This document shows positions 1 through 64,000 of a stretch of DNA of 64,000 nt, in pieces. The translations under genes were made by a program, and so were the position numbers. The DNA is taken from the NCBI GenBank assembly GCA_016873995.1, contig VGVR01000006.1:1-64000 (forward strand), given 5' to 3'. The first letter of the stretch is position 1. Each line of letters starts with the position of its first letter. The notes beneath the pieces are model-generated. The model was not told where the DNA came from and did no database searches. It saw nothing but the letters and a program-made list of their open reading frames with translations. The stretch is from Gemmatimonadota bacterium (GTDB taxonomy: Bacteria > Gemmatimonadota > Gemmatimonadetes > Longimicrobiales > Gaopeijiaceae).

Positions 1-2
1 CG

Positions 3-137
3 CACTTCGTCTGCAACGACTGTGGCGACGTCGCGTGCCTGCCCGAGAGCGCCGTTGCGCTGCGAGGCGAGGCCATTCGCAACCAAGTTGCGGAGGTCCA
101 GCTACGCGGGCGCTGCGTCGCGTGCGTGCGCCCGTAG
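3..137 (+). CDS. Fur-family regulator, C-terminal fragment (probably Zur)
   Basis: The window opens inside a reading frame that ends at a TAG and encodes 44 residues. They carry two CxxC pairs (CNDC near the start, CVAC near the end) and the closing VQLRGRC pattern, which is the structural zinc site and C-terminus of Fur-superfamily repressors. The DNA-binding half lies outside the window. Neighbouring genes (cysteine-free L33, a COG0523 GTPase and a palindrome between them) are typical Zur targets, so a zinc-sensing role is inferred. Fur or PerR cannot be excluded from this fragment alone. Confidence 0.75.
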   Translation, partial: HFVCNDCGDVACLPESAVALRGEAIRNQVAEVQLRGRCVACVRP

Positions 138-440
138 CCCCTGCGAACCAAGCGCTCCATGCACGTCCGCCTGGAAGATTCGTTCAGAGGCCTTCTCGAG
201 AACGAAACAGCGGCAGGCAGTCCCCGTTCCAACAAAGACGTACACGCGGTGCGAGACGGCTCGGGAATCCATCGACACCCACTCGGATAGGCGAACGGAC
301 GCCTCCGCAGCCACGTGCAGCGCGCTCCGGATCCAAGCCTCGAGCGTGCGTGCGACGTTCGGATCGATGGCGCGGCGGCGCGGAGCGAGCGCGACCGGGC
401 ACCTCAGCTGCGCGGGTAGCAAGAATGTGGGCGCGCTCAT
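102..440 (-). CDS. Hypothetical protein downstream of rpmG
   Basis: An open frame of 112 codons begins three bases after the rpmG stop, so it could be translated from the rpmG message. It has GC-rich third positions and tryptophan and cysteine residues, but I recognise no domain. Its last 36 bases run antisense over the end of the Fur-type gene. It may be a real second gene of a zinc-responsive operon or a chance frame in GC-rich DNA; the position favours the former only modestly. Confidence 0.35.
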   Translation of the reverse strand: MSAPTFLLPAQLRCPVALAPRRRAIDPNVARTLEAWIRSALHVAAEASVRLSEWVSMDSRAVSHRVYVFVGTGTACRCFVLEKASERIFQADVHGALGSQGLRAHARDAAPA

Positions 441-443
441 GGG

Positions 444-605
444 TCAGCCCTTCGAAATCTTCTTCTCTACGAAGATGACGTGCTTGCGGGCGATAGGGTC
501 ATACTTCTTGATCTCGAGCTTGCCTGGCGTCGTTCGCTTGTTTTTCGTGGTGACGTAGGCGAATCCGGTTCCAGCGGTAGAGACGAGTTGGATGACGTCG
601 CGCAT
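444..605 (-). CDS. rpmG: 50S ribosomal protein bL33, zinc-independent form
   Basis: A 53-residue protein starting [10 protein letters not shown], with the bL33 core YVTTKNKR and a lysine-rich end. The zinc-ribbon form of L33 has two CxxC pairs; this copy has no cysteine at all, so it is the C-minus paralogue that many bacteria use when zinc is scarce, sparing the zinc held in ribosomes. It is divergent from the COG0523 GTPase gene and shares the intergenic region holding a Zur-box-like palindrome. The ATG start fits the usual family length. Confidence 0.93.
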
Positions 606-652
606 GGGTAGCTCCTCCGAGGCTGCGCACGGTAACCGGTCTCCGGCTTAGT

Positions 653-667
653 TGCAACCGAGTTGCA
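653..667. promoter_or_regulatory. Candidate Zur operator palindrome
   Basis: A perfect inverted repeat, TGCAAC-CGA-GTTGCA, lies between the divergent rpmG and COG0523 GTPase genes and overlaps a possible -35 element (TTGCAA, 652-657) reading toward the GTPase. The size and position fit a Fur-superfamily operator controlling both genes. The Zur assignment is inference from the target genes and the neighbouring regulator. Confidence 0.55.
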
Positions 668-707
668 TGTATGAGATAGATGCGCCATCGAATCGGATGG
701 AGGCTAC

Positions 708-1931
708 ATGCAGCAATTGCCCGTGACGGTGCTCAGCGGCTTTCTTGGCGCCGGGAAGACAACCCTGTTGAACCACGTGCTCGCGAATCGCGAGGGCCGA
801 CGCGTCGCCGTCATCGTCAACGACATGAGCGAGGTCAACATCGACGCTCAGCTCGTGAAGATGGGAGGCGCCGCGCTCGGTCGAACCGAAGAGAAGCTCG
901 TCGAGATGTCGAACGGGTGCATCTGCTGCACGCTGCGCGAGGACCTCCTCGTGGAGGTCAAACGACTCGCAGCGGAGGGGCGGTTCGACAGCCTGCTCAT
1001 CGAGTCGACAGGGATTGGCGAGCCGATGCCGGTCGCCGCGACGTTCTCCTTCCGCGACGAGCACGGCTTCAGCCTCGCGGACGTCGCGAAGCTGGACACG
1101 ATGGTCACGGTGGTCGACGCGGCGAACTTCCTTCGGGAGTACGGCTCCTCGGAGGACCTCCGCGCACGCGGCATCGCGCTTGGCCCTGAGGACGAACGCA
1201 CGATCGTGGATCTGCTCGTCGACCAGGTCGAGTTCGCGAACGTGCTGGTCATCTCGAAGTCCGACCTCGTCGATGCGTCCGACCTGGAGCGCCTGGAGGG
1301 CATCCTCCATCACCTGAACCCCGAGGCGCGTCTCGTACGGGCGCAGCATGGTCGCGTGCCGATCGACGCGGTCCTCGGCACCGGGCTCTTCGACGACGAC
1401 AAGGCGGCGACCTACGCGGGCTGGGCCAAGGAGCTTGCGGGCATCCACACGCCGGAGACGGAGGAGTACGGCATCGGTAGCTTCGTCTACCGTGCGCGCC
1501 GGCCGTTCCATCCCGGGCGACTTCACGCATTCTTCGCCAGCGAGTGGGTTGGCGTCCTTCGCTCGAAGGGCTTCTTCTGGCTGGCGACGCGCATGAACGA
1601 GGTGGGCGCCTGGTCTCAGGCCGGTCCGGCGTGCCGCACGAGCCGCGCGGGCTTCTGGTGGGCAGCGGCGCCGGCCGCCTCGTGGCCGGAGGCGCCTGAG
1701 GCCCAAGCGGAGATCCGCCGCGACTTCCAGGAGCCGTATGGGGACCGCCGCCAAGAGCTCGTGCTGATCGGGATCGGGATGGACGAGGCGGCGCTCCGAG
1801 CGGGCTTCGACCGCTGCCTCCTCACCGATGCCGAGCAGCGCCTCGGCGCCGAGGGCTGGCGCGCCTTCGCGGATCCATTCCCTTCGTGGGGCGAGCTGTC
1901 CGTCGAGTCGGAAGCGGCGCAAGTCGCATGA
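708..1931 (+). CDS. COG0523/CobW-type GTP-dependent zinc metallochaperone
   Basis: A 407-residue G3E GTPase. The Walker A motif GFLGAGKTT is near residue 11 and the metal-binding GCICC motif near residue 70, followed by the CobW C-terminal domain. ZNG1/YciC relatives use GTP hydrolysis to hand zinc to essential enzymes during zinc starvation. CobW of cobalamin synthesis is the alternative, but there is no corrin ring-synthesis gene nearby, and cysteine-free L33 and a Fur-type regulator flank it. The ATG is preceded by a GGAGG-like ribosome site. Expected to be derepressed with rpmG when zinc is low. Confidence 0.9.
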
Positions 1932-2181
1932 GCCAGCGCGAGCAGACCCTCCGGGTGGTCGAGGTCTCCGGGTCACGTCGCGCGATGGGCGCGACGAAGA
2001 CACCTTCCTCGCGGCGCTCTTGCGTCGGCTCTGGCAGCGCTATGAGATCGCGGGGTTGATCAACGCCTCGTTCAACGGCCCTGGCGAGCCCATCGTTCAC
2101 ACCCGGGCTGACGCACTGGCGTGCGCCCAGCGTCTGCGCCTCGACGGAGTCGTCCTGGACGGTGTGATGCGCCGCCTGTGA
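1928..2181 (+). pseudogene. Short frame-shifted gene after the COG0523 GTPase
   Basis: An ATG overlapping the GTPase stop (ATGA) opens a frame encoding [15 protein letters not shown]. Its continuation becomes serine- and lysine-rich and unconvincing. In a neighbouring frame, starting about 1965, the text turns coding-like (DTFLAALLRRLWQRYEIAGL) and runs to 2181 without any good start of its own. The simplest reading is one small gene broken by a frameshift near 1965-1995. Family unknown. A GC-rich chance frame is the alternative. Confidence 0.35.
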
Positions 2182-2448
2182 TGACCTCGGAGCGCAGCCC
2201 CCGCGGGTGCACCGATCGCCCACGCCGCGCAGCTCGTCCCGCGCCCACGCGGCGCGCCCGCGTTTAGCGTTTAGCACCACCTGTTAATCGCTCTCGGCTT
2301 CTCTCTCCCCGACGGACGCCGAGAGAGGCGAGACGCTGTCCGCGGCGGCGACGGTGCTCGCGAGGGCGCGCTCTCTGCTCCGCGCGGCGCCGTCCGCGTG
2401 CGCGCCCGGCGGCCGCGCGAAGCTCGCGGAAACAAGCGCAGAAAAGAC
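2182..2448. other. Intergenic stretch without recognisable gene
   Basis: GC-rich DNA with several short hairpins and no frame with convincing start, ribosome site or family resemblance. It separates the zinc-response genes from the tRNA-Asn unit read from the other strand. Confidence 0.5.
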
Positions 2449-2480
2449 GAAGCCCCCTCGGATCGCTCCTTGGGGGCTTC
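2449..2480 (-). terminator. Rho-independent terminator of tRNA-Asn
   Basis: Nine-base-pair perfect stem GAAGCCCCC/GGGGGCTTC around a 14-base loop. Read on the minus strand it is followed by GTCTTTTCT, giving the usual hairpin plus U-tract about 40 bases downstream of the tRNA 3' end. Confidence 0.8.
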
Positions 2481-2521
2481 TGTTCACCGACCCTCGCCCC
2501 TTGTTGGCGACGAGGTAGAAA

Positions 2522-2597
2522 TGGCTCCGGCGACAGGACTCGAACCTGTGACCCGGTGATTAACAGTCACCTGCTCTACCAACTGAGCTACGCCGGA
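2522..2597 (-). tRNA. tRNA-Asn (anticodon GTT)
   Basis: A full cloverleaf on the minus strand: acceptor TCCGGCG/CGCCGGA, D-loop with AGTTGGTA, anticodon stem GGTGA/TCACC around CTGTTAA (anticodon GTT), T-arm ACAGG-TTCGAGT-CCTGT, discriminator G and an encoded CCA. It has its own promoter and terminator, so it is a single-gene unit. Confidence 0.97.
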
Positions 2598-2624
2598 AAG
2601 GGCCCGCGCGGGCGCGGGCCGGGT

Positions 2625-2653
2625 TAATTAAGGCGAGGCTGTCGAGGTGTCAA
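2625..2653 (-). promoter_or_regulatory. Sigma-70-type promoter of tRNA-Asn
   Basis: On the minus strand a consensus -35 TTGACA (2653-2648) is separated by 17 bases from TAATTA (2630-2625), placing transcription start about 20 bases before the tRNA. The -35 box overlaps the stop codon of the upstream gene. Confidence 0.75.
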
Positions 2654-3216
2654 CCGAGCGCACTAGCCGCACGGCACTTGGTCCGCGCTTTCGTGAGGAT
2701 GTTCCAGACCGCCGGCCCAACGTCGTGCGCCCGCTCCCAGACTTCGTCGTGGCGCCGGGCCGCCAGCCGCGCTGCCTCTTCCGTGAACAGGGCACCGAAG
2801 GCAGGTCCGCGATGGGCGTAGGGCCGCTCGAACCAGTGAAGTCCAACGAGAACGGCTGTCGGCCCTCCCGGACCGGAGAACACAGAGAAGTCCGGCGTCC
2901 ACCCGGCGAGGGGTGCCGAACGGACCTCGAGCCGGCCGCTTTCCAGGAGCTCGCGGAGGAGGGTGGCGTTGGGGGCCCTCCTGGGGTCGGCCTCCAGGCT
3001 GCGCGCCTCCGCGTCGAGCTGGAGGGCGCTCATTTCGGCGACCAGGACGCGAAAGTGCTCGACCCCGGCCATTTCACGAACCGTCAAGTCGACGGTGCTC
3101 AGTCGCACGCGCGTGACCGCAGTCGCAATATCGGTACACCCTTCCGCGAGCATCCCGAATACGTCCCGGAAGTCCGGCCGGCTTCGCTCGTCGATTGGAG
3201 TGCTCTGAGAACCCAT
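2650..3216 (-). CDS. Conserved-looking protein of unknown function
   Basis: 188 codons from an ATG giving MGSQSTPIDERSRPDF. The text is clearly protein-like, with a block SAPLAGWTPDFSVFSG followed by AVLVGLHWFERPYAHRG and a conserved-looking WERAHDVGP end. It is reminiscent of phospholipase D-fold companions, but no HKD motif is present and I assign no function. The first 140 bases overlap, in another frame, the ragged 3' end of the ATPase gene. The ATPase frame seems to have been joined to this gene by rearrangement or frameshift, so the true N-terminus is uncertain. Confidence 0.6.
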   Translation of the reverse strand: MGSQSTPIDERSRPDFRDVFGMLAEGCTDIATAVTRVRLSTVDLTVREMAGVEHFRVLVAEMSALQLDAEARSLEADPRRAPNATLLRELLESGRLEVRSAPLAGWTPDFSVFSGPGGPTAVLVGLHWFERPYAHRGPAFGALFTEEAARLAARRHDEVWERAHDVGPAVWNILTKARTKCRAASALG

Positions 3217-4327
3217 GCAGTGGAATGCCCAGTAGCTGCAGCTTGAATTCTGTCCGTTCGGCCAACCGCTGAACGATGCGGAAGTCATCCCTGTCCTCGG
3301 TAAAAAGCACCACATCGACCACCTCGAATTGGGAAGCGATGAGGTTGAAGTTGCTGCCCACGTGCGAGCGAACGAGCTCAAGATGAGACCGATCCTTCGT
3401 CGACTTCAGGGCAGGAGCGCTGGTGTCCTTCTGGACATGGATGATGTGGCTCACGCCGACGTCGTTCATGAGTTCCACGGAATGCGTCGCGATCAGTACG
3501 GACCCTGTGTGATACTCGCGCAGTAGCCTGATCAGGTCATGCTGCTTTTCGGCGTGGAGGTTGATTTCAGGCTCATCGAGGACGAGCAGTTCGTGTTCTC
3601 GAAGCCTCACCATGTGCGTCACGATCTGGAACCACACCTGTAGGCCCTGGCCGGCCCAGGACACCTCACGATCTATGCGCCCTTCTCGGTAGAAGGAGTC
3701 GATCTGCTTGGCCTTCCAGTCCCAGGAGGCTCCCAGTAACTCAACGCCTTCCCAGGATTCTGAAATGATTCTCTGCACCAACGCTCGCTCTTCCTGGTCC
3801 AGTGTCTGGAAGACGTGATTCCGGAAGTGGCGTGGTGCCAGGGTAGTGTCGAGGCTCTTCTTGAGATGCTCCTCCGATAGTCTCTCCTCTCGGGAGGCCA
3901 ACTGGCCCAGCGGTGGCATGAAGCCGAAGAGCCTGTCCAGTCGAGCTGGAGCCTTGCCCCTCGAGTTCGCGTATATCACGTCATTGGCAGGGTCAACGTA
4001 GACGGTTACCTGGAATCCCCCTCTGAAGACACCGACGATTCGTCCGACGCGACTCCCGTAATTGTAGACCAGGCGACCGACCGTCAGGTCGCCCACATCC
4101 TGCTTGAGAAGGGCGTATCAAACGGCGCCGTCGAGGTCAACTTGATGTCGCTTCTTGCCGGCGACCTTCAGGCCCGCGTCAAGAAGGCGCAGAGCAAAGA
4201 GGATGTGGGACTTTCCTTCGTTGTTCTTGCCAGTTAGCAGGAGGCAGGCCGCCTCCGGCAGGTCAAGCGAGATCGAGTAGTTTCGGAAGGGGCCGAAGTC
4301 CCGCAGAGTGAGTTGCTTCAGGCGCAC
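3074..4327 (-). pseudogene. OLD/AAA-type ATPase broken by in-frame TGA and truncated
   Basis: A single reading frame encodes an SMC/OLD-like ATPase. The N-terminus is MRLKQLTLRDFGPF with P-loop GKNNEGKS; later come LLVLDEPEINLHAEKQ (Walker B) and ATHS (switch His), and then the beginning of a Toprim-like segment, VVLFTEDRDDF. A TGA at 4118-4120 interrupts it; the codons after the stop stay in the same frame and continue sensibly (YALLKQDVGDL). The Toprim part breaks off near 3215 and the remaining codons to 3074 look like a shadow of the next gene. Such ATPases commonly act in phage defence or DNA repair. Base composition is visibly lower in GC than its surroundings, suggesting transfer followed by decay. 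Confidence 0.8.
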
Positions 4328-4439
4328 AGGTGCATCTGGTTAGGGAGCCTGGCTCGCGCTGGGCGTCGTGTGTGGACGTACCGACTGCACGCATTGTACT
4401 TACCTCTGACAGGAGCAGCAAAAAAGCGCCCGCCATGAC

Positions 4440-4845
4440 TCATAGCTCCTTGTACACGAAGATGACTTCACATTCGTCGGACGAGTCCAGTTCATCGATC
4501 TGCTCAGTTCACACTGGCTCAGGGGCCGCGGGACTCTGGGCTGTGTCGATCTCCTCGATCAGAGCCCTGAGGGTCGGTATGTCCAGATGATCTCTATCTC
4601 GAAGGGGTTTGCTTGTGGCCACTCGTTCCATCAGAGGCTGCTCGAAGTCCGGAGCCAGCGAGGTGTAATACCAATTGGCCGTCGCGGCTATCCATACGAA
4701 GCAAGCCCAGGTCCGGGAGGAGATACCAAGAGCCGGTTAGAATGCCATCTACCCAGTGATGAATGGCCGTCAGGATCTCCCCGTTCTTCTTCGCCGCTTC
4801 AGTGACCAAGTCCACCGCCACCCGGCGCGTCGTCCAGCAGCACAT
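4440..4845 (-). pseudogene. Decayed hypothetical gene upstream of the ATPase
   Basis: The minus strand starts well (AVDLVTEAAKKNGEILTAI, then HHWVDGILTGSWYLLPDL) in one frame. Near 4690 coding character moves to another frame (NWYYTSLAPDFEQPLMERVA, then PTLRALIEEIDTAQ). A TGA at 4509-4511 follows, after which the same frame continues plausibly (TEQIDELDSSDECEVIFVYK) to a TGA at 4440. So one frameshift and one internal stop interrupt a protein of about 130 residues of unknown family. It was probably the first gene of an operon with the broken ATPase. Confidence 0.6.
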
Positions 4846-5007
4846 GGCCGAGAGGCTTTCGCGCCTGGCGCCGCGTCGCCCACCCCTGACTGTTCAGCTG
4901 GCAACTCAGCCTAGCGCCTCGCCGTCAGTACTCCGTCAGGAGTCGCGGCGGAGCTCGTCTTGCCAGCGCGAAGCGCGGGTTGCAGGCGGCGCGGAACCAA
5001 GCCATGA

Positions 5008-5030
5008 TTAGAACACGAATTCTGTTCTAA
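5008..5030. promoter_or_regulatory. Operator-like palindrome before the TetR gene
   Basis: Perfect 8-bp arms TTAGAACA/TGTTCTAA with a 7-base centre lie immediately upstream of the ribosome-binding site of the TetR gene. Size and place fit an autoregulatory TetR operator that would block both polymerase and translation entry. Confidence 0.7.
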
Positions 5031-5042
5031 TAGGAGCCGATT

Positions 5043-5699
5043 GTGCCCTCCGGACCTCAGCTCTCGCCCCCCAAGCAGCCTCGCTCGAAGAAGACGCTGG
5101 AGCGAATTGTGGCCGCCGGCGTGGCGATTCTCGAGGAAGAAGGACCCTCGGCGGTCACCGTGCAGGCGGTCGTGAAGCGAGCACGGACCTCCGTGGGATC
5201 GTTCTACGCGCGCTTCAGGGGCAAGGACGACCTGCTCGCATATTTGGCCGAGCATGTGCGGGAGTCGGCGCTCGCGGAGTGGAAAGCAGCCGCGAAGGGA
5301 TCACGACCCGCGGAGGCCGGACTCCCCGAGGTCATAAGAACGGCGGTGGCGCACCTGTTCGAAGTGCAACTGCGATGGGACGCGGGGGTCAGGGCAGCCG
5401 CCGGCCTGAGAGAGCGGCCCGCGGATCATCGCGCGTTCCGCTGGGGCGTCGTTGAGGAACTTGCCGAGCGCTTGCTGGAACGCCGACACGAAATGACGCA
5501 CCCGAGCCCGGAGGCCGCTGTCCGGCTCGGACTCTGCGCAGTCCTCGGTGTAATCGATCACTTGAGGCCGGAGGACACGTCCGCCGAGCTCGACCCAGAC
5601 GCGCTCCGAGACGAGTGCGTCACCCTGCTCACGGCGTACCTGATGGGCGGTGTGAGTGACGCTGGCGCGCAGGTCGACTTCTTCGACGTGTGGAGCTAG
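5043..5699 (+). CDS. TetR-family transcriptional regulator
   Basis: 218 residues. The N-terminal helix-turn-helix covers roughly residues 15-65 (TLERIVAAGVAILEEEG, then TVQAVVKRARTSVGSFYARF), which is the standard TetR DNA-binding layout, followed by an all-helical ligand domain. The start is a GTG six bases after AGGAG, just beyond a 23-bp palindrome likely to be its own operator. The ligand and other targets are unknown, and the downstream neighbour is on the opposite strand with the stop codons overlapping by three bases, so no exporter or enzyme partner is evident. Confidence 0.9.
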   Translation: MPSGPQLSPPKQPRSKKTLERIVAAGVAILEEEGPSAVTVQAVVKRARTSVGSFYARFRGKDDLLAYLAEHVRESALAEWKAAAKGSRPAEAGLPEVIRTAVAHLFEVQLRWDAGVRAAAGLRERPADHRAFRWGVVEELAERLLERRHEMTHPSPEAAVRLGLCAVLGVIDHLRPEDTSAELDPDALRDECVTLLTAYLMGGVSDAGAQVDFFDVWS

Positions 5700-6625
5700 C
5701 TGCCCGCGCCCGTTCCGAGCACAGACGACTCGACGTAGTAGATCGACCACGAGCCGCCTGGCGAGTCGCGATCACTGGCGAAAAAGAAGTACCGGCCGTC
5801 CGGGGAGAAGCTCGGATAGCCATCGTTCGCTGCGCTGTTGACAGGCTCCGGTAGGAGGCGCGGTGCGGACCAACCGTACTCCGTGCGCTCCGCCAGATAC
5901 AGATCCTGCTCCCCGATCGCAGTGGACTCGCGGAAGGCCTGGAACACGAGTGTCCGCCCGTCAGGTGACACGGCGGGACTGCTTTCGGAACCGCTCGAGT
6001 TGAGCAGGAGAGGCCGAGGGTTCACGAATCGTCCATCGACGGACTCGGCCACGTAGAGGTCGCTTCCCCACTCGTTGCTCTCCGTGGTCCAATAAAGGAG
6101 CTCGCCACTGGCGAGGAGTACGGGGCCTCCTTCGCTGTGAGGTGGTGAATCGTCCTCGTCCCCACGTGGCCGGTTGACGTCGCCCTCCAACGGCTGAGGC
6201 TGTCCCCACGCTCCGTCCGCTTCGCGCTCGACGACCCAGAGGTTGTTGTTTCCTCTCGACGACTCCCATCCGGGGATATCCCGGCGCGACGCGAAAAGGA
6301 GGCGGCGTCCGTCGGGCGTCAGGAAGGGTGACTCCTCCCAGCCGGTCGAGAACGGCGCGGGCTCACCTCGTGACCACCGGCCCTCGTGAAACCGCGACAC
6401 GAAGATCTGTGGCCTGCCGCGCCGCCCCCCGCCCTGCCAAGTGAAGAACGCCTCCGTCGCCCCCGGACCGAACGTGATGCCGTACTCGCTCCCGCCCGGC
6501 ATCGACATCTCCGTTGCGAACGGCACGGGCACTTGCCCGGGCGCGGCGCCGAACGGCGTCGGCGGAGACTCGCAAGCGGCGAGGATCGCGCTCAGCATCG
6601 TCAGCAACGTGCGCGCCATCGGCAT
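5696..6625 (-). CDS. PD40/TolB-like beta-propeller lipoprotein
   Basis: 309 residues with a lipoprotein signal (LSAILAAC, Cys near 18) followed by repeated PD40-type blades: SPFLTPDGRRLLFASRR, SSPAVSPDGRTLVFQAF and YPSFSPDGRYFFFASDR. Such WD40-like propellers sit in the periplasm or outer membrane and bind proteins or polysaccharide; no catalytic residues are evident. The gene begins six bases after the arsM stop and is probably cotranscribed with the marR-arsM pair, though a role in arsenic handling is not indicated by its sequence. Confidence 0.8.
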   Translation of the reverse strand: MPMARTLLTMLSAILAACESPPTPFGAAPGQVPVPFATEMSMPGGSEYGITFGPGATEAFFTWQGGGRRGRPQIFVSRFHEGRWSRGEPAPFSTGWEESPFLTPDGRRLLFASRRDIPGWESSRGNNNLWVVEREADGAWGQPQPLEGDVNRPRGDEDDSPPHSEGGPVLLASGELLYWTTESNEWGSDLYVAESVDGRFVNPRPLLLNSSGSESSPAVSPDGRTLVFQAFRESTAIGEQDLYLAERTEYGWSAPRLLPEPVNSAANDGYPSFSPDGRYFFFASDRDSPGGSWSIYYVESSVLGTGAGS

Positions 6626-6631
6626 GACGAG

Positions 6632-7477
6632 CTATGCCTTGGCGGCCTCGAAATGCGCTCCGGCGATACTCCCGGCGAACGTCGCGAGCTCACGCGCCTC
6701 GTCGGGATGTGCAGCAATGAACTCGATCACGCCGGGATCTCCGAGGATGTAGCTCGCGGGATACGGCTTCTCGTTCGTGATGCGCACGTTGGTGAACCCG
6801 GCGTTGCGGAACTGCTCTAGATAGCGCTCGCGAAACGTCGGCAGACAGGCCGCCACGGCATCCAGGTTGCCTTCGAGCACGGACGGTACAGGCCGCTCGG
6901 ATACCATGTAGGAGACTACGATGCGGCCCCCGGGCTTGAGCACCCTATACGCTTCCGCGAGGGCACGGTCCTTGGCGGGGCTGAGGTTCAACACGCAGTT
7001 CGAGATGATGACGTCGACACTCGAGTCTGCCACCGGGAGCTGCTCGATTTCGCCGAGGCGGAACTCGACATTCGTGTAGACGGCCTGCTCGGCATTGCCA
7101 CGCGCCCGGGCGATCATCTCGGGTGTCATGTCGACACCGATGACCTTTCCGGTCGGCCCGACCTGCCGAGCGGCCAAGAAGCAGTCGATTCCGGCGCCGG
7201 ACCCGAGGTCGAGCACCGTTTGCCCGGGACGGAGCGAGGCGATGGCGGTAGGGTTGCCGCACCCGAGCCCGAGGTTGGCGTCCTCCGGGACCGCACGGAG
7301 ATCCGCCTCGGTGTAACCGATCTTCCGGCTGAGGTCGTCCGTTCCTGCTGACTCATCGTCGGAGCAGCAGGAGGGACCGCAACATCCGGCGCCTTTCTCG
7401 CCCGGCCGCTTGTCGGCCACCTGCCCGTACCGCTCTCGGACCGCCTGTTTCACCACGCCTGGTTCATGAGCCATCAT
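6632..7477 (-). CDS. arsM: Arsenite S-adenosylmethionine methyltransferase ArsM
   Basis: 281 residues. A Cys-rich segment GCCGPSCC at residues 31-38 precedes the SAM-binding motif LDLGSGAG (about 89-96). The three cysteines that bind As(III) in ArsM are all present in their family contexts: GLGCGNP (C73), SNCVLN (C161) and AACLPTF (C211). ArsM methylates arsenite to methylated and finally volatile arsines. It follows a cysteine-rich MarR gene after about 30 bases, an arrangement common in arsenic operons, so arsenic-induced expression is likely. Confidence 0.93.
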   Translation of the reverse strand: MMAHEPGVVKQAVRERYGQVADKRPGEKGAGCCGPSCCSDDESAGTDDLSRKIGYTEADLRAVPEDANLGLGCGNPTAIASLRPGQTVLDLGSGAGIDCFLAARQVGPTGKVIGVDMTPEMIARARGNAEQAVYTNVEFRLGEIEQLPVADSSVDVIISNCVLNLSPAKDRALAEAYRVLKPGGRIVVSYMVSERPVPSVLEGNLDAVAACLPTFRERYLEQFRNAGFTNVRITNEKPYPASYILGDPGVIEFIAAHPDEARELATFAGSIAGAHFEAAKA

Positions 7478-7508
7478 GGCTCCTAGTTTGGTTATATGTC
7501 AGGTGCAA

Positions 7509-8042
7509 CTACTTCACGACGCAACAGGTTCCGGCAGCGGCCTCCACCCCGGACACGAAGCACGATTTGAGTCTGCCGATCAGCCGATAGAGCTCGGCGC
7601 GCGTCCCTGGGTCGAAATCGGCGAGCAGGGCAGTGTAGTCCCGCTCCTCGTCCGCAGCGATGGTCGCGAGGATCGCGCGGCCCCGAGGGGTGGGCAGGAG
7701 GCGCACTGCCCGCGCGTCGTCCGGATGCGCCTCCCGAACCACGTAGTCCTTGTCGACCAGGCTGTTTGCGATCCTGCTCGCCGTGCTCTTGTCGACGTAC
7801 AAGTAGGCGGCCAGGTCGTTGACCGTGAGCCCCTCGGCCCGAACGATCCCCCTGAGCGCGTAGCACTGGCTTACGCTCACATCGTAGCAGCAGACCCGGT
7901 CCCGATCTCGGAACTGGATGACCCGAAGAAGCTCGGATAGGGCTTCGGAGAGCAGCCGAGCATCATGGACGACCATGGAGTCGCCGTGTGCAGCGACCGC
8001 CAGGATGGGGAGCGGAGCGTGGGCAAGGCCAGTCGTTGTCAT
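7509..8042 (-). CDS. MarR-family regulator, probable arsenic sensor
   Basis: About 177 residues from ATG 8042; a later ATG about 23 codons in (MVVHDARLLSEAL) gives a more usual MarR length. The winged helix (LTVNDLAAYLYVDKSTASRI) is preceded by a cysteine cluster, RVCCYDVSVSQC, and the protein ends in a further Cys pair. This cysteine pattern recurs in MarR proteins next to arsM and is a plausible As(III)-binding site that would release DNA. A 10-bp palindrome lies just before the longer start. It probably represses its own operon. Confidence 0.85.
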   Translation of the reverse strand: MTTTGLAHAPLPILAVAAHGDSMVVHDARLLSEALSELLRVIQFRDRDRVCCYDVSVSQCYALRGIVRAEGLTVNDLAAYLYVDKSTASRIANSLVDKDYVVREAHPDDARAVRLLPTPRGRAILATIAADEERDYTALLADFDPGTRAELYRLIGRLKSCFVSGVEAAAGTCCVVK

Positions 8043-8045
8043 CAG

Positions 8046-8055
8046 CAACTAGTTG
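8046..8055. promoter_or_regulatory. Palindrome upstream of marR-arsM
   Basis: CAACTAGTTG, a perfect 10-bp palindrome, lies inside the longer imperfect repeat CATCAgcaactagtTGATG, directly upstream of the first marR start. MarR dimers bind palindromes of this size, so this is a candidate operator. Only position supports the assignment. Confidence 0.45.
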
Positions 8056-8171
8056 ATGGGGTCGGGCGCTGGCGTCAAGCAGGTGGAGCCGCCGAGCACC
8101 GGGCTCGACTCGAGAAAGCACGTGACGAGGAAATGTATTGACATCGGATTCTCCCCACGAAAGCTTGTGAA

Positions 8172-9164
8172 ATGACGCGGACCTCCCAGCTCCAGATCCG
8201 CATCTCCCCGACGGAGAAGCTGACCCTGAAGCGGCTGGCGGCCGCCACCAGTCAGTCCGTTTCCGCCTACGTCCTGTCGCGGGCGCTACCGCCGACCGCC
8301 GATCCCGTGGGGCGCGCCCTGGATGCTCTCCGGTCCGGAACGTCCACGCTGGGGGGGGCGATCGAGGAGATCCGCCGATCGATGGCCGGCCTTGGGCCGG
8401 CTGATCTGGAGGCCGCGCTCGGCCGGGTCCGCGTCTCCGGCTTGCCACCCGCGTCGCAGAACTATGTCGCCGCGGCGGCCGAGCAGATGGCCGCCGACGC
8501 CGGGTTACCCCCCCCGAGGTGGACCGCCGGCGTGCGGCCTCTGGAGCGGCCCCACTTCCGCTGGCCCCTCGCGAGCCTTCGCCCCTACCAGCTTCGGCTG
8601 AGCTCGGCGGCCCTGAAGCGACGGAACTTGTTCGACCCCGCCATCCTCCCGGCGACCTCGAGCCCGCCCGCGCTGCTCGGAGAGCCCCATCGGTCTCGGC
8701 TCCAGCAGCTGGGGGCAAACCTCGTCAGTCTAGAACTAGAGGTCGAGTTCTATTTTATCGAGGGAACCGTGATCCACCAGCTGCTGCCGCGCCGTGGGGG
8801 GAGCGCCCGCCCCGACCGACTCCTGCGCCACGGCCGGCGCGGTGACCCGCTCGCAGAATTCACGGCCAGCCGCCCGTGGCCGCCGTCATGGGCCTCGGAG
8901 GCGGTTATCGCCGTGAACGCGACCGCATACGCAGAGATGCCGGGAGTGAGCGTATTCAGTCCACCGTCCTCATACGCTCTCGCAACGAAGCTCGCAGCCC
9001 TTACCCGGGGCGACCCTCACACAGACGAGGACCTGCGCTTCCTCCTTCGCCGGCTTGGCTTGAACAGCGCTGCCGACGCGGTGGTGGCGGTGAGCCCCTT
9101 CCTCTCTGAACGCCAGCTGGCCTCCGACGCGCGGGCCGTGCTCGCAGCGCTCCTCGGCGCGTAG
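8172..9164 (+). CDS. RHH antitoxin-like domain fused to nucleotidyltransferase-like protein
   Basis: 330 residues. The first 45 (QIRISPTEKLTLKRLAAAT, then SQSVSAYVLSRAL) resemble the ribbon-helix-helix of DUF1778-type antitoxins. The C-terminal third contains a segment like the end of DUF6036/AbiEii-related nucleotidyltransferases (ALATKLAAL, then TDEDLRFLLRRLGL and ERQLASDARAVLAALL). Between them, about residues 195-240, the sequence becomes Arg/Pro-rich and may hide compensating frameshifts. Such families belong to toxin-antitoxin or abortive-infection systems; having both halves in one chain would be unusual. No partner gene is next to it. Confidence 0.6.
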   Translation: MTRTSQLQIRISPTEKLTLKRLAAATSQSVSAYVLSRALPPTADPVGRALDALRSGTSTLGGAIEEIRRSMAGLGPADLEAALGRVRVSGLPPASQNYVAAAAEQMAADAGLPPPRWTAGVRPLERPHFRWPLASLRPYQLRLSSAALKRRNLFDPAILPATSSPPALLGEPHRSRLQQLGANLVSLELEVEFYFIEGTVIHQLLPRRGGSARPDRLLRHGRRGDPLAEFTASRPWPPSWASEAVIAVNATAYAEMPGVSVFSPPSSYALATKLAALTRGDPHTDEDLRFLLRRLGLNSAADAVVAVSPFLSERQLASDARAVLAALLGA

Positions 9165-9185
9165 CTCCAACCCACGCCGGTCGCC

Positions 9186-10019
9186 TCAAACCCGGCAGGT
9201 AAGCCCCGTCAATGAGGCGGGTCCCCCAAGCGGCCCGCCCTCCGAAGTCAGCCAGACGTCACCTCCGGCTTCGACCGCCACACCCTCACCCTGGATCTCC
9301 TCCAGCGGGCGCAGGTTCACGAGGCCGTCGGACCGAGCGCGGAGTTGGTTGCCCGCCGTCCCGTAGAACCGGAGCGCGCGGTAGGTGCGGACCGCCACAA
9401 GCGACCCGTCGAGAGACGCGCTCGCACCCGTGACCTGGTCGACCAGGGGCTGCGCCCCATCGGTGAGGCGCTGCACCTCCTCGAGCGTGACCAACTCCGG
9501 ACGGAGCTCGCCCGGGTAGCGGTATACCGTGACGGCGTGGTTCCTACCCTTCGTGATGAAGAAGACGCGCTCTCCTGGCAGCACGAAGATCGCCTCGAAG
9601 TCGCGCGGGCCATCCGGGAGACGCAGTGGAAACACGTCAGCACGCAGTGAGCCCTCTTCCGCCAAGCCGTCAGGCTCCCGCACTCCCAGGATACGCGCGT
9701 CACCGTCTGCTCGCCGCTCTTGGTTGTCTCCCGTATCCGAGAGGTAGAGGCACCAGCCCGTCTGGCACGCGGCGATCGCAAGGTCCTCGGGGTCGCCCGC
9801 GGCGGCATCCAGCCGGAACCGTCCAAGGACACCCCCTCGAGTATCCACGGCGAAGAGCTCGGCGCCTTCGTCGTTGTGCGTCCAGAGCACACAGGGCAGC
9901 CGTCGGCTTATGGCTACTCCGCTGGTCTCTTGTAGCGAAGCAGGGAAGAGCACCGCAGGGCCGAGCGGGGCACATCCTGGCCCCGCAGTCGCAACGGGCG
10001 CGCATGCGACGGCCGCCAA
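9186..10019 (-). CDS. Secreted esterase/phytase-like beta-propeller protein
   Basis: About 277 residues, starting from a TTG. The text ETSGVAISRR, then VLWTHNDEG, with LYLSDTGDN and DFEAIFVLPGE, follows the pattern of secreted six-bladed propeller proteins annotated as esterase-like. The hydrophobic stretch just before residue 1 (PLPVVALALAAVAC) looks like a lipoprotein signal ending in LAAVAC, but no ATG, GTG or TTG precedes it in frame, so the start is doubtful (a CTG or an upstream frameshift). It follows the DsbA-like gene by about 70 bases. Confidence 0.65.
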   Translation of the reverse strand: MAAVACAPVATAGPGCAPLGPAVLFPASLQETSGVAISRRLPCVLWTHNDEGAELFAVDTRGGVLGRFRLDAAAGDPEDLAIAACQTGWCLYLSDTGDNQERRADGDARILGVREPDGLAEEGSLRADVFPLRLPDGPRDFEAIFVLPGERVFFITKGRNHAVTVYRYPGELRPELVTLEEVQRLTDGAQPLVDQVTGASASLDGSLVAVRTYRALRFYGTAGNQLRARSDGLVNLRPLEEIQGEGVAVEAGGDVWLTSEGGPLGGPASLTGLTCRV

Positions 10020-10087
10020 TGCCAGCGCGACAACCGGCAGCGGGCGTGGCCCGAACCCATCGCCCTGCCGGCGGCTCGACCGCGTGT

Positions 10088-10867
10088 TCAGGCTCCCGGC
10101 GTTGGCGCCCGCGCGGCGCTGTCCGCTGCGGCCACGACTTCGGCGTGGACCGTGGAGAAGATCCCCCGAAACGCCTCGAGCGGCAAAGCGCCCTGTAGGG
10201 GTCCGTAGCCGACGATCCAGAACGTCGGTGTGGCCCGAATGCCGAGCTGCTGCGCAGCAACGGTCGCTCCCGCCACCCGCTCAATGCGTCGGTCCTCGGC
10301 GAGGCACGCATCGAATCGATCCATGTCGACCGCCGCCTCGGCAGCCCAGGCTCTGGCAAGCGCCTCCGGCTCATTGCTGGGCTTCCAGTCGGCCTGCCTG
10401 GTCCACAGAACCTCTCCGAACGCCTCGTACGCGGCAGGGCTTTGCTCGAGCACACACTCGGCCGCCTCCGAGACCGCGAGCGAGTTCTCGAACGTGCCGG
10501 TGATGAACGGCAGGAACTTCCACTCGATCATGCCCGTGTCGATGAACTCGGTCTCGAGCGTCGGAAAGGACTCCTCGTGGAAGCGGCGGCAGAAGCCGCA
10601 ACCGAAGTCCGAGAACTCGATCACCTTCAGCGGGGCCTCGACCTGGCCCCGGTTGTATCCGAGGTCGGGCAGGTAGGCACGGTTGGCGCGACCGATGATG
10701 TCCGGCACCCCGTCGAACGAAGTGGCGGGCCCTCCCCCAGGAGTCTGATTCAACAGCGCCCGCGTCGTCGCGTCCGTCCGCTCGTGCTCGGACCCCTCTC
10801 CGCCGCAACCCGCGAGCCCAGCCGAGATGAGCAGGGCCGCCGCTGCCATCGACTTTCGAGACCTCAT
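10088..10867 (-). CDS. DsbA-like thioredoxin-fold lipoprotein
   Basis: 259 residues: a lipoprotein signal (SAGLAGC, Cys21), then a thioredoxin fold with redox site FGCGFC (C90, C93) and a cis-proline segment ATPTFWI near the end. DsbA/DsbG-type proteins oxidise or isomerise disulfides in the periplasm. The ATG overlaps the ccdA stop (ATGA), so the two are translationally coupled; CcdA can supply electrons from the cytoplasm, which suggests a reductase or isomerase role here rather than simple oxidation. Confidence 0.88.
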   Translation of the reverse strand: MRSRKSMAAAALLISAGLAGCGGEGSEHERTDATTRALLNQTPGGGPATSFDGVPDIIGRANRAYLPDLGYNRGQVEAPLKVIEFSDFGCGFCRRFHEESFPTLETEFIDTGMIEWKFLPFITGTFENSLAVSEAAECVLEQSPAAYEAFGEVLWTRQADWKPSNEPEALARAWAAEAAVDMDRFDACLAEDRRIERVAGATVAAQQLGIRATPTFWIVGYGPLQGALPLEAFRGIFSTVHAEVVAAADSAARAPTPGA

Positions 10868-11601
10868 CCGACCTCCAGGTTCACCAGCTGGCCGAGCCCC
10901 GCCAGGAACGCCGCCAACTTCGAGAAGTGGCCACTCACCATCGAGAGGCCGATCACGACCAGCAGCGTACCCGCAACCCGCTGTAGCGGCAGCATCCATC
11001 TCCTCACCACGGCGCTCGCCGTGAGAAACCAACTGAACGCTGCCGCTGCCAGCACGAACGGCACACCGAGTCCAAGAGCGTAGGTGGCCAGAAGCAGCGT
11101 ACCATGGACCATCGTGCCCTCGAGGCCGGCGTACAAGAGGACCGACCCGAGGATCGGCCCGATACACGGGGTCCAGCCGGCGCCGAACGCGATGCCAGTA
11201 GCGAAGGAGCCGAAAACGCCGGCCGGTCGCGACGACAGGTGGAGTCGCAGGTCCCGCGTGAGTCCGGGCACGCGCAGCAGACCCACCAGCAAGAGCCCGA
11301 ACAACAGCACCACGACGCCGCCCAAGCGATGGATCAATGGGAGCGCGGCAGCGATCCGCACGCCGGCGGCGGTGGCGACGAGCCCCAGCGACATGAACAC
11401 GAGCCCTAACCCCAGCATGAACAAGGCGGCGTGAAGGAGCGCCCGCGCCCGCACCCCCGGCGAGGCAGGGGCATCGAGCTCCCCGAGCGTGAGGCCCGAA
11501 ACGAAGGCCACGCAGCTCGGCACCACCGGCAGCACGCAGGGCGACAGGAACGACACCACGCCAGCGGCGAACGCGAGAGGGAAGGAGACTTGGATTTCCA
11601 C
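10864..11601 (-). CDS. ccdA: CcdA-type thiol-disulfide transmembrane electron carrier
   Basis: 245 residues with about six hydrophobic segments. The two redox cysteines lie in the family contexts VVSFLSPCVLPVVPSC and GWTPCIGPILG. CcdA/DsbD-beta proteins carry electrons from cytoplasmic thioredoxin across the membrane to periplasmic thioredoxin-fold proteins, for cytochrome c maturation or disulfide repair. The partner here is the coupled DsbA-like lipoprotein. The nearby c-type cytochrome and PQQ dehydrogenase genes also need periplasmic thiol chemistry. Confidence 0.93.
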   Translation of the reverse strand: MEIQVSFPLAFAAGVVSFLSPCVLPVVPSCVAFVSGLTLGELDAPASPGVRARALLHAALFMLGLGLVFMSLGLVATAAGVRIAAALPLIHRLGGVVVLLFGLLLVGLLRVPGLTRDLRLHLSSRPAGVFGSFATGIAFGAGWTPCIGPILGSVLLYAGLEGTMVHGTLLLATYALGLGVPFVLAAAAFSWFLTASAVVRRWMLPLQRVAGTLLVVIGLSMVSGHFSKLAAFLAGLGQLVNLEVG

Positions 11602-11703
11602 GGCGGGAAAGATGGTCCCGAGAGGGGCCTCAGGACACGACCCCCGCCGCCTGGCCGACCGCCCCCCCCACGATCCACTCGGGGGGCGCTGCGGCGCCCT
11701 AGC

Positions 11704-13329
11704 CTAGGGGAGCGACCAGGCCGTCAGCGTCGTCCCCGCCGGCACCAGAACGTGCTGCTTCCCGTCCACCATGTAGGTAATGGGGGACGTGCCGTGCAGC
11801 GTCGCTCCCATCTGGTAGTGCCAGAGGAGCTGCCCGCTGCGCGAATCGAGCGCGAGGAGATTGCCGTCCGGGTCGCCGGAGAAGATGAGCCCCGATGCCG
11901 TGGTCAGCAGGCCGGCGGTGGACGGCGAGAGGTAACGGAACTCCCACTTGCGCTCACCAGTGGTCGGATCGAGAGCACGTAAGGCGCCGTATGCCGGGTT
12001 GTCGGGGTCGACGACGCGCTGACCGGCACCGCCGGTGAAGCGATCGCCTGGGGTGTATTCGGGCTCCCACGAGTAATAGGTCATGCAGACCTCCCGCGCG
12101 TTCACGAAGAACGTGCGCGTGGAGGGGTCGAACGCTGGCGGCCAGAAGTTCGTGCCCCCCGTGAGATCGGGGCACGTCACGGTGCCTTCCTCACTGGGAG
12201 TGTTCCCGGGAAGGAGGACGGGGCGTCCATCCGGGCCGATTTCCTTGGCCCAGGTGGTCTCGACGAATGGCTTGGCGACGATGAGCCTGCCCGTTTCGCG
12301 ATCCAGCGTGTAGTAGAACCCGTTCCGGTTCGCGAACATCACGACCCCGCGCGTCTGTCCGTCAATGGGGAGGTCAGCGAGGATCGGCACCTCCGTCGCA
12401 TCCCAATCGTGCACGTCGTGCGGCGTGAATTGGTAGTGCCAGCGCAGGCGGCCCGTGTCGGCATCGAGTGCCACGATCGAGTTGCTGTAGAGGTTGTCTC
12501 CCTCGCGCATCTCGCCGAAGTAGTCGGGTCCCGGGTTGCCGATACCGTAGAACAGCAGGTTCGACTCCGGATCATACGCGCCGGTCACCCAGACGCTCGC
12601 GCCCCCGGTCTTCCACGAGTCGCCGGCCCACGTCGCGCTGCCCGGCTCGCCAGGAGCGGGGATCGTATAGAAGCGCCAGACGCGCTGCCCCGTCTCCGCA
12701 TCGTAGGCGTCGATGAAGCCGCGAATGCCGTACTCACCACCGGCCACGCCTGTGATCACCTTACCGTTCACCACGATCGGCGCGATGGTGGATGCGTATC
12801 CGATGCTGTGCTCCTCTAGCTCCGCATCCCAGACCACCGATCCGGTGCGGGCGTCGAGCGCGATCAGGTGCGCATCCAGCGTGGCCATGAAGAGCTTGTC
12901 GCCCCAGATGCCGAAGCCGCGGTTCACGAGGCCGCAGCAGGCCGTCAGGTTGGTCGGTAGCTCGCGCCGGTAGCGCCAGATCTGCCTTCCGGTCCGCGCG
13001 TCGATGGCCCAAGCGACGTTCAGTGGCCCCGTCACATAGAGGACGTTGTCGCGGAGCAGCGAAGTCGTCTCGAAGTTGCCGAGCGTGCCCGTTTGGAACG
13101 TCCAGCGGGGTACGAGCTGCCCGACGTTCTGCGGGGTGATCTGCGTGAGCGGGCTGTGCCGCTGGTTGGCGTAGTCGCCGCCGAAGGTGAGCCAGCGTGA
13201 GCCGTCGCTGGGAAGGCCCGCGAGGATCTCCTGCGCGCTCACGGGGGCCAGCGGAGTGTTTTCCTGAGCCGACGCAACGTCGCTCGCCAGCATGACCCCG
13301 AACACCGCGGCTAAGGTCTCGAGACGCAC
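11704..13329 (-). CDS. PQQ-dependent alcohol dehydrogenase, likely lanthanide-type
   Basis: 541 residues from GTG 13329, eight bases after AGGAGG; the longer ATG frame would spoil the signal peptide (LAAVFGVMLASDVASA). An eight-bladed quinoprotein with the adjacent-cysteine disulfide (TACCG, 131-132), metal ligands in GGEYGIRG and GIGNPGPD, and the catalytic Asp in VHDWDATEVP (D308). Two residues on is D310, where calcium enzymes have Ser, Thr or Ala; an Asp there marks lanthanide-dependent enzymes. It should oxidise an alcohol or aldehyde in the periplasm, passing electrons to the cytochrome c encoded just upstream. There is no fused haem domain. Confidence 0.9.
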   Translation of the reverse strand: MRLETLAAVFGVMLASDVASAQENTPLAPVSAQEILAGLPSDGSRWLTFGGDYANQRHSPLTQITPQNVGQLVPRWTFQTGTLGNFETTSLLRDNVLYVTGPLNVAWAIDARTGRQIWRYRRELPTNLTACCGLVNRGFGIWGDKLFMATLDAHLIALDARTGSVVWDAELEEHSIGYASTIAPIVVNGKVITGVAGGEYGIRGFIDAYDAETGQRVWRFYTIPAPGEPGSATWAGDSWKTGGASVWVTGAYDPESNLLFYGIGNPGPDYFGEMREGDNLYSNSIVALDADTGRLRWHYQFTPHDVHDWDATEVPILADLPIDGQTRGVVMFANRNGFYYTLDRETGRLIVAKPFVETTWAKEIGPDGRPVLLPGNTPSEEGTVTCPDLTGGTNFWPPAFDPSTRTFFVNAREVCMTYYSWEPEYTPGDRFTGGAGQRVVDPDNPAYGALRALDPTTGERKWEFRYLSPSTAGLLTTASGLIFSGDPDGNLLALDSRSGQLLWHYQMGATLHGTSPITYMVDGKQHVLVPAGTTLTAWSLP

Positions 13330-13368
13330 GGTCGTAACCTCCTGAAAGAACATCTCGGAAAGACTACT

Positions 13369-14184
13369 TCAGAAAACCACAGGGGGCCGTTGCTCCACCG
13401 AGGGATCGAAGCCGCGGAGCGTGCCCAAGTACCGGACGAGGTCGGTCAAGTCGCTGTCGCTGAGGCGCTCGGGGCCGAAGATCGGCATCATCGATCGCCT
13501 GATGTCCACGACCGACCTGACCTGGTCCTTTCTGTAGCCTTGGATGCGCTCGCGCGTGTCCATGATCTGCACGGAGAAGAGATCCTCGTTCTTCTTCACG
13601 CCGCGAATGGGCGGACCTGACTCCGGCGTGATGGTTACGGGCTGGAAGCCGGGCCGCGGCTCGTCGATGCCGGTCCGGATGCGGCTCAGCAGAACCTCGC
13701 GGCTGCGCCCGGACCCGATGCGGGAGAGCTCCGGGCCGAGGAGCCCGCCCTTGGCGTTCACTCGATGGCAGCCCGAGCAGTTGTTCTCGAACACCAGGGC
13801 TCCGTTCCCGACATCGCCGGTCGGGAGATCGGTCGGAGCCGGCGAGGCGAGCGTGCGCAAGTACGCCAGGATCTGCCAAACATCTCGGTCGGAAGTGCGC
13901 GGCGCCGTGAACGCGGGCATCTCCGTGTTGCTCACCCCGTTTCGAACCGTGTTGAAGAGGCCACGGTCGGTGCGGCCGGACGACCATACCTGGGTGAGGT
14001 CAGGGGCGCGCACGCCGCGAGCGTCCATGCCGTGGCAGTCGGCGCAGCGCTGCCGGAACTGTCCCATGCCGGCGAGTACGGCGGCCGAATCGCCGTGGAA
14101 CGGGTTCGTCTCGGGGAGATCTTGGGCGACGAGGCTCGCGCAGGCGAGCGCGGTCGCGAACGTGAGCAACGCCAAGGAACGCAT
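13369..14184 (-). CDS. Dihaem cytochrome c, partner of the PQQ dehydrogenase
   Basis: 271 residues from ATG 14184 with an export signal (MRSLALLTFATALAC, then ASLVAQ) and two class I cytochrome c domains bearing CADCH and CSGCH, each followed by a likely Met ligand (EMPAF; MMPIF). It lies 39 bases ahead of the PQQ dehydrogenase gene in the same direction. A periplasmic electron acceptor for that enzyme is the natural inference. Confidence 0.88.
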   Translation of the reverse strand: MRSLALLTFATALACASLVAQDLPETNPFHGDSAAVLAGMGQFRQRCADCHGMDARGVRAPDLTQVWSSGRTDRGLFNTVRNGVSNTEMPAFTAPRTSDRDVWQILAYLRTLASPAPTDLPTGDVGNGALVFENNCSGCHRVNAKGGLLGPELSRIGSGRSREVLLSRIRTGIDEPRPGFQPVTITPESGPPIRGVKKNEDLFSVQIMDTRERIQGYRKDQVRSVVDIRRSMMPIFGPERLSDSDLTDLVRYLGTLRGFDPSVEQRPPVVF

Positions 14185-14377
14185 CGTCGGCACCCTCCCT
14201 TCCTCAGTTGTCCCAACCCCACCGGGACTGCGAGGCACGCGAGACGTGCGTGACATGTTACGTGCCGTGTCGCCCGTGGAATAGGGTGACCAGCGGGCAG
14301 TCCGCGTTTCTCGCCCGAGAGCGGGACGGGGACGCTAGCGGGACGGAATCGGGGAGGAGATAGGGGCGCGAGCTGAA

Positions 14378-14400
14378 AAGGCCGGGTCCGCGCCGGCCTT
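14378..14400 (-). terminator. Terminator after the HD-domain gene
   Basis: Perfect stem AAGGCCGG/CCGGCCTT with a 7-base loop, followed on the minus strand by TTTTC. It lies about 25 bases beyond the HD-protein stop. Confidence 0.7.
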
Positions 14401-14423
14401 CTGGGCAACTGCGAGCAGGGCCC

Positions 14424-15281
14424 CTACAGGCTGAAGTCCTTGAGCAGCGTCTTCTCTTCCGCGCCCACCTTGGCATCGACTTCGACGAGGTGCTCGATAC
14501 CGCTCCCCTCCAGCTTGTTTCTGAGCAGCTGATCCAGCTGAAAGAGGCCGGCCGAGTTCGAGAGCTCGACCGTTACCGCCACGGGCTTCTCGGTGCCGCG
14601 GCCGATGGACACCGATTCGACGGCGGCCGCCGACACGGAGTGGATGGAGAGGGAGCCGGAAGCGAAGGGTATGCGGGACCGCCCCTTGGCCATGTCGAGC
14701 GCGTCGGCGATGCGCACCACGCCTGCCTCCACGGTGAGTGGCCGGCCGTCCGAGCGGTGGGCGATGATCGCGTGCAGGATCTCCGAACGCACGATCGTTT
14801 GTTCGCGCGGCGGATAGATTGCCGGCAGCAAGTCGCGCAGCTTGGCGTCCGCGATGAACAGCGAGTAGCTCTCGTGATCGTCGCGGTGGATCGACATGCC
14901 CAAGTCGTGCAGAAGCGCGGCCAGCGCGACCACCACCTCTGCGTCGTGCGCCTCCATGCGGTAGTTCGACACGATGCCGGCCTCCACGCCCGCCTCCATG
15001 AGGAGGCGCATGATCCGCACGGCGATGTTCATGACGATCTTCACGTGCACGGGGCCATGGTCGGTCATGCCGAGCCGCTCGACGGCGTTCACGTTGGCGG
15101 CGGTCCAGAGCGCGTACAGGTCGTCGTCGGCGTTCACCAACTCCATGACCTTGCGGAGCTTGGCGTTATGACGGTTCGGTACCGTCATGACGATGCGCCG
15201 CCCGAAGCGGCTCTCGAGGTCGCGCGTGACCTCGCCGTCGGCGCTGGCGTCGAGGTCGGCTTCGAAGCGCTCTTCAGTCAC
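14424..15281 (-). CDS. HD-domain metal-dependent phosphohydrolase
   Basis: 285 residues from GTG 15281, whose GTGA overlaps the stop of the RDD gene. The HD signature is clear: a histidine early in the domain (DHGPVHVKIV), the HD doublet in ALLHDLGMSIHRDDHE, and a distal Asp in VVRIADALDMAKGRSR. HD enzymes hydrolyse phosphate esters, often nucleotides or cyclic dinucleotides. The C-terminal 70 residues form an added alpha/beta piece that I do not recognise. Substrate unknown. It is coupled to a membrane RDD protein and followed by a terminator. Confidence 0.85.
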   Translation of the reverse strand: MTEERFEADLDASADGEVTRDLESRFGRRIVMTVPNRHNAKLRKVMELVNADDDLYALWTAANVNAVERLGMTDHGPVHVKIVMNIAVRIMRLLMEAGVEAGIVSNYRMEAHDAEVVVALAALLHDLGMSIHRDDHESYSLFIADAKLRDLLPAIYPPREQTIVRSEILHAIIAHRSDGRPLTVEAGVVRIADALDMAKGRSRIPFASGSLSIHSVSAAAVESVSIGRGTEKPVAVTVELSNSAGLFQLDQLLRNKLEGSGIEHLVEVDAKVGAEEKTLLKDFSL

Positions 15282-16531
15282 AGGACGGACTCCCAGTCGA
15301 GGACCTTCTGTGGTCGGTCGAGGGCGACGACGGTGCCCACGATGCGATCGTGAATCGCCTGCCGGTTGGCATCCCAGTAGATCTGTGCAAAGCCCAGCAG
15401 CCCCGTGGCGAGTCCAGCGGCGTATCCGCCGGCGCGCTCGAAGGCCACCCACCAGGTGATCGGTTCACCGTCGAGCCGGAGTACGCGGATTCGGAACAGT
15501 CGCTTCCCTAACGTCTGACCCTTCCACCACGAGAGCATTACAGTGAAGTAGAGGGACGCCCACCCGAATCCGAACCCCAGCTCGTCGAGGAACGAGCGAA
15601 ACGTGTTGAGCAACCCCCGTGATTCGAGCTGCTCGACTTCGGCGCGAGTCTCGCTCAAGTCTTCTTCGGCCTCCTGGACGTCGTCCTCGAGATCATCGAC
15701 ACGGCTTTCGAGGGCGCGCAGAGTGTCCGCGGCGAGCTCGCTCGCGAGTCTCGTCTCGAGCGCTTCACGGCGGGCGAGATCCATGTCCTCGGTACGGCCT
15801 GAGCGCAGCAGCGCCGCGTACGCCTCAAGCGCCTCCTCAGTGGTGTAGAGCGAAACCTCGTCGCGGATGGCGGCTGCATCACGCGACTCGATGGCCTCCG
15901 TCGGCGGACGCGGCAGAATGCGGTCGAACATCGCGGGCGCGTCCTCGGCCCAAGAAGCGTCGTCCGGCACGGCTGCCGTGAGCACCGCCCGCAGGTCCTC
16001 GGGCGCGATGCCCAGCTCCTGCGAGGCTTGAACGAAGTCGCGGGTGGCTGACTCGGCCTGGGCCAGGGTTTCGGCCTCTTCGAGCGCCCGCTCGACGACG
16101 GCCGTGGCGACGGTGCCGAGCACGCCACTGGCGGCGGCGGGAAGGCCGAGGCCGGCGACCGTTTGCTCGTCGCCTTCGTCGCTCGAGCCGCCGCCGGGGC
16201 CTACGCTGACCCAGATGATCGCCGTCACCAAGCCGATCATGACCCCCAAGCACCCGACGGAGCCGCGCATGGCACGGTTGAACACGCTGTGACGGACCGG
16301 CGTGCGCTTGAAGCCTGCCCGAATGAAGAGGATGGCGGCGATGACACCGAGAATGAGCGAGAAGCTCCGCGTCACCGCCGTGAGGACTGCGACGACCAGC
16401 AAGTCGGCGAGCATCGCGCCGAGCCGCCGGCCCGGAGGAGCGAGCCTCAGGCCGAGTAGGCTCTTCGAGACCTCGAACGCGTCGGGAGTGACGACGCTCC
16501 GCGGGTCGCGCCCTGCCGTGGCGGGAGTCAT
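15278..16531 (-). CDS. RDD-family membrane protein with coiled-coil insert
   Basis: 417 residues. The ends carry the RDD membrane domain: LAPPGRRLGAMLADLLVVAVL at the N-terminal side, and WWKGQTLGKRLFRIRVLRLDG with later helices at the C-terminal side. Between them lies a long acidic helical insert, about residues 140-320, ending in a coiled coil (LESRVDDLEDDVQEAEEDL). RDD proteins are poorly understood, some being linked to transport. Having the domain split around such an insert is unusual. It is translationally coupled to the HD phosphohydrolase, so the pair may act together. Confidence 0.8.
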   Translation of the reverse strand: MTPATAGRDPRSVVTPDAFEVSKSLLGLRLAPPGRRLGAMLADLLVVAVLTAVTRSFSLILGVIAAILFIRAGFKRTPVRHSVFNRAMRGSVGCLGVMIGLVTAIIWVSVGPGGGSSDEGDEQTVAGLGLPAAASGVLGTVATAVVERALEEAETLAQAESATRDFVQASQELGIAPEDLRAVLTAAVPDDASWAEDAPAMFDRILPRPPTEAIESRDAAAIRDEVSLYTTEEALEAYAALLRSGRTEDMDLARREALETRLASELAADTLRALESRVDDLEDDVQEAEEDLSETRAEVEQLESRGLLNTFRSFLDELGFGFGWASLYFTVMLSWWKGQTLGKRLFRIRVLRLDGEPITWWVAFERAGGYAAGLATGLLGFAQIYWDANRQAIHDRIVGTVVALDRPQKVLDWESVL

Positions 16532-16555
16532 GATCCCGTGCTTACGCGGCCTGCG

Positions 16556-16993
16556 TCACTTGCGACGCGCCCAGAGAAAGAGCGCGAGCCCAGCAGCAGC
16601 GCCGAGCAAGATACCCGCCGCCATGACTCCATCGCGGGTCCGCACCGTCTCGACCGAAGTCGTCGGGGCTGGGGGCCGGGGCGCGGCGCGACGAGCCGCT
16701 CCTCGCGGCGACGGAGCTCCGACGGGCGACGGAGCAGCCGCCCCTTCCTCTCCACCCCAACCGCACTCGGGGCAGGCGATCAGGCCCTTCTCCTTGGCGG
16801 TGCGGTTCGGGTGCACCGCTTCGGCGCCGCAGCTCGGACAGCCGACCTGAGCCGCCAAAGGCCGGATGATCTCGTAGAGTGCGCCCTTGGAGAGGTCGAG
16901 CGCGTCGGCGATCTGGTTCACGCTCATCTGCGAGCCCCAATACAACTCGTTCGCCCGATCGTCTGCGTTCAAGGCGCTCGCGGAGGCGTCCAT
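16556..16993 (-). CDS. Small HTH and zinc-ribbon membrane-anchored protein
   Basis: 145 residues from ATG 16993 (MDASASALNADDRANELYWG). In order: a helix-turn-helix-like stretch (MSVNQIADALDLSKGALYEI), a zinc ribbon with CPSCG and CPECG separated by about 20 residues, a Pro/Ala-rich linker, and a single C-terminal membrane helix (GILLGAAAGLALFLW) closing with RRK. This suggests a cytoplasmic sensor tethered to the membrane by its tail. Function unknown. Confidence 0.75.
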   Translation of the reverse strand: MDASASALNADDRANELYWGSQMSVNQIADALDLSKGALYEIIRPLAAQVGCPSCGAEAVHPNRTAKEKGLIACPECGWGGEEGAAAPSPVGAPSPRGAARRAAPRPPAPTTSVETVRTRDGVMAAGILLGAAAGLALFLWARRK

Positions 16994-17071
16994 CGGATCC
17001 TCATAGGTGGCTTGACCGACCCGCGCGGGAGTCTGAACATAGCCTGACCCTCCAGTGCGCACAGCAACTCC

Positions 17072-17731
17072 ATGTTGATTCCAGTTTCCCACGGCCATCT
17101 AGAGGCCGTGCTGAAAGAGCCGGACTCCCCGCCGAGGGGGGCGGCGATGGTGTGCCATCCGCACCCCTTGTTCGGTGGGACGATGCACACCAAGGCCGTG
17201 TATCGGGCGGCCCAAGCTCTGAACGAGGCGGGGCTCTTCACGCTCCGATTCAACTTTCGGGGCGTGGGCGCGAGCACGGGGAGCTACGACGATGGCGTGG
17301 GCGAGCGCGAAGACGCGCGCGCTGCTCTCGACTGGCTCGGGGCACGCTATCCCGGACTCCGACTGCTCGCTGGCGGGTTCTCGTTCGGGTCCTTGGTCGC
17401 GCTCGCCGTGGGCGCCGCCGACGAGCGCGTGGCCGCGATGCTCGGTCTCGGTCTCCCGCTCACGCGCGACGAGCGCTACGACTACTCGTTCCTGAAGAGT
17501 GCCGCGAAGCCGGTCCTGGTGGTGCAGGGCGAACAGGACGAGTTCGGCTCGGGCGAGCACGTGGAACGAGCTCTCTCACCCTTTGGCTCGCACATCACGC
17601 TCGTGCGCGTGCCCGGCTCGGACCATTATTTCACGGATCGCGTCCAGGAGCTGCAGAGCGCCGTGCGCTCCTATTTCGAGCGCGGTCCCGGGTCATCGGC
17701 TTTCGCGGAGGTACACCATGCGCGCTCGTGA
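17072..17731 (+). CDS. Alpha/beta hydrolase (dienelactone hydrolase-like)
   Basis: 219 residues. CHPHPLFGGTMHTK contributes to the oxyanion region and RFNFRGVGASTG is the family strand-turn; the nucleophile Ser lies in AGGFSFGS, an Asp in QGEQDEFG and the His in GSDHYF. Such proteins cleave ester-like bonds; the substrate is unknown. Its stop lies inside the next small gene, starting a run of three overlapping genes that ends with the cobalamin adenosyltransferase. Confidence 0.85.
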   Translation: MLIPVSHGHLEAVLKEPDSPPRGAAMVCHPHPLFGGTMHTKAVYRAAQALNEAGLFTLRFNFRGVGASTGSYDDGVGEREDARAALDWLGARYPGLRLLAGGFSFGSLVALAVGAADERVAAMLGLGLPLTRDERYDYSFLKSAAKPVLVVQGEQDEFGSGEHVERALSPFGSHITLVRVPGSDHYFTDRVQELQSAVRSYFERGPGSSAFAEVHHARS

Positions 17732-17981
17732 TCGCGTCCTGCAGAGTCTCGACAACGTCTACCGAGGAGCTTTCTCGGCCGCCGAGCAGGCCGGCGATAC
17801 CGAGGCGATGGCGCGGCTCGACCTCGAGTACCAGCGGGAACAGCTCCAATTGGAGGTGCTGTTGGACATTCGCGACCTGCTGGCGCCCACTACGGCGGAT
17901 GAGACGAGCTCCGTAGACAAGGCCACGTCCTTCCTGGAGAAGGCGCAGCAGATCCGCAGGTTGACGCGGCTCGTGCCGTGA
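17718..17981 (+). CDS. Small helical protein between hydrolase and PduO-type transferase
   Basis: 87 residues, starting MRARDRVLQSLDNVYRGAF and predicted almost wholly helical. Its ATG lies 14 bases before the hydrolase stop, and its own stop overlaps the next GTG by four bases, so it is translated as the middle of a coupled trio. I recognise no family. The codon pattern and spacing support a real gene. Confidence 0.7.
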   Translation: MRARDRVLQSLDNVYRGAFSAAEQAGDTEAMARLDLEYQREQLQLEVLLDIRDLLAPTTADETSSVDKATSFLEKAQQIRRLTRLVP

Positions 17982-18535
17982 AGATCTACACCCGTACGGG
18001 GGATGCTGGCGACACCGCCCTCTTCGGTGGGGGGCGGGTAGCCAAGTCCCACCTGCGTGTGGAAGCGATGGGAGGGGTGGACGAGCTGAACGCCGCGATC
18101 GGGTGGGCGGCCACCCAGGTGGTGGGGGATCGCGGGCGCCTCGAGGCGCTCCAGCACGAGCTGTTCACCATCGGCGCTGAGTTGGCCGCGGGGTCCGCTT
18201 CCGGCGGGCGGGCGCCCCCGGCGACACTCGAGATCGGTGACGATCGGGTATCCGCGATCGAGACCTGGATCGATGAGGTGGAGGCGGGGCTGAGCCCGCT
18301 CAGGGCGTTCGTGCTCCCGGGCGGCACGCCCGGTGCTGCCGCGCTCCACTTGGCGCGCACCGTATGTCGGCGTGCCGAGCGCGCAGTGGTTCGCCTCGGG
18401 GACGCCGAGACTGTGCGCGGCACGGTGATCGCCTACCTCAATCGACTCTCTGATCTCCTGTTCGTGCTCGCACGCCTTGAGAACCGACGCGCGGGCCGAA
18501 CCGACGTGGAGTGGAAGAAGGAGATCGACAAGTAG
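17978..18535 (+). CDS. PduO-type cob(I)alamin adenosyltransferase
   Basis: 185 residues from a GTG overlapping the preceding stop (GTGA). It has the diagnostic N-terminus KIYTRTGDAGDTALFGGGR (ATP-binding loop), GGVDELNAAIG, and the C-terminal RRAERAVV and YLNRLSDLLFVLARLEN motifs. The enzyme adenosylates reduced cobalamin to make coenzyme B12. No corrin ring-synthesis genes are near, so it may serve salvage or reloading of B12 enzymes. Confidence 0.95.
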   Translation: MKIYTRTGDAGDTALFGGGRVAKSHLRVEAMGGVDELNAAIGWAATQVVGDRGRLEALQHELFTIGAELAAGSASGGRAPPATLEIGDDRVSAIETWIDEVEAGLSPLRAFVLPGGTPGAAALHLARTVCRRAERAVVRLGDAETVRGTVIAYLNRLSDLLFVLARLENRRAGRTDVEWKKEIDK

Positions 18536-18625
18536 CGGGAGCGGGCGGACCGCCTTGCGACCTGTGGGCGGTTGCAACACCTTGTGGCCGTTGTACCCCT
18601 CGAGGACACCCAACACGCACCGAGC

Positions 18626-18862
18626 ATGACCTACATCATTGCCCAGCCGTGCGTCGACGTGAAAGACGCGAGCTGCGTCGAAGTCTGCCCCGTCGACTGC
18701 ATCTACGAAGGCGACGACCAGTACTACATCCACCCGGACGAGTGCATCGACTGCGGTGCGTGTGAGCCGGAGTGCCCTGTGCAAGCGATCTTCCCGGACA
18801 CCGATATTCCGGAGCAGTACACGAGCTTCCTGGCGAAGAACAAGGACCACTTCAACAAGTAG
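18626..18862 (+). CDS. fdxA: Seven-iron ferredoxin
   Basis: 78 residues from ATG 18626 ([17 protein letters not shown]). The first cysteine set, [15 protein letters not shown], lacks the middle Cys and suits a [3Fe-4S] cluster; the second, [12 protein letters not shown], suits a [4Fe-4S] cluster. This is the small soluble FdxA type, carrying electrons in the cytoplasm. A strong terminator follows about 50 bases downstream. Confidence 0.93.
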
Positions 18863-18912
18863 TCCCGTCGTCCTGAGGTTGGGTCCGCCCGGTCAGGTCT
18901 GCGGCGAAAAAG

Positions 18913-18948
18913 AAGCGGCGGGGGAGCCGGTGGCTCTCCCGCCGCTTT
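18913..18948. terminator. Bidirectional terminator
   Basis: A long stem of about 16 bp with one mismatch (AAGCGGCGGG-GAGCC paired with GGCTC-CCCGCCGCTT) around a 3-base loop. On the plus strand TTTCGTT follows; on the minus strand CTTTTTCG follows. It can end the ferredoxin message and the small membrane-protein message, which converge on it. Confidence 0.85.
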
Positions 18949-18987
18949 CGTTCGTACCGCAGGTACCGCGTTCGGACGTGGGTTAGG

Positions 18988-19158
18988 CTATAGGCCGAGC
19001 TCCCGGATGCGCTCGAGTGAGAGGTCTGTGGGTTGGGACTCGCCGGCGGGAACCAACCGAGGGCTCTTCGCCGCTTCCACTTCCTTCTGCTGGCGCACCA
19101 GGAGGATGGTCGCAGCCACCGCCGCAGCGCCGAGCAGGCCGAGCGTCAGCTTCTTCAT
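18988..19158 (-). CDS. Small single-pass membrane protein
   Basis: A 56-codon gene: MKKLTLGLLGAAAVAATILL forms one hydrophobic helix, followed by a charged tail ending SLERIRELGL. It is preceded by a purine-rich site (CAGGAGTCG on the minus strand) and followed by the shared terminator, which supports expression. No homology recognised; possibly a small membrane-tethered adaptor. Confidence 0.65.
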   Translation of the reverse strand: MKKLTLGLLGAAAVAATILLVRQQKEVEAAKSPRLVPAGESQPTDLSLERIRELGL

Positions 19159-19341
19159 GCGACTCCTGACTGGAGGGGGAGGAATTTGGCCGCGGTGTGT
19201 GCAGGAATCGGGCCAGGGGGCGCCATTCTGGCCGACGACCCTATCTGACTCGTGGCCAGGGAGTTACGGTAGGCGCACTGCAGGTCCCTGATCGATCACC
19301 TGAGGCACGGCCGCCACGGGCAACCGGCGGTATCGCGGCGC

Positions 19342-20523
19342 ATGAACAACGATCACTCCGGCCAATTCGAGACGGCCCGAACCGGAGACCCCGTCGCGCT
19401 CGCCCGGCTGCTGGTTTCGATCCCTTCCGTGAACCCCGTGCTCGAGTCGCAGGGTGCGGGGGAGAGCGGGGTGGCGAAGGTGTGTGCCGAGCTGCTCGAG
19501 GGGTGGGGACTCGACGTCGAGACCGCCGAGGTTGCTCCCGGCAGGCCGAATGTGGTGGGGCGCCTGGAGGGCTCCGGCGGGGTCACGCTTCTGCTCAATG
19601 GCCACCTCGACACGGTGGGCATCCAGGGCATGTCGGTACCCCCGTTCGCCGCGAAAACGCTGGGCTCTCGCCTGGTCGGGCGCGGCGCCTGCGACATGAA
19701 GGGTGGGGTGGCCGCGCTCTTGGCCGCGACCTACCGACTCGCCCAACGCGGACCGCGCCCGAACTTGCTGGTCGTGCTCACGGCGGACGAGGAGCACGCA
19801 AGCCTCGGGATGCAGGCTTTCGTGAGCTCACGCCCCTCCGCGGACTTCGCGGTGGTGTGCGAGCCGACCTCGCTTGCGGTCATGCCAGCGCACAAAGGGT
19901 TCGTGTGGGTGAAGGGGGCATTCCGGGGTCGGGCGGCCCATGGCTCGCTTCCGGAAGAGGGGGTGGATGCGATCCGACACGCCGCTCTCTTCTTGGGGGC
20001 TTTGGATCGCTACGCGGCCGCATTGCGGTCGCGCGGCCGACACCCCCTTCTGGGGTATGGCTCGGTCCATGCGGGAACCATCCATGGTGGGTCGGCGCCC
20101 TCCGTCTATCCCGATCACTGCGAAGTGCAACTCGAGTGCCGCACAATGCCCGGGCACGAGGCCGATACGGTGATGGCGGAGCTGGAGCACGTGCTCGCTG
20201 GGGTTCGCACGGTCGAGCGTGCTCTCGGGGCTACTCTGGAGGTGACGCTGTCGCGGCCAGGTACCGAGGTGTCGACCGAGTCGCCGCTGGTCCAGGGGCT
20301 CGTGGCCAGTTGCGAAGCCCATGGGCTGGCGGCGAAGGTGGCCGGCATGACGGCGTGGGTGGACGCTGCCTTCCTCAACCAGGCTGGCATTCCCGCGGTC
20401 TGTTTTGGGCCCGGTTCGATGGCCCAGGCCCACACGGCCGACGAGTGGATCGAGACTTCGGAGATCGTGAAGTGCGCCGACGTACTGGAGGGATTCGCGC
20501 GGAGTCTCGTCGGCCGCGGATGA
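19342..20523 (+). CDS. M20-family metallopeptidase (ArgE/DapE-like)
   Basis: 393 residues. Di-zinc ligands lie in LNGHLDTVG and GRGACDMKGG, the catalytic Glu in TADEEHAS, and the later ligands in VVCEPTS and QAHTADEWIE. The lid domain carries a typical AAHGSLPEEGVDAI helix. M20 enzymes remove acyl groups from amino acids or cleave small peptides; the exact substrate (acetylornithine, succinyl-diaminopimelate or other) cannot be read from context, as no arginine or lysine genes are adjacent. Confidence 0.9.
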   Translation: MNNDHSGQFETARTGDPVALARLLVSIPSVNPVLESQGAGESGVAKVCAELLEGWGLDVETAEVAPGRPNVVGRLEGSGGVTLLLNGHLDTVGIQGMSVPPFAAKTLGSRLVGRGACDMKGGVAALLAATYRLAQRGPRPNLLVVLTADEEHASLGMQAFVSSRPSADFAVVCEPTSLAVMPAHKGFVWVKGAFRGRAAHGSLPEEGVDAIRHAALFLGALDRYAAALRSRGRHPLLGYGSVHAGTIHGGSAPSVYPDHCEVQLECRTMPGHEADTVMAELEHVLAGVRTVERALGATLEVTLSRPGTEVSTESPLVQGLVASCEAHGLAAKVAGMTAWVDAAFLNQAGIPAVCFGPGSMAQAHTADEWIETSEIVKCADVLEGFARSLVGRG

Positions 20524-20598
20524 ACGGGGGCGGGCTCGGCGCCGTACCCGCTTCGGCAGCATATTGTCAGGCCCCAATCAAATGGAGCATCCAACTCG

Positions 20599-21354
20599 AT
20601 GACCAACGAAGGCGCCGAGGACGTCACTTCGCCGCTGGGCCAGACGCGCCAGGTGACGATCGACGCACTCTGCGAACATTTCGCCAACGACGCGATGGCG
20701 GTGGAAGAGTTCGAGCGCCGCATCGACGTCGCGCATAAGGCGGCGAGCGTGGAAGAGCTCAGGGAGCTCTTGCGGGACCTCCCGGGCGGCGGTCTCCCCG
20801 TGCCAGCAGGTGAGGCTGGCAGCGTGGCTCCGGCGGCGCGTGGCTACTCCGTGATGCCGGCTGACCAGGTGCGGCAGAGCGGCTTCGCGATTGCGATCAT
20901 GGGTGGACTTGAGCGGGCCGGGCGCTGGGCTCCCGCGCGGGTGAACACTGTCATCGCTTTCTGTGGCGGTGCGGAGCTGGATTTTCGCGAGGCCGTGCTC
21001 GGCCCGGGCGTCACGGAAGTCCGAGTGGTGGCGATCTGGGGTGGTCTCGACATCATCGTTCCACCGGGGCTCAACGTCGAGTCGAACGGCGCCGGGATCA
21101 TGGGCGGTTTCGGCCATGCGCACGATGCGGCGTCGACCGCAGGCGCAGGAGCGCCTACGTTGCGGATTAGCGGGATCGCACTCATGGGAGGCGTGGACAT
21201 CACGGTCCGGCATCCTGGTGAGTCGGCGAGAGACGCCCGTCAGCGCCGAAGGCTCGAGCGCCGGGCGCGCCTGCGCGAAGTGAAGGACGATGCCCGCGAG
21301 ATCGCAGCGGACGTGAAGCGACAGCTCCGGGGACCGGGGAGCGGCTCCTTCTAG
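20599..21354 (+). CDS. DUF1707 and LiaF-like envelope-stress protein
   Basis: 251 residues. The N-terminal block (QVTIDALCEHFANDAMAVEEF, ending in FERRIDVA) is the DUF1707 domain. Residues about 95-205 hold glycine-rich repeats ending in VVAIWGGLDIIVPPG and ISGIALMGGVDI, like the LiaF/DUF2154 beta domain. The tail is a charged helix. Relatives occur with membrane-stress regulators. There is no transmembrane helix, so it is probably a soluble partner in the cytoplasm. Confidence 0.8.
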   Translation: MTNEGAEDVTSPLGQTRQVTIDALCEHFANDAMAVEEFERRIDVAHKAASVEELRELLRDLPGGGLPVPAGEAGSVAPAARGYSVMPADQVRQSGFAIAIMGGLERAGRWAPARVNTVIAFCGGAELDFREAVLGPGVTEVRVVAIWGGLDIIVPPGLNVESNGAGIMGGFGHAHDAASTAGAGAPTLRISGIALMGGVDITVRHPGESARDARQRRRLERRARLREVKDDAREIAADVKRQLRGPGSGSF

Positions 21355-21415
21355 AGAGGGCGGCTCCTAATCCTGTTAGGAGGAGCGGCTCGTTCGAGCG
21401 TGAGCGGCTCCTTCT
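21339..21415 (+). repeat. Short direct repeats with hairpin after the LiaF-like gene
   Basis: GAGCGGCTCCTTCT occurs at 21339-21352 (overlapping the end of the gene) and again at 21402-21415, with a partial third copy GAGCGGCTC near 21383. Between them is a hairpin CTCCTAA-tcctg-TTAGGAG (21364-21382). Without a T-tract it is a weak terminator at best; the duplication looks like local repeat expansion. Confidence 0.6.
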
Positions 21416-21440
21416 GGATAGACGGCGCCCTTCCGCGATA

Positions 21441-22316
21441 CTAGCCGAGCGTCCGCCCCAGGTAGGCTTTCAGCCTGTTCCAGGCGTCGAGCGCGGGAGC
21501 GGTGCGCACAGCGGGGTCCTCATCGACGTGCAGCCAGAACCCGTGCCCGACCTCGTCATAGATGTGCAGGTCGTTGGCGATACCCGCAGCCCGCGCCGCC
21601 GTCTCGAAGGCGGCGACTTGCTCCGGCGACGGCCCCGTGTCGAGCCGTGCGAACGTCCCGTAGACCTCGTGGCTCATGCGAGCGAGTACGCCGGGATCGT
21701 CGACGAGGGCGCCGTAGAAGATCGCGGTCGCGTCGTGCTGCGTGCCGTCGAGGCCGAACGAGAGGGCGATGCCGCCCCCGAAGCACCAGCCCATCGCCCC
21801 CACACGTCCGGTGACGTCAGGACGGGCCTTCAGGTAGGCCACGGCGGCATCGAGGTTGGTGATCACCTTCGGCATGTCGCCCCGGGCAGTCCGCACCAGA
21901 GCCATGTTCTCCTCGGGGTTCGTTCCGGTCTGCCCGGAGAAGAGGTCGACGGCGAGGGTCACGTACCCTTCGGCGGCGAAGTCGTCCGCCACCTGCCGCA
22001 CCCGATCGACGAGACCGTTCCACTCGTGCACGATGACGAGCGCGGGGAACGGACCAGCGCCTTGGGGAACCGCCAGGTAGCCGATAGTCGCCGGGTCGGA
22101 CGGGAGGTACTGCACATTCGTGCCCTGCAGGTCACCGCCCTGTCCGACGATCGCAGGTGGGAGCTGGTCCGGGGCGGTCGGCGCGAGCGCGATGCGCGGA
22201 CCATCCGGAGTAGTCGAGGCGCCGGCCTCGCCCGTCGAGCCGTCCTGACCGGGGGCGCTGCAAGCGACGAAGACGAGGGTGAGCAGGGTCGAGAGCTCGC
22301 GATGGTGGCGCGCCAT
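21441..22316 (-). CDS. Dienelactone hydrolase-family lipoprotein
   Basis: 291 residues: a lipoprotein signal (TLLTLVFVACS), then an alpha/beta hydrolase of the DLH type with VIVHEWNGL (oxyanion/Glu region), nucleophile Cys in MGWCFGGG and the catalytic His in VGHGFW. DLH enzymes open lactone rings; lipid-anchored homologues are common in aquatic bacteria with unknown substrates. It is monocistronic. Confidence 0.88.
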   Translation of the reverse strand: MARHHRELSTLLTLVFVACSAPGQDGSTGEAGASTTPDGPRIALAPTAPDQLPPAIVGQGGDLQGTNVQYLPSDPATIGYLAVPQGAGPFPALVIVHEWNGLVDRVRQVADDFAAEGYVTLAVDLFSGQTGTNPEENMALVRTARGDMPKVITNLDAAVAYLKARPDVTGRVGAMGWCFGGGIALSFGLDGTQHDATAIFYGALVDDPGVLARMSHEVYGTFARLDTGPSPEQVAAFETAARAAGIANDLHIYDEVGHGFWLHVDEDPAVRTAPALDAWNRLKAYLGRTLG

Positions 22317-22430
22317 GGTTTCTCCGGTCAGTCAGCGGGACGGGGCAAAGTCGGTGGCCCGGCCTCCCCCTGTCAATCGGGTGCGCGGTCGCCGGGAGCG
22401 ATCGCCGCGGCGAACGGCTAGACTCGAGCC

Positions 22431-23012
22431 ATGCAGACCGAAGAAGCGTGGCTGACGACACCTCGGCTCGGCCTTCGACGCTTCCGCCCAGGCGACTCGG
22501 ACTTCCTGGTGGCGCTGTACGCCGACTCCGACGTCACCCGCTACCTGGGCGGCACCAAGGATGCCAGCCAGACAGCGGCGATGCTCGAGGAACGAATACT
22601 CGGCTACTACGACGACCACCCCGGCCTGGGCATCTGGATGACCGTGGAGCGGACGACCGGCGAGCGGGTCGGCTTCCATCTGCTGAACCACATTCAGGGG
22701 GAGGACATCATCCAGGTGGGATTCACGCTCGCGCGGCGGTACTGGGGTCGGGGCTACGCGACCGAAATGGCGCGCGCGGTGCTCCGCTACGGCTTCGTCG
22801 ACCTCGAACTGCCCCGGATCGTGGGCATTGCCCACCTCGGGAACGGGGCCTCCCAGAACGTGCTCGGGAAGATCTGGTTGCGCCGTAACGGGGAGCGCGC
22901 TTTTCCCCATCCGGCGTATACGGCCGCGGGGCCCATGGCGTGGTTCGAGGTCGGCCGGGAAGAGTGGCTTGCCATTGGGGGAACCGGCACGGCCCGCGGC
23001 TTGTATGTATGA
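22431..23012 (+). CDS. GNAT-family N-acetyltransferase (RimJ-like)
   Basis: 193 residues beginning with the RimJ/RimL pattern LTTPRLGLRRFRPGDSD and carrying the acetyl-CoA loop RRYWGRGYATEMARAVL followed by RIVGIAHLGN. Such enzymes acetylate alpha-amino groups of proteins, amino acids or antibiotics. The C-terminal 40 residues after PHPAYTAAGP extend past the usual fold. Substrate unknown. Confidence 0.88.
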   Translation: MQTEEAWLTTPRLGLRRFRPGDSDFLVALYADSDVTRYLGGTKDASQTAAMLEERILGYYDDHPGLGIWMTVERTTGERVGFHLLNHIQGEDIIQVGFTLARRYWGRGYATEMARAVLRYGFVDLELPRIVGIAHLGNGASQNVLGKIWLRRNGERAFPHPAYTAAGPMAWFEVGREEWLAIGGTGTARGLYV

Positions 23013-23094
23013 GCCCGCGGTCGGTCCATGACTCCGGCCGTCAGCAGGACGTACAGACATCGAGGCGAGATCACTCGCCGGAGGATTTCGATCA

Positions 23095-23472
23095 ATGATG
23101 GGACGTGCGCGCGCAGGGCTGCTTTCGGTGGCAGTCCTTCCACTCGGGATCGGGTTCACCGTCCAGCCGAATGAGCCCTGGGTCCAAGCGGGACCCCCGA
23201 GCTACGCTCGCCAGGTGGCGCCCATCCTGCGTGCCCGGTGTGTCGAGTGCCACGGCGCCGACACCAAGGAAGCCGGGCTCGACCTGAGCACCTACGAGGC
23301 CGTCATGAAGGGCTCGGAATACGGCACGGTCGTCGAGGCAGGGGATGCCGCCGGTAGCCTGTTGGTCGAGATGGTCACCGCCGGCGAGATGCCCCAGGAC
23401 GCCGACCCGCTCCCGGCCGAAGAGATCGCCCTCATTCGGGCGTGGATCGAAGCAGGCGCCACGAACAACTGA
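23095..23472 (+). CDS. Small planctomycete-type cytochrome c domain protein
   Basis: 125 residues with an export signal and one haem site, CVECHG, in the context YARQVAPILRARCVECHG, which is the PSCyt1/PSD-associated cytochrome pattern; GEMPQDADPLPAEEIALIRAW closes the domain with the Met ligand. It is normally fused to or beside a large secreted PSD1 protein; here it stands alone. Probably periplasmic electron transfer. Confidence 0.85.
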   Translation: MMGRARAGLLSVAVLPLGIGFTVQPNEPWVQAGPPSYARQVAPILRARCVECHGADTKEAGLDLSTYEAVMKGSEYGTVVEAGDAAGSLLVEMVTAGEMPQDADPLPAEEIALIRAWIEAGATNN

Positions 23473-23574
23473 CGCCTCGCTCGTCCTTTCCGGGGCTCCG
23501 ATTAGACAGGGTGCTCCGGGGAGCGTAGGATGTCGCCATCAGATACCTCGGGCTCTTTCGGAGGCTGCCAAAAC

Positions 23575-24120
23575 ATGAAGCGCATCATCATTGCCGTGGT
23601 CGGCGCGATGTCGGTCGCGACCGCCGCCGAGGCGCAAACGGACGCAGAGTTGATCCGGCGGGCCACCTTGGCGGCGCCCGCCGCCGCTCGTGAGACCGCC
23701 ATGGTGGTCAAGTGGAGCGGGAACAGCTACTCGACCATCCGTGAGGGGTCCGGGCTGGTTTGCTACGACCACTCGGGAGCGGTAGGCGAGCAGCCGTTCT
23801 CGGTGCAGTGCACGGATCCCGGGAACTTGCCTCGCGTCGCGCAGAACTATCAGCTGGAAGCTGCCGCGGCGGGTAATCGCGATGCCCTGAATGCCAGCCT
23901 CACCGCGGCCGAGTCGAACGGCACTCGCGTACGGCCCGTCTTCGGGTCAGCGTGGCTCTCGATGACCGGGGCCGACGAGGCGAGCGCACGTCGACACACG
24001 ACGATCGCCGTGCCGGGTGCGACGCAGGCCTCGCTCGGTCTTCCTGAGGCGCGGAGTGCCGGCGCGTGGATCATGAACGCTGGAACGACGACTGCGCACC
24101 TCATGATCCCGGGGATGTAG
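23575..24120 (+). CDS. Secreted hypothetical protein
   Basis: 181 residues from ATG 23575 with a cleavable signal (MKRIIIAVVGAMSVATAAEA). The mature part contains AMVVKWSGNSYSTIREGS and HTTIAVPGATQ, a pattern I do not link to a known fold. It has two cysteines that could pair. The terminator downstream suggests a single-gene message. Confidence 0.75.
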   Translation: MKRIIIAVVGAMSVATAAEAQTDAELIRRATLAAPAAARETAMVVKWSGNSYSTIREGSGLVCYDHSGAVGEQPFSVQCTDPGNLPRVAQNYQLEAAAAGNRDALNASLTAAESNGTRVRPVFGSAWLSMTGADEASARRHTTIAVPGATQASLGLPEARSAGAWIMNAGTTTAHLMIPGM

Positions 24121-24145
24121 ACGCTCCGTAGTCGCAGCAAGCAAA

Positions 24146-24178
24146 GAGGCGCCGGGCCCCCTGCGGGGCCGGCGCCTC
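24146..24178. terminator. Terminator between convergent genes
   Basis: Near-perfect stem GAGGCGCCGG/CCGGCGCCTC with inner GCCCC/GGGGC pairing; TCGGTTT follows on the plus strand and TTTGCTTGC on the minus strand. It can serve both converging secreted-protein genes. Confidence 0.8.
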
Positions 24179-24211
24179 TCGGTTTGAAGGGGTACTGACC
24201 CGACGCGCTGC

Positions 24212-24610
24212 CTACCGGCGCCGCGCGGTGAACGTGCCGGTCGCGAGTCCCCCCGCGATGTCGATGGTTCCGGTCATGACGCCTTGGGCGTCGACGGTGG
24301 CGACGTAGAGGACCGGAGCGTCCTGCCCCTGCAGGCTGGCTGTGAACCGGATGCTGACCCGCGAGCCTTCCACGGTGCCGGTGATGTCGGCCTCCCCGAG
24401 CGTCTCCGAGGAATAGTGTCCGGTGAGCTGCGCGCCGTTCTGCACCAGCGTCATGGAAGGGGTGGTGGTACCGCCGGCCTCCGTGGTTACCTCCATGGCC
24501 CAAGCGCCCGCGACGTTCACGCTCTGCGCGCTCACCCGAGCGGCGCCGAGGGTGAGGATGGCGAAAGCAGCGGCCCACCCGGTCGCGAATCGAATCCAGT
24601 TGCCCTTCAC
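24212..24610 (-). CDS. Secreted hypothetical beta-rich protein
   Basis: 132 residues from GTG 24610, preceded by GGGGAG. Export signal WAAAFAILTLGAARVSA, then a repeated pattern (AGAWAMEVTTEAGG; LVQNGAQLTGHYS; TGTVEGSRVSIRF) typical of small lipocalin-like or avidin-like beta barrels in the periplasm. Ligand unknown. Confidence 0.75.
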   Translation of the reverse strand: MKGNWIRFATGWAAAFAILTLGAARVSAQSVNVAGAWAMEVTTEAGGTTTPSMTLVQNGAQLTGHYSSETLGEADITGTVEGSRVSIRFTASLQGQDAPVLYVATVDAQGVMTGTIDIAGGLATGTFTARRR

Positions 24611-24747
24611 GAAGGTCTCCCCTATTTCGTGTTCCCCGGGCTCGCGACTCGCGGGAGCCCGCTTGCGCGGATTGAACGACCCGGCTGTCCGAGGATGGTT
24701 CCTCGGATCCCCGGCGAACCCACCTTCGAAGGCAGGAGAAAACGGTA

Positions 24748-25497
24748 ATGATGCGGTCACGTGTGCAGCGCTTCGGTCTTGGCTTGGCGATCGTGCTGGC
24801 TTCGGCGTGCGGTGGCGAGAGTGGAGAGGCTCCCCCTCCGGCCGAGAGCACCCCGGCGGCCTCGGAGCCGGCAGCGGCCCAGGAGGCGAGCCCGTCGACG
24901 TCCTCCACGCCCGCGCCGTCAGGCGCACCTGCGGCACCGTCAGCTCCCGCCACGCTCGAGGTGCCCGCCTCCTACCGCATCCAATTCGAGACGAGCAAGG
25001 GGAACTTCGTGGTCCAGGTCGACCGCTCCTCCGCGCCGAACGGGGCCGACCGCTTCTTCAGGCTCGTCACCGAAGGGTTCTACGACGACGTGCGCTTCTT
25101 CCGCGTCCTCAGTGGGTTCATGGCGCAGTTCGGCATCAACGGTGATCCAGAGGTCACCGCACGCTGGCGCGCGCAGCCGATCCAGGACGATCCGGTCGTG
25201 GGGAGCAACTCGCGCGGGACGATTACGTTCGCGAAGACGAACCAGGCGAACTCGCGGACGTCGCAGGTCTTCATCAACCTGGTCGACAACGCGAACCTCG
25301 ATGGGATGGGCTTCGCGCCGTTCGGCCGCGTGGTCGAAGGCATGGACGTGGTGGACCAGCTCTACGCCGGCTACGGCGAGGGCGCGCCGCAGGGGAACGG
25401 TCCCGCACAGGGGCAGATCGTGTCGCAGGGGAACGCGTATCTGACGCAGAGCTTCCCGCTGCTCGACCACGTGGTGCGCGCGCGGGTCGTCAACTGA
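24748..25497 (+). CDS. Cyclophilin-type peptidyl-prolyl isomerase lipoprotein
   Basis: 249 residues: lipobox VLASAC, then a Pro/Ala/Ser linker to about residue 70, then a cyclophilin domain with FETSKGNFVVQVDR, FFRLVTEGFYDDVRFFRV and TSQVFINLVDN. It should accelerate proline isomerisation of exported proteins at the outer face of the inner membrane or in the outer membrane. The long linker would let it reach the periplasm from a lipid anchor. Confidence 0.92.
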   Translation: MMRSRVQRFGLGLAIVLASACGGESGEAPPPAESTPAASEPAAAQEASPSTSSTPAPSGAPAAPSAPATLEVPASYRIQFETSKGNFVVQVDRSSAPNGADRFFRLVTEGFYDDVRFFRVLSGFMAQFGINGDPEVTARWRAQPIQDDPVVGSNSRGTITFAKTNQANSRTSQVFINLVDNANLDGMGFAPFGRVVEGMDVVDQLYAGYGEGAPQGNGPAQGQIVSQGNAYLTQSFPLLDHVVRARVVN

Positions 25498-25535
25498 GTG
25501 AAGGGCGCGGGCTCGAACAACGGCGGAGGTGCCAC

Positions 25536-27697
25536 ATGAAGGGTGCACGGGCGATAGGGGTCAGCGTCGCGGCGACGGTGCTGGTAGGATGCGGGAGCGA
25601 GGGCGCTCAGGTGACACTCTCGACCGTGCCCACTCCGCCGGCGTGGACCTGTCGGCGGTTTCCGTGACGGTCGGTGGCGAGCCTGCCGAGCGTATAGGAC
25701 CCGCGCCTGCGGACAGACTCGGTCGCGAGAGGAATGCGGTCCTTGCGCTGGTGGACGGGCTCACGCTCGGCGACAACCAAGTGGCGGCCTCCCTCGACGG
25801 TGAGGAGGTCGCGGCCCTGACGGTCACCAACTGGCTGATCGAGGGGCCCATCTTCTCGGGCGAGCACCTGGAGCCGTACCTCTGCCTCGCGGATCTCGCT
25901 CCGAGCAACGGCAGGCCTTCGGTCTTCCCGATCGGCACCGGCGAATCACTGGACTGGACGGACTTCGGGGCCGACTGCGCCATGGAGACGCGGGTCGACT
26001 TCGTTTACAGGAGCGCGGGCGAGCCAGCGCAGTGGAAGCCGTTGCTGGCGCCTTCGCCGCTTCCTGACGACATGGCACGCACGACCACGTCGGAAGGGAA
26101 GTCGGTCCCCTTCCTGGTGCGCCTCGAGACCGGCACGATCAACCGGGCCATCTACCAGACCGCCGTCCTGGTCGACCCAGGGGCGGGGGAGCCCAGCCCG
26201 TGGAGCCCGCCGGCGCCCTGGAACGGAAGGCTGGTCTACACCTACGGCGGAGGGTGCGAGGCCGGCTTCTTCCAGGGCACCTCGACGGGTGGCGTCCTGC
26301 GTGCGGACGTGCTCGCCGAAGGATACGCGGTCGCGTCGTCGACGTTGAACGTGAACGCGCAGGGCGGGTGCAACGATCCGCTCTCGGCCGAAACCACGCT
26401 GATGGTGAAAGAGCGGTTCGCAGAGACGTATGGCGTGCCCCTGCACACGATCGGCAACGGCGGCTCGGGTGGGGCAATGCAGCAGCTCCTGATCGCACAC
26501 GCCTATCCCGGAATCCTCGACGGCATCCTGCCAACGATGACGTTCCCCGATGCTGTCAGCTACATGATCGACTCGTCGGACTGCGGACTGCTGCTCCGGC
26601 CGTATCTCAACAAGAAGGGATATGACGACGAGACGAAGCGCGTCTTCGGCGGCTGGGCGATATGGGGTACCTGCGACGAGTCGCTCGGCCCGCGTCCGAA
26701 TCGCATTGGACCCGAGGACTGCCCGGAGGTAATTCCGGAGGCGGCGCGTTACGACGCGGTTCGCAATCCTACGGGCATTCGTTGTTCGATCTACGATGCG
26801 ATGCGGAGCATCTTCGGCACCAGGCGGTACGCGGAGGTCGAGCCGACACCGGCCGTGGACTTCGGTCGCAACCCGCACGACAACGTGGGCGTGCAGTACG
26901 GGTTGCTGGCACTGAACGAAGGCAGGATCTCCAAGAGCGTCTTCCTCGACGTGAACGAGAACATCGGCGCGCGCGACATCGACTCGCAGCCGACGCGCGA
27001 GCGCATGCATGCAGATCCGGCCGTGGTGCAGATCGCCTACGAGACGGGCCGCATCACCAACGGCAAGGGCGGCCTCGCGGTCACTCCGATCATCGAGGAG
27101 CGAAGCTATCTCGATCCGACCGGCAACTTCCACACGAGCTACTACTCGTTCGTGACGCGCGAGCGCCTACGCCGGGACAACGGACACGCAGACAACTACG
27201 TGCTCCAGCGACACGGTACCGGCACGCCGCTTGGCGCCGAGAATCTGGCCGCAATGGACCGCTGGCTCTCGAACCTGGCGCTGGATGGATCCACGGACCC
27301 GCTGGCGACCAAGGTCGTGCGGGCCAAGCCTGCGGACCTCGTAGAGAGCTGCTGGGACGACGAAGGACAGGAGGTCGTCGAGGCGCAGACCTTCGACCGC
27401 GCCCGTGTCTTCGACAACACCGAGGGTAGATGCAACACGCTCTATCCTCCGCACACGGGGACGCGGATGATCGCGGGCGCACCGTTGGAGAGCGACATCC
27501 TCAAGTGTCAACTGAAGCCGCTCGACCGTGCGGACTACACGGTGGCATTCACAGACGCCGAGTGGAGCAGGTTACAAGCGATCTACCCCACGGGCGTGTG
27601 CGACTGGTCGAAGCCGGGCGTCGGGCAAGAGGTGGCGCCGCGGACTTGGCTCGCGTACGGCCCGTCGCCCGTGAACCGTTACACGCCGCCCGCCTAG
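25536..27697 (+). pseudogene. DUF6351 secreted protein with N-terminal frameshift
   Basis: The ATG at 25536 opens a clear lipoprotein signal (MKGARAIGVSVAATVLVGCG) and continues EGAQVTLSTVPT. About codon 32 the coding character jumps to another frame (AGVDLSAVSVTVGGEPAE), which then runs unbroken for some 680 codons through a DUF6351 domain: VYTYGGGCEAGF, IGNGGSGGAMQQLL (nucleophile-elbow-like) and HADNYV near the end. The long frame itself opens only with meaningless Arg/Gly-rich text. A deletion near 25630 therefore seems to have split signal and body; a sequencing error is the alternative. DUF6351 proteins look like large alpha/beta hydrolases. Confidence 0.75.
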
Positions 27698-28089
27698 CGC
27701 GTGCGGCCCGCGTACTCGTGGTCGGTCACCGGCTCGAGCCAAGTGGTTGCGGCCTCGATGTTGAGCGCCACGTGCGTCATGGGCCCGTCTCCGGACGCGC
27801 CGTGCCAGTGTCGCTCGCCCGGCGCGATGGAGACTATGCCGCCGGTGCCGATCTCCTGAACGGGCTCGCTCGCCTTCTGGAACCGGCACGTCCCCTCCAC
27901 CACGAGGAGGAGCTGTGTGCCGCTGTGCGTGTGCCAGTTCGTCCGCGTGCGCGCCTCGAAGCGGACCCGGTACGCGTTCACCGGCGGGTGCTCGCTGACG
28001 CCGTCCATGCGCACGAGCGTGCCAGGGCCGGTGAAGTTCGCGGGGTCGACGGGGTCGGCCGGTCGGTCTGCGAGATGGAACGCTTGCAC
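27694..28089 (-). CDS. Cupin-domain protein
   Basis: 131 residues from GTG 28089 (MQAFHLADRPADPV). It contains a single cupin barrel with metal-binding motif NWHTHSGTQLLLVVEG and second motif GERHWHGA. Similar small cupins appear with carboxymuconolactone decarboxylases, but none is here. Function unassigned. It overlaps the end of the DUF6351 gene by four bases. Confidence 0.85.
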   Translation of the reverse strand: MQAFHLADRPADPVDPANFTGPGTLVRMDGVSEHPPVNAYRVRFEARTRTNWHTHSGTQLLLVVEGTCRFQKASEPVQEIGTGGIVSIAPGERHWHGASGDGPMTHVALNIEAATTWLEPVTDHEYAGRTR

Positions 28090-28124
28090 GGTAGCTCTCC
28101 GGGAGCGCTGACGAGGACACATCG

Positions 28125-29468
28125 ATGACGGGCGGCACACTCGAGCGCCATCTCCGACTCAGGTCTGCGACCGCGCTCGTGATCGCGAACATGATTGGAG
28201 CGGGCATCTTCACGACGACCGGCTTTCAAGCCGCCGACCTGCGCCACCCGCTGCTCATGTTCGCGCTCTGGACCGTCGGCGGTATTCTGGCGCTGCTGGG
28301 CGCGCTGTGCTATGCCGAGCTCGGTGCAATGATGCCCGAGGCCGGGGGCGAGTACGTCTATCTTCGGGAGACCTACGGCCCAGCCTTCGGCTTCATGAGC
28401 GCGTTCGTCTCGCTGACGGCGGGGTTCTCCGCGGCCATCGCGTCCGCGACGGAGAGCTTCGTCGTCTATCTCGGGACCTTCGTGCCGTTCTTGTCGGAGG
28501 AGCGTACGCTGCTGGCCGGCATCGGCGTGGTCGACGTCGTGGCGGTCGCGGTCGTCTGGCTGCTGGTGTGGATCCATCAGCGGCCCGTGCGGTCGGGCAC
28601 CGGGTTCAACGACGCCATCACCGCCGCGAAAGTCATCGGGATCGTCGCGATCTTGCTCGCGGCGGCGGCGCTCGGAAACGGCAACGCGTCGAACCTGGTC
28701 ACGCCGTCGCCCTCGTTCGCCGAGCTCGAGCGGGGTGAGCTGTTCGCGGCCATGGGCACCTCGCTCGTCTTCGTGATGTTCTGTTACGCCGGATGGAACG
28801 CCGCTGCGTACGTGGCCGGCGAGATGGAGGATCCACAGCGCGACCTCCCGCGCGCGCTTCTCCTTGGAGCCGGCACCGTGCTGGTCCTCTACGTCGGACT
28901 GAACGCGGTGTACTTGTACGGTGCGGGCGTAGACGACTTGGCCGGACAAGTGGAGGTGGGGGTCGTCGCCTCGCGTACGCTCTTCGGCTCGTGGGGCGTG
29001 GGCCTGGTGACGGTCGTGTTGTGCGCGTCGATATTCGCCTCTGCCTCGGCGATGACGTTCGCGGGGCCCCGCGTCTACTACGCGCTCGGCAAGGACTTCC
29101 CGCCGTTCGCCGCGCTCGCCCGCACGTCGGTCGGGGGCGCGCCGTCGACCGCGCTCGTCACGCAGGGACTCGTGACGTCCGTGTTCATCGTCTCGGGGCG
29201 GGTCGACCAGATCCAGCAGTACGCAGGCTTCACACTGAGCCTGTTCGCGAGCCTGGCCGTGTCATGCGTGATCGCGCTCCGGCTGCGGCGACCCGAGGCG
29301 GAACGCCCCTTCCGGGTACTGGGGTATCCTCTGACCCCAGTACTGTTCTTGGCCGTGTCGGTGTGGATGATGTACTGGGCTTTCCAGGGCCGGCCGATCG
29401 AGTCGGCTCTGGGACTCGGGACGGTGGTGTTGGGAGGTGTGCTCTTCGCGCTGCAAAGGAGGAAGTGA
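28125..29468 (+). CDS. APC-superfamily amino-acid permease
   Basis: 447 residues with about twelve membrane helices. The substrate loop of helix 1 is IANMIGAGIFTTTG, and helix 6 carries MFCYAGWNAAAYVAGE. It belongs to the LAT/APA branch of amino-acid/polyamine exchangers or proton symporters in the inner membrane. The specific substrate is not readable. It is coupled by TGATG to the next gene. Confidence 0.92.
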   Translation: MTGGTLERHLRLRSATALVIANMIGAGIFTTTGFQAADLRHPLLMFALWTVGGILALLGALCYAELGAMMPEAGGEYVYLRETYGPAFGFMSAFVSLTAGFSAAIASATESFVVYLGTFVPFLSEERTLLAGIGVVDVVAVAVVWLLVWIHQRPVRSGTGFNDAITAAKVIGIVAILLAAAALGNGNASNLVTPSPSFAELERGELFAAMGTSLVFVMFCYAGWNAAAYVAGEMEDPQRDLPRALLLGAGTVLVLYVGLNAVYLYGAGVDDLAGQVEVGVVASRTLFGSWGVGLVTVVLCASIFASASAMTFAGPRVYYALGKDFPPFAALARTSVGGAPSTALVTQGLVTSVFIVSGRVDQIQQYAGFTLSLFASLAVSCVIALRLRRPEAERPFRVLGYPLTPVLFLAVSVWMMYWAFQGRPIESALGLGTVVLGGVLFALQRRK

Positions 29469-30145
29469 TGGCTCGGCTGCTACGTGGTCTGACGGTTCTC
29501 GCCTCGATGCTCGGCGCGGCCCTCGCGATGTCCGGGACGGCCTCGTCTCTGACGGCACAGCTCGGCAGCCAACCTGCCGATCGCTGGGCGCTCACGCTCG
29601 AGAGCGGGCGGAGGCTCGAAGGCCTCGAGATCGAGGAGGTGGTCGCGGCCATGGGCCTCCGCGCGGGAGAGACCGTCGCGGACATCGGTGCCGGCACGGG
29701 CATCTTCTCGGTTCCGATGGCGCGGGCGGTTGGCGCCAGCGGGACGATCTACTCGGTCGAGGTGGATGCGGGCTTCCTGCCGCTCATCGAAGCCAAGGCA
29801 CGCGAGGGCGGCGTGACCAACATCCGTACCGTGCTCGGAGAGTTCGGCGACCCGAAGCTCCCGGTGCGCGACGTCGACGTCGCGTTCTTCCATGACGTCC
29901 TGCATCACATCGAGCAGCGCGCAGCATATATCCGCGCCCTTGCGGCTTACATGCCTGCGGGGAGCCGCATCGTCGTGGTCGACTACGACAAGAGCGTGCC
30001 GGGCGTTCCGCACTCCGACCAGCCGGCGATGCTCATTGGGCCCGACGAGGTCGCGGGATGGATGTCGGCGGCGGGGTTCGACGTGACCCGCGAGATAGAG
30101 ATGTTCCCCGACAAGTTCTTCGTGGTGTACACCAAGCGGAGCTAA
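29468..30145 (+). CDS. Exported class I SAM-dependent methyltransferase
   Basis: 225 residues. The core is a normal class I fold: VADIGAGTGIFSVPMA (SAM loop), YSVEVDA, FHDVLHHIEQ and VVVDYD. The N-terminus (GLTVLASMLGAALAMSGTAS) is however a typical cleavable signal, implying the enzyme acts outside the cytoplasm, where SAM is not expected. It starts on the TGATG of the permease stop. Substrate unknown. Confidence 0.85.
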   Translation: MARLLRGLTVLASMLGAALAMSGTASSLTAQLGSQPADRWALTLESGRRLEGLEIEEVVAAMGLRAGETVADIGAGTGIFSVPMARAVGASGTIYSVEVDAGFLPLIEAKAREGGVTNIRTVLGEFGDPKLPVRDVDVAFFHDVLHHIEQRAAYIRALAAYMPAGSRIVVVDYDKSVPGVPHSDQPAMLIGPDEVAGWMSAAGFDVTREIEMFPDKFFVVYTKRS

Positions 30146-30179
30146 TGGCTCGAGTCAGAAGTCCCTTGGAACACCGCTG

Positions 30180-30941
30180 CTAGCGGGAGTTCGCTCGGCC
30201 GGCGGCGAGCGCCCAGCGCACGTCGACCGCGAAGGAGTACGTGAGGGCAACGAGGCCCAAGGCGGCTGCGCCGGTGGCGAGCGGGCGGGGGATGATCGGG
30301 CCCAGAGCCACCAGCAGCACGATGCCTTGGACGACGCACACCACTTTGCGTCGCATGCTGGGCGGTAGCTCCGCCGCGAGTGCAGGCCAGATCCAACTCG
30401 CGGCGACGAACGCGTAGCGCATGAGGCCCATGAGGAGTACCCAGGTGCCCACGCGACCGTCCCGCCACACCAGGATCGCGAGCGCCATGATGAGGGCGGC
30501 GTCGAGCTCCATGTCGAAGCGGGCGCCGAAGGCGCTCTCCGTGCCGGTGCGTCGTGCAACCCTGCCATCGAGACCGTCGAGCAGCATGATCGCCGTGGAC
30601 ACGCCGATGATCCACCACGCCGTCCGGCTGTCAGGTGGGTTGGGCCAGATCGCCAACGTGAGTACCGGAACCGCGAGGGCCGAGCGCGCGAGCGTGATGC
30701 GGTTGGCCCACCCCACACCCGGTCCGCGGACGTCGGGTGGTAGGGTCCGGAGCAATACGCGTGCTCCCACGAGCGCGACCATGAGGCCGACCAGGACGTA
30801 GCTGGCAGTCAGGCCGAGAAGCCACCAGGTTGCATCGACCGCCAGGAGCGCGAGGACCAGGGCCAAGCCCAGGTCACGGAGCGCGCCGCGGGGCCGGGGT
30901 GCCCGAGGCCGGCTGCTGCCTCTGTGGTCGACTTCCGTCAT
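30180..30941 (-). CDS. CDP-alcohol phosphatidyltransferase family membrane enzyme
   Basis: 253 residues with about six membrane helices. The complete CDP-AP signature is present: D122-x2-D125-G126-x2-A129-R130-x8-G139-x3-D143-x3-D147. These enzymes move a phospho-alcohol or phosphatidyl group from a CDP donor to an alcohol acceptor at the inner membrane. It is transcribed away from the pterin/pyrimidine-type cluster, its ATG overlapping the opposite ATG in the palindrome CATG, so it is very likely part of that pathway: lipid or polyol attachment is inferred. Confidence 0.9.
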   Translation of the reverse strand: MTEVDHRGSSRPRAPRPRGALRDLGLALVLALLAVDATWWLLGLTASYVLVGLMVALVGARVLLRTLPPDVRGPGVGWANRITLARSALAVPVLTLAIWPNPPDSRTAWWIIGVSTAIMLLDGLDGRVARRTGTESAFGARFDMELDAALIMALAILVWRDGRVGTWVLLMGLMRYAFVAASWIWPALAAELPPSMRRKVVCVVQGIVLLVALGPIIPRPLATGAAALGLVALTYSFAVDVRWALAAGRANSR

Positions 30942-31944
30942 GGAGCTCACGTTGGATACCGAGACTGCCCGGCAATTCTGGATTCGGTCGCCGGGGATTG
31001 GAGAGATCGTCGCCGCGCCCCTCCCTCCGCAGCAAGAGGGCGAGGTCCTCGTACGCGCGCTCTACAGCGGCGTCAGCCGGGGCACCGAGGCGCTCGTCTT
31101 CCGGGGCGAAGTCCCGGCGTCGCAGCGTAGAGCGATGCGAGCGCCCTTCCAGGAGGGAGACTTCCCCGGGCCGGTGAAGTACGGCTACTCGAGCGTGGGG
31201 AAGATCGTCGACGGTCCGGCGGGCCTCGAGGGGCGCCACGTGTTCTGCCTCTACCCGCACCAGGACGTCTACCGTGTGCCGGCGACGTCGGTCACCGTCC
31301 TGCCCGAGGGCCTTCCGCCTGGGCGCGCCGTGCTCGCAGCCAACGCCGAGACTGCGCTGAACGCGGTGTGGGATGCCAAGCCAGGGCCCGGGGACCGCAT
31401 CATGGTGATCGGGGCGGGGGTGGTGGGTTTGCTGGTCGCGTGGCTCTGTGCGCTCCTGCCCGGCGCCGACGTGCGCGTGCACGACGTCGATCCGGGGCGC
31501 GCGCGGGTTTGCGACGCGCTCGGCCTTGGGTTCACGGCCACGCCGCCGCTGGGGGTCGACGCCGACCTGGTCGTGCACGCGAGCGGCACGGAGGCAGGGC
31601 TCCGTGCGGCGCTCGAGTGCGCCGGCATCGAGGCCACCGTCCTCGAGTTGAGCTGGTACGGAAGCCGCGCCGTGTCGCTGCCACTCGGCGAAGCGTTCCA
31701 CGCGCGTCGTCTGACGCTGAAGAGCAGTCAGGTCGGGCGGATTGCTCCGGATCGTGCGGCCCGCTGGGACCACCGACGACGCATGTCTGCCGCCCTCGAG
31801 CTCCTGCTCGACCCACGTCTCGACGCGCTCATCAGCGGCGAGAGCGACTTCGCGGAGCTGCCCGCCGTGATGTCGAGGTTGAGTCGTGACGGCAGCGGCG
31901 CGCTCTGTCACCGAATTCGTTACTCCCAAACTGCCATCGAGTGA
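30940..31944 (+). CDS. Zinc-less alcohol-dehydrogenase-like (MDR) oxidoreductase
   Basis: 334 residues of the medium-chain dehydrogenase fold: [15 protein letters not shown] at the catalytic-domain start and a Rossmann [14 protein letters not shown] loop. The zinc-ligand cysteines and the structural zinc lobe of true alcohol dehydrogenases are absent. It begins the plus-strand arm of the cluster, eight bases before the PTPS-like gene. It may reduce or oxidise the side-chain sugar or ribityl group. Confidence 0.85.
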
Positions 31945-31951
31945 GCGAGAG

Positions 31952-32350
31952 ATGTACAGCTTGAACGTCAGAGATCACTTCATGATCGCCCACAGCTTTC
32001 AGGGCGAGGTGTTCGGTCCTGCGCAGCGCCTGCACGGCGCCACATACGTGGTGGACGCAACGTTCCGCCGTCGCGAGCTCGACGCGGACGGACTGGTCGT
32101 GGACATCGGCCGGGCGAGCGAGCTGCTCCGCTACATTCTCGCCGGCATGAACTACCGCAACCTCGACGACGACCCGGCCTTCAGAGGCAAGAACACCACG
32201 ACGGAGTTCCTCGCGCGCGAGATCTTCGAGCGCATCGCGCGCGCGGCGCGCACTGGGGACCTCGGCGCCGGTGCTCGTGGGCTTGCTTCCATCTGCGTGA
32301 CGCTGCGGGAGTCTCACGTCGCGTGGGGGAGCTACGAAGGGAGCCTGTGA
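31952..32350 (+). CDS. PTPS/QueD-fold protein lacking catalytic residues
   Basis: 132 residues clearly of the 6-pyruvoyl-tetrahydropterin synthase fold. Aligned by eye with E. coli QueD, one zinc His (H14) and the first His of HGH (H28) remain, but the second is Ala (A30), the nucleophile Cys becomes A24, and the catalytic Asp-His pair becomes N67-Y68. The pterin-binding Glu (LRESH, E120) and the NTTTE loop are kept. So it could still bind a pterin-like ligand but should not do the usual reaction. Start ATG 31952; its stop is coupled to the next gene by GTGA. Confidence 0.88.
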
Positions 32351-33405
32351 CGGTCGACCTGCACTTCGTGGTTCCCGGGCCGCTCGACCAGCTCACGGGC
32401 GGATTCGTCTACGATGCGCACATGGTGGCCGGACTCAGCGAGCTCGGCTGGGCCATACGCGTGCACAACCTCTCAGGCAGCTTCCCCGGGCCCGACGCGG
32501 TTGCCCGCGAGAGCCTGGGCGCCGCTCTCGCCGGCGTGCCAGCGCGGGCGCGAGTGGTCATCGACGGGTTGGCGATGGGTGGGATCCCCGAGGCGATCGA
32601 GGCCCAGGAGCGGCGGTTGCGCCTGATCTCGCTGGTCCACCATCCGCTCGCCGAAGAGACCGGACTGTCTGCGTTGGACCAGCAGCGTTTCGCGGCCTCG
32701 GAGCGACGGGCGCTTGCGGCCTGCGCGGGCGTCATCGTATCCAGCGCGTACACTGCGCGTGGGCTGAGTGCTTATGGCGTCTCCGCTGGGCGTGTGCGCG
32801 TGGTCGTCCCGGGCACTGAGCCCGTGCCTCCCGCCGTGGGCCCGGGTCCGGGGCAGCCCCCGGTGCTGCTCTGCGTCGCGAGTGTGACGCCGAGGAAAGG
32901 CTATGACGTGTTGGTGTCCGCGCTGGCCAGAGTAGCCGATCTCGAATGGACGTGCGTGTGCGCCGGAAGCCTGACACGCGACCCGGTCTGCGCAGGTGCA
33001 GTGCTCGGCGCAGCTGCCCGGGCCGGGCTCGTCGAGCGCCTGCGGTTCGTCGGTGAGCGCGAAGGTGCGGAGTTGGAGTCGCTGTACCACGGCGCGTCCG
33101 TCTTCGTGCTCGCATCCCATTACGAGGGGTACGGGATGGCTCTGGCGGATGCCTTGGCCCACGGACTCCCGGTGGTGAGCACGACGGGCGGTGCGATTCC
33201 GTTCACGGTGCCTGCGCAGGCTGGGCTCCTGGTGGAGCCCGGAGACGCCGAGGCGTTCGCGGCCGCCTTGCGTACGGTGCTCGATCCGGAGGCACACCGT
33301 CGGGGCGAGCTTGCGGCGGCGTCGCTTCGGCATGCCCGGGAGCTGCCGACGTGGCGCACCGCGGCGGCGGCGTTCGCAGACGCGGTGCGGTCACTGACGC
33401 CATGA
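32347..33405 (+). CDS. Family 4 glycosyltransferase
   Basis: 352 residues from GTG 32347 overlapping the previous stop. It is a GT-B enzyme: N-terminal [14 protein letters not shown], donor-domain [16 protein letters not shown], and the GT4 motif [20 protein letters not shown] with the EX7E glutamate. It transfers a sugar from a nucleotide donor with retention. The acceptor is presumably the cluster product. Confidence 0.92.
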
Positions 33406-34223
33406 GCGAGACTTTCGATGCTGCATGGCTCGAATTGCGCGAGTCCGTGGACCACCGCTCGCGCGCGGTGCCTATACTCGATCCACTGCTCGGCTGGTGG
33501 ACCGCGCGCGGCGCCTCGTCCGTGCTGGACCTGGGGAGCGGCACGGGCTCCAACCTACGCTACTTGGCGCCCAAGCTACCGGGGCAGCAGCGCTGGACGG
33601 TCCTCGACCATGACGCGGGGCTGCTGCGGCGCGCGCGGTCGACGAGCCCGGCGGTGACCGTGCATCCCGTGGTGCGAGACTTGGCCGGCGTGGGCCTGAC
33701 GGAGGTGAAGGGGACCGACCTGGTGACCGCTTCTGCCCTGCTCGACCTGGTGTCCGAGGCATGGTTGGACGGGCTTGTCGACGCCTGCGTCGCTTCGCGG
33801 TGCGGCGCGCTCTTCGCGCTCACCTACGACGGGACGATCGGCTGGTCGCGGGACGCCGAGGATCCGTTCGACCTGCGGATTCGCGACGCCGTGAACGAGC
33901 ACCAGCGACGCGACAAGGGCCTCGGACCGGCGCGCGGACCCGATGCGGCGCCCGTCGCCGAGGAGTTCTTCCGTGCACGCGGGTATTCGACGTGGCTGCG
34001 CCCCAGCCCTTGGTCGTTGGGACCGAGTGACGCCGCGTTGTCCCGGGCGCTGATCGCCGGTTGGGTCGTCGCGGCGGTGGAGATGCTGCCTGCCGAAGCG
34101 GCTGAGCTGCGTGCTTGGGGTGCTCGGCGTGCGGCCTCTGCCGAGTCTCCGACCTTCACGTTGACGGTCGGCCACTGGGATCTCTTGGCCTTGCCGCCCA
34201 CCGCCGCGTCGAGCAGGTCGTGA
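33402..34223 (+). CDS. Class I SAM-dependent methyltransferase
   Basis: 273 residues, start ATG overlapping the previous stop (ATGA). The SAM motif VLDLGSGTGSNLRYL is near residue 45, followed by VLDHD and TASALLDLVSEAWLDGL. It is the fourth consecutive gene of the plus arm. It probably methylates an intermediate of the cluster; the methyl acceptor (O, N or C) is not evident. Confidence 0.9.
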   Translation: MSETFDAAWLELRESVDHRSRAVPILDPLLGWWTARGASSVLDLGSGTGSNLRYLAPKLPGQQRWTVLDHDAGLLRRARSTSPAVTVHPVVRDLAGVGLTEVKGTDLVTASALLDLVSEAWLDGLVDACVASRCGALFALTYDGTIGWSRDAEDPFDLRIRDAVNEHQRRDKGLGPARGPDAAPVAEEFFRARGYSTWLRPSPWSLGPSDAALSRALIAGWVVAAVEMLPAEAAELRAWGARRAASAESPTFTLTVGHWDLLALPPTAASSRS

Positions 34224-35128
34224 GGCGCGGGCTCGCCTTCGCGCGCATCGCTCTAACCGGCGTGGCGCTCTGGCTCGTCGCGCTTTGGGTGGACGCCGGC
34301 GACGTGCTGGCGAGGCTGACCGAGCTGAAGCCGTCGTGGGTGGCGCTCGCACTCGCCATCTCGGTGGTGCAGGTGCTCATCCTGGCCTGGCGCTGGCGCT
34401 TCACCGCGCTGCGCCTCGGCCTCGACATCTCGCTGCGCGATGCACTCGGCGAGTACTACCTCGGCATCCTGATCAACCAGGTACTTCCCGGCGGCGTGAT
34501 GGGTGACGTGACTCGCGCGTGGCGCCACGCGCACGCCACGGCGCTCACCGGACCCGCGGTGCGTGCCGTGATCCTGGAGCGCGTGTCCGCCCAGGTCGTC
34601 ATGGTGCTGGCAGCTCTGGTGTCGCTCGCCTTCTTGCCCGGGCTCGCGGTGTGGGCCGCCGCCGGAGCGTTGGTCTCGGGCGGCGTGGCGATTGCGGCGC
34701 TCCGTCACGAGGCCGACGACGCGACAGCGCTCGGACGCATCCGGCAGGACGCGCGGCGCGCGTGCCTGGCTCCCGACGCGGTGGCGCTGCAGGCTGCCAG
34801 CGCCGTCGCCGTCGTGGGCTCCTACATCGCCGTCTTCGTGGTAGCGGCCCGCGCCGTCGGCGTCTCTGCTCCGCTGGGCGCGGTGCTGCCGCTCGTCGCT
34901 CCGGTGCTCATGACGATGCTCATTCCCGTGACGGTCGCGGGCTGGGGGGTTCGAGAAGCCGCGGCTGCAGCGCTCTGGGGGATGGTCGGGCTGGCGCCCG
35001 GCGAGGGCGCAGCCGTGTCAGTCGCCTACGGGCTCCTGGTGCTCGCGTCGAGCGCGCCCGGAGCGCTCGTGCTCATGCGGACCCTCTCCGCAGGTCGAGA
35101 TCGAAGAGCACGTCCTCACCCAGAATGA
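34220..35128 (+). CDS. YbhN/UPF0104-type membrane protein, flippase-like
   Basis: 302 residues from GTG 34220 (GTGA overlap). About eight membrane helices with the family text NQVLPGGVMGDVTRAW, and PVTVAGWGVREAAAAALWG near the end, as in the lysylphosphatidylglycerol-synthase transmembrane family. Relatives move or shield lipid-linked intermediates. As last gene of the arm it could flip a lipid-linked product. Its last 56 bases overlap the convergent creatininase-RibD gene. Confidence 0.85.
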   Translation: MRRGLAFARIALTGVALWLVALWVDAGDVLARLTELKPSWVALALAISVVQVLILAWRWRFTALRLGLDISLRDALGEYYLGILINQVLPGGVMGDVTRAWRHAHATALTGPAVRAVILERVSAQVVMVLAALVSLAFLPGLAVWAAAGALVSGGVAIAALRHEADDATALGRIRQDARRACLAPDAVALQAASAVAVVGSYIAVFVVAARAVGVSAPLGAVLPLVAPVLMTMLIPVTVAGWGVREAAAAALWGMVGLAPGEGAAVSVAYGLLVLASSAPGALVLMRTLSAGRDRRARPHPE

Positions 35129-36740
35129 ACCGACGGCACCCCGGCCGGAGCGCTTGCTCGAGGCTGGCGATCGGGGGGAGCGTGATCGACGGGCGCCCCG
35201 ATCCGATGAGCATCGGAGCGACGGTGAGGTGCAGGCGGTCGAGTAGGCCTGCCTGAAGGAACCGGGACACGGTCACTCCGCCCCCCTCTACGAGGATGCG
35301 CCGCAGCCCGCGCCGACGCAGGCGATCGAGAAGCACCGGGAGGTCGAAGCCGGTGCTCTCGGACCAGGGCACGCGGATCTCCCCGCGAGCCAGATTCGTC
35401 GAGCGGGTGGAGCCGGCTTCGCGCACGACGACCAGGGTACGCGCGGCGGAGTCGGTGAATACCTTGCGCCCTTCGTCGAGTCGCTCCGACGGGTCCAGCA
35501 CGACGCGGACCGGGCTCGGCCCCTCGACGAGCCGCACGGTCAGGCGCGGATCGTCGAGCTCCACCGTGCCCGCGCCCACCACCACGGCATCGACGAGGGC
35601 TCTCAGTCGATGGAGCCGCTGGATGTCCTGCGGACCCGTGACGAAGTGCGAGGCGCCGGCGTCCGTCGCGATTCGGCCGTCGAGGCTCTGGCCGAGCTGT
35701 CCGATCACGAAGTCGGGCGCCGAACGAATCGGGAGATAGAGGTCGAAGACGTCCCGCGCTGCGGGCGTGACACGTCCGGACGCGCGCCAGGAGCCGTCAG
35801 CGCCGACCTCCAACCAAGCGGATGGGACGCCGTCGGCAAACCCACGCTCCGCAGCACCAGGGGTCGTGCCGAGCACGAGCGCCCATGCCGTGCGCTCGTC
35901 GAGGTGACCGTCGCCGGAGGACCCTCGGTCGCTCGTGAGCGTGTCGAGTGGGAAGGTGCATGCGTCGCGAATGATTTCGGCGAGGATGCGCCCGTAGTGC
36001 TCGACGAGGCGAGCGCCGAGGGCAGAGGTGCCGAGGCTCGCGTCGCCCACGACGCCCATGGGATTGAGGTCGCCCGCGAGCCATGCGAACGGCGCCTCTC
36101 CCTCGGGGCGAACCCGACGAAGTGACTCCTCGAGGCGAGCGCCGAGGGAAGGAAAGTCCGCGACGGCCTCCCGGCGGACCAACTCGGGACGCAGATGCAG
36201 CATCATGGCCGTCTCGAGCGCACCGCCATGGAGTCCGTGCCGCCATTCGGTGTCGGGCAGGGCGACGTCCGTGGGGCGGGCGAAGCGGAAGTAGTTCGCT
36301 TTCACGACCAGCAGGTCGTGTTCCGCGCGTAAGATAAGCGCGGCTGCGTCGACCGCTGCCTGGTTCCCTCCGTGGCTGTTGAAGAGGACGATGCGCCGTA
36401 CGCCTGAGCGCGCGAGCTCCGCCCCCAACTCCACGATGCGCGCGATCATCTCCTCCGTCGTCACGCTCTGGGTGCCGGCAAAGCGCGTATGCTCCAGGCT
36501 AGCGCCGACCCTGACGACGGGAAGCGTCCAGACCTCGAGGTCAGGTGGAAGCTGCCTGAACGCCGCGTCGAGGATCCCGAGCCCGATGTCGACGTCGGTC
36601 GACGCAGGGAGGTGCGGGCCGTGCTGCTCCGTGGCCGCGAGCGGCAACACGATGACGGGGTCGCGCCTCGCGGCCTCTCGAGCCTCTCGAGGCGTGAGGG
36701 CGTCCCACTCGCGACGTGGCGCTCCGGTCGAGCCAGTCAT
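35073..36740 (-). CDS. Creatininase-like amidohydrolase fused to RibD reductase domain
   Basis: 555 residues from ATG 36740. Residues 1-245 are a creatininase-fold hydrolase with metal motifs TEQHGPHLPASTDVD, NSHGGNQ and GGALETAMML. Residues 330-555 are the RibD C-terminal (DHFR-like) reductase: IGQLGQSLDGRIATDAG, ALVDAVVVGAGTVELDDP and ILVEGGGVTVSRFL. The deaminase half of RibD is missing. Archaeal ArfB, a creatininase relative, deformylates a riboflavin intermediate and RibD_C reduces ribosyl to ribityl, so the pair probably processes the GTP cyclohydrolase II product made by the cluster. Confidence 0.92.
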   Translation of the reverse strand: MTGSTGAPRREWDALTPREAREAARRDPVIVLPLAATEQHGPHLPASTDVDIGLGILDAAFRQLPPDLEVWTLPVVRVGASLEHTRFAGTQSVTTEEMIARIVELGAELARSGVRRIVLFNSHGGNQAAVDAAALILRAEHDLLVVKANYFRFARPTDVALPDTEWRHGLHGGALETAMMLHLRPELVRREAVADFPSLGARLEESLRRVRPEGEAPFAWLAGDLNPMGVVGDASLGTSALGARLVEHYGRILAEIIRDACTFPLDTLTSDRGSSGDGHLDERTAWALVLGTTPGAAERGFADGVPSAWLEVGADGSWRASGRVTPAARDVFDLYLPIRSAPDFVIGQLGQSLDGRIATDAGASHFVTGPQDIQRLHRLRALVDAVVVGAGTVELDDPRLTVRLVEGPSPVRVVLDPSERLDEGRKVFTDSAARTLVVVREAGSTRSTNLARGEIRVPWSESTGFDLPVLLDRLRRRGLRRILVEGGGVTVSRFLQAGLLDRLHLTVAPMLIGSGRPSITLPPIASLEQALRPGCRRFILGEDVLFDLDLRRGSA

Positions 36741-36747
36741 GGCGAGG

Positions 36748-37491
36748 TCAGGCCGCAGGCCCGAGTCGGGCGTACACGTCGCCCGAGGATGCGCCGCCGG
36801 CACCCGTGGAAAGCCAGAGGTCGACGGCGTCTGCGTCCATCCACGCGTCGAAAGCGAATCGACGCCCCTCGCCCAGCACCACGTTGAATCGATACGACCC
36901 GAGCTCCCGTAGCCTGCGCACGCACGCCGACGCGACCTCGAGGTGGCCTGCGACGAACTCGAAGGAAAGCGCCGGGAGGGGCTCGTTGAGCCCGGCGAGC
37001 ACCTCCGCCTCGAATCCCTCGACGTCGATCTTGCAGAAGCTCGGCCTCCCATGGCTCCGGATGAGCTCGTCGAGCGTGACGACTGCGACCTCGGCACTCT
37101 CGTCCCAGCGCACGCCCTCGAACCCGGGGTGCGCACGGGTCATCGACGTCCGCCAAGGTTCGGAAAGCGTGGAGACGGTCGGATGCCGGGCGCTGATCGC
37201 GAGGCGAGCCGTTCCGGGGGTCGCGCCGACGGCCTCCGTGCGGACCACGATACGATCGTTCCTACCCACGATGCGGCGCAGCCAACGCGCGACATGAGGT
37301 TGTGGTTCGAGCGCTATCACCCTGGCACCGAGGGCAGCGAAGGCCACGGATCGGTCGCCCAAGTGGGCACCCACGTCGAAGACGAGGTCGCCCTCACGGA
37401 CGAACGTCGAGTAGAGTCTTCTCAGCGCACGTTGCCGACCCGGTCGCCAGTAGACGACGAACGAACGGGCGAGTCCGATCCACTCGAGCAC
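36748..37491 (-). CDS. FkbM-family methyltransferase
   Basis: 247 residues with the FkbM layout: VFDVGAHLGDRSVAFA, ALEPQPHVARWLRRIV, then KIDVEGFEAEVLAGL. FkbM enzymes O-methylate sugars or polyketide groups using SAM. It lies seven bases ahead of the creatininase-RibD gene. It presumably methylates a sugar added by one of the cluster glycosyltransferases. Confidence 0.9.
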   Translation of the reverse strand: MLEWIGLARSFVVYWRPGRQRALRRLYSTFVREGDLVFDVGAHLGDRSVAFAALGARVIALEPQPHVARWLRRIVGRNDRIVVRTEAVGATPGTARLAISARHPTVSTLSEPWRTSMTRAHPGFEGVRWDESAEVAVVTLDELIRSHGRPSFCKIDVEGFEAEVLAGLNEPLPALSFEFVAGHLEVASACVRRLRELGSYRFNVVLGEGRRFAFDAWMDADAVDLWLSTGAGGASSGDVYARLGPAA

Positions 37492-37500
37492 GGGCTGGAG

Positions 37501-38400
37501 TCAGCTGGGCCTGACTCGGAGGGTAGCGAAGACCGCGTAGTGATCCGAAGGGTATCGCCCCTCTTCGTTGTACAGGACCGTCTCGACGCGCAAGACGTCG
37601 ATCGGACCGCCGACCAAGATCCAGTCGATGCGTCCCATCCTGTTGTCGTCGGGGGCCAGGAAACCGCCGAAGGTCTCTGCAGGGCCCTCACGCTCGGCCG
37701 CGATGTCCCATGCATCGCGCAGACCGGCGCTCGTTGCCACCCGCCATGTCTCGCTCCAGCCAGCGGCTGCATTGAAGTCGCCAATGGTCAGCACTGCGCT
37801 CCCGGGGGGGAGTCCGGCGATGCGCTCGTTGATTTGTGCGGCGGCTACGAGGTGTTGCTCTCCGGCTCGCGGGGAAAAGTGGGTGTTGTAGACGTAGAAC
37901 TGCTGGGAGCTGTCGAAGTGATGGAAGCGTGCCCACGTCACGATGCGGGAGCCGCCACGTCCCCCGCCGCGACCCCGGTACTGTCCATTCGGTGGATCGC
38001 CCAGCCAGAACGTGCCGGACTCGATCGGTACGAGCTGGTCGGCGCGGTAGAAGATGGGCGTGGCTTCGCTCAGACCCGTGCCTCCGTTCAGGCCTCGGTC
38101 GACCCCCAGCCAACGGTGCTCGGGGAGCGCCTGCTCCAAGTATGCGATCTGTTCTCCGAGCGCCTCCTGCATGCCGACCACTTGCGCGCCTGAACGCCGG
38201 ATCGTCTCGGCGACGATCTCCTTCCTGAACTCCCAGGAGTCAGGTCCGTCGTCGATGGCGGAAGTCCGGATGTTGAACGTCATCACGCCGAGCCCCATGG
38301 GCTCGCGCCGGGGTGGGACGTCCTGAGCCGATATCACCGCCGCCTGAGCCAGCAGGGCGCAGAGCGCGCCGGAGGCGAGCAAGAGGCGGGGCTGGGTCAC
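37501..38400 (-). CDS. Secreted endonuclease/exonuclease/phosphatase-family enzyme
   Basis: 299 residues from GTG 38400, nine bases after AGGTGAT; this start gives a clean signal peptide (ASGALCALLAQAAVISA). EEP motifs in order: VMTFNIRT, MQEALGEQ (metal Glu), YNTHFSPR, IGDFNAAAG and SDHYAVFATL. Secreted relatives act on nucleic acids, phospholipids or sugar phosphates. In this cluster a phosphodiester or phosphate on the exported product is a plausible substrate. Confidence 0.85.
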   Translation of the reverse strand: MTQPRLLLASGALCALLAQAAVISAQDVPPRREPMGLGVMTFNIRTSAIDDGPDSWEFRKEIVAETIRRSGAQVVGMQEALGEQIAYLEQALPEHRWLGVDRGLNGGTGLSEATPIFYRADQLVPIESGTFWLGDPPNGQYRGRGGGRGGSRIVTWARFHHFDSSQQFYVYNTHFSPRAGEQHLVAAAQINERIAGLPPGSAVLTIGDFNAAAGWSETWRVATSAGLRDAWDIAAEREGPAETFGGFLAPDDNRMGRIDWILVGGPIDVLRVETVLYNEEGRYPSDHYAVFATLRVRPS

Positions 38401-38464
38401 GGGAGAGATCACCTGGCGAGAGGGGACACAGGGCCATCGTACGCGCCTGCGGCGCATCGCGACA

Positions 38465-39346
38465 CTACCGCCCCGCCTTTTCGAAGACCAGGAGCTGATA
38501 TCGCACGAAGCCTTCACGAAGGCCGATCTGGAGGGCGTTGCCCCCGATCAGGTTGCCGTAGAAGGGCATGCGGACCAGCCCCATGCGGGCGACCAGGGGG
38601 CTCAGAAAGCCGGTCAGCCGGTCGCGCAGGCGGCTCCCGGGCCGCGTGAGCGAAGTGAGGTCGTGCGACACGTCGACGGAGAGACCGTGTCGCGCGCCGT
38701 GTCGCGTGAGGCCTTCCACGGTGCACAGCGCTGGCAGGCGCCACCCGGTGCGCAGCTCAGCGACGCGTGCGCGTTGCCCCTCGCTCAGGACTGACTCGTC
38801 GGCGGCCAGGAAGTCGTCCACGACGATGAGCCGCCCGCCGACGCGGAGGTGGCGAGCCACGTTGTCCAGGAAGTCCGGCGCCGACGTGCTGTGCGCGAAT
38901 GACTCCACCGCGACGACCACGTCGGCCGTCGACCCGAGGTCGACCGACTGGAAGTCACCCAATACGAACGCACATCGATCCGCCACGCCGCCCTCGCGCG
39001 CCAAGCGCTCGGCGATCCGCAGCTGCTTCGGGCTCAAGGTGACGCCCGTGAGGCGCGCGTCCGGGAATCGCTCGGCGAGATGGAAGAGCGTGCCGCCGAC
39101 CCCGCAACCGAAGTCGAAGACGGTCGGGCGCGAGCCGAGCGCGAAGCCGGCGATCGTGTTCGCGAGGAGGGTGTCGACGTGACGGATTGCACGCTCCGGA
39201 GAGTCCTCGCCCGGTGCCCAAAGCGCTCGGTGCATCGATGGCACACCGCTTCCCATGAGCAGGAAGCGACGGGTGTTCCGGTCGTAGTACTCGGCGACGT
39301 CAGACGTCGTGGTCGCCTCCATGGAGCGCGATCGATCCGCCGGCAT
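38465..39346 (-). CDS. SAM-dependent methyltransferase (UbiE/sterol-type)
   Basis: 293 residues from ATG 39346, sharing one base with the preceding stop (TGATG). Text resembling the cyclopropane/tocopherol methyltransferase branch: YYDRNTRRFLLMGSG, VFDFGCGVGGTLFHLAERF, TGVTLSPKQ and VESFAHSTS. These enzymes often methylate C or O of small hydrophobic acceptors. One of four methyltransferases in the cluster. Confidence 0.9.
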   Translation of the reverse strand: MPADRSRSMEATTTSDVAEYYDRNTRRFLLMGSGVPSMHRALWAPGEDSPERAIRHVDTLLANTIAGFALGSRPTVFDFGCGVGGTLFHLAERFPDARLTGVTLSPKQLRIAERLAREGGVADRCAFVLGDFQSVDLGSTADVVVAVESFAHSTSAPDFLDNVARHLRVGGRLIVVDDFLAADESVLSEGQRARVAELRTGWRLPALCTVEGLTRHGARHGLSVDVSHDLTSLTRPGSRLRDRLTGFLSPLVARMGLVRMPFYGNLIGGNALQIGLREGFVRYQLLVFEKAGR

Positions 39347-40599
39347 CAGTAGCCGACGGGTGCGTCGATCAAAACGCGGTGATCGCGTAGGTACGCGTAC
39401 GCGGGCTCGAGCGCCGCTGCCACGATCGGAGCGGTCAGATCGGCGTCGACGGTGATGCGTTCGGGCAGGTAACGGCGGCACTCCGCGAACTCGGCCTCGT
39501 ACTCGGGCGTCGGGAAGCGCAGCGTCAACGTCGTCGAGTTCCCATGTCGTTCCAGCGCATATAGCGGGTTCACTGCGAGCGCGCCGCGGACGTCCTTGGA
39601 CATCGGTACCTGGTAGCGCCGAAAAGCGTCGGTGCGGGGGCTGCTGATCAGGGTGAACGACGCCTCCGTGCCGAGCTGCTCTGGCCGAACGTCTCTGGTC
39701 AGGTCGACGACGCGGCCCTCCACGACGTCCTCGAAGAGCCGTTCGTCGCTGAAGAGGCGCGGAAGTCGCTCAGGGAAGAGCGCCTGGTAGGCCCCCGGCG
39801 TGAGGGTGTCACCCGCCGAGTAGTTCTCGCCGAGCGCGCTGTGGAGGTGCGGCATCACGATGAGCCCGTTGTCGCCCACGAGTCGCACCATCTCGTCTGC
39901 GAGCATGCGCTTGTGCCAGATGTACGGGAAGGCGTCCGCGAGGAGCACGGTGGAGAACGAGTGTCGTGCGAAGGGGAGTGAGTTGTTCCCATCGCAGCAG
40001 ACGGCGGCGACGCCGGGCGAAGTGAAGCGACTCGCCAACCAGATCTTCCAGAAGCCGACGTCGGCGAGCACGGTGCCAGCAGTGGACACGCCATCGGGCG
40101 TACGCTGGGCCTCGAGCACCCGTGTCAGGTGGCCAGTCCCGCCGCAGAGGTCGAGCACGCGGCCGCGAAACGGCCACTCGGCCTGGCCGAGCGCGCCGAT
40201 CAGGGCTTCCGCGGTAACGAACGTGGGGTCGGCGAATCGGTGCACACACCAGGTCCCTTCCGCGTCGTCGCAGAGGAGCTCGAGCGCCCTGCGATAGGTC
40301 GCCTCCCCACTCCGCAGCAGGTCCAGCAAGCGCTCGCGACGGTGAGCATCCGACACGCCGAGGAGCGCGAGGAGCGCGTCGTCCCGGTGCCCGTCCTCAA
40401 GCGCATGCATCGCGTCGCGTGTGGCGTCATTCGCGATGAGCACTGGAATGCCCGCTACGACCGGGAAGGCGCAGCACTCGCACCCGAGCACGCCTTCGTC
40501 GATCTCGTCCCCGGTGGCGCGGAGGGCTTCGTTCTCCACGAGGGAAAACGGGGTGCCGCAGAAGGGACAGCGCAGGATCTCGAGCAGCGTCGCGTGCAT
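39346..40599 (-). CDS. Trm112-like zinc-ribbon methyltransferase
   Basis: 417 residues. The N-terminus is a Trm112-type zinc ribbon (LRCPFCGTPFSL, then LGCECCAFPVVAGIPVLI). A class I methyltransferase follows from about residue 125 with LDLCGGTGHLTRVLE, and VLLADAFPYIWHKRM marking the post-II region. Such fused Trm112-methyltransferase proteins are frequent in natural-product and polysaccharide clusters. Substrate unknown. Confidence 0.85.
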   Translation of the reverse strand: MHATLLEILRCPFCGTPFSLVENEALRATGDEIDEGVLGCECCAFPVVAGIPVLIANDATRDAMHALEDGHRDDALLALLGVSDAHRRERLLDLLRSGEATYRRALELLCDDAEGTWCVHRFADPTFVTAEALIGALGQAEWPFRGRVLDLCGGTGHLTRVLEAQRTPDGVSTAGTVLADVGFWKIWLASRFTSPGVAAVCCDGNNSLPFARHSFSTVLLADAFPYIWHKRMLADEMVRLVGDNGLIVMPHLHSALGENYSAGDTLTPGAYQALFPERLPRLFSDERLFEDVVEGRVVDLTRDVRPEQLGTEASFTLISSPRTDAFRRYQVPMSKDVRGALAVNPLYALERHGNSTTLTLRFPTPEYEAEFAECRRYLPERITVDADLTAPIVAAALEPAYAYLRDHRVLIDAPVGY

Positions 40600-40606
40600 G
40601 CGTGAT

Positions 40607-41449
40607 TCAGCGCGATGCGAGCGCCGGCGCGGGCGCGCAATAAGCGTCCACGAACGCGGCTGCGCCCGAGCCTACGCTGGCGTGACGATAGTGCTCGACG
40701 CCGATAATGCGCGCCTCAGGCTCCGTGAGCAGCTCGAAGACGCTGCCGGCCACCTGTGTGCGGTGGCATTGCAGAGCGCGCAGCTTCAACCCCGCGAAGC
40801 GCCCAGCGTCCAGCACCAGCGTGGGCAGCGGCGCCATCGCGCCGAAAGCGTCGGGGTCGAGTCCAGCGACGATGGCGGGCCGCGACGCTCCGCCGCCGCC
40901 GTCGCCTCCGCGAAGCGTGGCGGACGCCGCGCTCACCAGCTCGCGCATCGCTCCGGGGCGCATGCTCGCGTAGCGGAGCGCGGGCCCCACGGCACCCAGC
41001 CCCCCGACCACGGCGGTGGTCCGCGCGTGCACGGCGACGTGGTCGGGGTGCCCGTAGAGGCCGTCCTCGTCGAAGGTGACGACCACGTCCGCCTCGGTAC
41101 TCTGGATGGCTTCCAGGATGTCGGCGTCGAGTCTCGCGGGGTCGATCCAGGGGAGCATGCCATCCTCGTGATCGCGCAGGATGACGTCGTGGATGCCGAG
41201 CACACCCGCCGCCGCCTCGAGCTCGCGGGCGCGGACGTCGGCCAGCGTGACCCCCGCGGCCAATGAGCCGCCCGTCGGCCCGTGCTCGCCCCGCGTCAGG
41301 CAGAGGAGCGAGACGCGCGCGCCTTCCGCGGCGGCACGCGCGAGCAGGCCGCCGCACGCGAGCGACTCGTCGTCCGGGTGCGCGAAGATCGCCAGGAGAG
41401 AGGAACGGAGGCTGCGGCGGTCACCTGTGGCTCGATCACGAACGGCCAT
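40607..41449 (-). CDS. PIG-L family deacetylase (LmbE-like)
   Basis: 280 residues from ATG 41449 in a TGATG overlap. Zinc site AHPDDESLACGGLLARA, with HPDHVAVH downstream, is the signature of N-acetylglucosaminyl deacetylases such as GlcNAc-PI, mycothiol and bacillithiol enzymes. In this setting it would free the amine of an N-acetylhexosamine placed by a glycosyltransferase of the cluster, possibly for later acylation. Confidence 0.93.
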   Translation of the reverse strand: MAVRDRATGDRRSLRSSLLAIFAHPDDESLACGGLLARAAAEGARVSLLCLTRGEHGPTGGSLAAGVTLADVRARELEAAAGVLGIHDVILRDHEDGMLPWIDPARLDADILEAIQSTEADVVVTFDEDGLYGHPDHVAVHARTTAVVGGLGAVGPALRYASMRPGAMRELVSAASATLRGGDGGGGASRPAIVAGLDPDAFGAMAPLPTLVLDAGRFAGLKLRALQCHRTQVAGSVFELLTEPEARIIGVEHYRHASVGSGAAAFVDAYCAPAPALASR

Positions 41450-42549
41450 CAGTGCCCTCCGGTCCGCGCCGCCGCGACCACGCCCGCGTACGCACGCAGG
41501 TGCGCGTCGACCATCCGGTCCGGGCCGAAGCGCTCGACGGCGCGGGCGCGCACCCGTGCGCGATCGAGCGCGAGCACGCGCGGGAGGCCGTCGACGAGGT
41601 CGTCGACCGTGTCGAACACGGCGCCCGTGACGCCGTCGTCGACCACCTCGTCGACGGGGCCACCGCGCAGCGCCGCAACTGGGGTGCCGCACGCCATCGC
41701 CTCCGGCATCACCAGGCCGAACGACTCGGCAAGCTGGACCGGGTACAGAAGCGCGCGCGACGTAGCCAGCAGCTCCACCTTGTCGTCGAGTCCGAGCTCG
41801 CCGGCGTAGACGACGTGGTTGCCGTCGACGAGTGGCGCGACCACCTGCGCGAAGTACTCGTTCGCGGCGGCGGCGAGCACCAGTCTGTGGCCCGTGCGCC
41901 GCGCAACCTCGATCGCCTGGAGCACGCCCTTGCCTTCGGTGAAGCGGCCGAGAAAAACGAGCTGGTCGCTCGGCTCACCCCGCGGCACTAACGTCGCGAC
42001 CTGGACCGCATGGTGGATCGTGGCGACGACGTTGAGGCCGTCGAGCCGCCGCGCCTGTGCTTCCGACACCGCGATGAACGGCGCCTCGCCCGACGACGAC
42101 GCCCGCGACCAAAGCGCGACCTCCGTCGCCGCCGGCGCATGATGGACCGTGGTCACCACGGGTGTCGGCACGACGCCCGCGAACGCCAGGGAGACCGGCG
42201 CATACTCGGCCTGGTAGTGGATGACGTCGAAGTCCGCGGCCCGCTGGACAGCGGCAGACAGGTTGAGCAGCTCGCACAGCTCCCACGGCCACAAGTCCGC
42301 ATCGTCGTGATAACCGCGCGCGAACGTGGCATGCAGCCGCGCGGCGGTGACTGACGATCCGGTGGCGAAGAGCGTGACGTCGTGTCCACGCGCGAGCAGC
42401 CCGTCGACGAGGAGCGCGGTGTGGCTCTCGACCGAGCCCGAGCGCGCGGGTGGAATCGACTGCGCGACCGGTCCGACCAGCGCGATGCGTAGATGCGTCG
42501 ACTCCGCGCCGGAGCGCCCCGCGGGCGCAAGCGTGGCGGTGCGCGTCAT
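41449..42549 (-). CDS. Family 4 glycosyltransferase
   Basis: 366 residues from ATG 42549 (ATGA overlap; a start two codons earlier is possible). GT-B signatures: IPPARSGSVESHTALLVDGL at the acceptor side, LVFLGRFTEGKGVLQAI, and YPVQLAESFGLVMPEAMACG with the catalytic Glu pair. The next gene downstream is a deacetylase, recalling the MshA/MshB or BshA/BshB order in thiol biosynthesis, but no ligase follows. Confidence 0.92.
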   Translation of the reverse strand: MTRTATLAPAGRSGAESTHLRIALVGPVAQSIPPARSGSVESHTALLVDGLLARGHDVTLFATGSSVTAARLHATFARGYHDDADLWPWELCELLNLSAAVQRAADFDVIHYQAEYAPVSLAFAGVVPTPVVTTVHHAPAATEVALWSRASSSGEAPFIAVSEAQARRLDGLNVVATIHHAVQVATLVPRGEPSDQLVFLGRFTEGKGVLQAIEVARRTGHRLVLAAAANEYFAQVVAPLVDGNHVVYAGELGLDDKVELLATSRALLYPVQLAESFGLVMPEAMACGTPVAALRGGPVDEVVDDGVTGAVFDTVDDLVDGLPRVLALDRARVRARAVERFGPDRMVDAHLRAYAGVVAAARTGGH

Positions 42550-43667
42550 CCGCACGCCAGCTCCAGCAGCGGAGGAAGGACGCGCGAAGAATCGAAGTGC
42601 TCGCGGGCGATCTCCGCCGCCGCCGTCGCGTGCACACTGTAGTCGCGCTCGAGGCGCTCCAAGCCCGCCACCGCTTCCTCGACGCCCGAGAACCCGAGCA
42701 GCCCGGTGCCTTCGGGCAAATGCGCGCTCCAGCCGGTCTCCTGCACGAGGGCGGGCCTACCCGCTGCGAGGTAGCACTCGGTGCGGTCGCTGAACCACCC
42801 CGAGCGCGACGCGACATACGCGTGCTTCGCCACCCCGAACTCCGCCTTGGAGTCGCGGATGAAGTCACGGTAGTCCCATAGCGACCGGGACACGCTCATC
42901 GCCTGCACGGGCGCCCAGCCGCGGTCCTCGAGCAACTCGAGTGGCCCGTTTACGGCGATCTCGAAGCGCGCGTCCGTGCGGGCCGGCAGATCCAGGAACG
43001 ACGCGAACTCGCGATCCTTGCCGCCGTCGACGTCGGGGAAGCTCTGGTTCTTCCACGTCATCACGGTGGTGAAGCGATCGCGAGACGGCGGGATATCGGT
43101 ACGCCAGAGGTCGGTCACCACGGGCTGGCGGGTAGGATGCCACGCGAGTCCACTGGTCGGAACGTCACACGCGGCGGTGCCGATGTTGGCGCCGAAGGTG
43201 AAGAGGTGGTCGAAGCCCTTGAAGTAATCCACGTACCAGGGCTCGCCCTTCGCGATCGCGAGCTGCGTGAATACCGGATCCGAATCGATGAACACACGGT
43301 GGGGAATGGACGCATACTCGTCGCGCCAGAACCAAGTGCCCCCCGACAGGTTGACGAACAGGTCGGCGTCGGCGCAGAACGCCCGCACGTCGGCCTGCGA
43401 CCGTCCGTGGTAGCTGCCCTCGTAGTTCACGAAGCTCCAGCGATCACCGAGTCCGAACGGCTCCAGCGCGCGGTGGATGTAGCGCGTGCCGTAGCCGGGG
43501 TCGGTGGAGATCGCGTCCTGCTCGGGGTCGTAGACGCACTCGCCGGTGTCTTCGATGTACAGGACCTCGTGGCCGAGCGCGCGCAGTCCGAGCAGATACA
43601 TCAGCGAGCACCAAGTGACGCCGCCGAACGGATAGCGGGCGATGATGCCCGCGAAGACGATCTTCAC
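42546..43667 (-). CDS. Glycosyltransferase, CgeB-like GT-B type
   Basis: 373 residues from GTG 43667, overlapping the ABC gene stop (GTGA). N-terminal glycine loop FAGIIARYPFGGVTW, and the closing donor domain FSDRTECYLAAGRPALVQET followed by GLLGFSGVEEAVAGLE, resemble CgeB/GT1-like enzymes of spore and antibiotic clusters. Donor and acceptor unknown. Confidence 0.8.
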   Translation of the reverse strand: MKIVFAGIIARYPFGGVTWCSLMYLLGLRALGHEVLYIEDTGECVYDPEQDAISTDPGYGTRYIHRALEPFGLGDRWSFVNYEGSYHGRSQADVRAFCADADLFVNLSGGTWFWRDEYASIPHRVFIDSDPVFTQLAIAKGEPWYVDYFKGFDHLFTFGANIGTAACDVPTSGLAWHPTRQPVVTDLWRTDIPPSRDRFTTVMTWKNQSFPDVDGGKDREFASFLDLPARTDARFEIAVNGPLELLEDRGWAPVQAMSVSRSLWDYRDFIRDSKAEFGVAKHAYVASRSGWFSDRTECYLAAGRPALVQETGWSAHLPEGTGLLGFSGVEEAVAGLERLERDYSVHATAAAEIAREHFDSSRVLPPLLELACG

Positions 43668-45487
43668 GATCCGACCCGAAGGATCTGCTCGGCCGTCGTC
43701 TCGTCGTCGAGTGACTGACCGACGGCGAGTCGAGCGCACATGCGCCGGTAGAGCACGGAGGTGCGGGTGAGCTCGTCGTGTGTGCCCTGCGCGACTAGTC
43801 GGCCGCCGTCCAGAACGAGAATCCGCGTGGCGTCTCTGATGGTGGAAAGCCGATGCGCGATGACGATGGTGGTGTGACTGGCGCGAAGGCTGCGCAGAGA
43901 ATCGAAGATGGCGCTCTCGGAGATGGCGTCGACCGCCGACGTGGGCTCGTCCAGGATCAGGATCGGTGCGGCCTTCAGGAGCGCGCGGGCAATGCCGAGG
44001 CGCTGGCGCTCGCCGCCCGACAGCGTCGCTCCGCTCTCACGCACCTGAGTGGCGTATCCATCGGGGAGCTTCGACACGAAGTCGTGCAGGTGTGCGGCGC
44101 GCGCGGCGGCGGCGACCTCGGCGTCGGTGGCGCCGAGGCGGCCGTAGCGGATGTTGTCGGCGATCGTTCCCGCGAAGAGCACCGGCTGCTGCGGTACCAA
44201 AGCGACCTGGGCGCGCAGCGACGACAGGGAGTACCGCGCCAGCTCGAGCTCGTCGAGCAGGACGCGGCCCGAGGTCGGCTCGAAGAAGCGCGGAATGAGG
44301 CTCGCGATGGTCGTCTTGCCTGCCCCGGTCAGCCCCACCAGAGCCACCAGCTCGCCGCGTCGCGCTTCGAAGCTCACCCTCTCCAGCACGCCGCGCTCCG
44401 CGTCGTACGCGAAGCCGACGTCCTCGAAGCGAATGTGTCCCGACGTCACAGACGCATCGCGGCCGGTCGGGTCGTCGAGGACCTCGGGAGTGAGGTCGAA
44501 GATCTCCCGCACACGGCGTGCGCTCGCCACCGCCTGCTGGAGCGACCCGGCGGAGTGGGCGATGGCGGAGAGCGGATCGTACACGGCAGCGAGGTAGGCC
44601 ACGACCACGAGCAGCTGGCCGAGGGTGAGCGTGCCGCCGAGCACGTGCATCCCGCCGACGGTGAGCACGGCCGCGGTCCCGACGAGCGTGATCGCCGTGA
44701 CGGCGACGGAGAAGGTCGACTCCTGCCACGTGAGGCTCAGGCGGGCCCGCATGGTCGCGTCGCCCGAGGTCGCGAAGCGCGCCAGCTCGTGCCGCTCGCG
44801 CGTGAAGCTCTTCACCGCCGCGATCGACGAGAGCGTCTCGAATGCCCGCTCGATGAGCGTGGACTCGAGCGCTTTCACGCGCTCGGCCCGGTCGAGCATG
44901 GTGCGCGAATAGAAGCGGAGGCAGAGGAAAAGCAGCGGCGCCACCGCGAGGGCGAGCAGCGCCAGTGTCCAGTCGAGGTAGACCAGGACGGCGAACATCA
45001 CGGCCAGCTTGAGTGCCGCGACCAGGAGCGGGAAGAACCCGCCGATGATGAGGTCGTTGACGCAGTACGCGTCGGCGTCGAGCCGGTAGACGGAGTCAGC
45101 CGTGGGTGTCACCAGATGGTGGCGGAGCGGCAGCGCCTGGAGGTGTGAGAGGAGCTGCTGGCGGAGCGAGTACACGACGCGCTGGGCCACGCGCGTCTGC
45201 AGCTGGGTGTGGACCATTCGCACGAGCTCGCCCGTCAGCTGAATGAGGAGCCCTGCGAGCACCACTGCGATCAGCAGCGCCACCGCGCTTCCGGCGATCG
45301 CCTGAGGGGTGAGCGCCGCGAGCACTTCGGGGAGTGGCCGGCCACCGAGCACGTGATCGACGATCACCTGCAACGGCCAGGGTGCGAGAGCCACCAGGCC
45401 GATCTCGACGACCGACAGAGCCACGACCGCCGCCGCCTGCCTCCGGTAGGGGCGCAGGAACGCGAGCGTCCAGGCGGCGACGCTCAC
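43664..45487 (-). CDS. ABC exporter, MsbA/ABCB-type half-transporter
   Basis: 607 residues: six membrane helices (about 20-300) then an ATPase domain with Walker A VALVGLTGAGKTTIAS, signature LSGGERQRLGIARALL, Walker B ILILDEPTSAVD and H-loop IAHRLST. MsbA-type exporters pass lipids or amphiphilic products across the inner membrane as homodimers. It lies among glycosyltransferases of the cluster and overlaps both neighbours, so it most likely exports the finished or lipid-linked product. Confidence 0.93.
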   Translation of the reverse strand: MSVAAWTLAFLRPYRRQAAAVVALSVVEIGLVALAPWPLQVIVDHVLGGRPLPEVLAALTPQAIAGSAVALLIAVVLAGLLIQLTGELVRMVHTQLQTRVAQRVVYSLRQQLLSHLQALPLRHHLVTPTADSVYRLDADAYCVNDLIIGGFFPLLVAALKLAVMFAVLVYLDWTLALLALAVAPLLFLCLRFYSRTMLDRAERVKALESTLIERAFETLSSIAAVKSFTRERHELARFATSGDATMRARLSLTWQESTFSVAVTAITLVGTAAVLTVGGMHVLGGTLTLGQLLVVVAYLAAVYDPLSAIAHSAGSLQQAVASARRVREIFDLTPEVLDDPTGRDASVTSGHIRFEDVGFAYDAERGVLERVSFEARRGELVALVGLTGAGKTTIASLIPRFFEPTSGRVLLDELELARYSLSSLRAQVALVPQQPVLFAGTIADNIRYGRLGATDAEVAAAARAAHLHDFVSKLPDGYATQVRESGATLSGGERQRLGIARALLKAAPILILDEPTSAVDAISESAIFDSLRSLRASHTTIVIAHRLSTIRDATRILVLDGGRLVAQGTHDELTRTSVLYRRMCARLAVGQSLDDETTAEQILRVGS

Positions 45488-48285
45488 TCCGGTGACCTCA
45501 GCTCACGGGCTGCGACGGCGCCGTCGCCGGCGCGCCGGCGAGTCGGCTCCAACCGAGGCTCGTGCATCCGCTCGGGCGGCGACGGGGGCGTGGGAGCTTG
45601 CGCCCCCGCGGGAGTCGGGTGCGCCGCGGGGCGCGCGACACCGACCGCCGCCCCGCCGGCGCGCGGCAGCTTCTTCAACCCGGCACCCTCAGTGACGCGC
45701 TCGACCGCGAGCTCCAGCACCGACGCACCGCGTACCACCTGCCACGCGGCCCACGCGCCGATCGCGGCGATGCCCAGGGCCGATACCACCAACGTCTCGA
45801 TCGGATCGTAGATGAAGACAGACGCGCTCATGCCGCCCACGACGACCACCGCCAAGGTGGCTCCGCGCAGTGTGCCGACGAACGACGGCCGCAACCGACT
45901 GCGGACGCGCAGCATGCACGCGCCGTGCTGGTGCTCCTCGAGCACAGTCTGCACGTGCAGCCAGGCCCACCTGCCGACGCCCACGCTGAGATCGCGATCT
46001 GCCCGCCATCCCTCGTCCACGTCCACGACCTGCGGTGGCCGGGCTGCCCGCAACACGCTCACGAGCTCGGTGAGAATCTTGGTAGGCGATACCCACGCCT
46101 CGCTCCAAAAGGAGGTCTCGACCCCGCCGCGACTCACGAGCCGCAAGGCGCCGAGTACGTCGCGCAGCGTTGGCCTCGACACTTTCCAAGGATGACCCGT
46201 GCGGTGCTTCGGCGTGACCGCGTGCGGACGCGACATCCCACGCAGCCTGCCCGCGAAGCGCGCCATCGGCTGCAGCACGTGTAGCCAGGAGATGAGCAGG
46301 CGGTACTGCAGTCGACTGCGCCGGGGCGAACGCCCCAGAATCGTCGGCAGTCCGTACAGGTTCGATCGCCAGGCCAGCTGAAGGCAGCGTCCAATCGTGA
46401 TCGCGCCGCCCACCGTCCCGGCGATGAGGGGGAGCCAGGCCGCGTCCATGCCAGCGAGCGGCCCGAAGAAGCCGATCAGGAAAAGCACCGCGGATGCGAC
46501 CATCCACAGGGGCGAGTGCGGGAGCCAACGCCAGCCGTTCCCCTGGGTGCTGTAGACCGACGGGAACGCCGCGGTGCCCCACACCCCCGTGTTGACGCGC
46601 TGATCCGAGCCGCCGCGCATGAACGGAAGCGGACTGTAGATACGCCCCCGCCAAACCAAATGGCCGCCGAGGAATTTCTCGGGGTGATGGGCGTCGAGCC
46701 AAGCCTCCGCCTCCCCGTACCCCACTTGCTGGCGCCAATACGAGCGCACGCTCGAGCGATGGCGGTGCCAGACCAGGGCCCCCGGCGCGAAGCCGATCTC
46801 CTGCTTGCGGGCCTGCAGTCGCCAGCAGATGTCCACGTCGTCGCCGGCGCGTACGTAGACCGGGTTGAAGCCGTCGATGGCCAGCAGCGCGTCACGGCGG
46901 AAGGCCATGTTGCACCCGGGCACGTGCTCGGCGACGCGGTCGTCGAGCATGACGTGGACGGGGCCGCCCGGCGCGCGCGCCACGCACTGCGACACCCACG
47001 GGTCATCAGACGGCACCACGTTGGGGCCGCCCACGCCGACGACGTGCGAGCTGAGAAACGGCTGCACGAGGTAGGTCAGCCAGTCGGCATCGACGCGCAC
47101 GTCGGCGTCGGTGTAGGCCACGATCTCGCCACCAGCGGCGGCCAGGCCCACGTTGCGCGCGGCGCTCAGGCCGCCGTTCGGCACGTCGATGACGCGGGCA
47201 CGCGGGTGGCGGCGCGCGATGTCGCCCGTCGCGTCTCGCGACCCATCATTGACGACGATGATCTCGTAGTCCGGGTAGGTGAGTTGCTCGAGCGACGTGA
47301 GGCACTCGTCCGTTGTGGCCTCGGCGTCGTACGCGCACACGACGACCGACACTCTGGGCCAAGCCGCTCGGGCGGCGGCAGGGAATGGCACGTCGGCGAG
47401 CGTGCGGCTCACGGCGGCGAGCGCTGGCTTGGGCTGACGCTCTCCGTCCACGAGACCGAACGCCCAATCCTCCACGTGCGAGCCGCCGCGCCACCACTCG
47501 TCCGTCCACGAGTAGGCAACTGCGCCGCACGCGCCCTCCTCGAATGCGACGCGGATGTGGCCAGCGGTGATCGATGCCTGCCCGTCGAGTCCCTCACGGA
47601 TGCTGTCGCCGCCGGCTTCGGCGAGCAGAAGCGGCCGCGACCCGGCCAGGTGCTGCAGTCGCGCGAGATATCCGCGCAGATCGGGTGCGCGGTGCAGATA
47701 GACGTTGAACGCACAGATGTCGAACGTCTCGAGGTCGAGGTAGTCGGTGGGCGGGAAGTTGACGTACGTGAGCAGGCTCTCCGGCGCCGCGCTCTTCACC
47801 TCGTCGTAGAGGTCGCGCAGGAATCGCTCGATGCGGCGGGCGCCGTACCAACGGACGAGCCCTGGCGGAATCTCGTTGCCGAGTGCGAAGAGCAGCGCCG
47901 ACTGACGCGCGGCGCCGGCCTTCACCGCCGACACCGCGTCGCTGCGGATGCGGCGCACCAGCTTGCGGTCGTCGAGGAACGCGATGTGCTGCGGCCACGC
48001 GAGCCCCGCCAGCACCCGGAGCCCATGCTTGTCCGCCATGTCCCAAACGACCGTCGAAGGCGCAGTGTACGTGCGCACCGTATTGATCCCCGCGCCGGCC
48101 ATGAGCGCGAAGTCCTGGTCGACCCGCTGCGCACGCGGGAACTGGGCGCCGTCCAGGTCAGGTGCAAACGTTCCGTAGGCCACGCCCTTGATCAGGAAGC
48201 GCTGGCCAGAGACCTCGAGGAACTTTCCGTCCACCCTGGCGCGGCCCACGGACGCCGCTCGGTCACCCTGCCTGGGCTCTGTCAT
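45484..48285 (-). CDS. Glycoside hydrolase and GT2 glycosyltransferase fusion
   Basis: 933 residues in one open frame. Residues about 1-300 form a clan A-type glycosidase barrel (FLIKGVAYGTF; acid/base Glu in LFALGNEIP; nucleophile Glu in LLAEAGGDS). From about 315 a GT2 domain follows (VSVVVCAYDAEATTDECL, YTDADVRVDADW, ACG-free RRDALLAIDGFN), then membrane segments near 595-640 and 840-870. Joining a sugar-cleaving or transglycosylating domain to a processive-type transferase in one membrane protein is uncommon. It could extend or remodel a glycan on the inner membrane. Confidence 0.9.
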   Translation of the reverse strand: MTEPRQGDRAASVGRARVDGKFLEVSGQRFLIKGVAYGTFAPDLDGAQFPRAQRVDQDFALMAGAGINTVRTYTAPSTVVWDMADKHGLRVLAGLAWPQHIAFLDDRKLVRRIRSDAVSAVKAGAARQSALLFALGNEIPPGLVRWYGARRIERFLRDLYDEVKSAAPESLLTYVNFPPTDYLDLETFDICAFNVYLHRAPDLRGYLARLQHLAGSRPLLLAEAGGDSIREGLDGQASITAGHIRVAFEEGACGAVAYSWTDEWWRGGSHVEDWAFGLVDGERQPKPALAAVSRTLADVPFPAAARAAWPRVSVVVCAYDAEATTDECLTSLEQLTYPDYEIIVVNDGSRDATGDIARRHPRARVIDVPNGGLSAARNVGLAAAGGEIVAYTDADVRVDADWLTYLVQPFLSSHVVGVGGPNVVPSDDPWVSQCVARAPGGPVHVMLDDRVAEHVPGCNMAFRRDALLAIDGFNPVYVRAGDDVDICWRLQARKQEIGFAPGALVWHRHRSSVRSYWRQQVGYGEAEAWLDAHHPEKFLGGHLVWRGRIYSPLPFMRGGSDQRVNTGVWGTAAFPSVYSTQGNGWRWLPHSPLWMVASAVLFLIGFFGPLAGMDAAWLPLIAGTVGGAITIGRCLQLAWRSNLYGLPTILGRSPRRSRLQYRLLISWLHVLQPMARFAGRLRGMSRPHAVTPKHRTGHPWKVSRPTLRDVLGALRLVSRGGVETSFWSEAWVSPTKILTELVSVLRAARPPQVVDVDEGWRADRDLSVGVGRWAWLHVQTVLEEHQHGACMLRVRSRLRPSFVGTLRGATLAVVVVGGMSASVFIYDPIETLVVSALGIAAIGAWAAWQVVRGASVLELAVERVTEGAGLKKLPRAGGAAVGVARPAAHPTPAGAQAPTPPSPPERMHEPRLEPTRRRAGDGAVAARELRSPE

Positions 48286-48319
48286 CTCACTACTCCGTGG
48301 CGGGCGACGATCCCGCCGC

Positions 48320-49453
48320 CTACGGCTCGATACCCGAAGCGCGCTGCGAGATCATGTCCGTCAGCCAGTGACCGGAGCGATCTACTTTGGCCTGGACGTA
48401 CCGCAGGTTGTGGCGGTTGATGCCGCCGAAGATCGGTGTGCGCGCGGCGACCTGGATGCCGCTCTCCTCCAGCGCACGCACCTTCTGCGGGTTGTTCGTG
48501 AGCAGCTCCACGCGCCGCACCCCGAGGTGGTGGAGGATGCCCACGGCGGCCTCGTAGCGCCGCCCGTCCTCGCCGAAGCCGAGCACGCCATCCGCATCGA
48601 TGGTGTCGAGCCCAGCCTCCTGCAGTGTGTACGCTCTGATCTTGTTGCCGAGGCCGATTCCGCGGCCTTCCTGGGCGAGATAGACCAGCACCCCTCCCCC
48701 TTGGCGCTTGATGTAATCGAGGCTGCCGCGCAACTGCTCGCCGCAGTCGCACCGCATGCTGCCGAAGAGGTCGCCGGTCAGGCAGGCCGAGTGGAGTCGG
48801 GCAGGAACCGGGTCCGGCCAGGCCTCGCGCGGACCGATCAGGACCGCGACGTGCTCGAGCAGCCCACCTCCCTCGCGGAAGAAGACGATGCGGGAGTTCT
48901 CCGCGACCGCGAGCGGCACAGGTGCCTCGGCGACAGGGCGCACGTCAGCGGCGGTGCCGCCCTCGGCGCGCTCGACCTCGTCGGCGGAGACGTCGAGGAC
49001 CACCCCCTCGCGGAGCCAACGCTCCAGCTGCGCGGAGCCCGGCGCCAACTCCACCGCCACGATGGCGGGGAGGAGGCCACCGAGGCGGACCAGGGTCAGT
49101 CCGGCCGTCTGGGCACGGGACGCCGGTGAGGCGCCGCGCCCCATGCCCGAGCTCGGCCGAGGCGTGCGCCGGTCGGCCGCGAGCGCGAGGATCGTCTCCG
49201 GTCGTTCCTCTGCCGCAAGCTCCAAGCTGATGTTTGCGCCGCCCTCGTGTGGGCGCAGGCCCATCGCCCGGCCGCGATGGGCGGTCACGACGAGTCGCAG
49301 AGGTTCATCGAAGGAGCGGAGCTGGTCGAAGCTCCCGACGCCCAAGCCCTCTACCGCCGCGACGAGAGCCCGCGGACGATCCGGTCCATCCGTGATGCAG
49401 AGGACGCGCCCCTGCCGGAGCTCGAAGACTCCCCGTTCCGCTTTGTGTGCCAT
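48320..49453 (-). CDS. GTP cyclohydrolase II with degenerate RibB domain
   Basis: 377 residues. The C-terminal half is a full GTP cyclohydrolase II: zinc cysteines in CLTGDLFGSMRCDCGEQL, then AQEGRGIGLGNKIRAY and TNNPQKVRALEESGI. It opens GTP to the diaminopyrimidine phosphate that also starts riboflavin synthesis. The N-terminal ~170 residues have the length and hydrophobic pattern of DHBP synthase (RibB) but lack its acidic metal motif (ITDGPDRPRALV stands there), so they are probably inactive. No ribE, ribH or RibD deaminase lies nearby: this copy seems devoted to the cluster and is its likely committing step. Confidence 0.93.
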   Translation of the reverse strand: MAHKAERGVFELRQGRVLCITDGPDRPRALVAAVEGLGVGSFDQLRSFDEPLRLVVTAHRGRAMGLRPHEGGANISLELAAEERPETILALAADRRTPRPSSGMGRGASPASRAQTAGLTLVRLGGLLPAIVAVELAPGSAQLERWLREGVVLDVSADEVERAEGGTAADVRPVAEAPVPLAVAENSRIVFFREGGGLLEHVAVLIGPREAWPDPVPARLHSACLTGDLFGSMRCDCGEQLRGSLDYIKRQGGGVLVYLAQEGRGIGLGNKIRAYTLQEAGLDTIDADGVLGFGEDGRRYEAAVGILHHLGVRRVELLTNNPQKVRALEESGIQVAARTPIFGGINRHNLRYVQAKVDRSGHWLTDMISQRASGIEP

Positions 49454-49607
49454 TCGCCCCGGTGGTTATCGTTGGCCGAGAGGGGCCCGAAACCGGGTGT
49501 CGTGGGGCGGCAAGCCTGGAATGGCGATCATGGCGGGCAGGTCGTCCCCGACCGGTTCAGGCACTGGCGGGCGCTCGAGGCGCCCGTGGACTCCGGCCGG
49601 TGAGGTG

Positions 49608-51212
49608 ATGGTCAGGCTCGTTTGCGCGTGGATGCTTGTCAATGGGCTGATCCTGGCGCCTTCCTGGATCCCGGCGGCGGTCCATGGCTACCCCCTTCCG
49701 TGGGCTTCGGTCGAGGCTGCACTCCTGGTCGGTGCGGCCGCGCTGCTTCCCCGTCGTCGCTGGAGCGTAGCTCTCGTGTGGGTCGTTTCCTGCGGGCTCG
49801 TTCTGCTGGCGATGGCGCTCTTCGCCGACGTGGTCTTCTTCGAGAGCCTCGGGAGGCCGCTCGACCTGTCCCTCGACCTGTATCTGTTGGACGCCGTGTG
49901 GCGGCTCAGCGTCGGCAACCTCGGGCTCGCGAAGACCGTCCTCTGGTTCGTGGCCGTCATCTTCGCCGCCGGACTCGGCGTGGCCGGGACCGGGTGGCTA
50001 CTCGCGCCGACCAAGTCCGACGCCAGCCCGTCACGCCCCGGCGCGGTTCGTCGCGTGGCCGTCGGCCTCGCGTCGGGAGCGGTGCTCGCGGGCCTCGTGG
50101 GCTTCGTCGCGCCTCCCATCGCAGTCCGGTTCCCAGCGCCCGGTGCCAGTTTCCTGCGCGCGCAAGTCGGCCAGGTGCGTGCACGCCGGGCGGAGCGCGT
50201 GGCGTTCGACGCGGAGCTGGCAGCGGACCCGCGGGCGTTCGCGGAGCTGCCGGGGCTCCTCGCACGCCTGGAGGGTCGGAGCGTGGCGCTCGTCTATCTC
50301 GAATCCTACGGGATGGCAACGCTCGAGGACCCGCAATTCGGGGCGGTCGTGCGCCCGCTCCTCGACTCGGCGAGCACCCGCTTGGAAGCCGCTGGCATTC
50401 GCATGCTGACTGGCTCGCTCGTCTCGCCCACGCTCGGCGGTCAGTCGTGGTACGCCCATGGAACCATGCTGAGCGGCCTCTGGCTCGAGAATCAGCTGCG
50501 CTACCAGCTGCTCCTCACGAGCGACCGTGAGACCCTCATCGACGACTTCCGGCGTGCCGGATACCGCACGGCCACCGTCATGCCCGCGATCACCACACCC
50601 TGGCCGGAAGCAGTGCGCATAGGCTACGACGAGGTTCATACCGCTCAGAACATGCCCTATGCGGGGCCGCAATTCTACTGGGTGACCATGCCCGATCAGT
50701 TCACCTGGTCGTTTCTAGGTGCGCTCCTGCGCGAGGCGCAGAGTCCGCTCTTCGTCGAAGTAGGGATGGTGAGCAGCCATGCGCCGTGGACGCCGGTCGT
50801 GCCGCTCGTCGACTGGGACGCAGTGGGAGACGGATCCGCGTTCGAGGCGCACCGCGTGGAGGGAGAGCCACCAGAGAACGTCTGGTGGGACGTGGACTCC
50901 CTGCGCGTCAATTACGCGCAGTCCATGGTCTACTCGCTCGAGGCGATGACGCAGTTCGCGGAGCGGTACCTGGACGACAGGACGCTTCTGATCGTGGCCG
51001 GAGACCACCAGGCCGCCCCCTGGGTGACCGGCTCAGCCGAGCCCGACGTGCCTGTGCACGTGTTTGCGCGCGACGCCGAAGTGCTGGAACCGTTCCGGGA
51101 GCTGGGCTTCGTCGAGGGACCCTTGCCGGATCCGGCCCGCCCACCCCGTCGCATGGACGAGTTCCGCGGGTGGTTCGTGGGGGCGTACAGCGGGGGGAGC
51201 GCTATTCGGTGA
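49608..51212 (+). CDS. Membrane sulfatase/LTA-synthase-like phosphotransferase
   Basis: 534 residues from ATG 49608 after GAGGTG. Four or five membrane helices (to about residue 165) lead to an alkaline-phosphatase-superfamily domain: ALVYLESYGMATLEDP (metal site), SPTLGGQSWYAHGTMLSGLW (nucleophile region), MVSSHAPWTPVVPL, and IVAGDHQAAPW (metal site). Relatives transfer phosphoglycerol or phosphoethanolamine to lipids and glycans outside the cell. It diverges from the cyclohydrolase II gene across 154 bases and probably belongs to the cluster. Confidence 0.85.
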   Translation: MVRLVCAWMLVNGLILAPSWIPAAVHGYPLPWASVEAALLVGAAALLPRRRWSVALVWVVSCGLVLLAMALFADVVFFESLGRPLDLSLDLYLLDAVWRLSVGNLGLAKTVLWFVAVIFAAGLGVAGTGWLLAPTKSDASPSRPGAVRRVAVGLASGAVLAGLVGFVAPPIAVRFPAPGASFLRAQVGQVRARRAERVAFDAELAADPRAFAELPGLLARLEGRSVALVYLESYGMATLEDPQFGAVVRPLLDSASTRLEAAGIRMLTGSLVSPTLGGQSWYAHGTMLSGLWLENQLRYQLLLTSDRETLIDDFRRAGYRTATVMPAITTPWPEAVRIGYDEVHTAQNMPYAGPQFYWVTMPDQFTWSFLGALLREAQSPLFVEVGMVSSHAPWTPVVPLVDWDAVGDGSAFEAHRVEGEPPENVWWDVDSLRVNYAQSMVYSLEAMTQFAERYLDDRTLLIVAGDHQAAPWVTGSAEPDVPVHVFARDAEVLEPFRELGFVEGPLPDPARPPRRMDEFRGWFVGAYSGGSAIR

Positions 51213-51681
51213 CGCCGGGGTCAGAGACCCTCGGGACTATGCCGCCATGCCTCCCGAAGGGGCACCACCCGCTGCTTCTCGAGCGAGCGGTCTGCCATCG
51301 GAACCACGAAGTGCCGCCCATAGAGGTTCTCCCGACAGCCGCGCCCGACCTCCTCCTGACTGCCCCCTGACCTGGGCGCGGGGCACCTTGGGTGGCCGCG
51401 ACCCCATCTCGCAGGGGCGCCCCGACCGACTCTCTCCCGGGCGGGCGCCCCGCGGGGAAATCCGCGGCGAAGATGCGCCCCCGGCCTATCGGTTCGGGGG
51501 CGCACTCATTTGCGGGGGTCACGCAGACCAAGCGACCGATGGGCGATGAGCGGCGTGCCGTGTGCGACGTTGCGGGGCCGACCTCCCCCCACCAACCCGG
51601 ATTAGGCCCTGCGTGCTCACCCTCTACGACATGCTTGGCGAGATGATGAGCACGCAGGGACGCTTCGGCAGTCCCTGAGAC
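51213..51681. other. Gene-free stretch with two inverted repeats
   Basis: No convincing gene. It holds a hairpin TGCGCCCCCG/CGGGGGCGCA (51474-51504) and a 12-bp perfect inverted repeat CCTGCGTGCTCA/TGAGCACGCAGG (51608-51619 and 51647-51658) separated by 27 bases, just beyond the end of the interrupted lipoprotein gene on the minus strand. Frames here are proline/arginine-rich and unsupported. Confidence 0.55.
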
Positions 51682-52404
51682 CTATGGGTTGTACGTGATC
51701 GTGCGATTCGAGAGCGCCTGGCCCGTGTGCGTCGGTCCGGGGCCAAAGTCGTCGAAGAGGATGGTCCCCGTCCCGTTCGTCGAATAGGCGGAGTAGTTGT
51801 TCTGGAGCGCCACGTACCTGTCATTCGTGTGGGTGCCGTTGAACACGCCTACCAGGATGTCCTCGCTGAGGACCGTGCCGTACTGGACCGTGATCCTGCC
51901 GCTCGCCTCGAGCGTCGCCGTCGCCGTGTTGGTCCAGGCGTCGATGTCGTTGTCCTGGAGTTGATTGTAGGTGACGACGAAGCGGTCGGAGCACGACTGA
52001 TACTTCATCTGGTTGGGACGCGCGGTCGAGGTCACGTTGTCTCCCGCATCGAGGTCGCCCCAGAAGAACGCGATCCCGGGGGATGTGACGTCGGCAGCCG
52101 CGACGTCGTAGTCTCCCTCGCCCGCTCCGAACGTCATGCCGCCGTTCGTGTTCAAGAACACGCTGGTGTACTGGGCTCCGAATCACGAAAACGTGAATCC
52201 ACCTGCGAAGGCGACCTGGAGAAAAGAGTCGTCCACATCCGCGAAAGGCGAGGTCGCGTCGCTGACCGGTGTCGGGAAGAGGTTCACCTCGGGGTCGCAG
52301 GTGGACACGTCCGTGGGGGAATCTCCCCCACATGCCGCGAGTGCAGTTGCGGAGAGCGTGAGCGCAGCGCTCAAGCTCGTCCGGCGGTTCGAAGTTCCGA
52401 ACAT
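51682..52404 (-). pseudogene. Nidogen-like lipoprotein interrupted by an in-frame TGA
   Basis: One frame of 240 codons: a lipoprotein signal (LSATALAACGG), then text ending SFLQVAFAGGFTFS, a TGA at 52183-52185, and directly in the same frame FGAQYTSVFLNTNGGMTF, continuing to a proper stop at 51682. The sequence around the stop matches the start of a NIDO-type extracellular beta domain (FxFxxFGxxYxxxxxxxNG), so the two halves were one protein. The change could be a single-base nonsense mutation or a sequence error. It would be a surface adhesion or matrix protein. Confidence 0.7.
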
Positions 52405-52652
52405 GGTCCCTCCAGGGCTCGAGTCAGAGGGGCTGACATGAGAAACGGCTGCCCCTGGACCAATCCTAATCGATGCGCAGGTGGGTCACCACGCGGCCAG
52501 CGAGAGCCTGTATCGATCTCCTCCGCGGTGCGATCTTGGAGGGATACGTGGATCAGCGTTGTGGCGACTGCACCCGACGCGGCGGATATGCCCTGCGTAA
52601 CTTGGGTGTCCGCTCGAAGTCGTCGGTCGACTCCGACCGTAATGCCGGAGCC
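52405..52652. other. Intergenic region after actD
   Basis: About 250 bases without a credible frame. The place where actE and actF usually follow actD is empty here; no remnant of a CxxCH motif or membrane helix is visible in any frame. Confidence 0.5.
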
Positions 52653-53153
52653 CTACCCTCTCGCCGTCTCCACCGCGTGCGCCGTCCAGGCGGTGGACGC
52701 ACCCTCGTCGCACTTCACCGACACCAGGATGTGATCCAGGGCGATGTGGTGGTCGAGCGGCCCGGGCTTCTTCAGCCAGCCGGGTAGGCCACACTCGAAG
52801 AGCACGGTGGCCACGGTGGTGAGCACCGCGCCTATGGCGACGCCCTCGAAGGTGATGACGCCGGCGGGTGGGAGCCCAACGATGGGCTGACCGCCCGTCG
52901 GGAGGGGGTACGCCTCCGAGGTGAGCTTCACCATCAAGAAGAACGCGGTGCCCCCCACAGTGGCGCCGGCGAGCGATGTCCACGGAATGCGCGACTTGAT
53001 GGTCGCGCCGACGGGCACGACGTCGTGCTCGAGCGGCACGGAGCTCCTCACCTCGACGTTCTCCGGGGCGACTCCGTCCTGGCCGAGGCGCTGCAGCGCC
53101 GCCCGTGCATCCGCCGCCCGTGCGAAGACCGCGTGAAGCCGACCGTCAGCCAT
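52653..53153 (-). CDS. actD: Alternative Complex III subunit ActD
   Basis: 166 residues from ATG 53153, overlapping the actC stop by eight bases. DUF3341-type: N-terminal ferredoxin-like fold (GRLHAVFARAADARAALQRL), two membrane helices (TSLAGATVGGTAFFLMV; VAIGAVLTTVATVLFECG) and a soluble C-terminus. ActD is a membrane subunit of the quinol:electron-acceptor oxidoreductase, of structural role. Confidence 0.87.
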   Translation of the reverse strand: MADGRLHAVFARAADARAALQRLGQDGVAPENVEVRSSVPLEHDVVPVGATIKSRIPWTSLAGATVGGTAFFLMVKLTSEAYPLPTGGQPIVGLPPAGVITFEGVAIGAVLTTVATVLFECGLPGWLKKPGPLDHHIALDHILVSVKCDEGASTAWTAHAVETARG

Positions 53154-54522
53154 GGGAAGCCCCCTCGCGCCCTGCCCGGAGCGCCTGCTCGGCTGCAAAG
53201 GCCCGATGTGTCAGGTGCTCGCCCTCACGCACCTCCCAGAGCGAGACGATGGGGGCGAGCTGCAAGAACGCGAAGTAGAGGAACCCGAAGAGCCCGACCG
53301 AGCCGACTAGAATCCCGATCTCGACCCAGCTCGGTGTATAGAAGCCCTGCGTGTACTCGAGCCGAGGCGTCGACAGCGTACCGACGACGATCAGGTAGCG
53401 CTCGATCCACATACCGACCAGCACACCGAGCCCGACGATGGCGGTGCCGAGCGGCTTGCGTCCCTTCGGCCACGGCAGAATCAGGAGCGGGATGACGGTG
53501 TTCACGATGATCATCGTCCAGAAGAAGCCGGAGAACTCACCCGTGATGCGCCCGTCGAACACAGCGCGCTCCGCGTGCTCGTTGCCGTACCAGACGGTCA
53601 GGTGCTCGGCGAAGGTGAAGTAGCTCCACAGCATCGCGAACGCGAGGAACATCAACCCGAGGTTGTTGAACACTTTGTCGCTCAAGTACTCGTGGATGCC
53701 GAGGCCCTTTCTGAGGAGGTACATCGCGACCATGAGCACCGCGACGCCGGAGTAGATGGCACCGACGACGAAGTACGGTCCGAAGATGGTGCTGTGCCAC
53801 ATGGGCTGAATGGCCATGGCGAAGTCCCACGACACGATCGTGTGCACTGACACGGCCACGGGGATGATCACCACTGCCATCGCCTTGATGCCGGCTTCGA
53901 GCGAGAACCACTGCTGCGGCGTGCCACGCCACCCCAGCGCCGCCACGCGGAAGAAGAGCGTCTTCAAGCCCTTCGGGTACTCGCGGAGCCGCTTGTCGCG
54001 GATGATCGCGAAGTCGGGGATCATCGGGAGCAGCAGATAGAGAATGCTCCCCATCAGGTAGGTCGTGATCGCCAGCACGTCCCACATGAGCGGCGAGCGG
54101 AAGTTGGGCCAGATGCCGCGCTCGTTCGGGAGCGGGATCATGTACCAGAAGATCCAGGGCCGACCGAGGTGGATGAGCGGGAAGAGTCCGCCGATCATGA
54201 GCGCGAACGTCGTGATCGCTTCCGCGCATCTCGTCACCGGACGGCGCCACTCCGCCTGCGTCACACGCAAAATCGCGGAGATGAGCGTGCCGGCGTGACT
54301 GATGCCGATCCAGAAGACGAAGTTGACGATGTAGAAGCCCCAGAAGACGGGCCGATTGATGCCCGCCACACCGATGTCGTTGACGATCTGGTAGCCCCAG
54401 GAATAGAAGAGCACGGCAACGAGGAGGCCGGTGACCAGGCTGCCGAAGAAGAGCTTCGGGCGGAAGCCGCTGAGAGGTCGGACCAGTGCCTCTTCGTGAA
54501 TGCTCGCTGCGGGCCCGGACAT
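53146..54522 (-). CDS. actC: Alternative Complex III subunit ActC (NrfD/PsrC family)
   Basis: 458 residues with about ten membrane helices. The family text NRPVFWGFYIVNFVFWIGIS, HAGTLISAILRVTQAEWRRP and MWIERYLIVVG fits ActC, which carries the quinol site and, by homology with respiratory Complex III alternatives, proton-path residues in the helix bundle. It follows the iron-sulfur gene immediately (no gap) and precedes actD with overlap. Confidence 0.93.
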   Translation of the reverse strand: MSGPAASIHEEALVRPLSGFRPKLFFGSLVTGLLVAVLFYSWGYQIVNDIGVAGINRPVFWGFYIVNFVFWIGISHAGTLISAILRVTQAEWRRPVTRCAEAITTFALMIGGLFPLIHLGRPWIFWYMIPLPNERGIWPNFRSPLMWDVLAITTYLMGSILYLLLPMIPDFAIIRDKRLREYPKGLKTLFFRVAALGWRGTPQQWFSLEAGIKAMAVVIIPVAVSVHTIVSWDFAMAIQPMWHSTIFGPYFVVGAIYSGVAVLMVAMYLLRKGLGIHEYLSDKVFNNLGLMFLAFAMLWSYFTFAEHLTVWYGNEHAERAVFDGRITGEFSGFFWTMIIVNTVIPLLILPWPKGRKPLGTAIVGLGVLVGMWIERYLIVVGTLSTPRLEYTQGFYTPSWVEIGILVGSVGLFGFLYFAFLQLAPIVSLWEVREGEHLTHRAFAAEQALRAGREGASHG

Positions 54523-55206
54523 CTAGCGTCCTCCCCTCAAGTAGATCACCGACGGCTCCGTGGAGAGGTCCTCGAGCAGGTGCGTGGTGCGTTCCGTACG
54601 TGCGAGCAGGGCGACCAGGCTCTCCGGGTCGTCCAGGTCACCGAACGTGATCGCCTGCGCCGGGCAGGACTGCGAGCAGGCGGTTTTGATCTCGCCGTCG
54701 CGAACCTCGCGCTCCTCCTGCGCGGCGACTTCCTGTGCGTCCTGGATGCGCTGCACGCAGAACGTGCACTTCTCCATGACGCCGGCGGGGCGCACGCTCA
54801 CGCTCGGGTTGAGCTGCCGCTCGAGCGGCGCATCGAACTCGGGCGCGAACCAGTTGAAGTAGCGGGTGGTGTAGGGGCAGTTGTTCGCGCAGTAGCGCGT
54901 GCCGATGCAGCGCGCGTACACCATCGCGTTGAGCCCCTCGGGCGTACGGTACGTGGCGTACACGGGGCACACCGGTTCGCACGGAGCGTGACCGCACTGC
55001 TGGCAGAGTACCGGTTGGAAGCGGACCTTCACGTCCGGGAAAACGCCCTCGTAGTAGCGCTCGATGCGCATCCAGTGCATCGCGCGCCCCCTGGCGGCCT
55101 CGACCTCCCCTACGGTCTGGATGTTGTTCTCGGCGTGGCACGCCACCGCGCACGCGCCGCACCCGGTGCAGCGGTCGGTGTCGATCGCCATTCCCCAGCG
55201 CGTCAT
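54523..55206 (-). CDS. Alternative Complex III iron-sulfur protein (ActB C-terminal part)
   Basis: 227 residues from ATG 55206 in an ATGA overlap. Four cluster motifs: CTGCGACAVAC, CQQCGHAPCEPVC, CIGTRYCANNCP and the later CTFC with CSQSCP. In the well-studied Rhodothermus complex this part is the C-terminal half of ActB; here it is a separate gene. It relays electrons from the quinol site toward the cytochromes. Confidence 0.92.
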   Translation of the reverse strand: MTRWGMAIDTDRCTGCGACAVACHAENNIQTVGEVEAARGRAMHWMRIERYYEGVFPDVKVRFQPVLCQQCGHAPCEPVCPVYATYRTPEGLNAMVYARCIGTRYCANNCPYTTRYFNWFAPEFDAPLERQLNPSVSVRPAGVMEKCTFCVQRIQDAQEVAAQEEREVRDGEIKTACSQSCPAQAITFGDLDDPESLVALLARTERTTHLLEDLSTEPSVIYLRGGR

Positions 55207-57449
55207 ACGCGGGCCCCCCGGATCTGCACGAGTTGGCTCGTCTGTTGAGGTGCCCATCCCACCGGAATCAGCTCGGGCTCACCACCCTCGTAGCGGCGGC
55301 CGAAGCGCACCATCGTTCCCTCACCGACGCGCGTGATGCGCACGCGCGTTGCAGCCCAGGCCGATGCCGTGGTGCCGTCCACGCGCCCCGCGCCGACGAG
55401 CGCCATGACGTTGGCGCCGCGGCCCTGCGCGTAGCGGCCGTTGTCCGCGTAACCGTGACCCAACGGCATCGACACGACGCCGGGCCGAACCGCCGGGTCG
55501 ATCACCGCGTGCGTCTCGACGGAGCCCGTCTGGGACTCGACGCGGACGCGGTCGCCGTCGTGGATGCCCAGCTCGGCCGCATCCGCCGGGGAGAGCTCCA
55601 CCCACGAGCCCCACATGACGGTGGAGAGCGGGTCCGGGTGCTCCTGGAGCCAAGGGCGGTTCGCGCCTCGCCCGTCGCCGTTCTTCACCGAAGCGAACGG
55701 GAGGAGGCCGAACGCGTACTCGGGGCCCCCCTCGGAGAGAGCGCCCGGCAGCTCGGGGGCAGCGCCCGTGGGACCGGACGGCGCCGACATCGCCGCAGCG
55801 TCACCGAAAATGCCGCCGCGGTCGATGGCGGCCGACAGATACGCGGATGCGGTGGCTCCAGCGCTCCCCGGCATGCGCGCCAGGTCTTCGCCCACACGAG
55901 CGCGCACCAGAGCCTCGTAGCTCGCCCACGTGAACCGTGAAGCGACGGACTCGGGCAGCGCGCGCGCGACAGCAAGCAGGATATCTGCAGGGTGCTGGCC
56001 GTCACCCATCGGCTCGACCACCGCTTCGGCCAAGCCGAGCGCGGCGACACCCGCCGACGTCGGCGACTCGTAGGCCTCGAAGCGCTCGAGCTCGGTGGCG
56101 AGTGGCAGGATCAGGTTGGCCTGGAGCGCCGTGTCGTCGCGGAAGCTCGACAGTACGATGACGGTCTGCACACGTCCGATCGCCTCGCGGATGCCCCAGC
56201 CCGCCGGAAGCGCGTGAACCGGGTCGGCATCCGCCACGATGAGCAGCTCGACCGGCTCTCCCGACTCCCCACGGAGGCGTGCGGCCAGCTCCGCGATCGG
56301 CGAGTCTGCCGGGTTGCTCGGCTCGACGGTGCGCGTCAGTCCCAGGGAAGCCGGAGCGAACACCCCGCCAACGCGGCCGAGGTTGCCCAGCAGCACGTTC
56401 AGGCCGAGCGCCGCCGCGACGTTGGCGAGACCGTTCGAGTGCGCCGCAGCGGAGCCGCCGCCGATGACCAGCCCACGCTCGGCGGTCCTCAGCTCTTCAG
56501 CAACCGCGACGATGCGCTCCTCGGGCACGTCGCACTGCGTGGCTGCGTCCGCTGTACTCGGTGCATCCCCCGGGAAGAGCACCCGATAGCGGCGTGCCGC
56601 ATCCGCGGGCACCGAGCCGGATGCGAGAATGTGGCCGGCGATCGCTCGCGCGAGCACGCCCTCCGTGCCGGGCCGAACCGGTAGCCACACGTCGGCGTTG
56701 GCCGCCGTGAGGGACATGCGCGCCTCGGCCTGGATGAAGCGGCCTCGGCGGGTCGGGCGTGCGCGCCGCATGTCCGCGAAGGCGCGCGTGAAGTGCACCT
56801 GGCTGCGCCCTGGATCCAGGATCGGAGCGCCGATCGAGAGCACGCAGTCGGCGTTGGCGATGTCGAAGTACGGCAGGTCGGTCGTGCCGAGCGCGAGCTG
56901 TGCAGCCCGCCGCTCGACCTCCAACTCGGGAGCCTCGAGGAAGGCGGGAGCCGGTGCGCCGAGTGCAGCCGCGAAGCGGCGCCAAAGCGCGCCCGTGAGG
57001 CCGGAGCGGTCCGACGCGACGATGGCGATCCGGTCCGCGGGCACCGCGCCAATGGCGGACACCACCTGCGCGATCGCGTCGTCCCAGGCCACGGCCTCGA
57101 AGGCGCCGGAGCCTCGGTTGCCCGAGCTGCGTTGCGCCTGGAGAATGCGGTCGGGGTTGTAGAGCTCCTGCAGGAGGGAGTGTCCGAGCGCGCAGACGCC
57201 GCCCTTGTTCACGGGGTGGGCTTGGTTGCCCTCGATCTTCTTGGCGTCACCGTCGACGACGCGCACCACGATGCCGCAGCCGGCCGCGCACTGACGGCAC
57301 ACGCTGAAGCGCCAACCGCTCTCGCCGGGCAGCTCGGGAGTCTGGCGCACCCGCTGCACGATGAACTGCTCCTCCGGGCTCCCGCACCCTTCGAGCAGCG
57401 TGGCACCCGCCGCGACCGAGGTCGCTTTTACGAAGTCTCTTCTGCGCAA
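55203..57449 (-). CDS. Alternative Complex III molybdopterin-fold subunit (ActB N-terminal part)
   Basis: 748 residues. Tat-type leader RRRDFVKATSVAAGATLLEGC, whose Cys suggests a lipid anchor. A cysteine set (VCRQCAAGCG with GGVCALGH further on) resembles the N-terminal cluster site of molybdopterin oxidoreductases, and the remainder has the same four-domain fold. ActB lacks the cofactor in characterised complexes; no Mo-ligand is visible here. It sits between actA and the iron-sulfur gene. Confidence 0.92.
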   Translation of the reverse strand: MRRRDFVKATSVAAGATLLEGCGSPEEQFIVQRVRQTPELPGESGWRFSVCRQCAAGCGIVVRVVDGDAKKIEGNQAHPVNKGGVCALGHSLLQELYNPDRILQAQRSSGNRGSGAFEAVAWDDAIAQVVSAIGAVPADRIAIVASDRSGLTGALWRRFAAALGAPAPAFLEAPELEVERRAAQLALGTTDLPYFDIANADCVLSIGAPILDPGRSQVHFTRAFADMRRARPTRRGRFIQAEARMSLTAANADVWLPVRPGTEGVLARAIAGHILASGSVPADAARRYRVLFPGDAPSTADAATQCDVPEERIVAVAEELRTAERGLVIGGGSAAAHSNGLANVAAALGLNVLLGNLGRVGGVFAPASLGLTRTVEPSNPADSPIAELAARLRGESGEPVELLIVADADPVHALPAGWGIREAIGRVQTVIVLSSFRDDTALQANLILPLATELERFEAYESPTSAGVAALGLAEAVVEPMGDGQHPADILLAVARALPESVASRFTWASYEALVRARVGEDLARMPGSAGATASAYLSAAIDRGGIFGDAAAMSAPSGPTGAAPELPGALSEGGPEYAFGLLPFASVKNGDGRGANRPWLQEHPDPLSTVMWGSWVELSPADAAELGIHDGDRVRVESQTGSVETHAVIDPAVRPGVVSMPLGHGYADNGRYAQGRGANVMALVGAGRVDGTTASAWAATRVRITRVGEGTMVRFGRRYEGGEPELIPVGWAPQQTSQLVQIRGARV

Positions 57450-57459
57450 CCCTCTCTCC

Positions 57460-58011
57460 CTAGTGATGACAGGTCATACAGTCGATGCTCGCGTCCTGCT
57501 CGCGATGGCAGTCGAGGCACCAACCCATGTTGGCCACGTCGACGACCTGCTGAGCCACCGTCATCGAGCCCACGTCTCCGTGACAAGTAGCGCAGTCGAC
57601 GCCCGCTCGGACGTGCGGGCTGTGCTTGAAGTGGACCATCGCCGAGGTGGGGATCACGTGCACCTTGCGCCACACCATCGGCTCGCCGTTTCCGTTGGCG
57701 TACTGCTCCATGAACTTCACGACCTCGGGATGATCCGCGGCCTGCCGACGGTGGCACGAAGCGCACGCTGCCATGGCGGGAAGGCCGGCCTGGGCCTGTG
57801 TCTCGACACCCTCGTGACAACGCGTGCACTCGATCTCGTTCTCGATGTGCACCGAGTGGCTGAAGGCGATAGGTTGCGGCGGAGGCGGAGGTAGCTCGTC
57901 CGAGCAACCGACCATGACCAGCGCCATCGCGGCGACGCCGAAGGCCGCGAGCCGCGGCCGCCGACTACGCCGAGACGCCGTCTCGCGCCGCGCGATCCCG
58001 AGCCTATGACC
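57460..58011 (-). CDS. actA: Alternative Complex III pentahaem cytochrome ActA
   Basis: Five CxxCH motifs (CTRCH, CASCH, CATCH, CLDCH, CMTCH) follow a lipoprotein-like signal (VAAMALVMVGCS), matching the pentahaem c-type ActA subunit. The start is unclear: no ATG, GTG or TTG lies in frame near the signal, and the first ATG upstream is deep inside the divergent methyltransferase gene. A CTG at about 58011, three bases after AAGGGAG, is one option; the right end given here is therefore approximate. Confidence 0.85.
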   Translation of the reverse strand, partial: GHRLGIARRETASRRSRRPRLAAFGVAAMALVMVGCSDELPPPPPQPIAFSHSVHIENEIECTRCHEGVETQAQAGLPAMAACASCHRRQAADHPEVVKFMEQYANGNGEPMVWRKVHVIPTSAMVHFKHSPHVRAGVDCATCHGDVGSMTVAQQVVDVANMGWCLDCHREQDASIDCMTCHH

Positions 58012-58680
58012 CAGGATCTCCCTTCCAGACTGCGGGCCCTCTACTCCGGTGAGTGGGAGGAGGTGTGGGCGCGGATCGAGCGAGAATCCCCCGCGACCTA
58101 CTGGGAGGAGAACGCGGTCTTGGGTCGGATCGACACCTACCGGGCGCTGCTCGGGCGCCTCCAGCCGATCGCGGGACGGCGCATTCTCGATGCAGGCTGC
58201 GGCCGCGGGCTGATGGCGCAGCGACTGGCGGCGCAGGGCGCGCGGGTCACCGCGGTCGACGTGTTGGCCGATCACGTGTCAGAAGCTCGGGAGCGGGTAG
58301 GAGAGCGCGGGCCAACCCTGGCGGTGGCCGACTGCAAGGACCTGATCGCCGCACGCGGCGCGTTCGACGACATCATTCTTCACGAAGTGCTGGAGGAGTA
58401 CACGGCGGACGAGACGCGTGAGCTGCTGCGTGTACTGGCCCGTGCCGACGCGCGCCGAGTCCACCTGGTGTTCAAACAGCCGCAGCAATGGGGCGGCTTG
58501 ATCCGTTCCCTGCTCCCGGCTGCCTTGGTGGGCACGCTCGACCCTGTTGCGGTCCTGCGCTCGTTTCACCGCAATACCCCCTATCGACTGGCCCATCAGG
58601 AACCCGTCCGCCGCCGCAGCTACCACGTCCAGATGGTCGAATTGACCTTGCAGGAGAGTCTGGAACACGGCGACCCCTGA
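58006..58680 (+). CDS. Class I SAM-dependent methyltransferase
   Basis: 224 residues. SAM motif ILDAGCGRGLMAQRLAAQG near residue 60, TAVDVLADHVS, and FDDIILHEVLEEY in the post-II position. Resemblance to the UbiG/BchM group is only general; no pigment genes are near. It diverges from actA, whose start region overlaps its own. Substrate unknown. Confidence 0.85.
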   Translation: MTQDLPSRLRALYSGEWEEVWARIERESPATYWEENAVLGRIDTYRALLGRLQPIAGRRILDAGCGRGLMAQRLAAQGARVTAVDVLADHVSEARERVGERGPTLAVADCKDLIAARGAFDDIILHEVLEEYTADETRELLRVLARADARRVHLVFKQPQQWGGLIRSLLPAALVGTLDPVAVLRSFHRNTPYRLAHQEPVRRRSYHVQMVELTLQESLEHGDP

Positions 58681-58740
58681 TTTCAGCGGCCCGAGACTTT
58701 GCGGGGTGAGCCCCCTAGCCGCAAGGGTGTCTACCGAACC

Positions 58741-59157
58741 TTAACAGTGCTCGTCGTAGGCAGCCCGGAGATCCGCTGCGATCTCCTCGGGGTAGCGACC
58801 CTCGATCTGATGGCGCTCCATGAAGTACACGAGCTCACCGTCCTTGAAGAGCGCCACGGAAGGCGACGATGGCGGGTACCCGGCAATGTACTCGCGGGCC
58901 CGGTCCGTGGCCGCCATGTCCTGGCCTGCGAAAACCGTGGTGAGCACCTCCGGTTTGGCTTCGCCCTGGAGGGAGAGGTAGACCGCCGGGCGCATCATGG
59001 CGGCGGCGCACCCGCACACCGAGTTGACGGCGACGAGCGTGGTGCGCTTCTCGACCCCGAGCACCGCATCGACGTCTGCTGGGCTCTTCAACTCCTTGAA
59101 GCCGATGCGGACGAGATCCTGACGCATCGGCGCGACCATCATCTCTGGGTACGGCAT
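58741..59157 (-). CDS. Bacilliredoxin BrxA/BrxB-family protein
   Basis: 138 residues from ATG 59157 (MPYPEMMVAPMRQDLVRIGF). Active-site C48-G-C50 in VNSVCGCAAA is the hallmark of the YphP/YqiW family. In Firmicutes these remove bacillithiol from proteins; outside them they accompany bacillithiol-like thiols in several phyla. Its presence suggests that the host uses bacillithiol or a related low-molecular thiol. Confidence 0.92.
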   Translation of the reverse strand: MPYPEMMVAPMRQDLVRIGFKELKSPADVDAVLGVEKRTTLVAVNSVCGCAAAMMRPAVYLSLQGEAKPEVLTTVFAGQDMAATDRAREYIAGYPPSSPSVALFKDGELVYFMERHQIEGRYPEEIAADLRAAYDEHC

Positions 59158-59374
59158 TCTCGGGTCTCCTGCCGACGGAGTGTCGGCGACGACACCAAAA
59201 CTACGTCGGTGCGGGGGACTGTCTACCGGAGCCCGTGAAGTGGTCGCCGCGGGGCAGTGGAGCTTAGCTTTCGGCGACGCACGATTCGCGGCCCCTGCCT
59301 CGATATGGTCCGGGTCCACCCGTGATGACACCTGGTAACATGAAGTCCGAACACGACTTAGGTACGCAGGGCCG
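59158..59374. other. Intergenic region between divergent genes
   Basis: About 215 bases separate the bacilliredoxin gene and the DUF1460 gene, presumably holding both promoters. I see no clear -35/-10 pair, palindrome or small gene. Confidence 0.4.
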
Positions 59375-60316
59375 ATGATTCGATATCGCGCCCTTCTCGG
59401 CCCTTTGATGGTCGTCCTGATCGCCGTGGCGGCCATGCTCTGGTCGCCGCTGGAGCCGCACCGGCCGCCCATCGTCGAAGACATAGGGGCTCCGGTCCCA
59501 ACGTGGGCGGACGAGGACTGGGCGATCTTCGAGGCGAGAGTGCGGTGGGCGTCGGATCAGGGGCTCGACACCGTGTCGCTCGCCGAGGCGACGGCCGCCA
59601 TCGGCCGCTCGTTCGTCGGCACTGCGTACGTGCCCCGGACCCTCGAAGAAGACGGGCCCGAGCACCTCGTCATCAACTTCCGCGGACTCGACTGCGTCAC
59701 GTTCGTGGAGAACGCGTTCGCGCTCGCGCGCTTCGTGAAGGCCGGCGGTGCCGGGTCGCTCGATCGTCGAGCGGAAGCCGAAGCGGCCTACGGCAGGCTG
59801 CTCACCCAGCTCCGGTATCGGGATGGGGCCATCGCCGGGTATCCGAGCCGGTTGCACTACTTCAGCGATTGGATCGAAGACAACGATCGTCGCGGGCTGG
59901 TGCGCGACCTCACTGGCGAGCTGGGTGGAGTTCCCGACGCCGAGCCGATCGACTTCATGAGCACGCACCCGGATGCGTACCGACAGCTGAGTGACCCTGC
60001 GAACCTCGCGGCCGTACGCGCGACCGAAGCGGCACTGAACGGCCGCGGACGAGTGTTCATTCCAGAGGCGCGTATCGCCGAGGTGGCGGTTGGCATCCGT
60101 GACGGCGACATCATCGCCGCGACCAGCACGGTAGCTGGGCTGGACGTAGCGCACACCGGCCTCGCGCTCTGGGTGGACGGGAGCCTGCACCTACTGCATG
60201 CGCCGCTGGTGGGTGACTCGGTCGAGATCAGCACGGTCTCGCTCGCCGAGCGCATCCTCTCGATCGGCGGGCAAGACGGCATCATGGTCGCGCGGCCGGT
60301 CGAGCCGAGTCCTTGA
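59375..60316 (+). CDS. DUF1460 peptidoglycan amidase-like protein
   Basis: 313 residues with an N-terminal membrane/signal segment (LMVVLIAVAAMLW). NlpC/P60-fold features of DUF1460: GTAYVPRTLEE, the catalytic Cys in GLDCVTFVENAF, and the His in VAHTGLALWV. Known members are N-acetylmuramoyl-L-alanine amidases acting on wall fragments. Coupled by TTGA to the next gene. Confidence 0.88.
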   Translation: MIRYRALLGPLMVVLIAVAAMLWSPLEPHRPPIVEDIGAPVPTWADEDWAIFEARVRWASDQGLDTVSLAEATAAIGRSFVGTAYVPRTLEEDGPEHLVINFRGLDCVTFVENAFALARFVKAGGAGSLDRRAEAEAAYGRLLTQLRYRDGAIAGYPSRLHYFSDWIEDNDRRGLVRDLTGELGGVPDAEPIDFMSTHPDAYRQLSDPANLAAVRATEAALNGRGRVFIPEARIAEVAVGIRDGDIIAATSTVAGLDVAHTGLALWVDGSLHLLHAPLVGDSVEISTVSLAERILSIGGQDGIMVARPVEPSP

Positions 60317-61164
60317 ACCCGCTCGCGCTCCTCGCGCTCGGCGTTGCCGCCGCGGGGGGCGCATACTGGCTGGACCGGGTCGCGAATTCCGTGATCCGGC
60401 CCACGCCTCGCCTCCCCGAGCGGTCGCTGCCCGAGTCGGGACTCGCTCACGAGGACATCGTCATTTCCGGTGCGGGGCATGCCCTGGCGGGCTGGTTCGT
60501 GCCGGCCGCCAGCGCGGCGGCGAAGGCGCCGCTCGTGCTCATGGCCCACGGTTGGGGCGCCAACTACGGCACGGTGCTCAGGCTCGCAGAGCCGCTGGTG
60601 CGCGCAGGGCACGACGTCCTCTTGTTCGACATGCGCGGGCACGGCCGCAACCGAGCCGCGTCATTCGTTACCGTGCGGCATATGCGCGACGACGTGATGG
60701 CCGTGGTCGCCTACGCCCAGCAACGCTTTCCCGGCAGGCCGCTCGTCCTGCTCGGGCACTCGTTCGGCGGCGCGGCCAGCGTGTTGGCTGTGGCCGAAGG
60801 CGCGAAGGTCGCGGGCCTGGTTCTCATCGCGACACCGTCCGACGTGCTCCGCATCACGGCGGAAGCCTTCTCGCAGAGGGGACTACCTGGGGGGTTGATG
60901 GTGAAGGTGCTCCGGCCGTTCTGGTGGTGGCGGCTCGGGGGCACGTTTCGGCCGCACTCGGTGACGCGACGCATTCGGGAGCTGCGCCGGCCGACCCTCA
61001 TCCTCCATCCCGAGAACGACGCGCGCGTGAGCCGCGAGCACGCGGAACGACTCTCCCAGGCCGCCGGCATCCCGTACCGGCTCATGCCCGGATCCGCGCA
61101 CACGGATGTCCTCTCCGCCCCCATGACCGCAGCGGTCGTGAAGGAGTTCATCGCGACGCTCTGA
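60313..61164 (+). CDS. Alpha/beta hydrolase
   Basis: 283 residues from a TTG start overlapping the previous stop. An N-terminal membrane anchor (LALLALGVAAAGGAYWL) precedes a hydrolase domain: MAHGWGAN, FDMRGHGRN, nucleophile LLGHSFGGAAS, LHPENDARV (Asp) and SAHTDV (His). A membrane-bound esterase or lipase of unknown substrate. Confidence 0.88.
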   Translation: MNPLALLALGVAAAGGAYWLDRVANSVIRPTPRLPERSLPESGLAHEDIVISGAGHALAGWFVPAASAAAKAPLVLMAHGWGANYGTVLRLAEPLVRAGHDVLLFDMRGHGRNRAASFVTVRHMRDDVMAVVAYAQQRFPGRPLVLLGHSFGGAASVLAVAEGAKVAGLVLIATPSDVLRITAEAFSQRGLPGGLMVKVLRPFWWWRLGGTFRPHSVTRRIRELRRPTLILHPENDARVSREHAERLSQAAGIPYRLMPGSAHTDVLSAPMTAAVVKEFIATL

Positions 61165-61198
61165 GCGGTCGCGGCGCGTTACGCGACCCGGCGACGCC

Positions 61199-62656
61199 TC
61201 ATAGTAGGAATACGCGCACGAGGAAGCTTCCGAGCAGCGTGATCGTCGCGATCGACCACAGGTTGAGCCACCAGCCGGCGCGGGCCATCTGACCGATGGT
61301 GAGGTACCCGGACGCGAATACCATCGCGTTCGGTGGAGTCGCCACAGGCAACATGAACGCCATCGACGCCGAGAGGGCCGCGGCGGCCATGGGGAGGAGC
61401 GGCTCGACCCCGAGCCCCGCCGCGGCCCCCGCGACCACCGGCATCACCATGGTGGCGGTCGCGGTGTTCGACGTGACCTCGGTGAGGAAGACGATGAGCG
61501 TGGTGACGACCAAGACGACCACGATGGTCGGCACGCCCGCCAGTCCCGACACCAGGCCCCCGATCCAGGCGGCGAGGCCCGAGACCTCCATGGCGCGCGC
61601 GATCGAGAGGCCTCCACCGAACAGAACCAAGACGTCCCACGGGATTTTGCGAGCCGTGGGCCAGTCGAGCGTGAACTCGCCCTTCTTCCAGTCGACCGGG
61701 ATGAGGAAGAGCACCACCGCGGAGATCATCGCGATGGTGGAGTCCTCGAGGTTCGGGGCCCAAGTCTCGAGGCCGGGTATGGTGACGCCCCCGAATGTCT
61801 TCTCGGCGCGGAGGATCCAGCCGAGCGCCGTGGCCACGAAGACTATGGCGACGATGCGCTCTCCCTTGCTCCAGGGACCGAGCGCGTCGGTCTCTTTTTG
61901 GATGACCGCTCCGGCGTCGCCAGCGAGCTCGCCGGGCGGATAGAGGCGCAGCAGGATCAGCCAGGTGATGGGAATGAGGAGCGCAGCAATCGGGAGTCCA
62001 ACCGCCATCCATTGGACGAACCCGATCTCGACGCCCAGCAGCTCATCTGCGGCGCCGGCCAGGATCGCATTGGCTGGCGTGCCGATCAGCGTCGCGACAC
62101 CGCCGATCGAGGCCGCGTACGCGACGCCCAGCATGAGGCCGACGCCGAACTTGTAATTCGCCGCTCCTCCACGAGGCTTCAGCATCTCGCCGACGGCGAT
62201 CGCAATCGGGAGCATCATCGCCGCCGTCGCCGTGTTGTTGATCCACATGGAGATGAATGCCGTGGCGAGCATGAAGCCCAGCACGAGCCGCCTGGGGCTG
62301 GACCCCACCGCAGCGATGATACCGAGCGCCACGCGCTTGTGGAGCCCCCACTTTTCCATGGCTGTGGCCAGGAAGAAGCCACCCATGAACAGGAAGATCA
62401 GCTCGTTCGCGTAGGGCGCGGCCGCAGCCGGCATCTCGAGCACGCCCAGCATGGGGAAGAGGCCGAGCGGAAGGAGCGCCGTCGCCGGGATCGGGATCGC
62501 CTCGGTCATCCACCAGACGGCCATGAGGACCGTCACGGCAGCGGTGCGCCAACCGGCCTCGCTCAACGACGCAGGCGCGGGCAGGACGAGCATTGCCGCG
62601 AACAGGGTGGTGCCGACGAGGAGGCCTAGGCGCTGAATGCGGCGGAAGTCAGTCAC
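61199..62656 (-). CDS. DASS/SLC13-family sodium-coupled carboxylate transporter
   Basis: 485 residues from GTG 62656, six bases after AGGTGG. About 11-12 membrane helices with the two SNT-type sodium-binding motifs in mirror halves: WINNTATAAMMLPIAIAV and EVTSNTATATMVMPV. It also has MTEAIPIPATALLPLGLFPM typical of the DASS family. Likely imports dicarboxylates, citrate or sulfate with sodium. Confidence 0.92.
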   Translation of the reverse strand: MTDFRRIQRLGLLVGTTLFAAMLVLPAPASLSEAGWRTAAVTVLMAVWWMTEAIPIPATALLPLGLFPMLGVLEMPAAAAPYANELIFLFMGGFFLATAMEKWGLHKRVALGIIAAVGSSPRRLVLGFMLATAFISMWINNTATAAMMLPIAIAVGEMLKPRGGAANYKFGVGLMLGVAYAASIGGVATLIGTPANAILAGAADELLGVEIGFVQWMAVGLPIAALLIPITWLILLRLYPPGELAGDAGAVIQKETDALGPWSKGERIVAIVFVATALGWILRAEKTFGGVTIPGLETWAPNLEDSTIAMISAVVLFLIPVDWKKGEFTLDWPTARKIPWDVLVLFGGGLSIARAMEVSGLAAWIGGLVSGLAGVPTIVVVLVVTTLIVFLTEVTSNTATATMVMPVVAGAAAGLGVEPLLPMAAAALSASMAFMLPVATPPNAMVFASGYLTIGQMARAGWWLNLWSIATITLLGSFLVRVFLL

Positions 62657-62754
62657 GTGAGGCCACCTGTTCGTCGATAGCGGCGCGCTGAGACAGGCGG
62701 ACAGTCTGCGGGTGGAGCGGTGTTGTGGCAACCTCTGAGGCCGTTTGCTCGACG

Positions 62755-62907
62755 CTAGCGACTCGTCCGCTCCAGCAGTCGCCGCAGCGTCGGCAGCGTG
62801 AGTCGATCCTTCTCGCGCCCCGTTGCCTCCTTGGAGCGAATGACGTCGGCGAGGGCCGCGACCGGAGCGTCAGGCCGTGTACCATCGATCGTTGCCGGCC
62901 CGAGTGC
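62755..62907 (-). pseudogene. C-terminal remnant of a nucleotidyltransferase-like gene
   Basis: Directly after the DUF4143 ATPase stop, and in the same frame, about 50 codons read GALGPATIDGTRPDAPVAAL then ADVIRSKEATGREKD and LPTLRRLLERTSR before a TAG. DVIRSKEATGREKD is the closing pattern of AbiEii/MNT-type nucleotidyltransferases. There is no start codon, so this is a relic, perhaps of an antitoxin/toxin unit that once adjoined the ATPase. Confidence 0.6.
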
Positions 62908-62910
62908 GCC

Positions 62911-64000
62911 CTAGGGCATCTCGAGCTCGCGGCACCAGCGGGCGAACGGGATGACCGTGACCTTCCCACTCTGTGCGTACCGCTCACCGAGATGGACCTG
63001 GTAGAAGACAGGCACGCTGGTCCGTTCGGCGAAGTAGCGAGTGGCCTGGCTGATCGCACCCTCCCCCGTCTTGCACTCGACGGCAAACAGCGGAGACCGA
63101 TTGCGGAGCACCACGAAGTCGACCTCACGCCCATCGGTGTCGCGCAGGAAGCGCAGCTCCATCCGATGACCCTCGATGTCCTCCTGAAGGTGGCAGTACT
63201 TGAGCAGCTGACATGCGACCAGGTTCTCGAATCGAGCGCCGGCGTCGGGCACCACCGACCAGTCCCACAGGTAGAGCTTCTGCCGCTTCCTGAGTGCGCG
63301 TATGTGCGGCGCGCCGAATGGCGGGATGCGGAAGCACACGTACAAGTTCTCGAGGATCGTGATCCAGCGCCCGGCGGTCTTGAAGTCCACCTCGAGGTCT
63401 TCGCGCAGGGCGGCCACGGACAACAAGGAGCCCACTCGAGCCGGCAACAGGTCGACGAGGTGCTCGATGAGCGACATCTCGCGCACGCGCTCGAGGTCCC
63501 GTAGGTCCTCTCGCACAACTCGCGTAAGCCGTTCCCTCTGCCAGAGACGGAGCGCCCGCTCGCTTCGTGCCAGCAGCGGCTCGGGGAAGCCGCCGAACTC
63601 GAGCAACGCCGCCAGGGTGTCTCGAACTCCGTCGTCCGACGTGCCCCCCAGTTCGGTGAGCGAGAAGGGGTGAAGTCGGAAGTGCCGGTACCTCCCTGCG
63701 AGCGAGTCGCCGCCCTTCCTGTAATGGTCCAGCCGCGCCGAACCCGTGACGACGAATCGGCGCTGACCCTTCTCGGTGTCGTAGAGTCCCTTCACCAGAT
63801 TTCGCCAGCGCGCGTACTTGTGGATCTCGTCGAGCACGACCAATGGCTCCCCGGCCGGCAGCTCCCCGCGGCGGAGCGGGGGCCGAGTCTTGGGGTCGTC
63901 CCAATTGAGATAGGCCGGGTGCCGTTCGGTCGCCTGCGGCCCGATCAGCGACAGGGCGAGCGTCGTCTTTCCGACCTGACGGGGCCCGCCGACGAACACC
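62911..64000 (-). CDS. DUF4143-type AAA ATPase, 5' end beyond the window
   Basis: 362 residues visible; the frame reaches the window edge at the P-loop (GGPRQVGKTTLALSL), so the first ~20-40 residues are missing. Walker B is VVLDEIHKYARWRN, then VVTGSARLDHYRKGGDSLAG as in the AAA_14 family, followed by the DUF4143 part with a PD-(D/E)XK-like nuclease core (REVDFVVLR, FAVECKTG). These proteins resemble archaeal-type DEXX ATPases and are frequent in mobile or defence DNA. Role unknown. Confidence 0.9.
   Translation of the reverse strand, partial: VFVGGPRQVGKTTLALSLIGPQATERHPAYLNWDDPKTRPPLRRGELPAGEPLVVLDEIHKYARWRNLVKGLYDTEKGQRRFVVTGSARLDHYRKGGDSLAGRYRHFRLHPFSLTELGGTSDDGVRDTLAALLEFGGFPEPLLARSERALRLWQRERLTRVVREDLRDLERVREMSLIEHLVDLLPARVGSLLSVAALREDLEVDFKTAGRWITILENLYVCFRIPPFGAPHIRALRKRQKLYLWDWSVVPDAGARFENLVACQLLKYCHLQEDIEGHRMELRFLRDTDGREVDFVVLRNRSPLFAVECKTGEGAISQATRYFAERTSVPVFYQVHLGERYAQSGKVTVIPFARWCRELEMP

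Follow-up and report, generated by a model that had tools for sequence, protein, structure and literature searches.

Genes and features of the locus

The window analysed here is a 64,000-nucleotide stretch of a Gemmatimonadota genome. Both genes of the finding lie on its minus strand, a detail absent from the earlier note on this DNA. Positions 11704..13329 (minus) encode a PQQ-dependent dehydrogenase of the methanol/ethanol family, 541 aa long from a GTG start, recognised with TIGR03075, PF01011 and an AlphaFold model. A ribosome-binding site, AGGAGG, was read from the sequence at 13338..13343 (minus), 8 nt before the GTG at 13329. Counted from this start, the codons at 12400..12408 (minus) specify D308-W309-D310, identified by alignment with the PedH and XoxF structures as the catalytic Asp, a Trp and the lanthanide-type Asp. 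The numbers are those of the earlier note, and the D308-W-D310 motif it reported is confirmed on this frame. An alternative upstream ATG (13353) would give 549 aa, with the motif Asp residues as D316 and D318. The N terminus is signal-peptide-like, as judged by eye.

The protein scores 559.4 bits with TIGR03075, above the curated cut-off of 480, and matches the Pfam family PF01011. With the model for membrane glucose/quinate dehydrogenases (TIGR03074) it reaches 225.9 bits, below the cut-off of 832.65.

The likely electron acceptor, a dihaem cytochrome c of 271 aa from ATG, is encoded 39 bp upstream of the GTG (13369..14184, minus; PF13442/PF00034, two CxxCH). Its N terminus is also signal-peptide-like by eye. 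The second domain exceeds the TIGR02603 cut-off (78 bits versus 68); the first matches several models below their cut-offs, the best being NF011054 at 72 bits, with c550_PedF at 64 versus 122. The earlier note had placed a dihaem cytochrome directly upstream, and this arrangement proved to be conserved. Among the best 80 of 569 relatives, a homologue lies directly upstream in 67 of the 77 loci with room (61 of 77 by a narrower rule; three loci with too little upstream sequence were dropped). In one of the other ten, an acidobacterial MAG (L045:3218-5623), cytochrome and dehydrogenase form a single 802-codon frame, and this natural fusion supports electron transfer between the two. The available text of PMC12997753 describes a cytochrome, PedF, as reoxidising the PQQ of PedE and PedH.

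Downstream of the dehydrogenase by 102 bp is a gene for a CcdA/DsbD-TM-like membrane protein (10864..11601, minus; PF02683, 56 bits), perhaps in the same transcription unit. It overlaps by 4 bp with a gene for a thioredoxin/DsbA-like lipoprotein (10088..10867, minus; PF13462, PF01323). The two could serve haem or disulphide maturation. No homologues of either occur in the covered flanks of the best 80 of 569 relatives or of 29 phylum loci; hence, they are treated as neighbours only.

Metal site and structural comparison

The sequence of the dehydrogenase was compared with solved enzymes. The best solved relative is PedH (6zcv, 378 bits). D310 aligns with the second Asp of the W-D-F/Y-D motif in PedH 6zcv and XoxF 6dam, in an alignment free of gaps from before D308 through R335. 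At this position Thr is found in the type II enzymes 1kv9 and 1yiq, and Ala in 4tqo and 1g72, two methanol dehydrogenases aligned through a XoxF5 query. The alignment with XoxF, PedH and type II enzymes proposed in the earlier note thus puts D310 on the lanthanide Asp. E. coli Gcd also aligns with an Asp at +2, as D-M-D.

The metal ligands of PedH are tabulated in PMC11845868 as Glu199/Asn281/Asp323/Asp325, and all four have counterparts in the window protein: Glu199, Asn265, Asp308 and Asp310 in GTG numbering (the first two being E207 and N273 in ATG numbering). The Arg of the site and the CysCys pair are also present. The residue preceding the Glu ligand is Gly, as in XoxF; among the best 80 of 569 relatives it is Gly in 69, Ala in 10 and Ser in 1. 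Three residues past the Asn ligand stands Pro, as in PedH and MxaF, and not the Thr of XoxF, so this secondary mark of the XoxF type is absent.

The AlphaFold model (mean pLDDT 91) ranks PedH first in Foldseek (E 1.1e-56, TM 0.90). VIA-align gives Z 53.8 for PedH, with an rmsd of 1.4 Å over 509 residues, 51.6 for the type II enzyme 1kv9 and 51.5 for XoxF 6dam. Judged by the sequence alignment, D310 appears to sit at the metal site, and the protein has the Asp at +2 by which lanthanide-dependent PQQ alcohol dehydrogenases are recognised.

Conservation among relatives

Of 569 confirmed stretches the best 80 serve as the named relatives, with the best match per locus counted (one locus, L054, is split into two frames), so nearness to the query is built into the counts. 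The catalytic Asp and the Asp at +2 are kept in the main relative of 80/80 loci, as are Asn and Arg; Glu is kept in 77, with Asp in its place in the other 3. Both Asp residues are among the 56 invariant columns of a 52-row alignment (52/52). A second set of 29 loci was drawn from the phylum's whole genomes as best matches at E 1e-120, four of them duplicating DNA already counted in the 80; all 29 keep both Asp and likewise the other site residues. Neither set contains a case of Ala, Ser or Thr at +2.

The vicinal CysCys pair is more variable. In 36 of the best 80 of 569 relatives other residues stand in its place (Ala-Ser in 28), and these loci retain Glu, Asn and both Asp; 35 of the 36 lie between L056 and L096, and the remaining one is L105.

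Phylogeny and closest known systems

In a quick 58-row tree, which included 12/28 paralogues and 28/80 relatives, the window protein falls inside a 34-row clade (SH-aLRT 100) that is separate from the rows of XoxF/MxaF, of PedH and of the type II and sorbose dehydrogenases. The clade spans Gemmatimonadota, Acidobacteriota and Pseudomonadota. PedH is separate from the clade in this tree, but a position as its sister is not rejected by the AU test (p 0.546). Identity as XoxF finds no support in the tree or in percent identity: XoxF2, two XoxF5-type rows and MxaF, the tree's representatives of these groups (XoxF1, 3 and 4 were not included), form a 4-row clade of their own (SH-aLRT 100) without the window protein.

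Among the best 80 of 569, the nearest named relative comes from a Gemmatimonadetes MAG of Baikal and has 84% identity. The locus of G134, which belongs to the same genus as the window, is contained in that MAG's locus without a single difference, and this places the window in Gemmatimonadota. Judging from their record titles, most of the remaining members are Acidobacteria and Gammaproteobacteria. Two relatives titled Bifidobacterium breve and Acidimicrobiia (L039 and L035) are, by their company in the tree, probably mislabelled or misbinned MAGs.

Of the known systems, PedH of Pseudomonas putida KT2440 (6zcv/6zcw), a lanthanide-dependent ethanol dehydrogenase, shares with the window protein the fold, the metal ligands, the Arg, the CysCys pair and D-x-D, and likewise has a c-type cytochrome as electron acceptor. 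The two differ in sequence (38% identity) and in their place in the tree. PedH is paired with PedF, a c550, and the window protein with a dihaem cytochrome; furthermore, the host of the window has no recognisable PqqB, PqqC or PqqE. The XoxF methanol dehydrogenases (4mae, 6dam, 6oc5) share the fold, D-x-D, the Glu/Asn/Asp/Asp set and CysCys, but the window protein is 34 and 38% identical to two XoxF rows and lies outside the XoxF/MxaF clade. The D-x-D PQQ dehydrogenases of 17 families surveyed in the ocean (PMC11996626, available text) share the motif criterion with it; there, too, many copies per genome are described, in Acidobacteria and Pseudomonadales.

No member of the clade was found in the PDB copy searched, the nearest structure being about 40% identical, and the available text of the literature searched, PMC10875860 and PMC6784897 included, tied no paper to the clade or to the haem-containing protein described below. 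Among the D-x-D dehydrogenases, a known kind, the clade is a branch with all the lanthanide ligands and no solved member.

PQQ dehydrogenase paralogues in the genome

The genome contains 29 PQQ dehydrogenase frames, of which L021 and L022 are cut by contig ends; a short piece (C42:200-487) was omitted. When each was assigned to the nearest of eight references, 5 frames, including that of the window, went to PedH, 3 to type II enzymes, 9 to sorbose dehydrogenase, 12 to E. coli Gcd and none to XoxF or MxaF. Asp at +2 is the commonest state (25/29), as D-x-D in 18 and N-x-D in 7. The three type II paralogues have Thr, Thr and Asn at this position, and L008 aligns with a gap and Arg. Glu, Asn, Asp and Asp occur together only in the 5 paralogues nearest PedH; the other 13 of the 18 D-x-D frames are without the Glu-plus-Asn pair.

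The N-x-D frames are seven Gcd-like paralogues with Asn for the catalytic Asp and the Asp at +2 kept (W-N-Y/L-D): L022, L023 (5367-7685), L024, L025 (4497-6632), L026, L027 (4104-6242) and L028.

These counts bear on the metal. The earlier note had suggested a rare-earth-dependent oxidation. The aligned Asp, the other metal ligands and the conserved cytochrome agree with that reading; the identity of the metal is not settled by them, since an Asp at +2 also occurs in Gcd and in 25 of the 29 paralogues and is not exclusive to lanthanide enzymes. The enzyme might instead be calcium-dependent or metal-promiscuous, with D310 at the site but Ca2+ or Mg2+ used in the cell, like the membrane glucose dehydrogenases. 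E. coli Gcd has D-M-D there, and PMC11996626 lists Ca, Mg, Zn and Sr as metals it accepts and predicts it to be facultative, although the available text of that paper reads D-x-D as directly indicating that a lanthanide is bound; the 18 D-x-D paralogues of this genome, 13 of them lacking the pair of other ligands, point the same way. Unlike Gcd, however, the clade of the window protein keeps the full XoxF/PedH set of Glu, Asn, Asp and Asp (Glu being Asp in 3/80 of the best 80 of 569 relatives), and its nearest solved structure is the lanthanide-dependent PedH. We regard a calcium or promiscuous enzyme as the less probable case, though one to be taken seriously, and use of a lanthanide by the window dehydrogenase as likely.

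As the full ligand set is restricted to the 5 paralogues nearest PedH, the D-x-D rule alone may over-call lanthanide enzymes. This genome suggests that the rule, as used in metagenome surveys, should be read together with the other ligands.

PQQ supply

The earlier note had proposed looking for PQQ and lanthanide-uptake genes elsewhere in the genome (94.6% complete, 3.7% contaminated, 97 contigs). For uptake of lanthanides, the search covered lanmodulin, of which the genome showed no homologue (best E-value 0.8). For PQQ the outcome was divided: no synthesis gene among those searched exceeded its cut-off, and a homologue of a PqqU-type importer was found.

Of the synthesis genes PqqA to PqqF, the search covered PqqB, PqqC and PqqE. 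Over the whole genome, PqqB had no match, PqqC reached at best 40 bits (cut-off 240) and PqqE 59 bits (cut-off 381). Two candidates were rejected. C5:116016, considered as PqqC, is closest to the CADD family, where it scores 188 against that model's cut-off of 200; C41:5126, considered as PqqE, is closest to MoaA and is a fragment below the MoaA model cut-off.

The organism could still make its own PQQ with genes that are missing from the assembly or too divergent to be seen. The completeness of the genome and its 97 contigs leave room for this, and PqqC exceeds the cut-off in 34 of 298 genomes of the phylum, including one of the same family (G276, without PqqB or PqqE above cut-off). On the other hand, all three genes are absent here, while in the positive controls of the same order (G006 and G052) PqqB, PqqC and PqqE were detected above cut-off, together on one contig; the same-genus genomes G132 (89% complete) and G134 (97%) likewise have none of the three above cut-off. 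Own synthesis therefore seems improbable, and since none of PqqB, PqqC and PqqE can be recognised here, uptake of PQQ is presumed.

The candidate importer, a TonB receptor on contig 33, aligns along its length with PqqU of E. coli at 225 bits. The signature of PqqU given in the available text of PMC12124388 is an aromatic residue at 99, Arg304 and Arg365; the receptor has F99, K274, R304 and R365 and is without counterparts of Q84, Q121 and R536. The four other TonB receptors of the genome that were aligned all lack the signature. The same source names Gemmatimonadetes as frequent PqqU hosts, with PQQ synthesis in 23% of PqqU producers, and its available text draws no tie to this dehydrogenase clade.

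Across the 298 phylum genomes, a close dehydrogenase homologue (defined by E 1e-120, not by tree position) was found in 62 and a PqqU match in 224, the latter defined by E 1e-60 to this genome's own PqqU, with residues not part of the criterion. Of the 62, 53 are without PqqC above cut-off; 40 of these have a PqqU match and 13 have neither. Most of the sampled genomes have a PqqU match anyway, and the close homologue showed no association with PqqU or PqqC across the 298 (Fisher p 0.87 and 0.38). The window genome and the phylum counts fit the account in PMC12124388, as far as its available text goes.

Two further observations concern single taxa. In twelve genomes of genus g63 (family f7) a close homologue is present, but PqqC is missing and so is any PqqU match at E 1e-60; these bacteria may import PQQ by a different route or with a divergent importer, or may have no PQQ. 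The PqqC of G276 (C165:744-1451) is the only one above cut-off in the same family; a split assembly or a stray contig could explain why PqqB and PqqE are not seen with it, or the gene may stand alone.

The findings on supply also bear on whether the protein might be a cofactor-less ("empty") quinoprotein, whose propeller a species lacking PQQ has retained for some other function. Its second-best NCBIfam model is the acido-empty-quinoprotein group A (TIGR04528, 529.3 bits), which matches 52/52 alignment rows, and the genome has no PqqB, PqqC or PqqE above cut-off. Yet this score lies below the model's cut-off of 650, while the TIGR03075 score exceeds its own, and membership of the group was rejected; the eight relatives with scores given, at 508–544 bits, are all below 650 as well. 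Moreover, both Asp, the Asn and the Arg are invariant in the best 80 of 569 relatives, and a PqqU-like importer homologue is present. We hold an empty quinoprotein to be very improbable and retain the reading of an enzyme supplied with imported PQQ.

A haem/PHM-fold protein beside CysCys-less relatives

Among the best 80 of 569 relatives, a protein of about 500 aa follows the dehydrogenase in 23 of the 32 CysCys-less loci with room, versus 0 of 39 with CysCys; the 23 are largely one branch and are not independent events. The protein has one c-type haem motif (CxxCH), followed by what is modelled as a PHM/DBH-like copper monooxygenase fold. No Pfam family exceeded its cut-off in the three members scanned, and weak Cu2_monoox_C matches occur in 2 of 28 aligned members. 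With the model (pLDDT 75.8), the 27 best Foldseek rows are dopamine beta-hydroxylase and PHM (E 7e-8 to 9e-5), and the 26 best VIA rows have the same fold (Z 16.5 to 12.9; next fold 7.5). Examples are L056:5581-7098, L077:5633-7174 and, in the genome of the window (G000), C42:14355-15803 (L158), one of about 20 there. Once split pieces had been merged and two short weak matches dropped, 21 such regions were counted in this genome; for 7 of them a PQQ dehydrogenase is found no more than 5 kb away (p 0.0025 under uniform placement, the regions not being independent). The window's own gene pair has no such protein beside it.

Discussion

We infer the metal, substrate, electron path and PQQ uptake from computed observations: the fold, the ligand set, its conservation, the partner gene, the absence of PqqB, PqqC and PqqE above cut-off and the PqqU signature. 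The probable reading is a lanthanide-type alcohol or aldehyde dehydrogenase that uses imported PQQ and passes its electrons on through the dihaem cytochrome. The locus would then be a two-component periplasmic module for alcohol (or aldehyde) oxidation. The dehydrogenase would bind PQQ together with a metal, most likely a light lanthanide, coordinated by Glu199, Asn265, Asp308 and Asp310; Asp308 would act as the catalytic base, with hydride passing to PQQ, and the dihaem cytochrome c would hand the electrons on to the respiratory chain. PQQ would be imported, most likely by the PqqU-type receptor on contig 33.

Several results count against this reading: the prevalence of the +2 Asp among the paralogues and its occurrence in Gcd, the failure to find lanmodulin, the absence of the XoxF-type Thr (PedH, too, has Pro there) and the separation from PedH in the tree, though a sister relation is not rejected. 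Against the import part stand the receptor's missing counterparts of Q84, Q121 and R536, and the 13 of 62 genomes with a homologue and neither PqqC nor a PqqU match. The completeness of 94.6% and contamination of 3.7% of the genome also weigh on the reading.

A more speculative and rather unlikely proposal extends to the whole clade. It would be a distinct lanthanide-dependent family run largely by PQQ scavengers, whose CysCys-less subclade works in tandem with a cytochrome c-PHM/DBH fusion enzyme: the haem would feed electrons to copper, a C-H bond would be hydroxylated, the resulting alcohol would be oxidised by the lanthanide dehydrogenase, and electrons would return to the cytochrome pool.

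What is new is a D-x-D branch with the full lanthanide ligand set in a genus that apparently cannot synthesise PQQ. Should the predicted metal use be correct, the cell, with its 29 genes for PQQ dehydrogenases, would have to scavenge both PQQ and rare earths. Carbon oxidation by this organism would, if this is true, be tied to its neighbours and to minerals.
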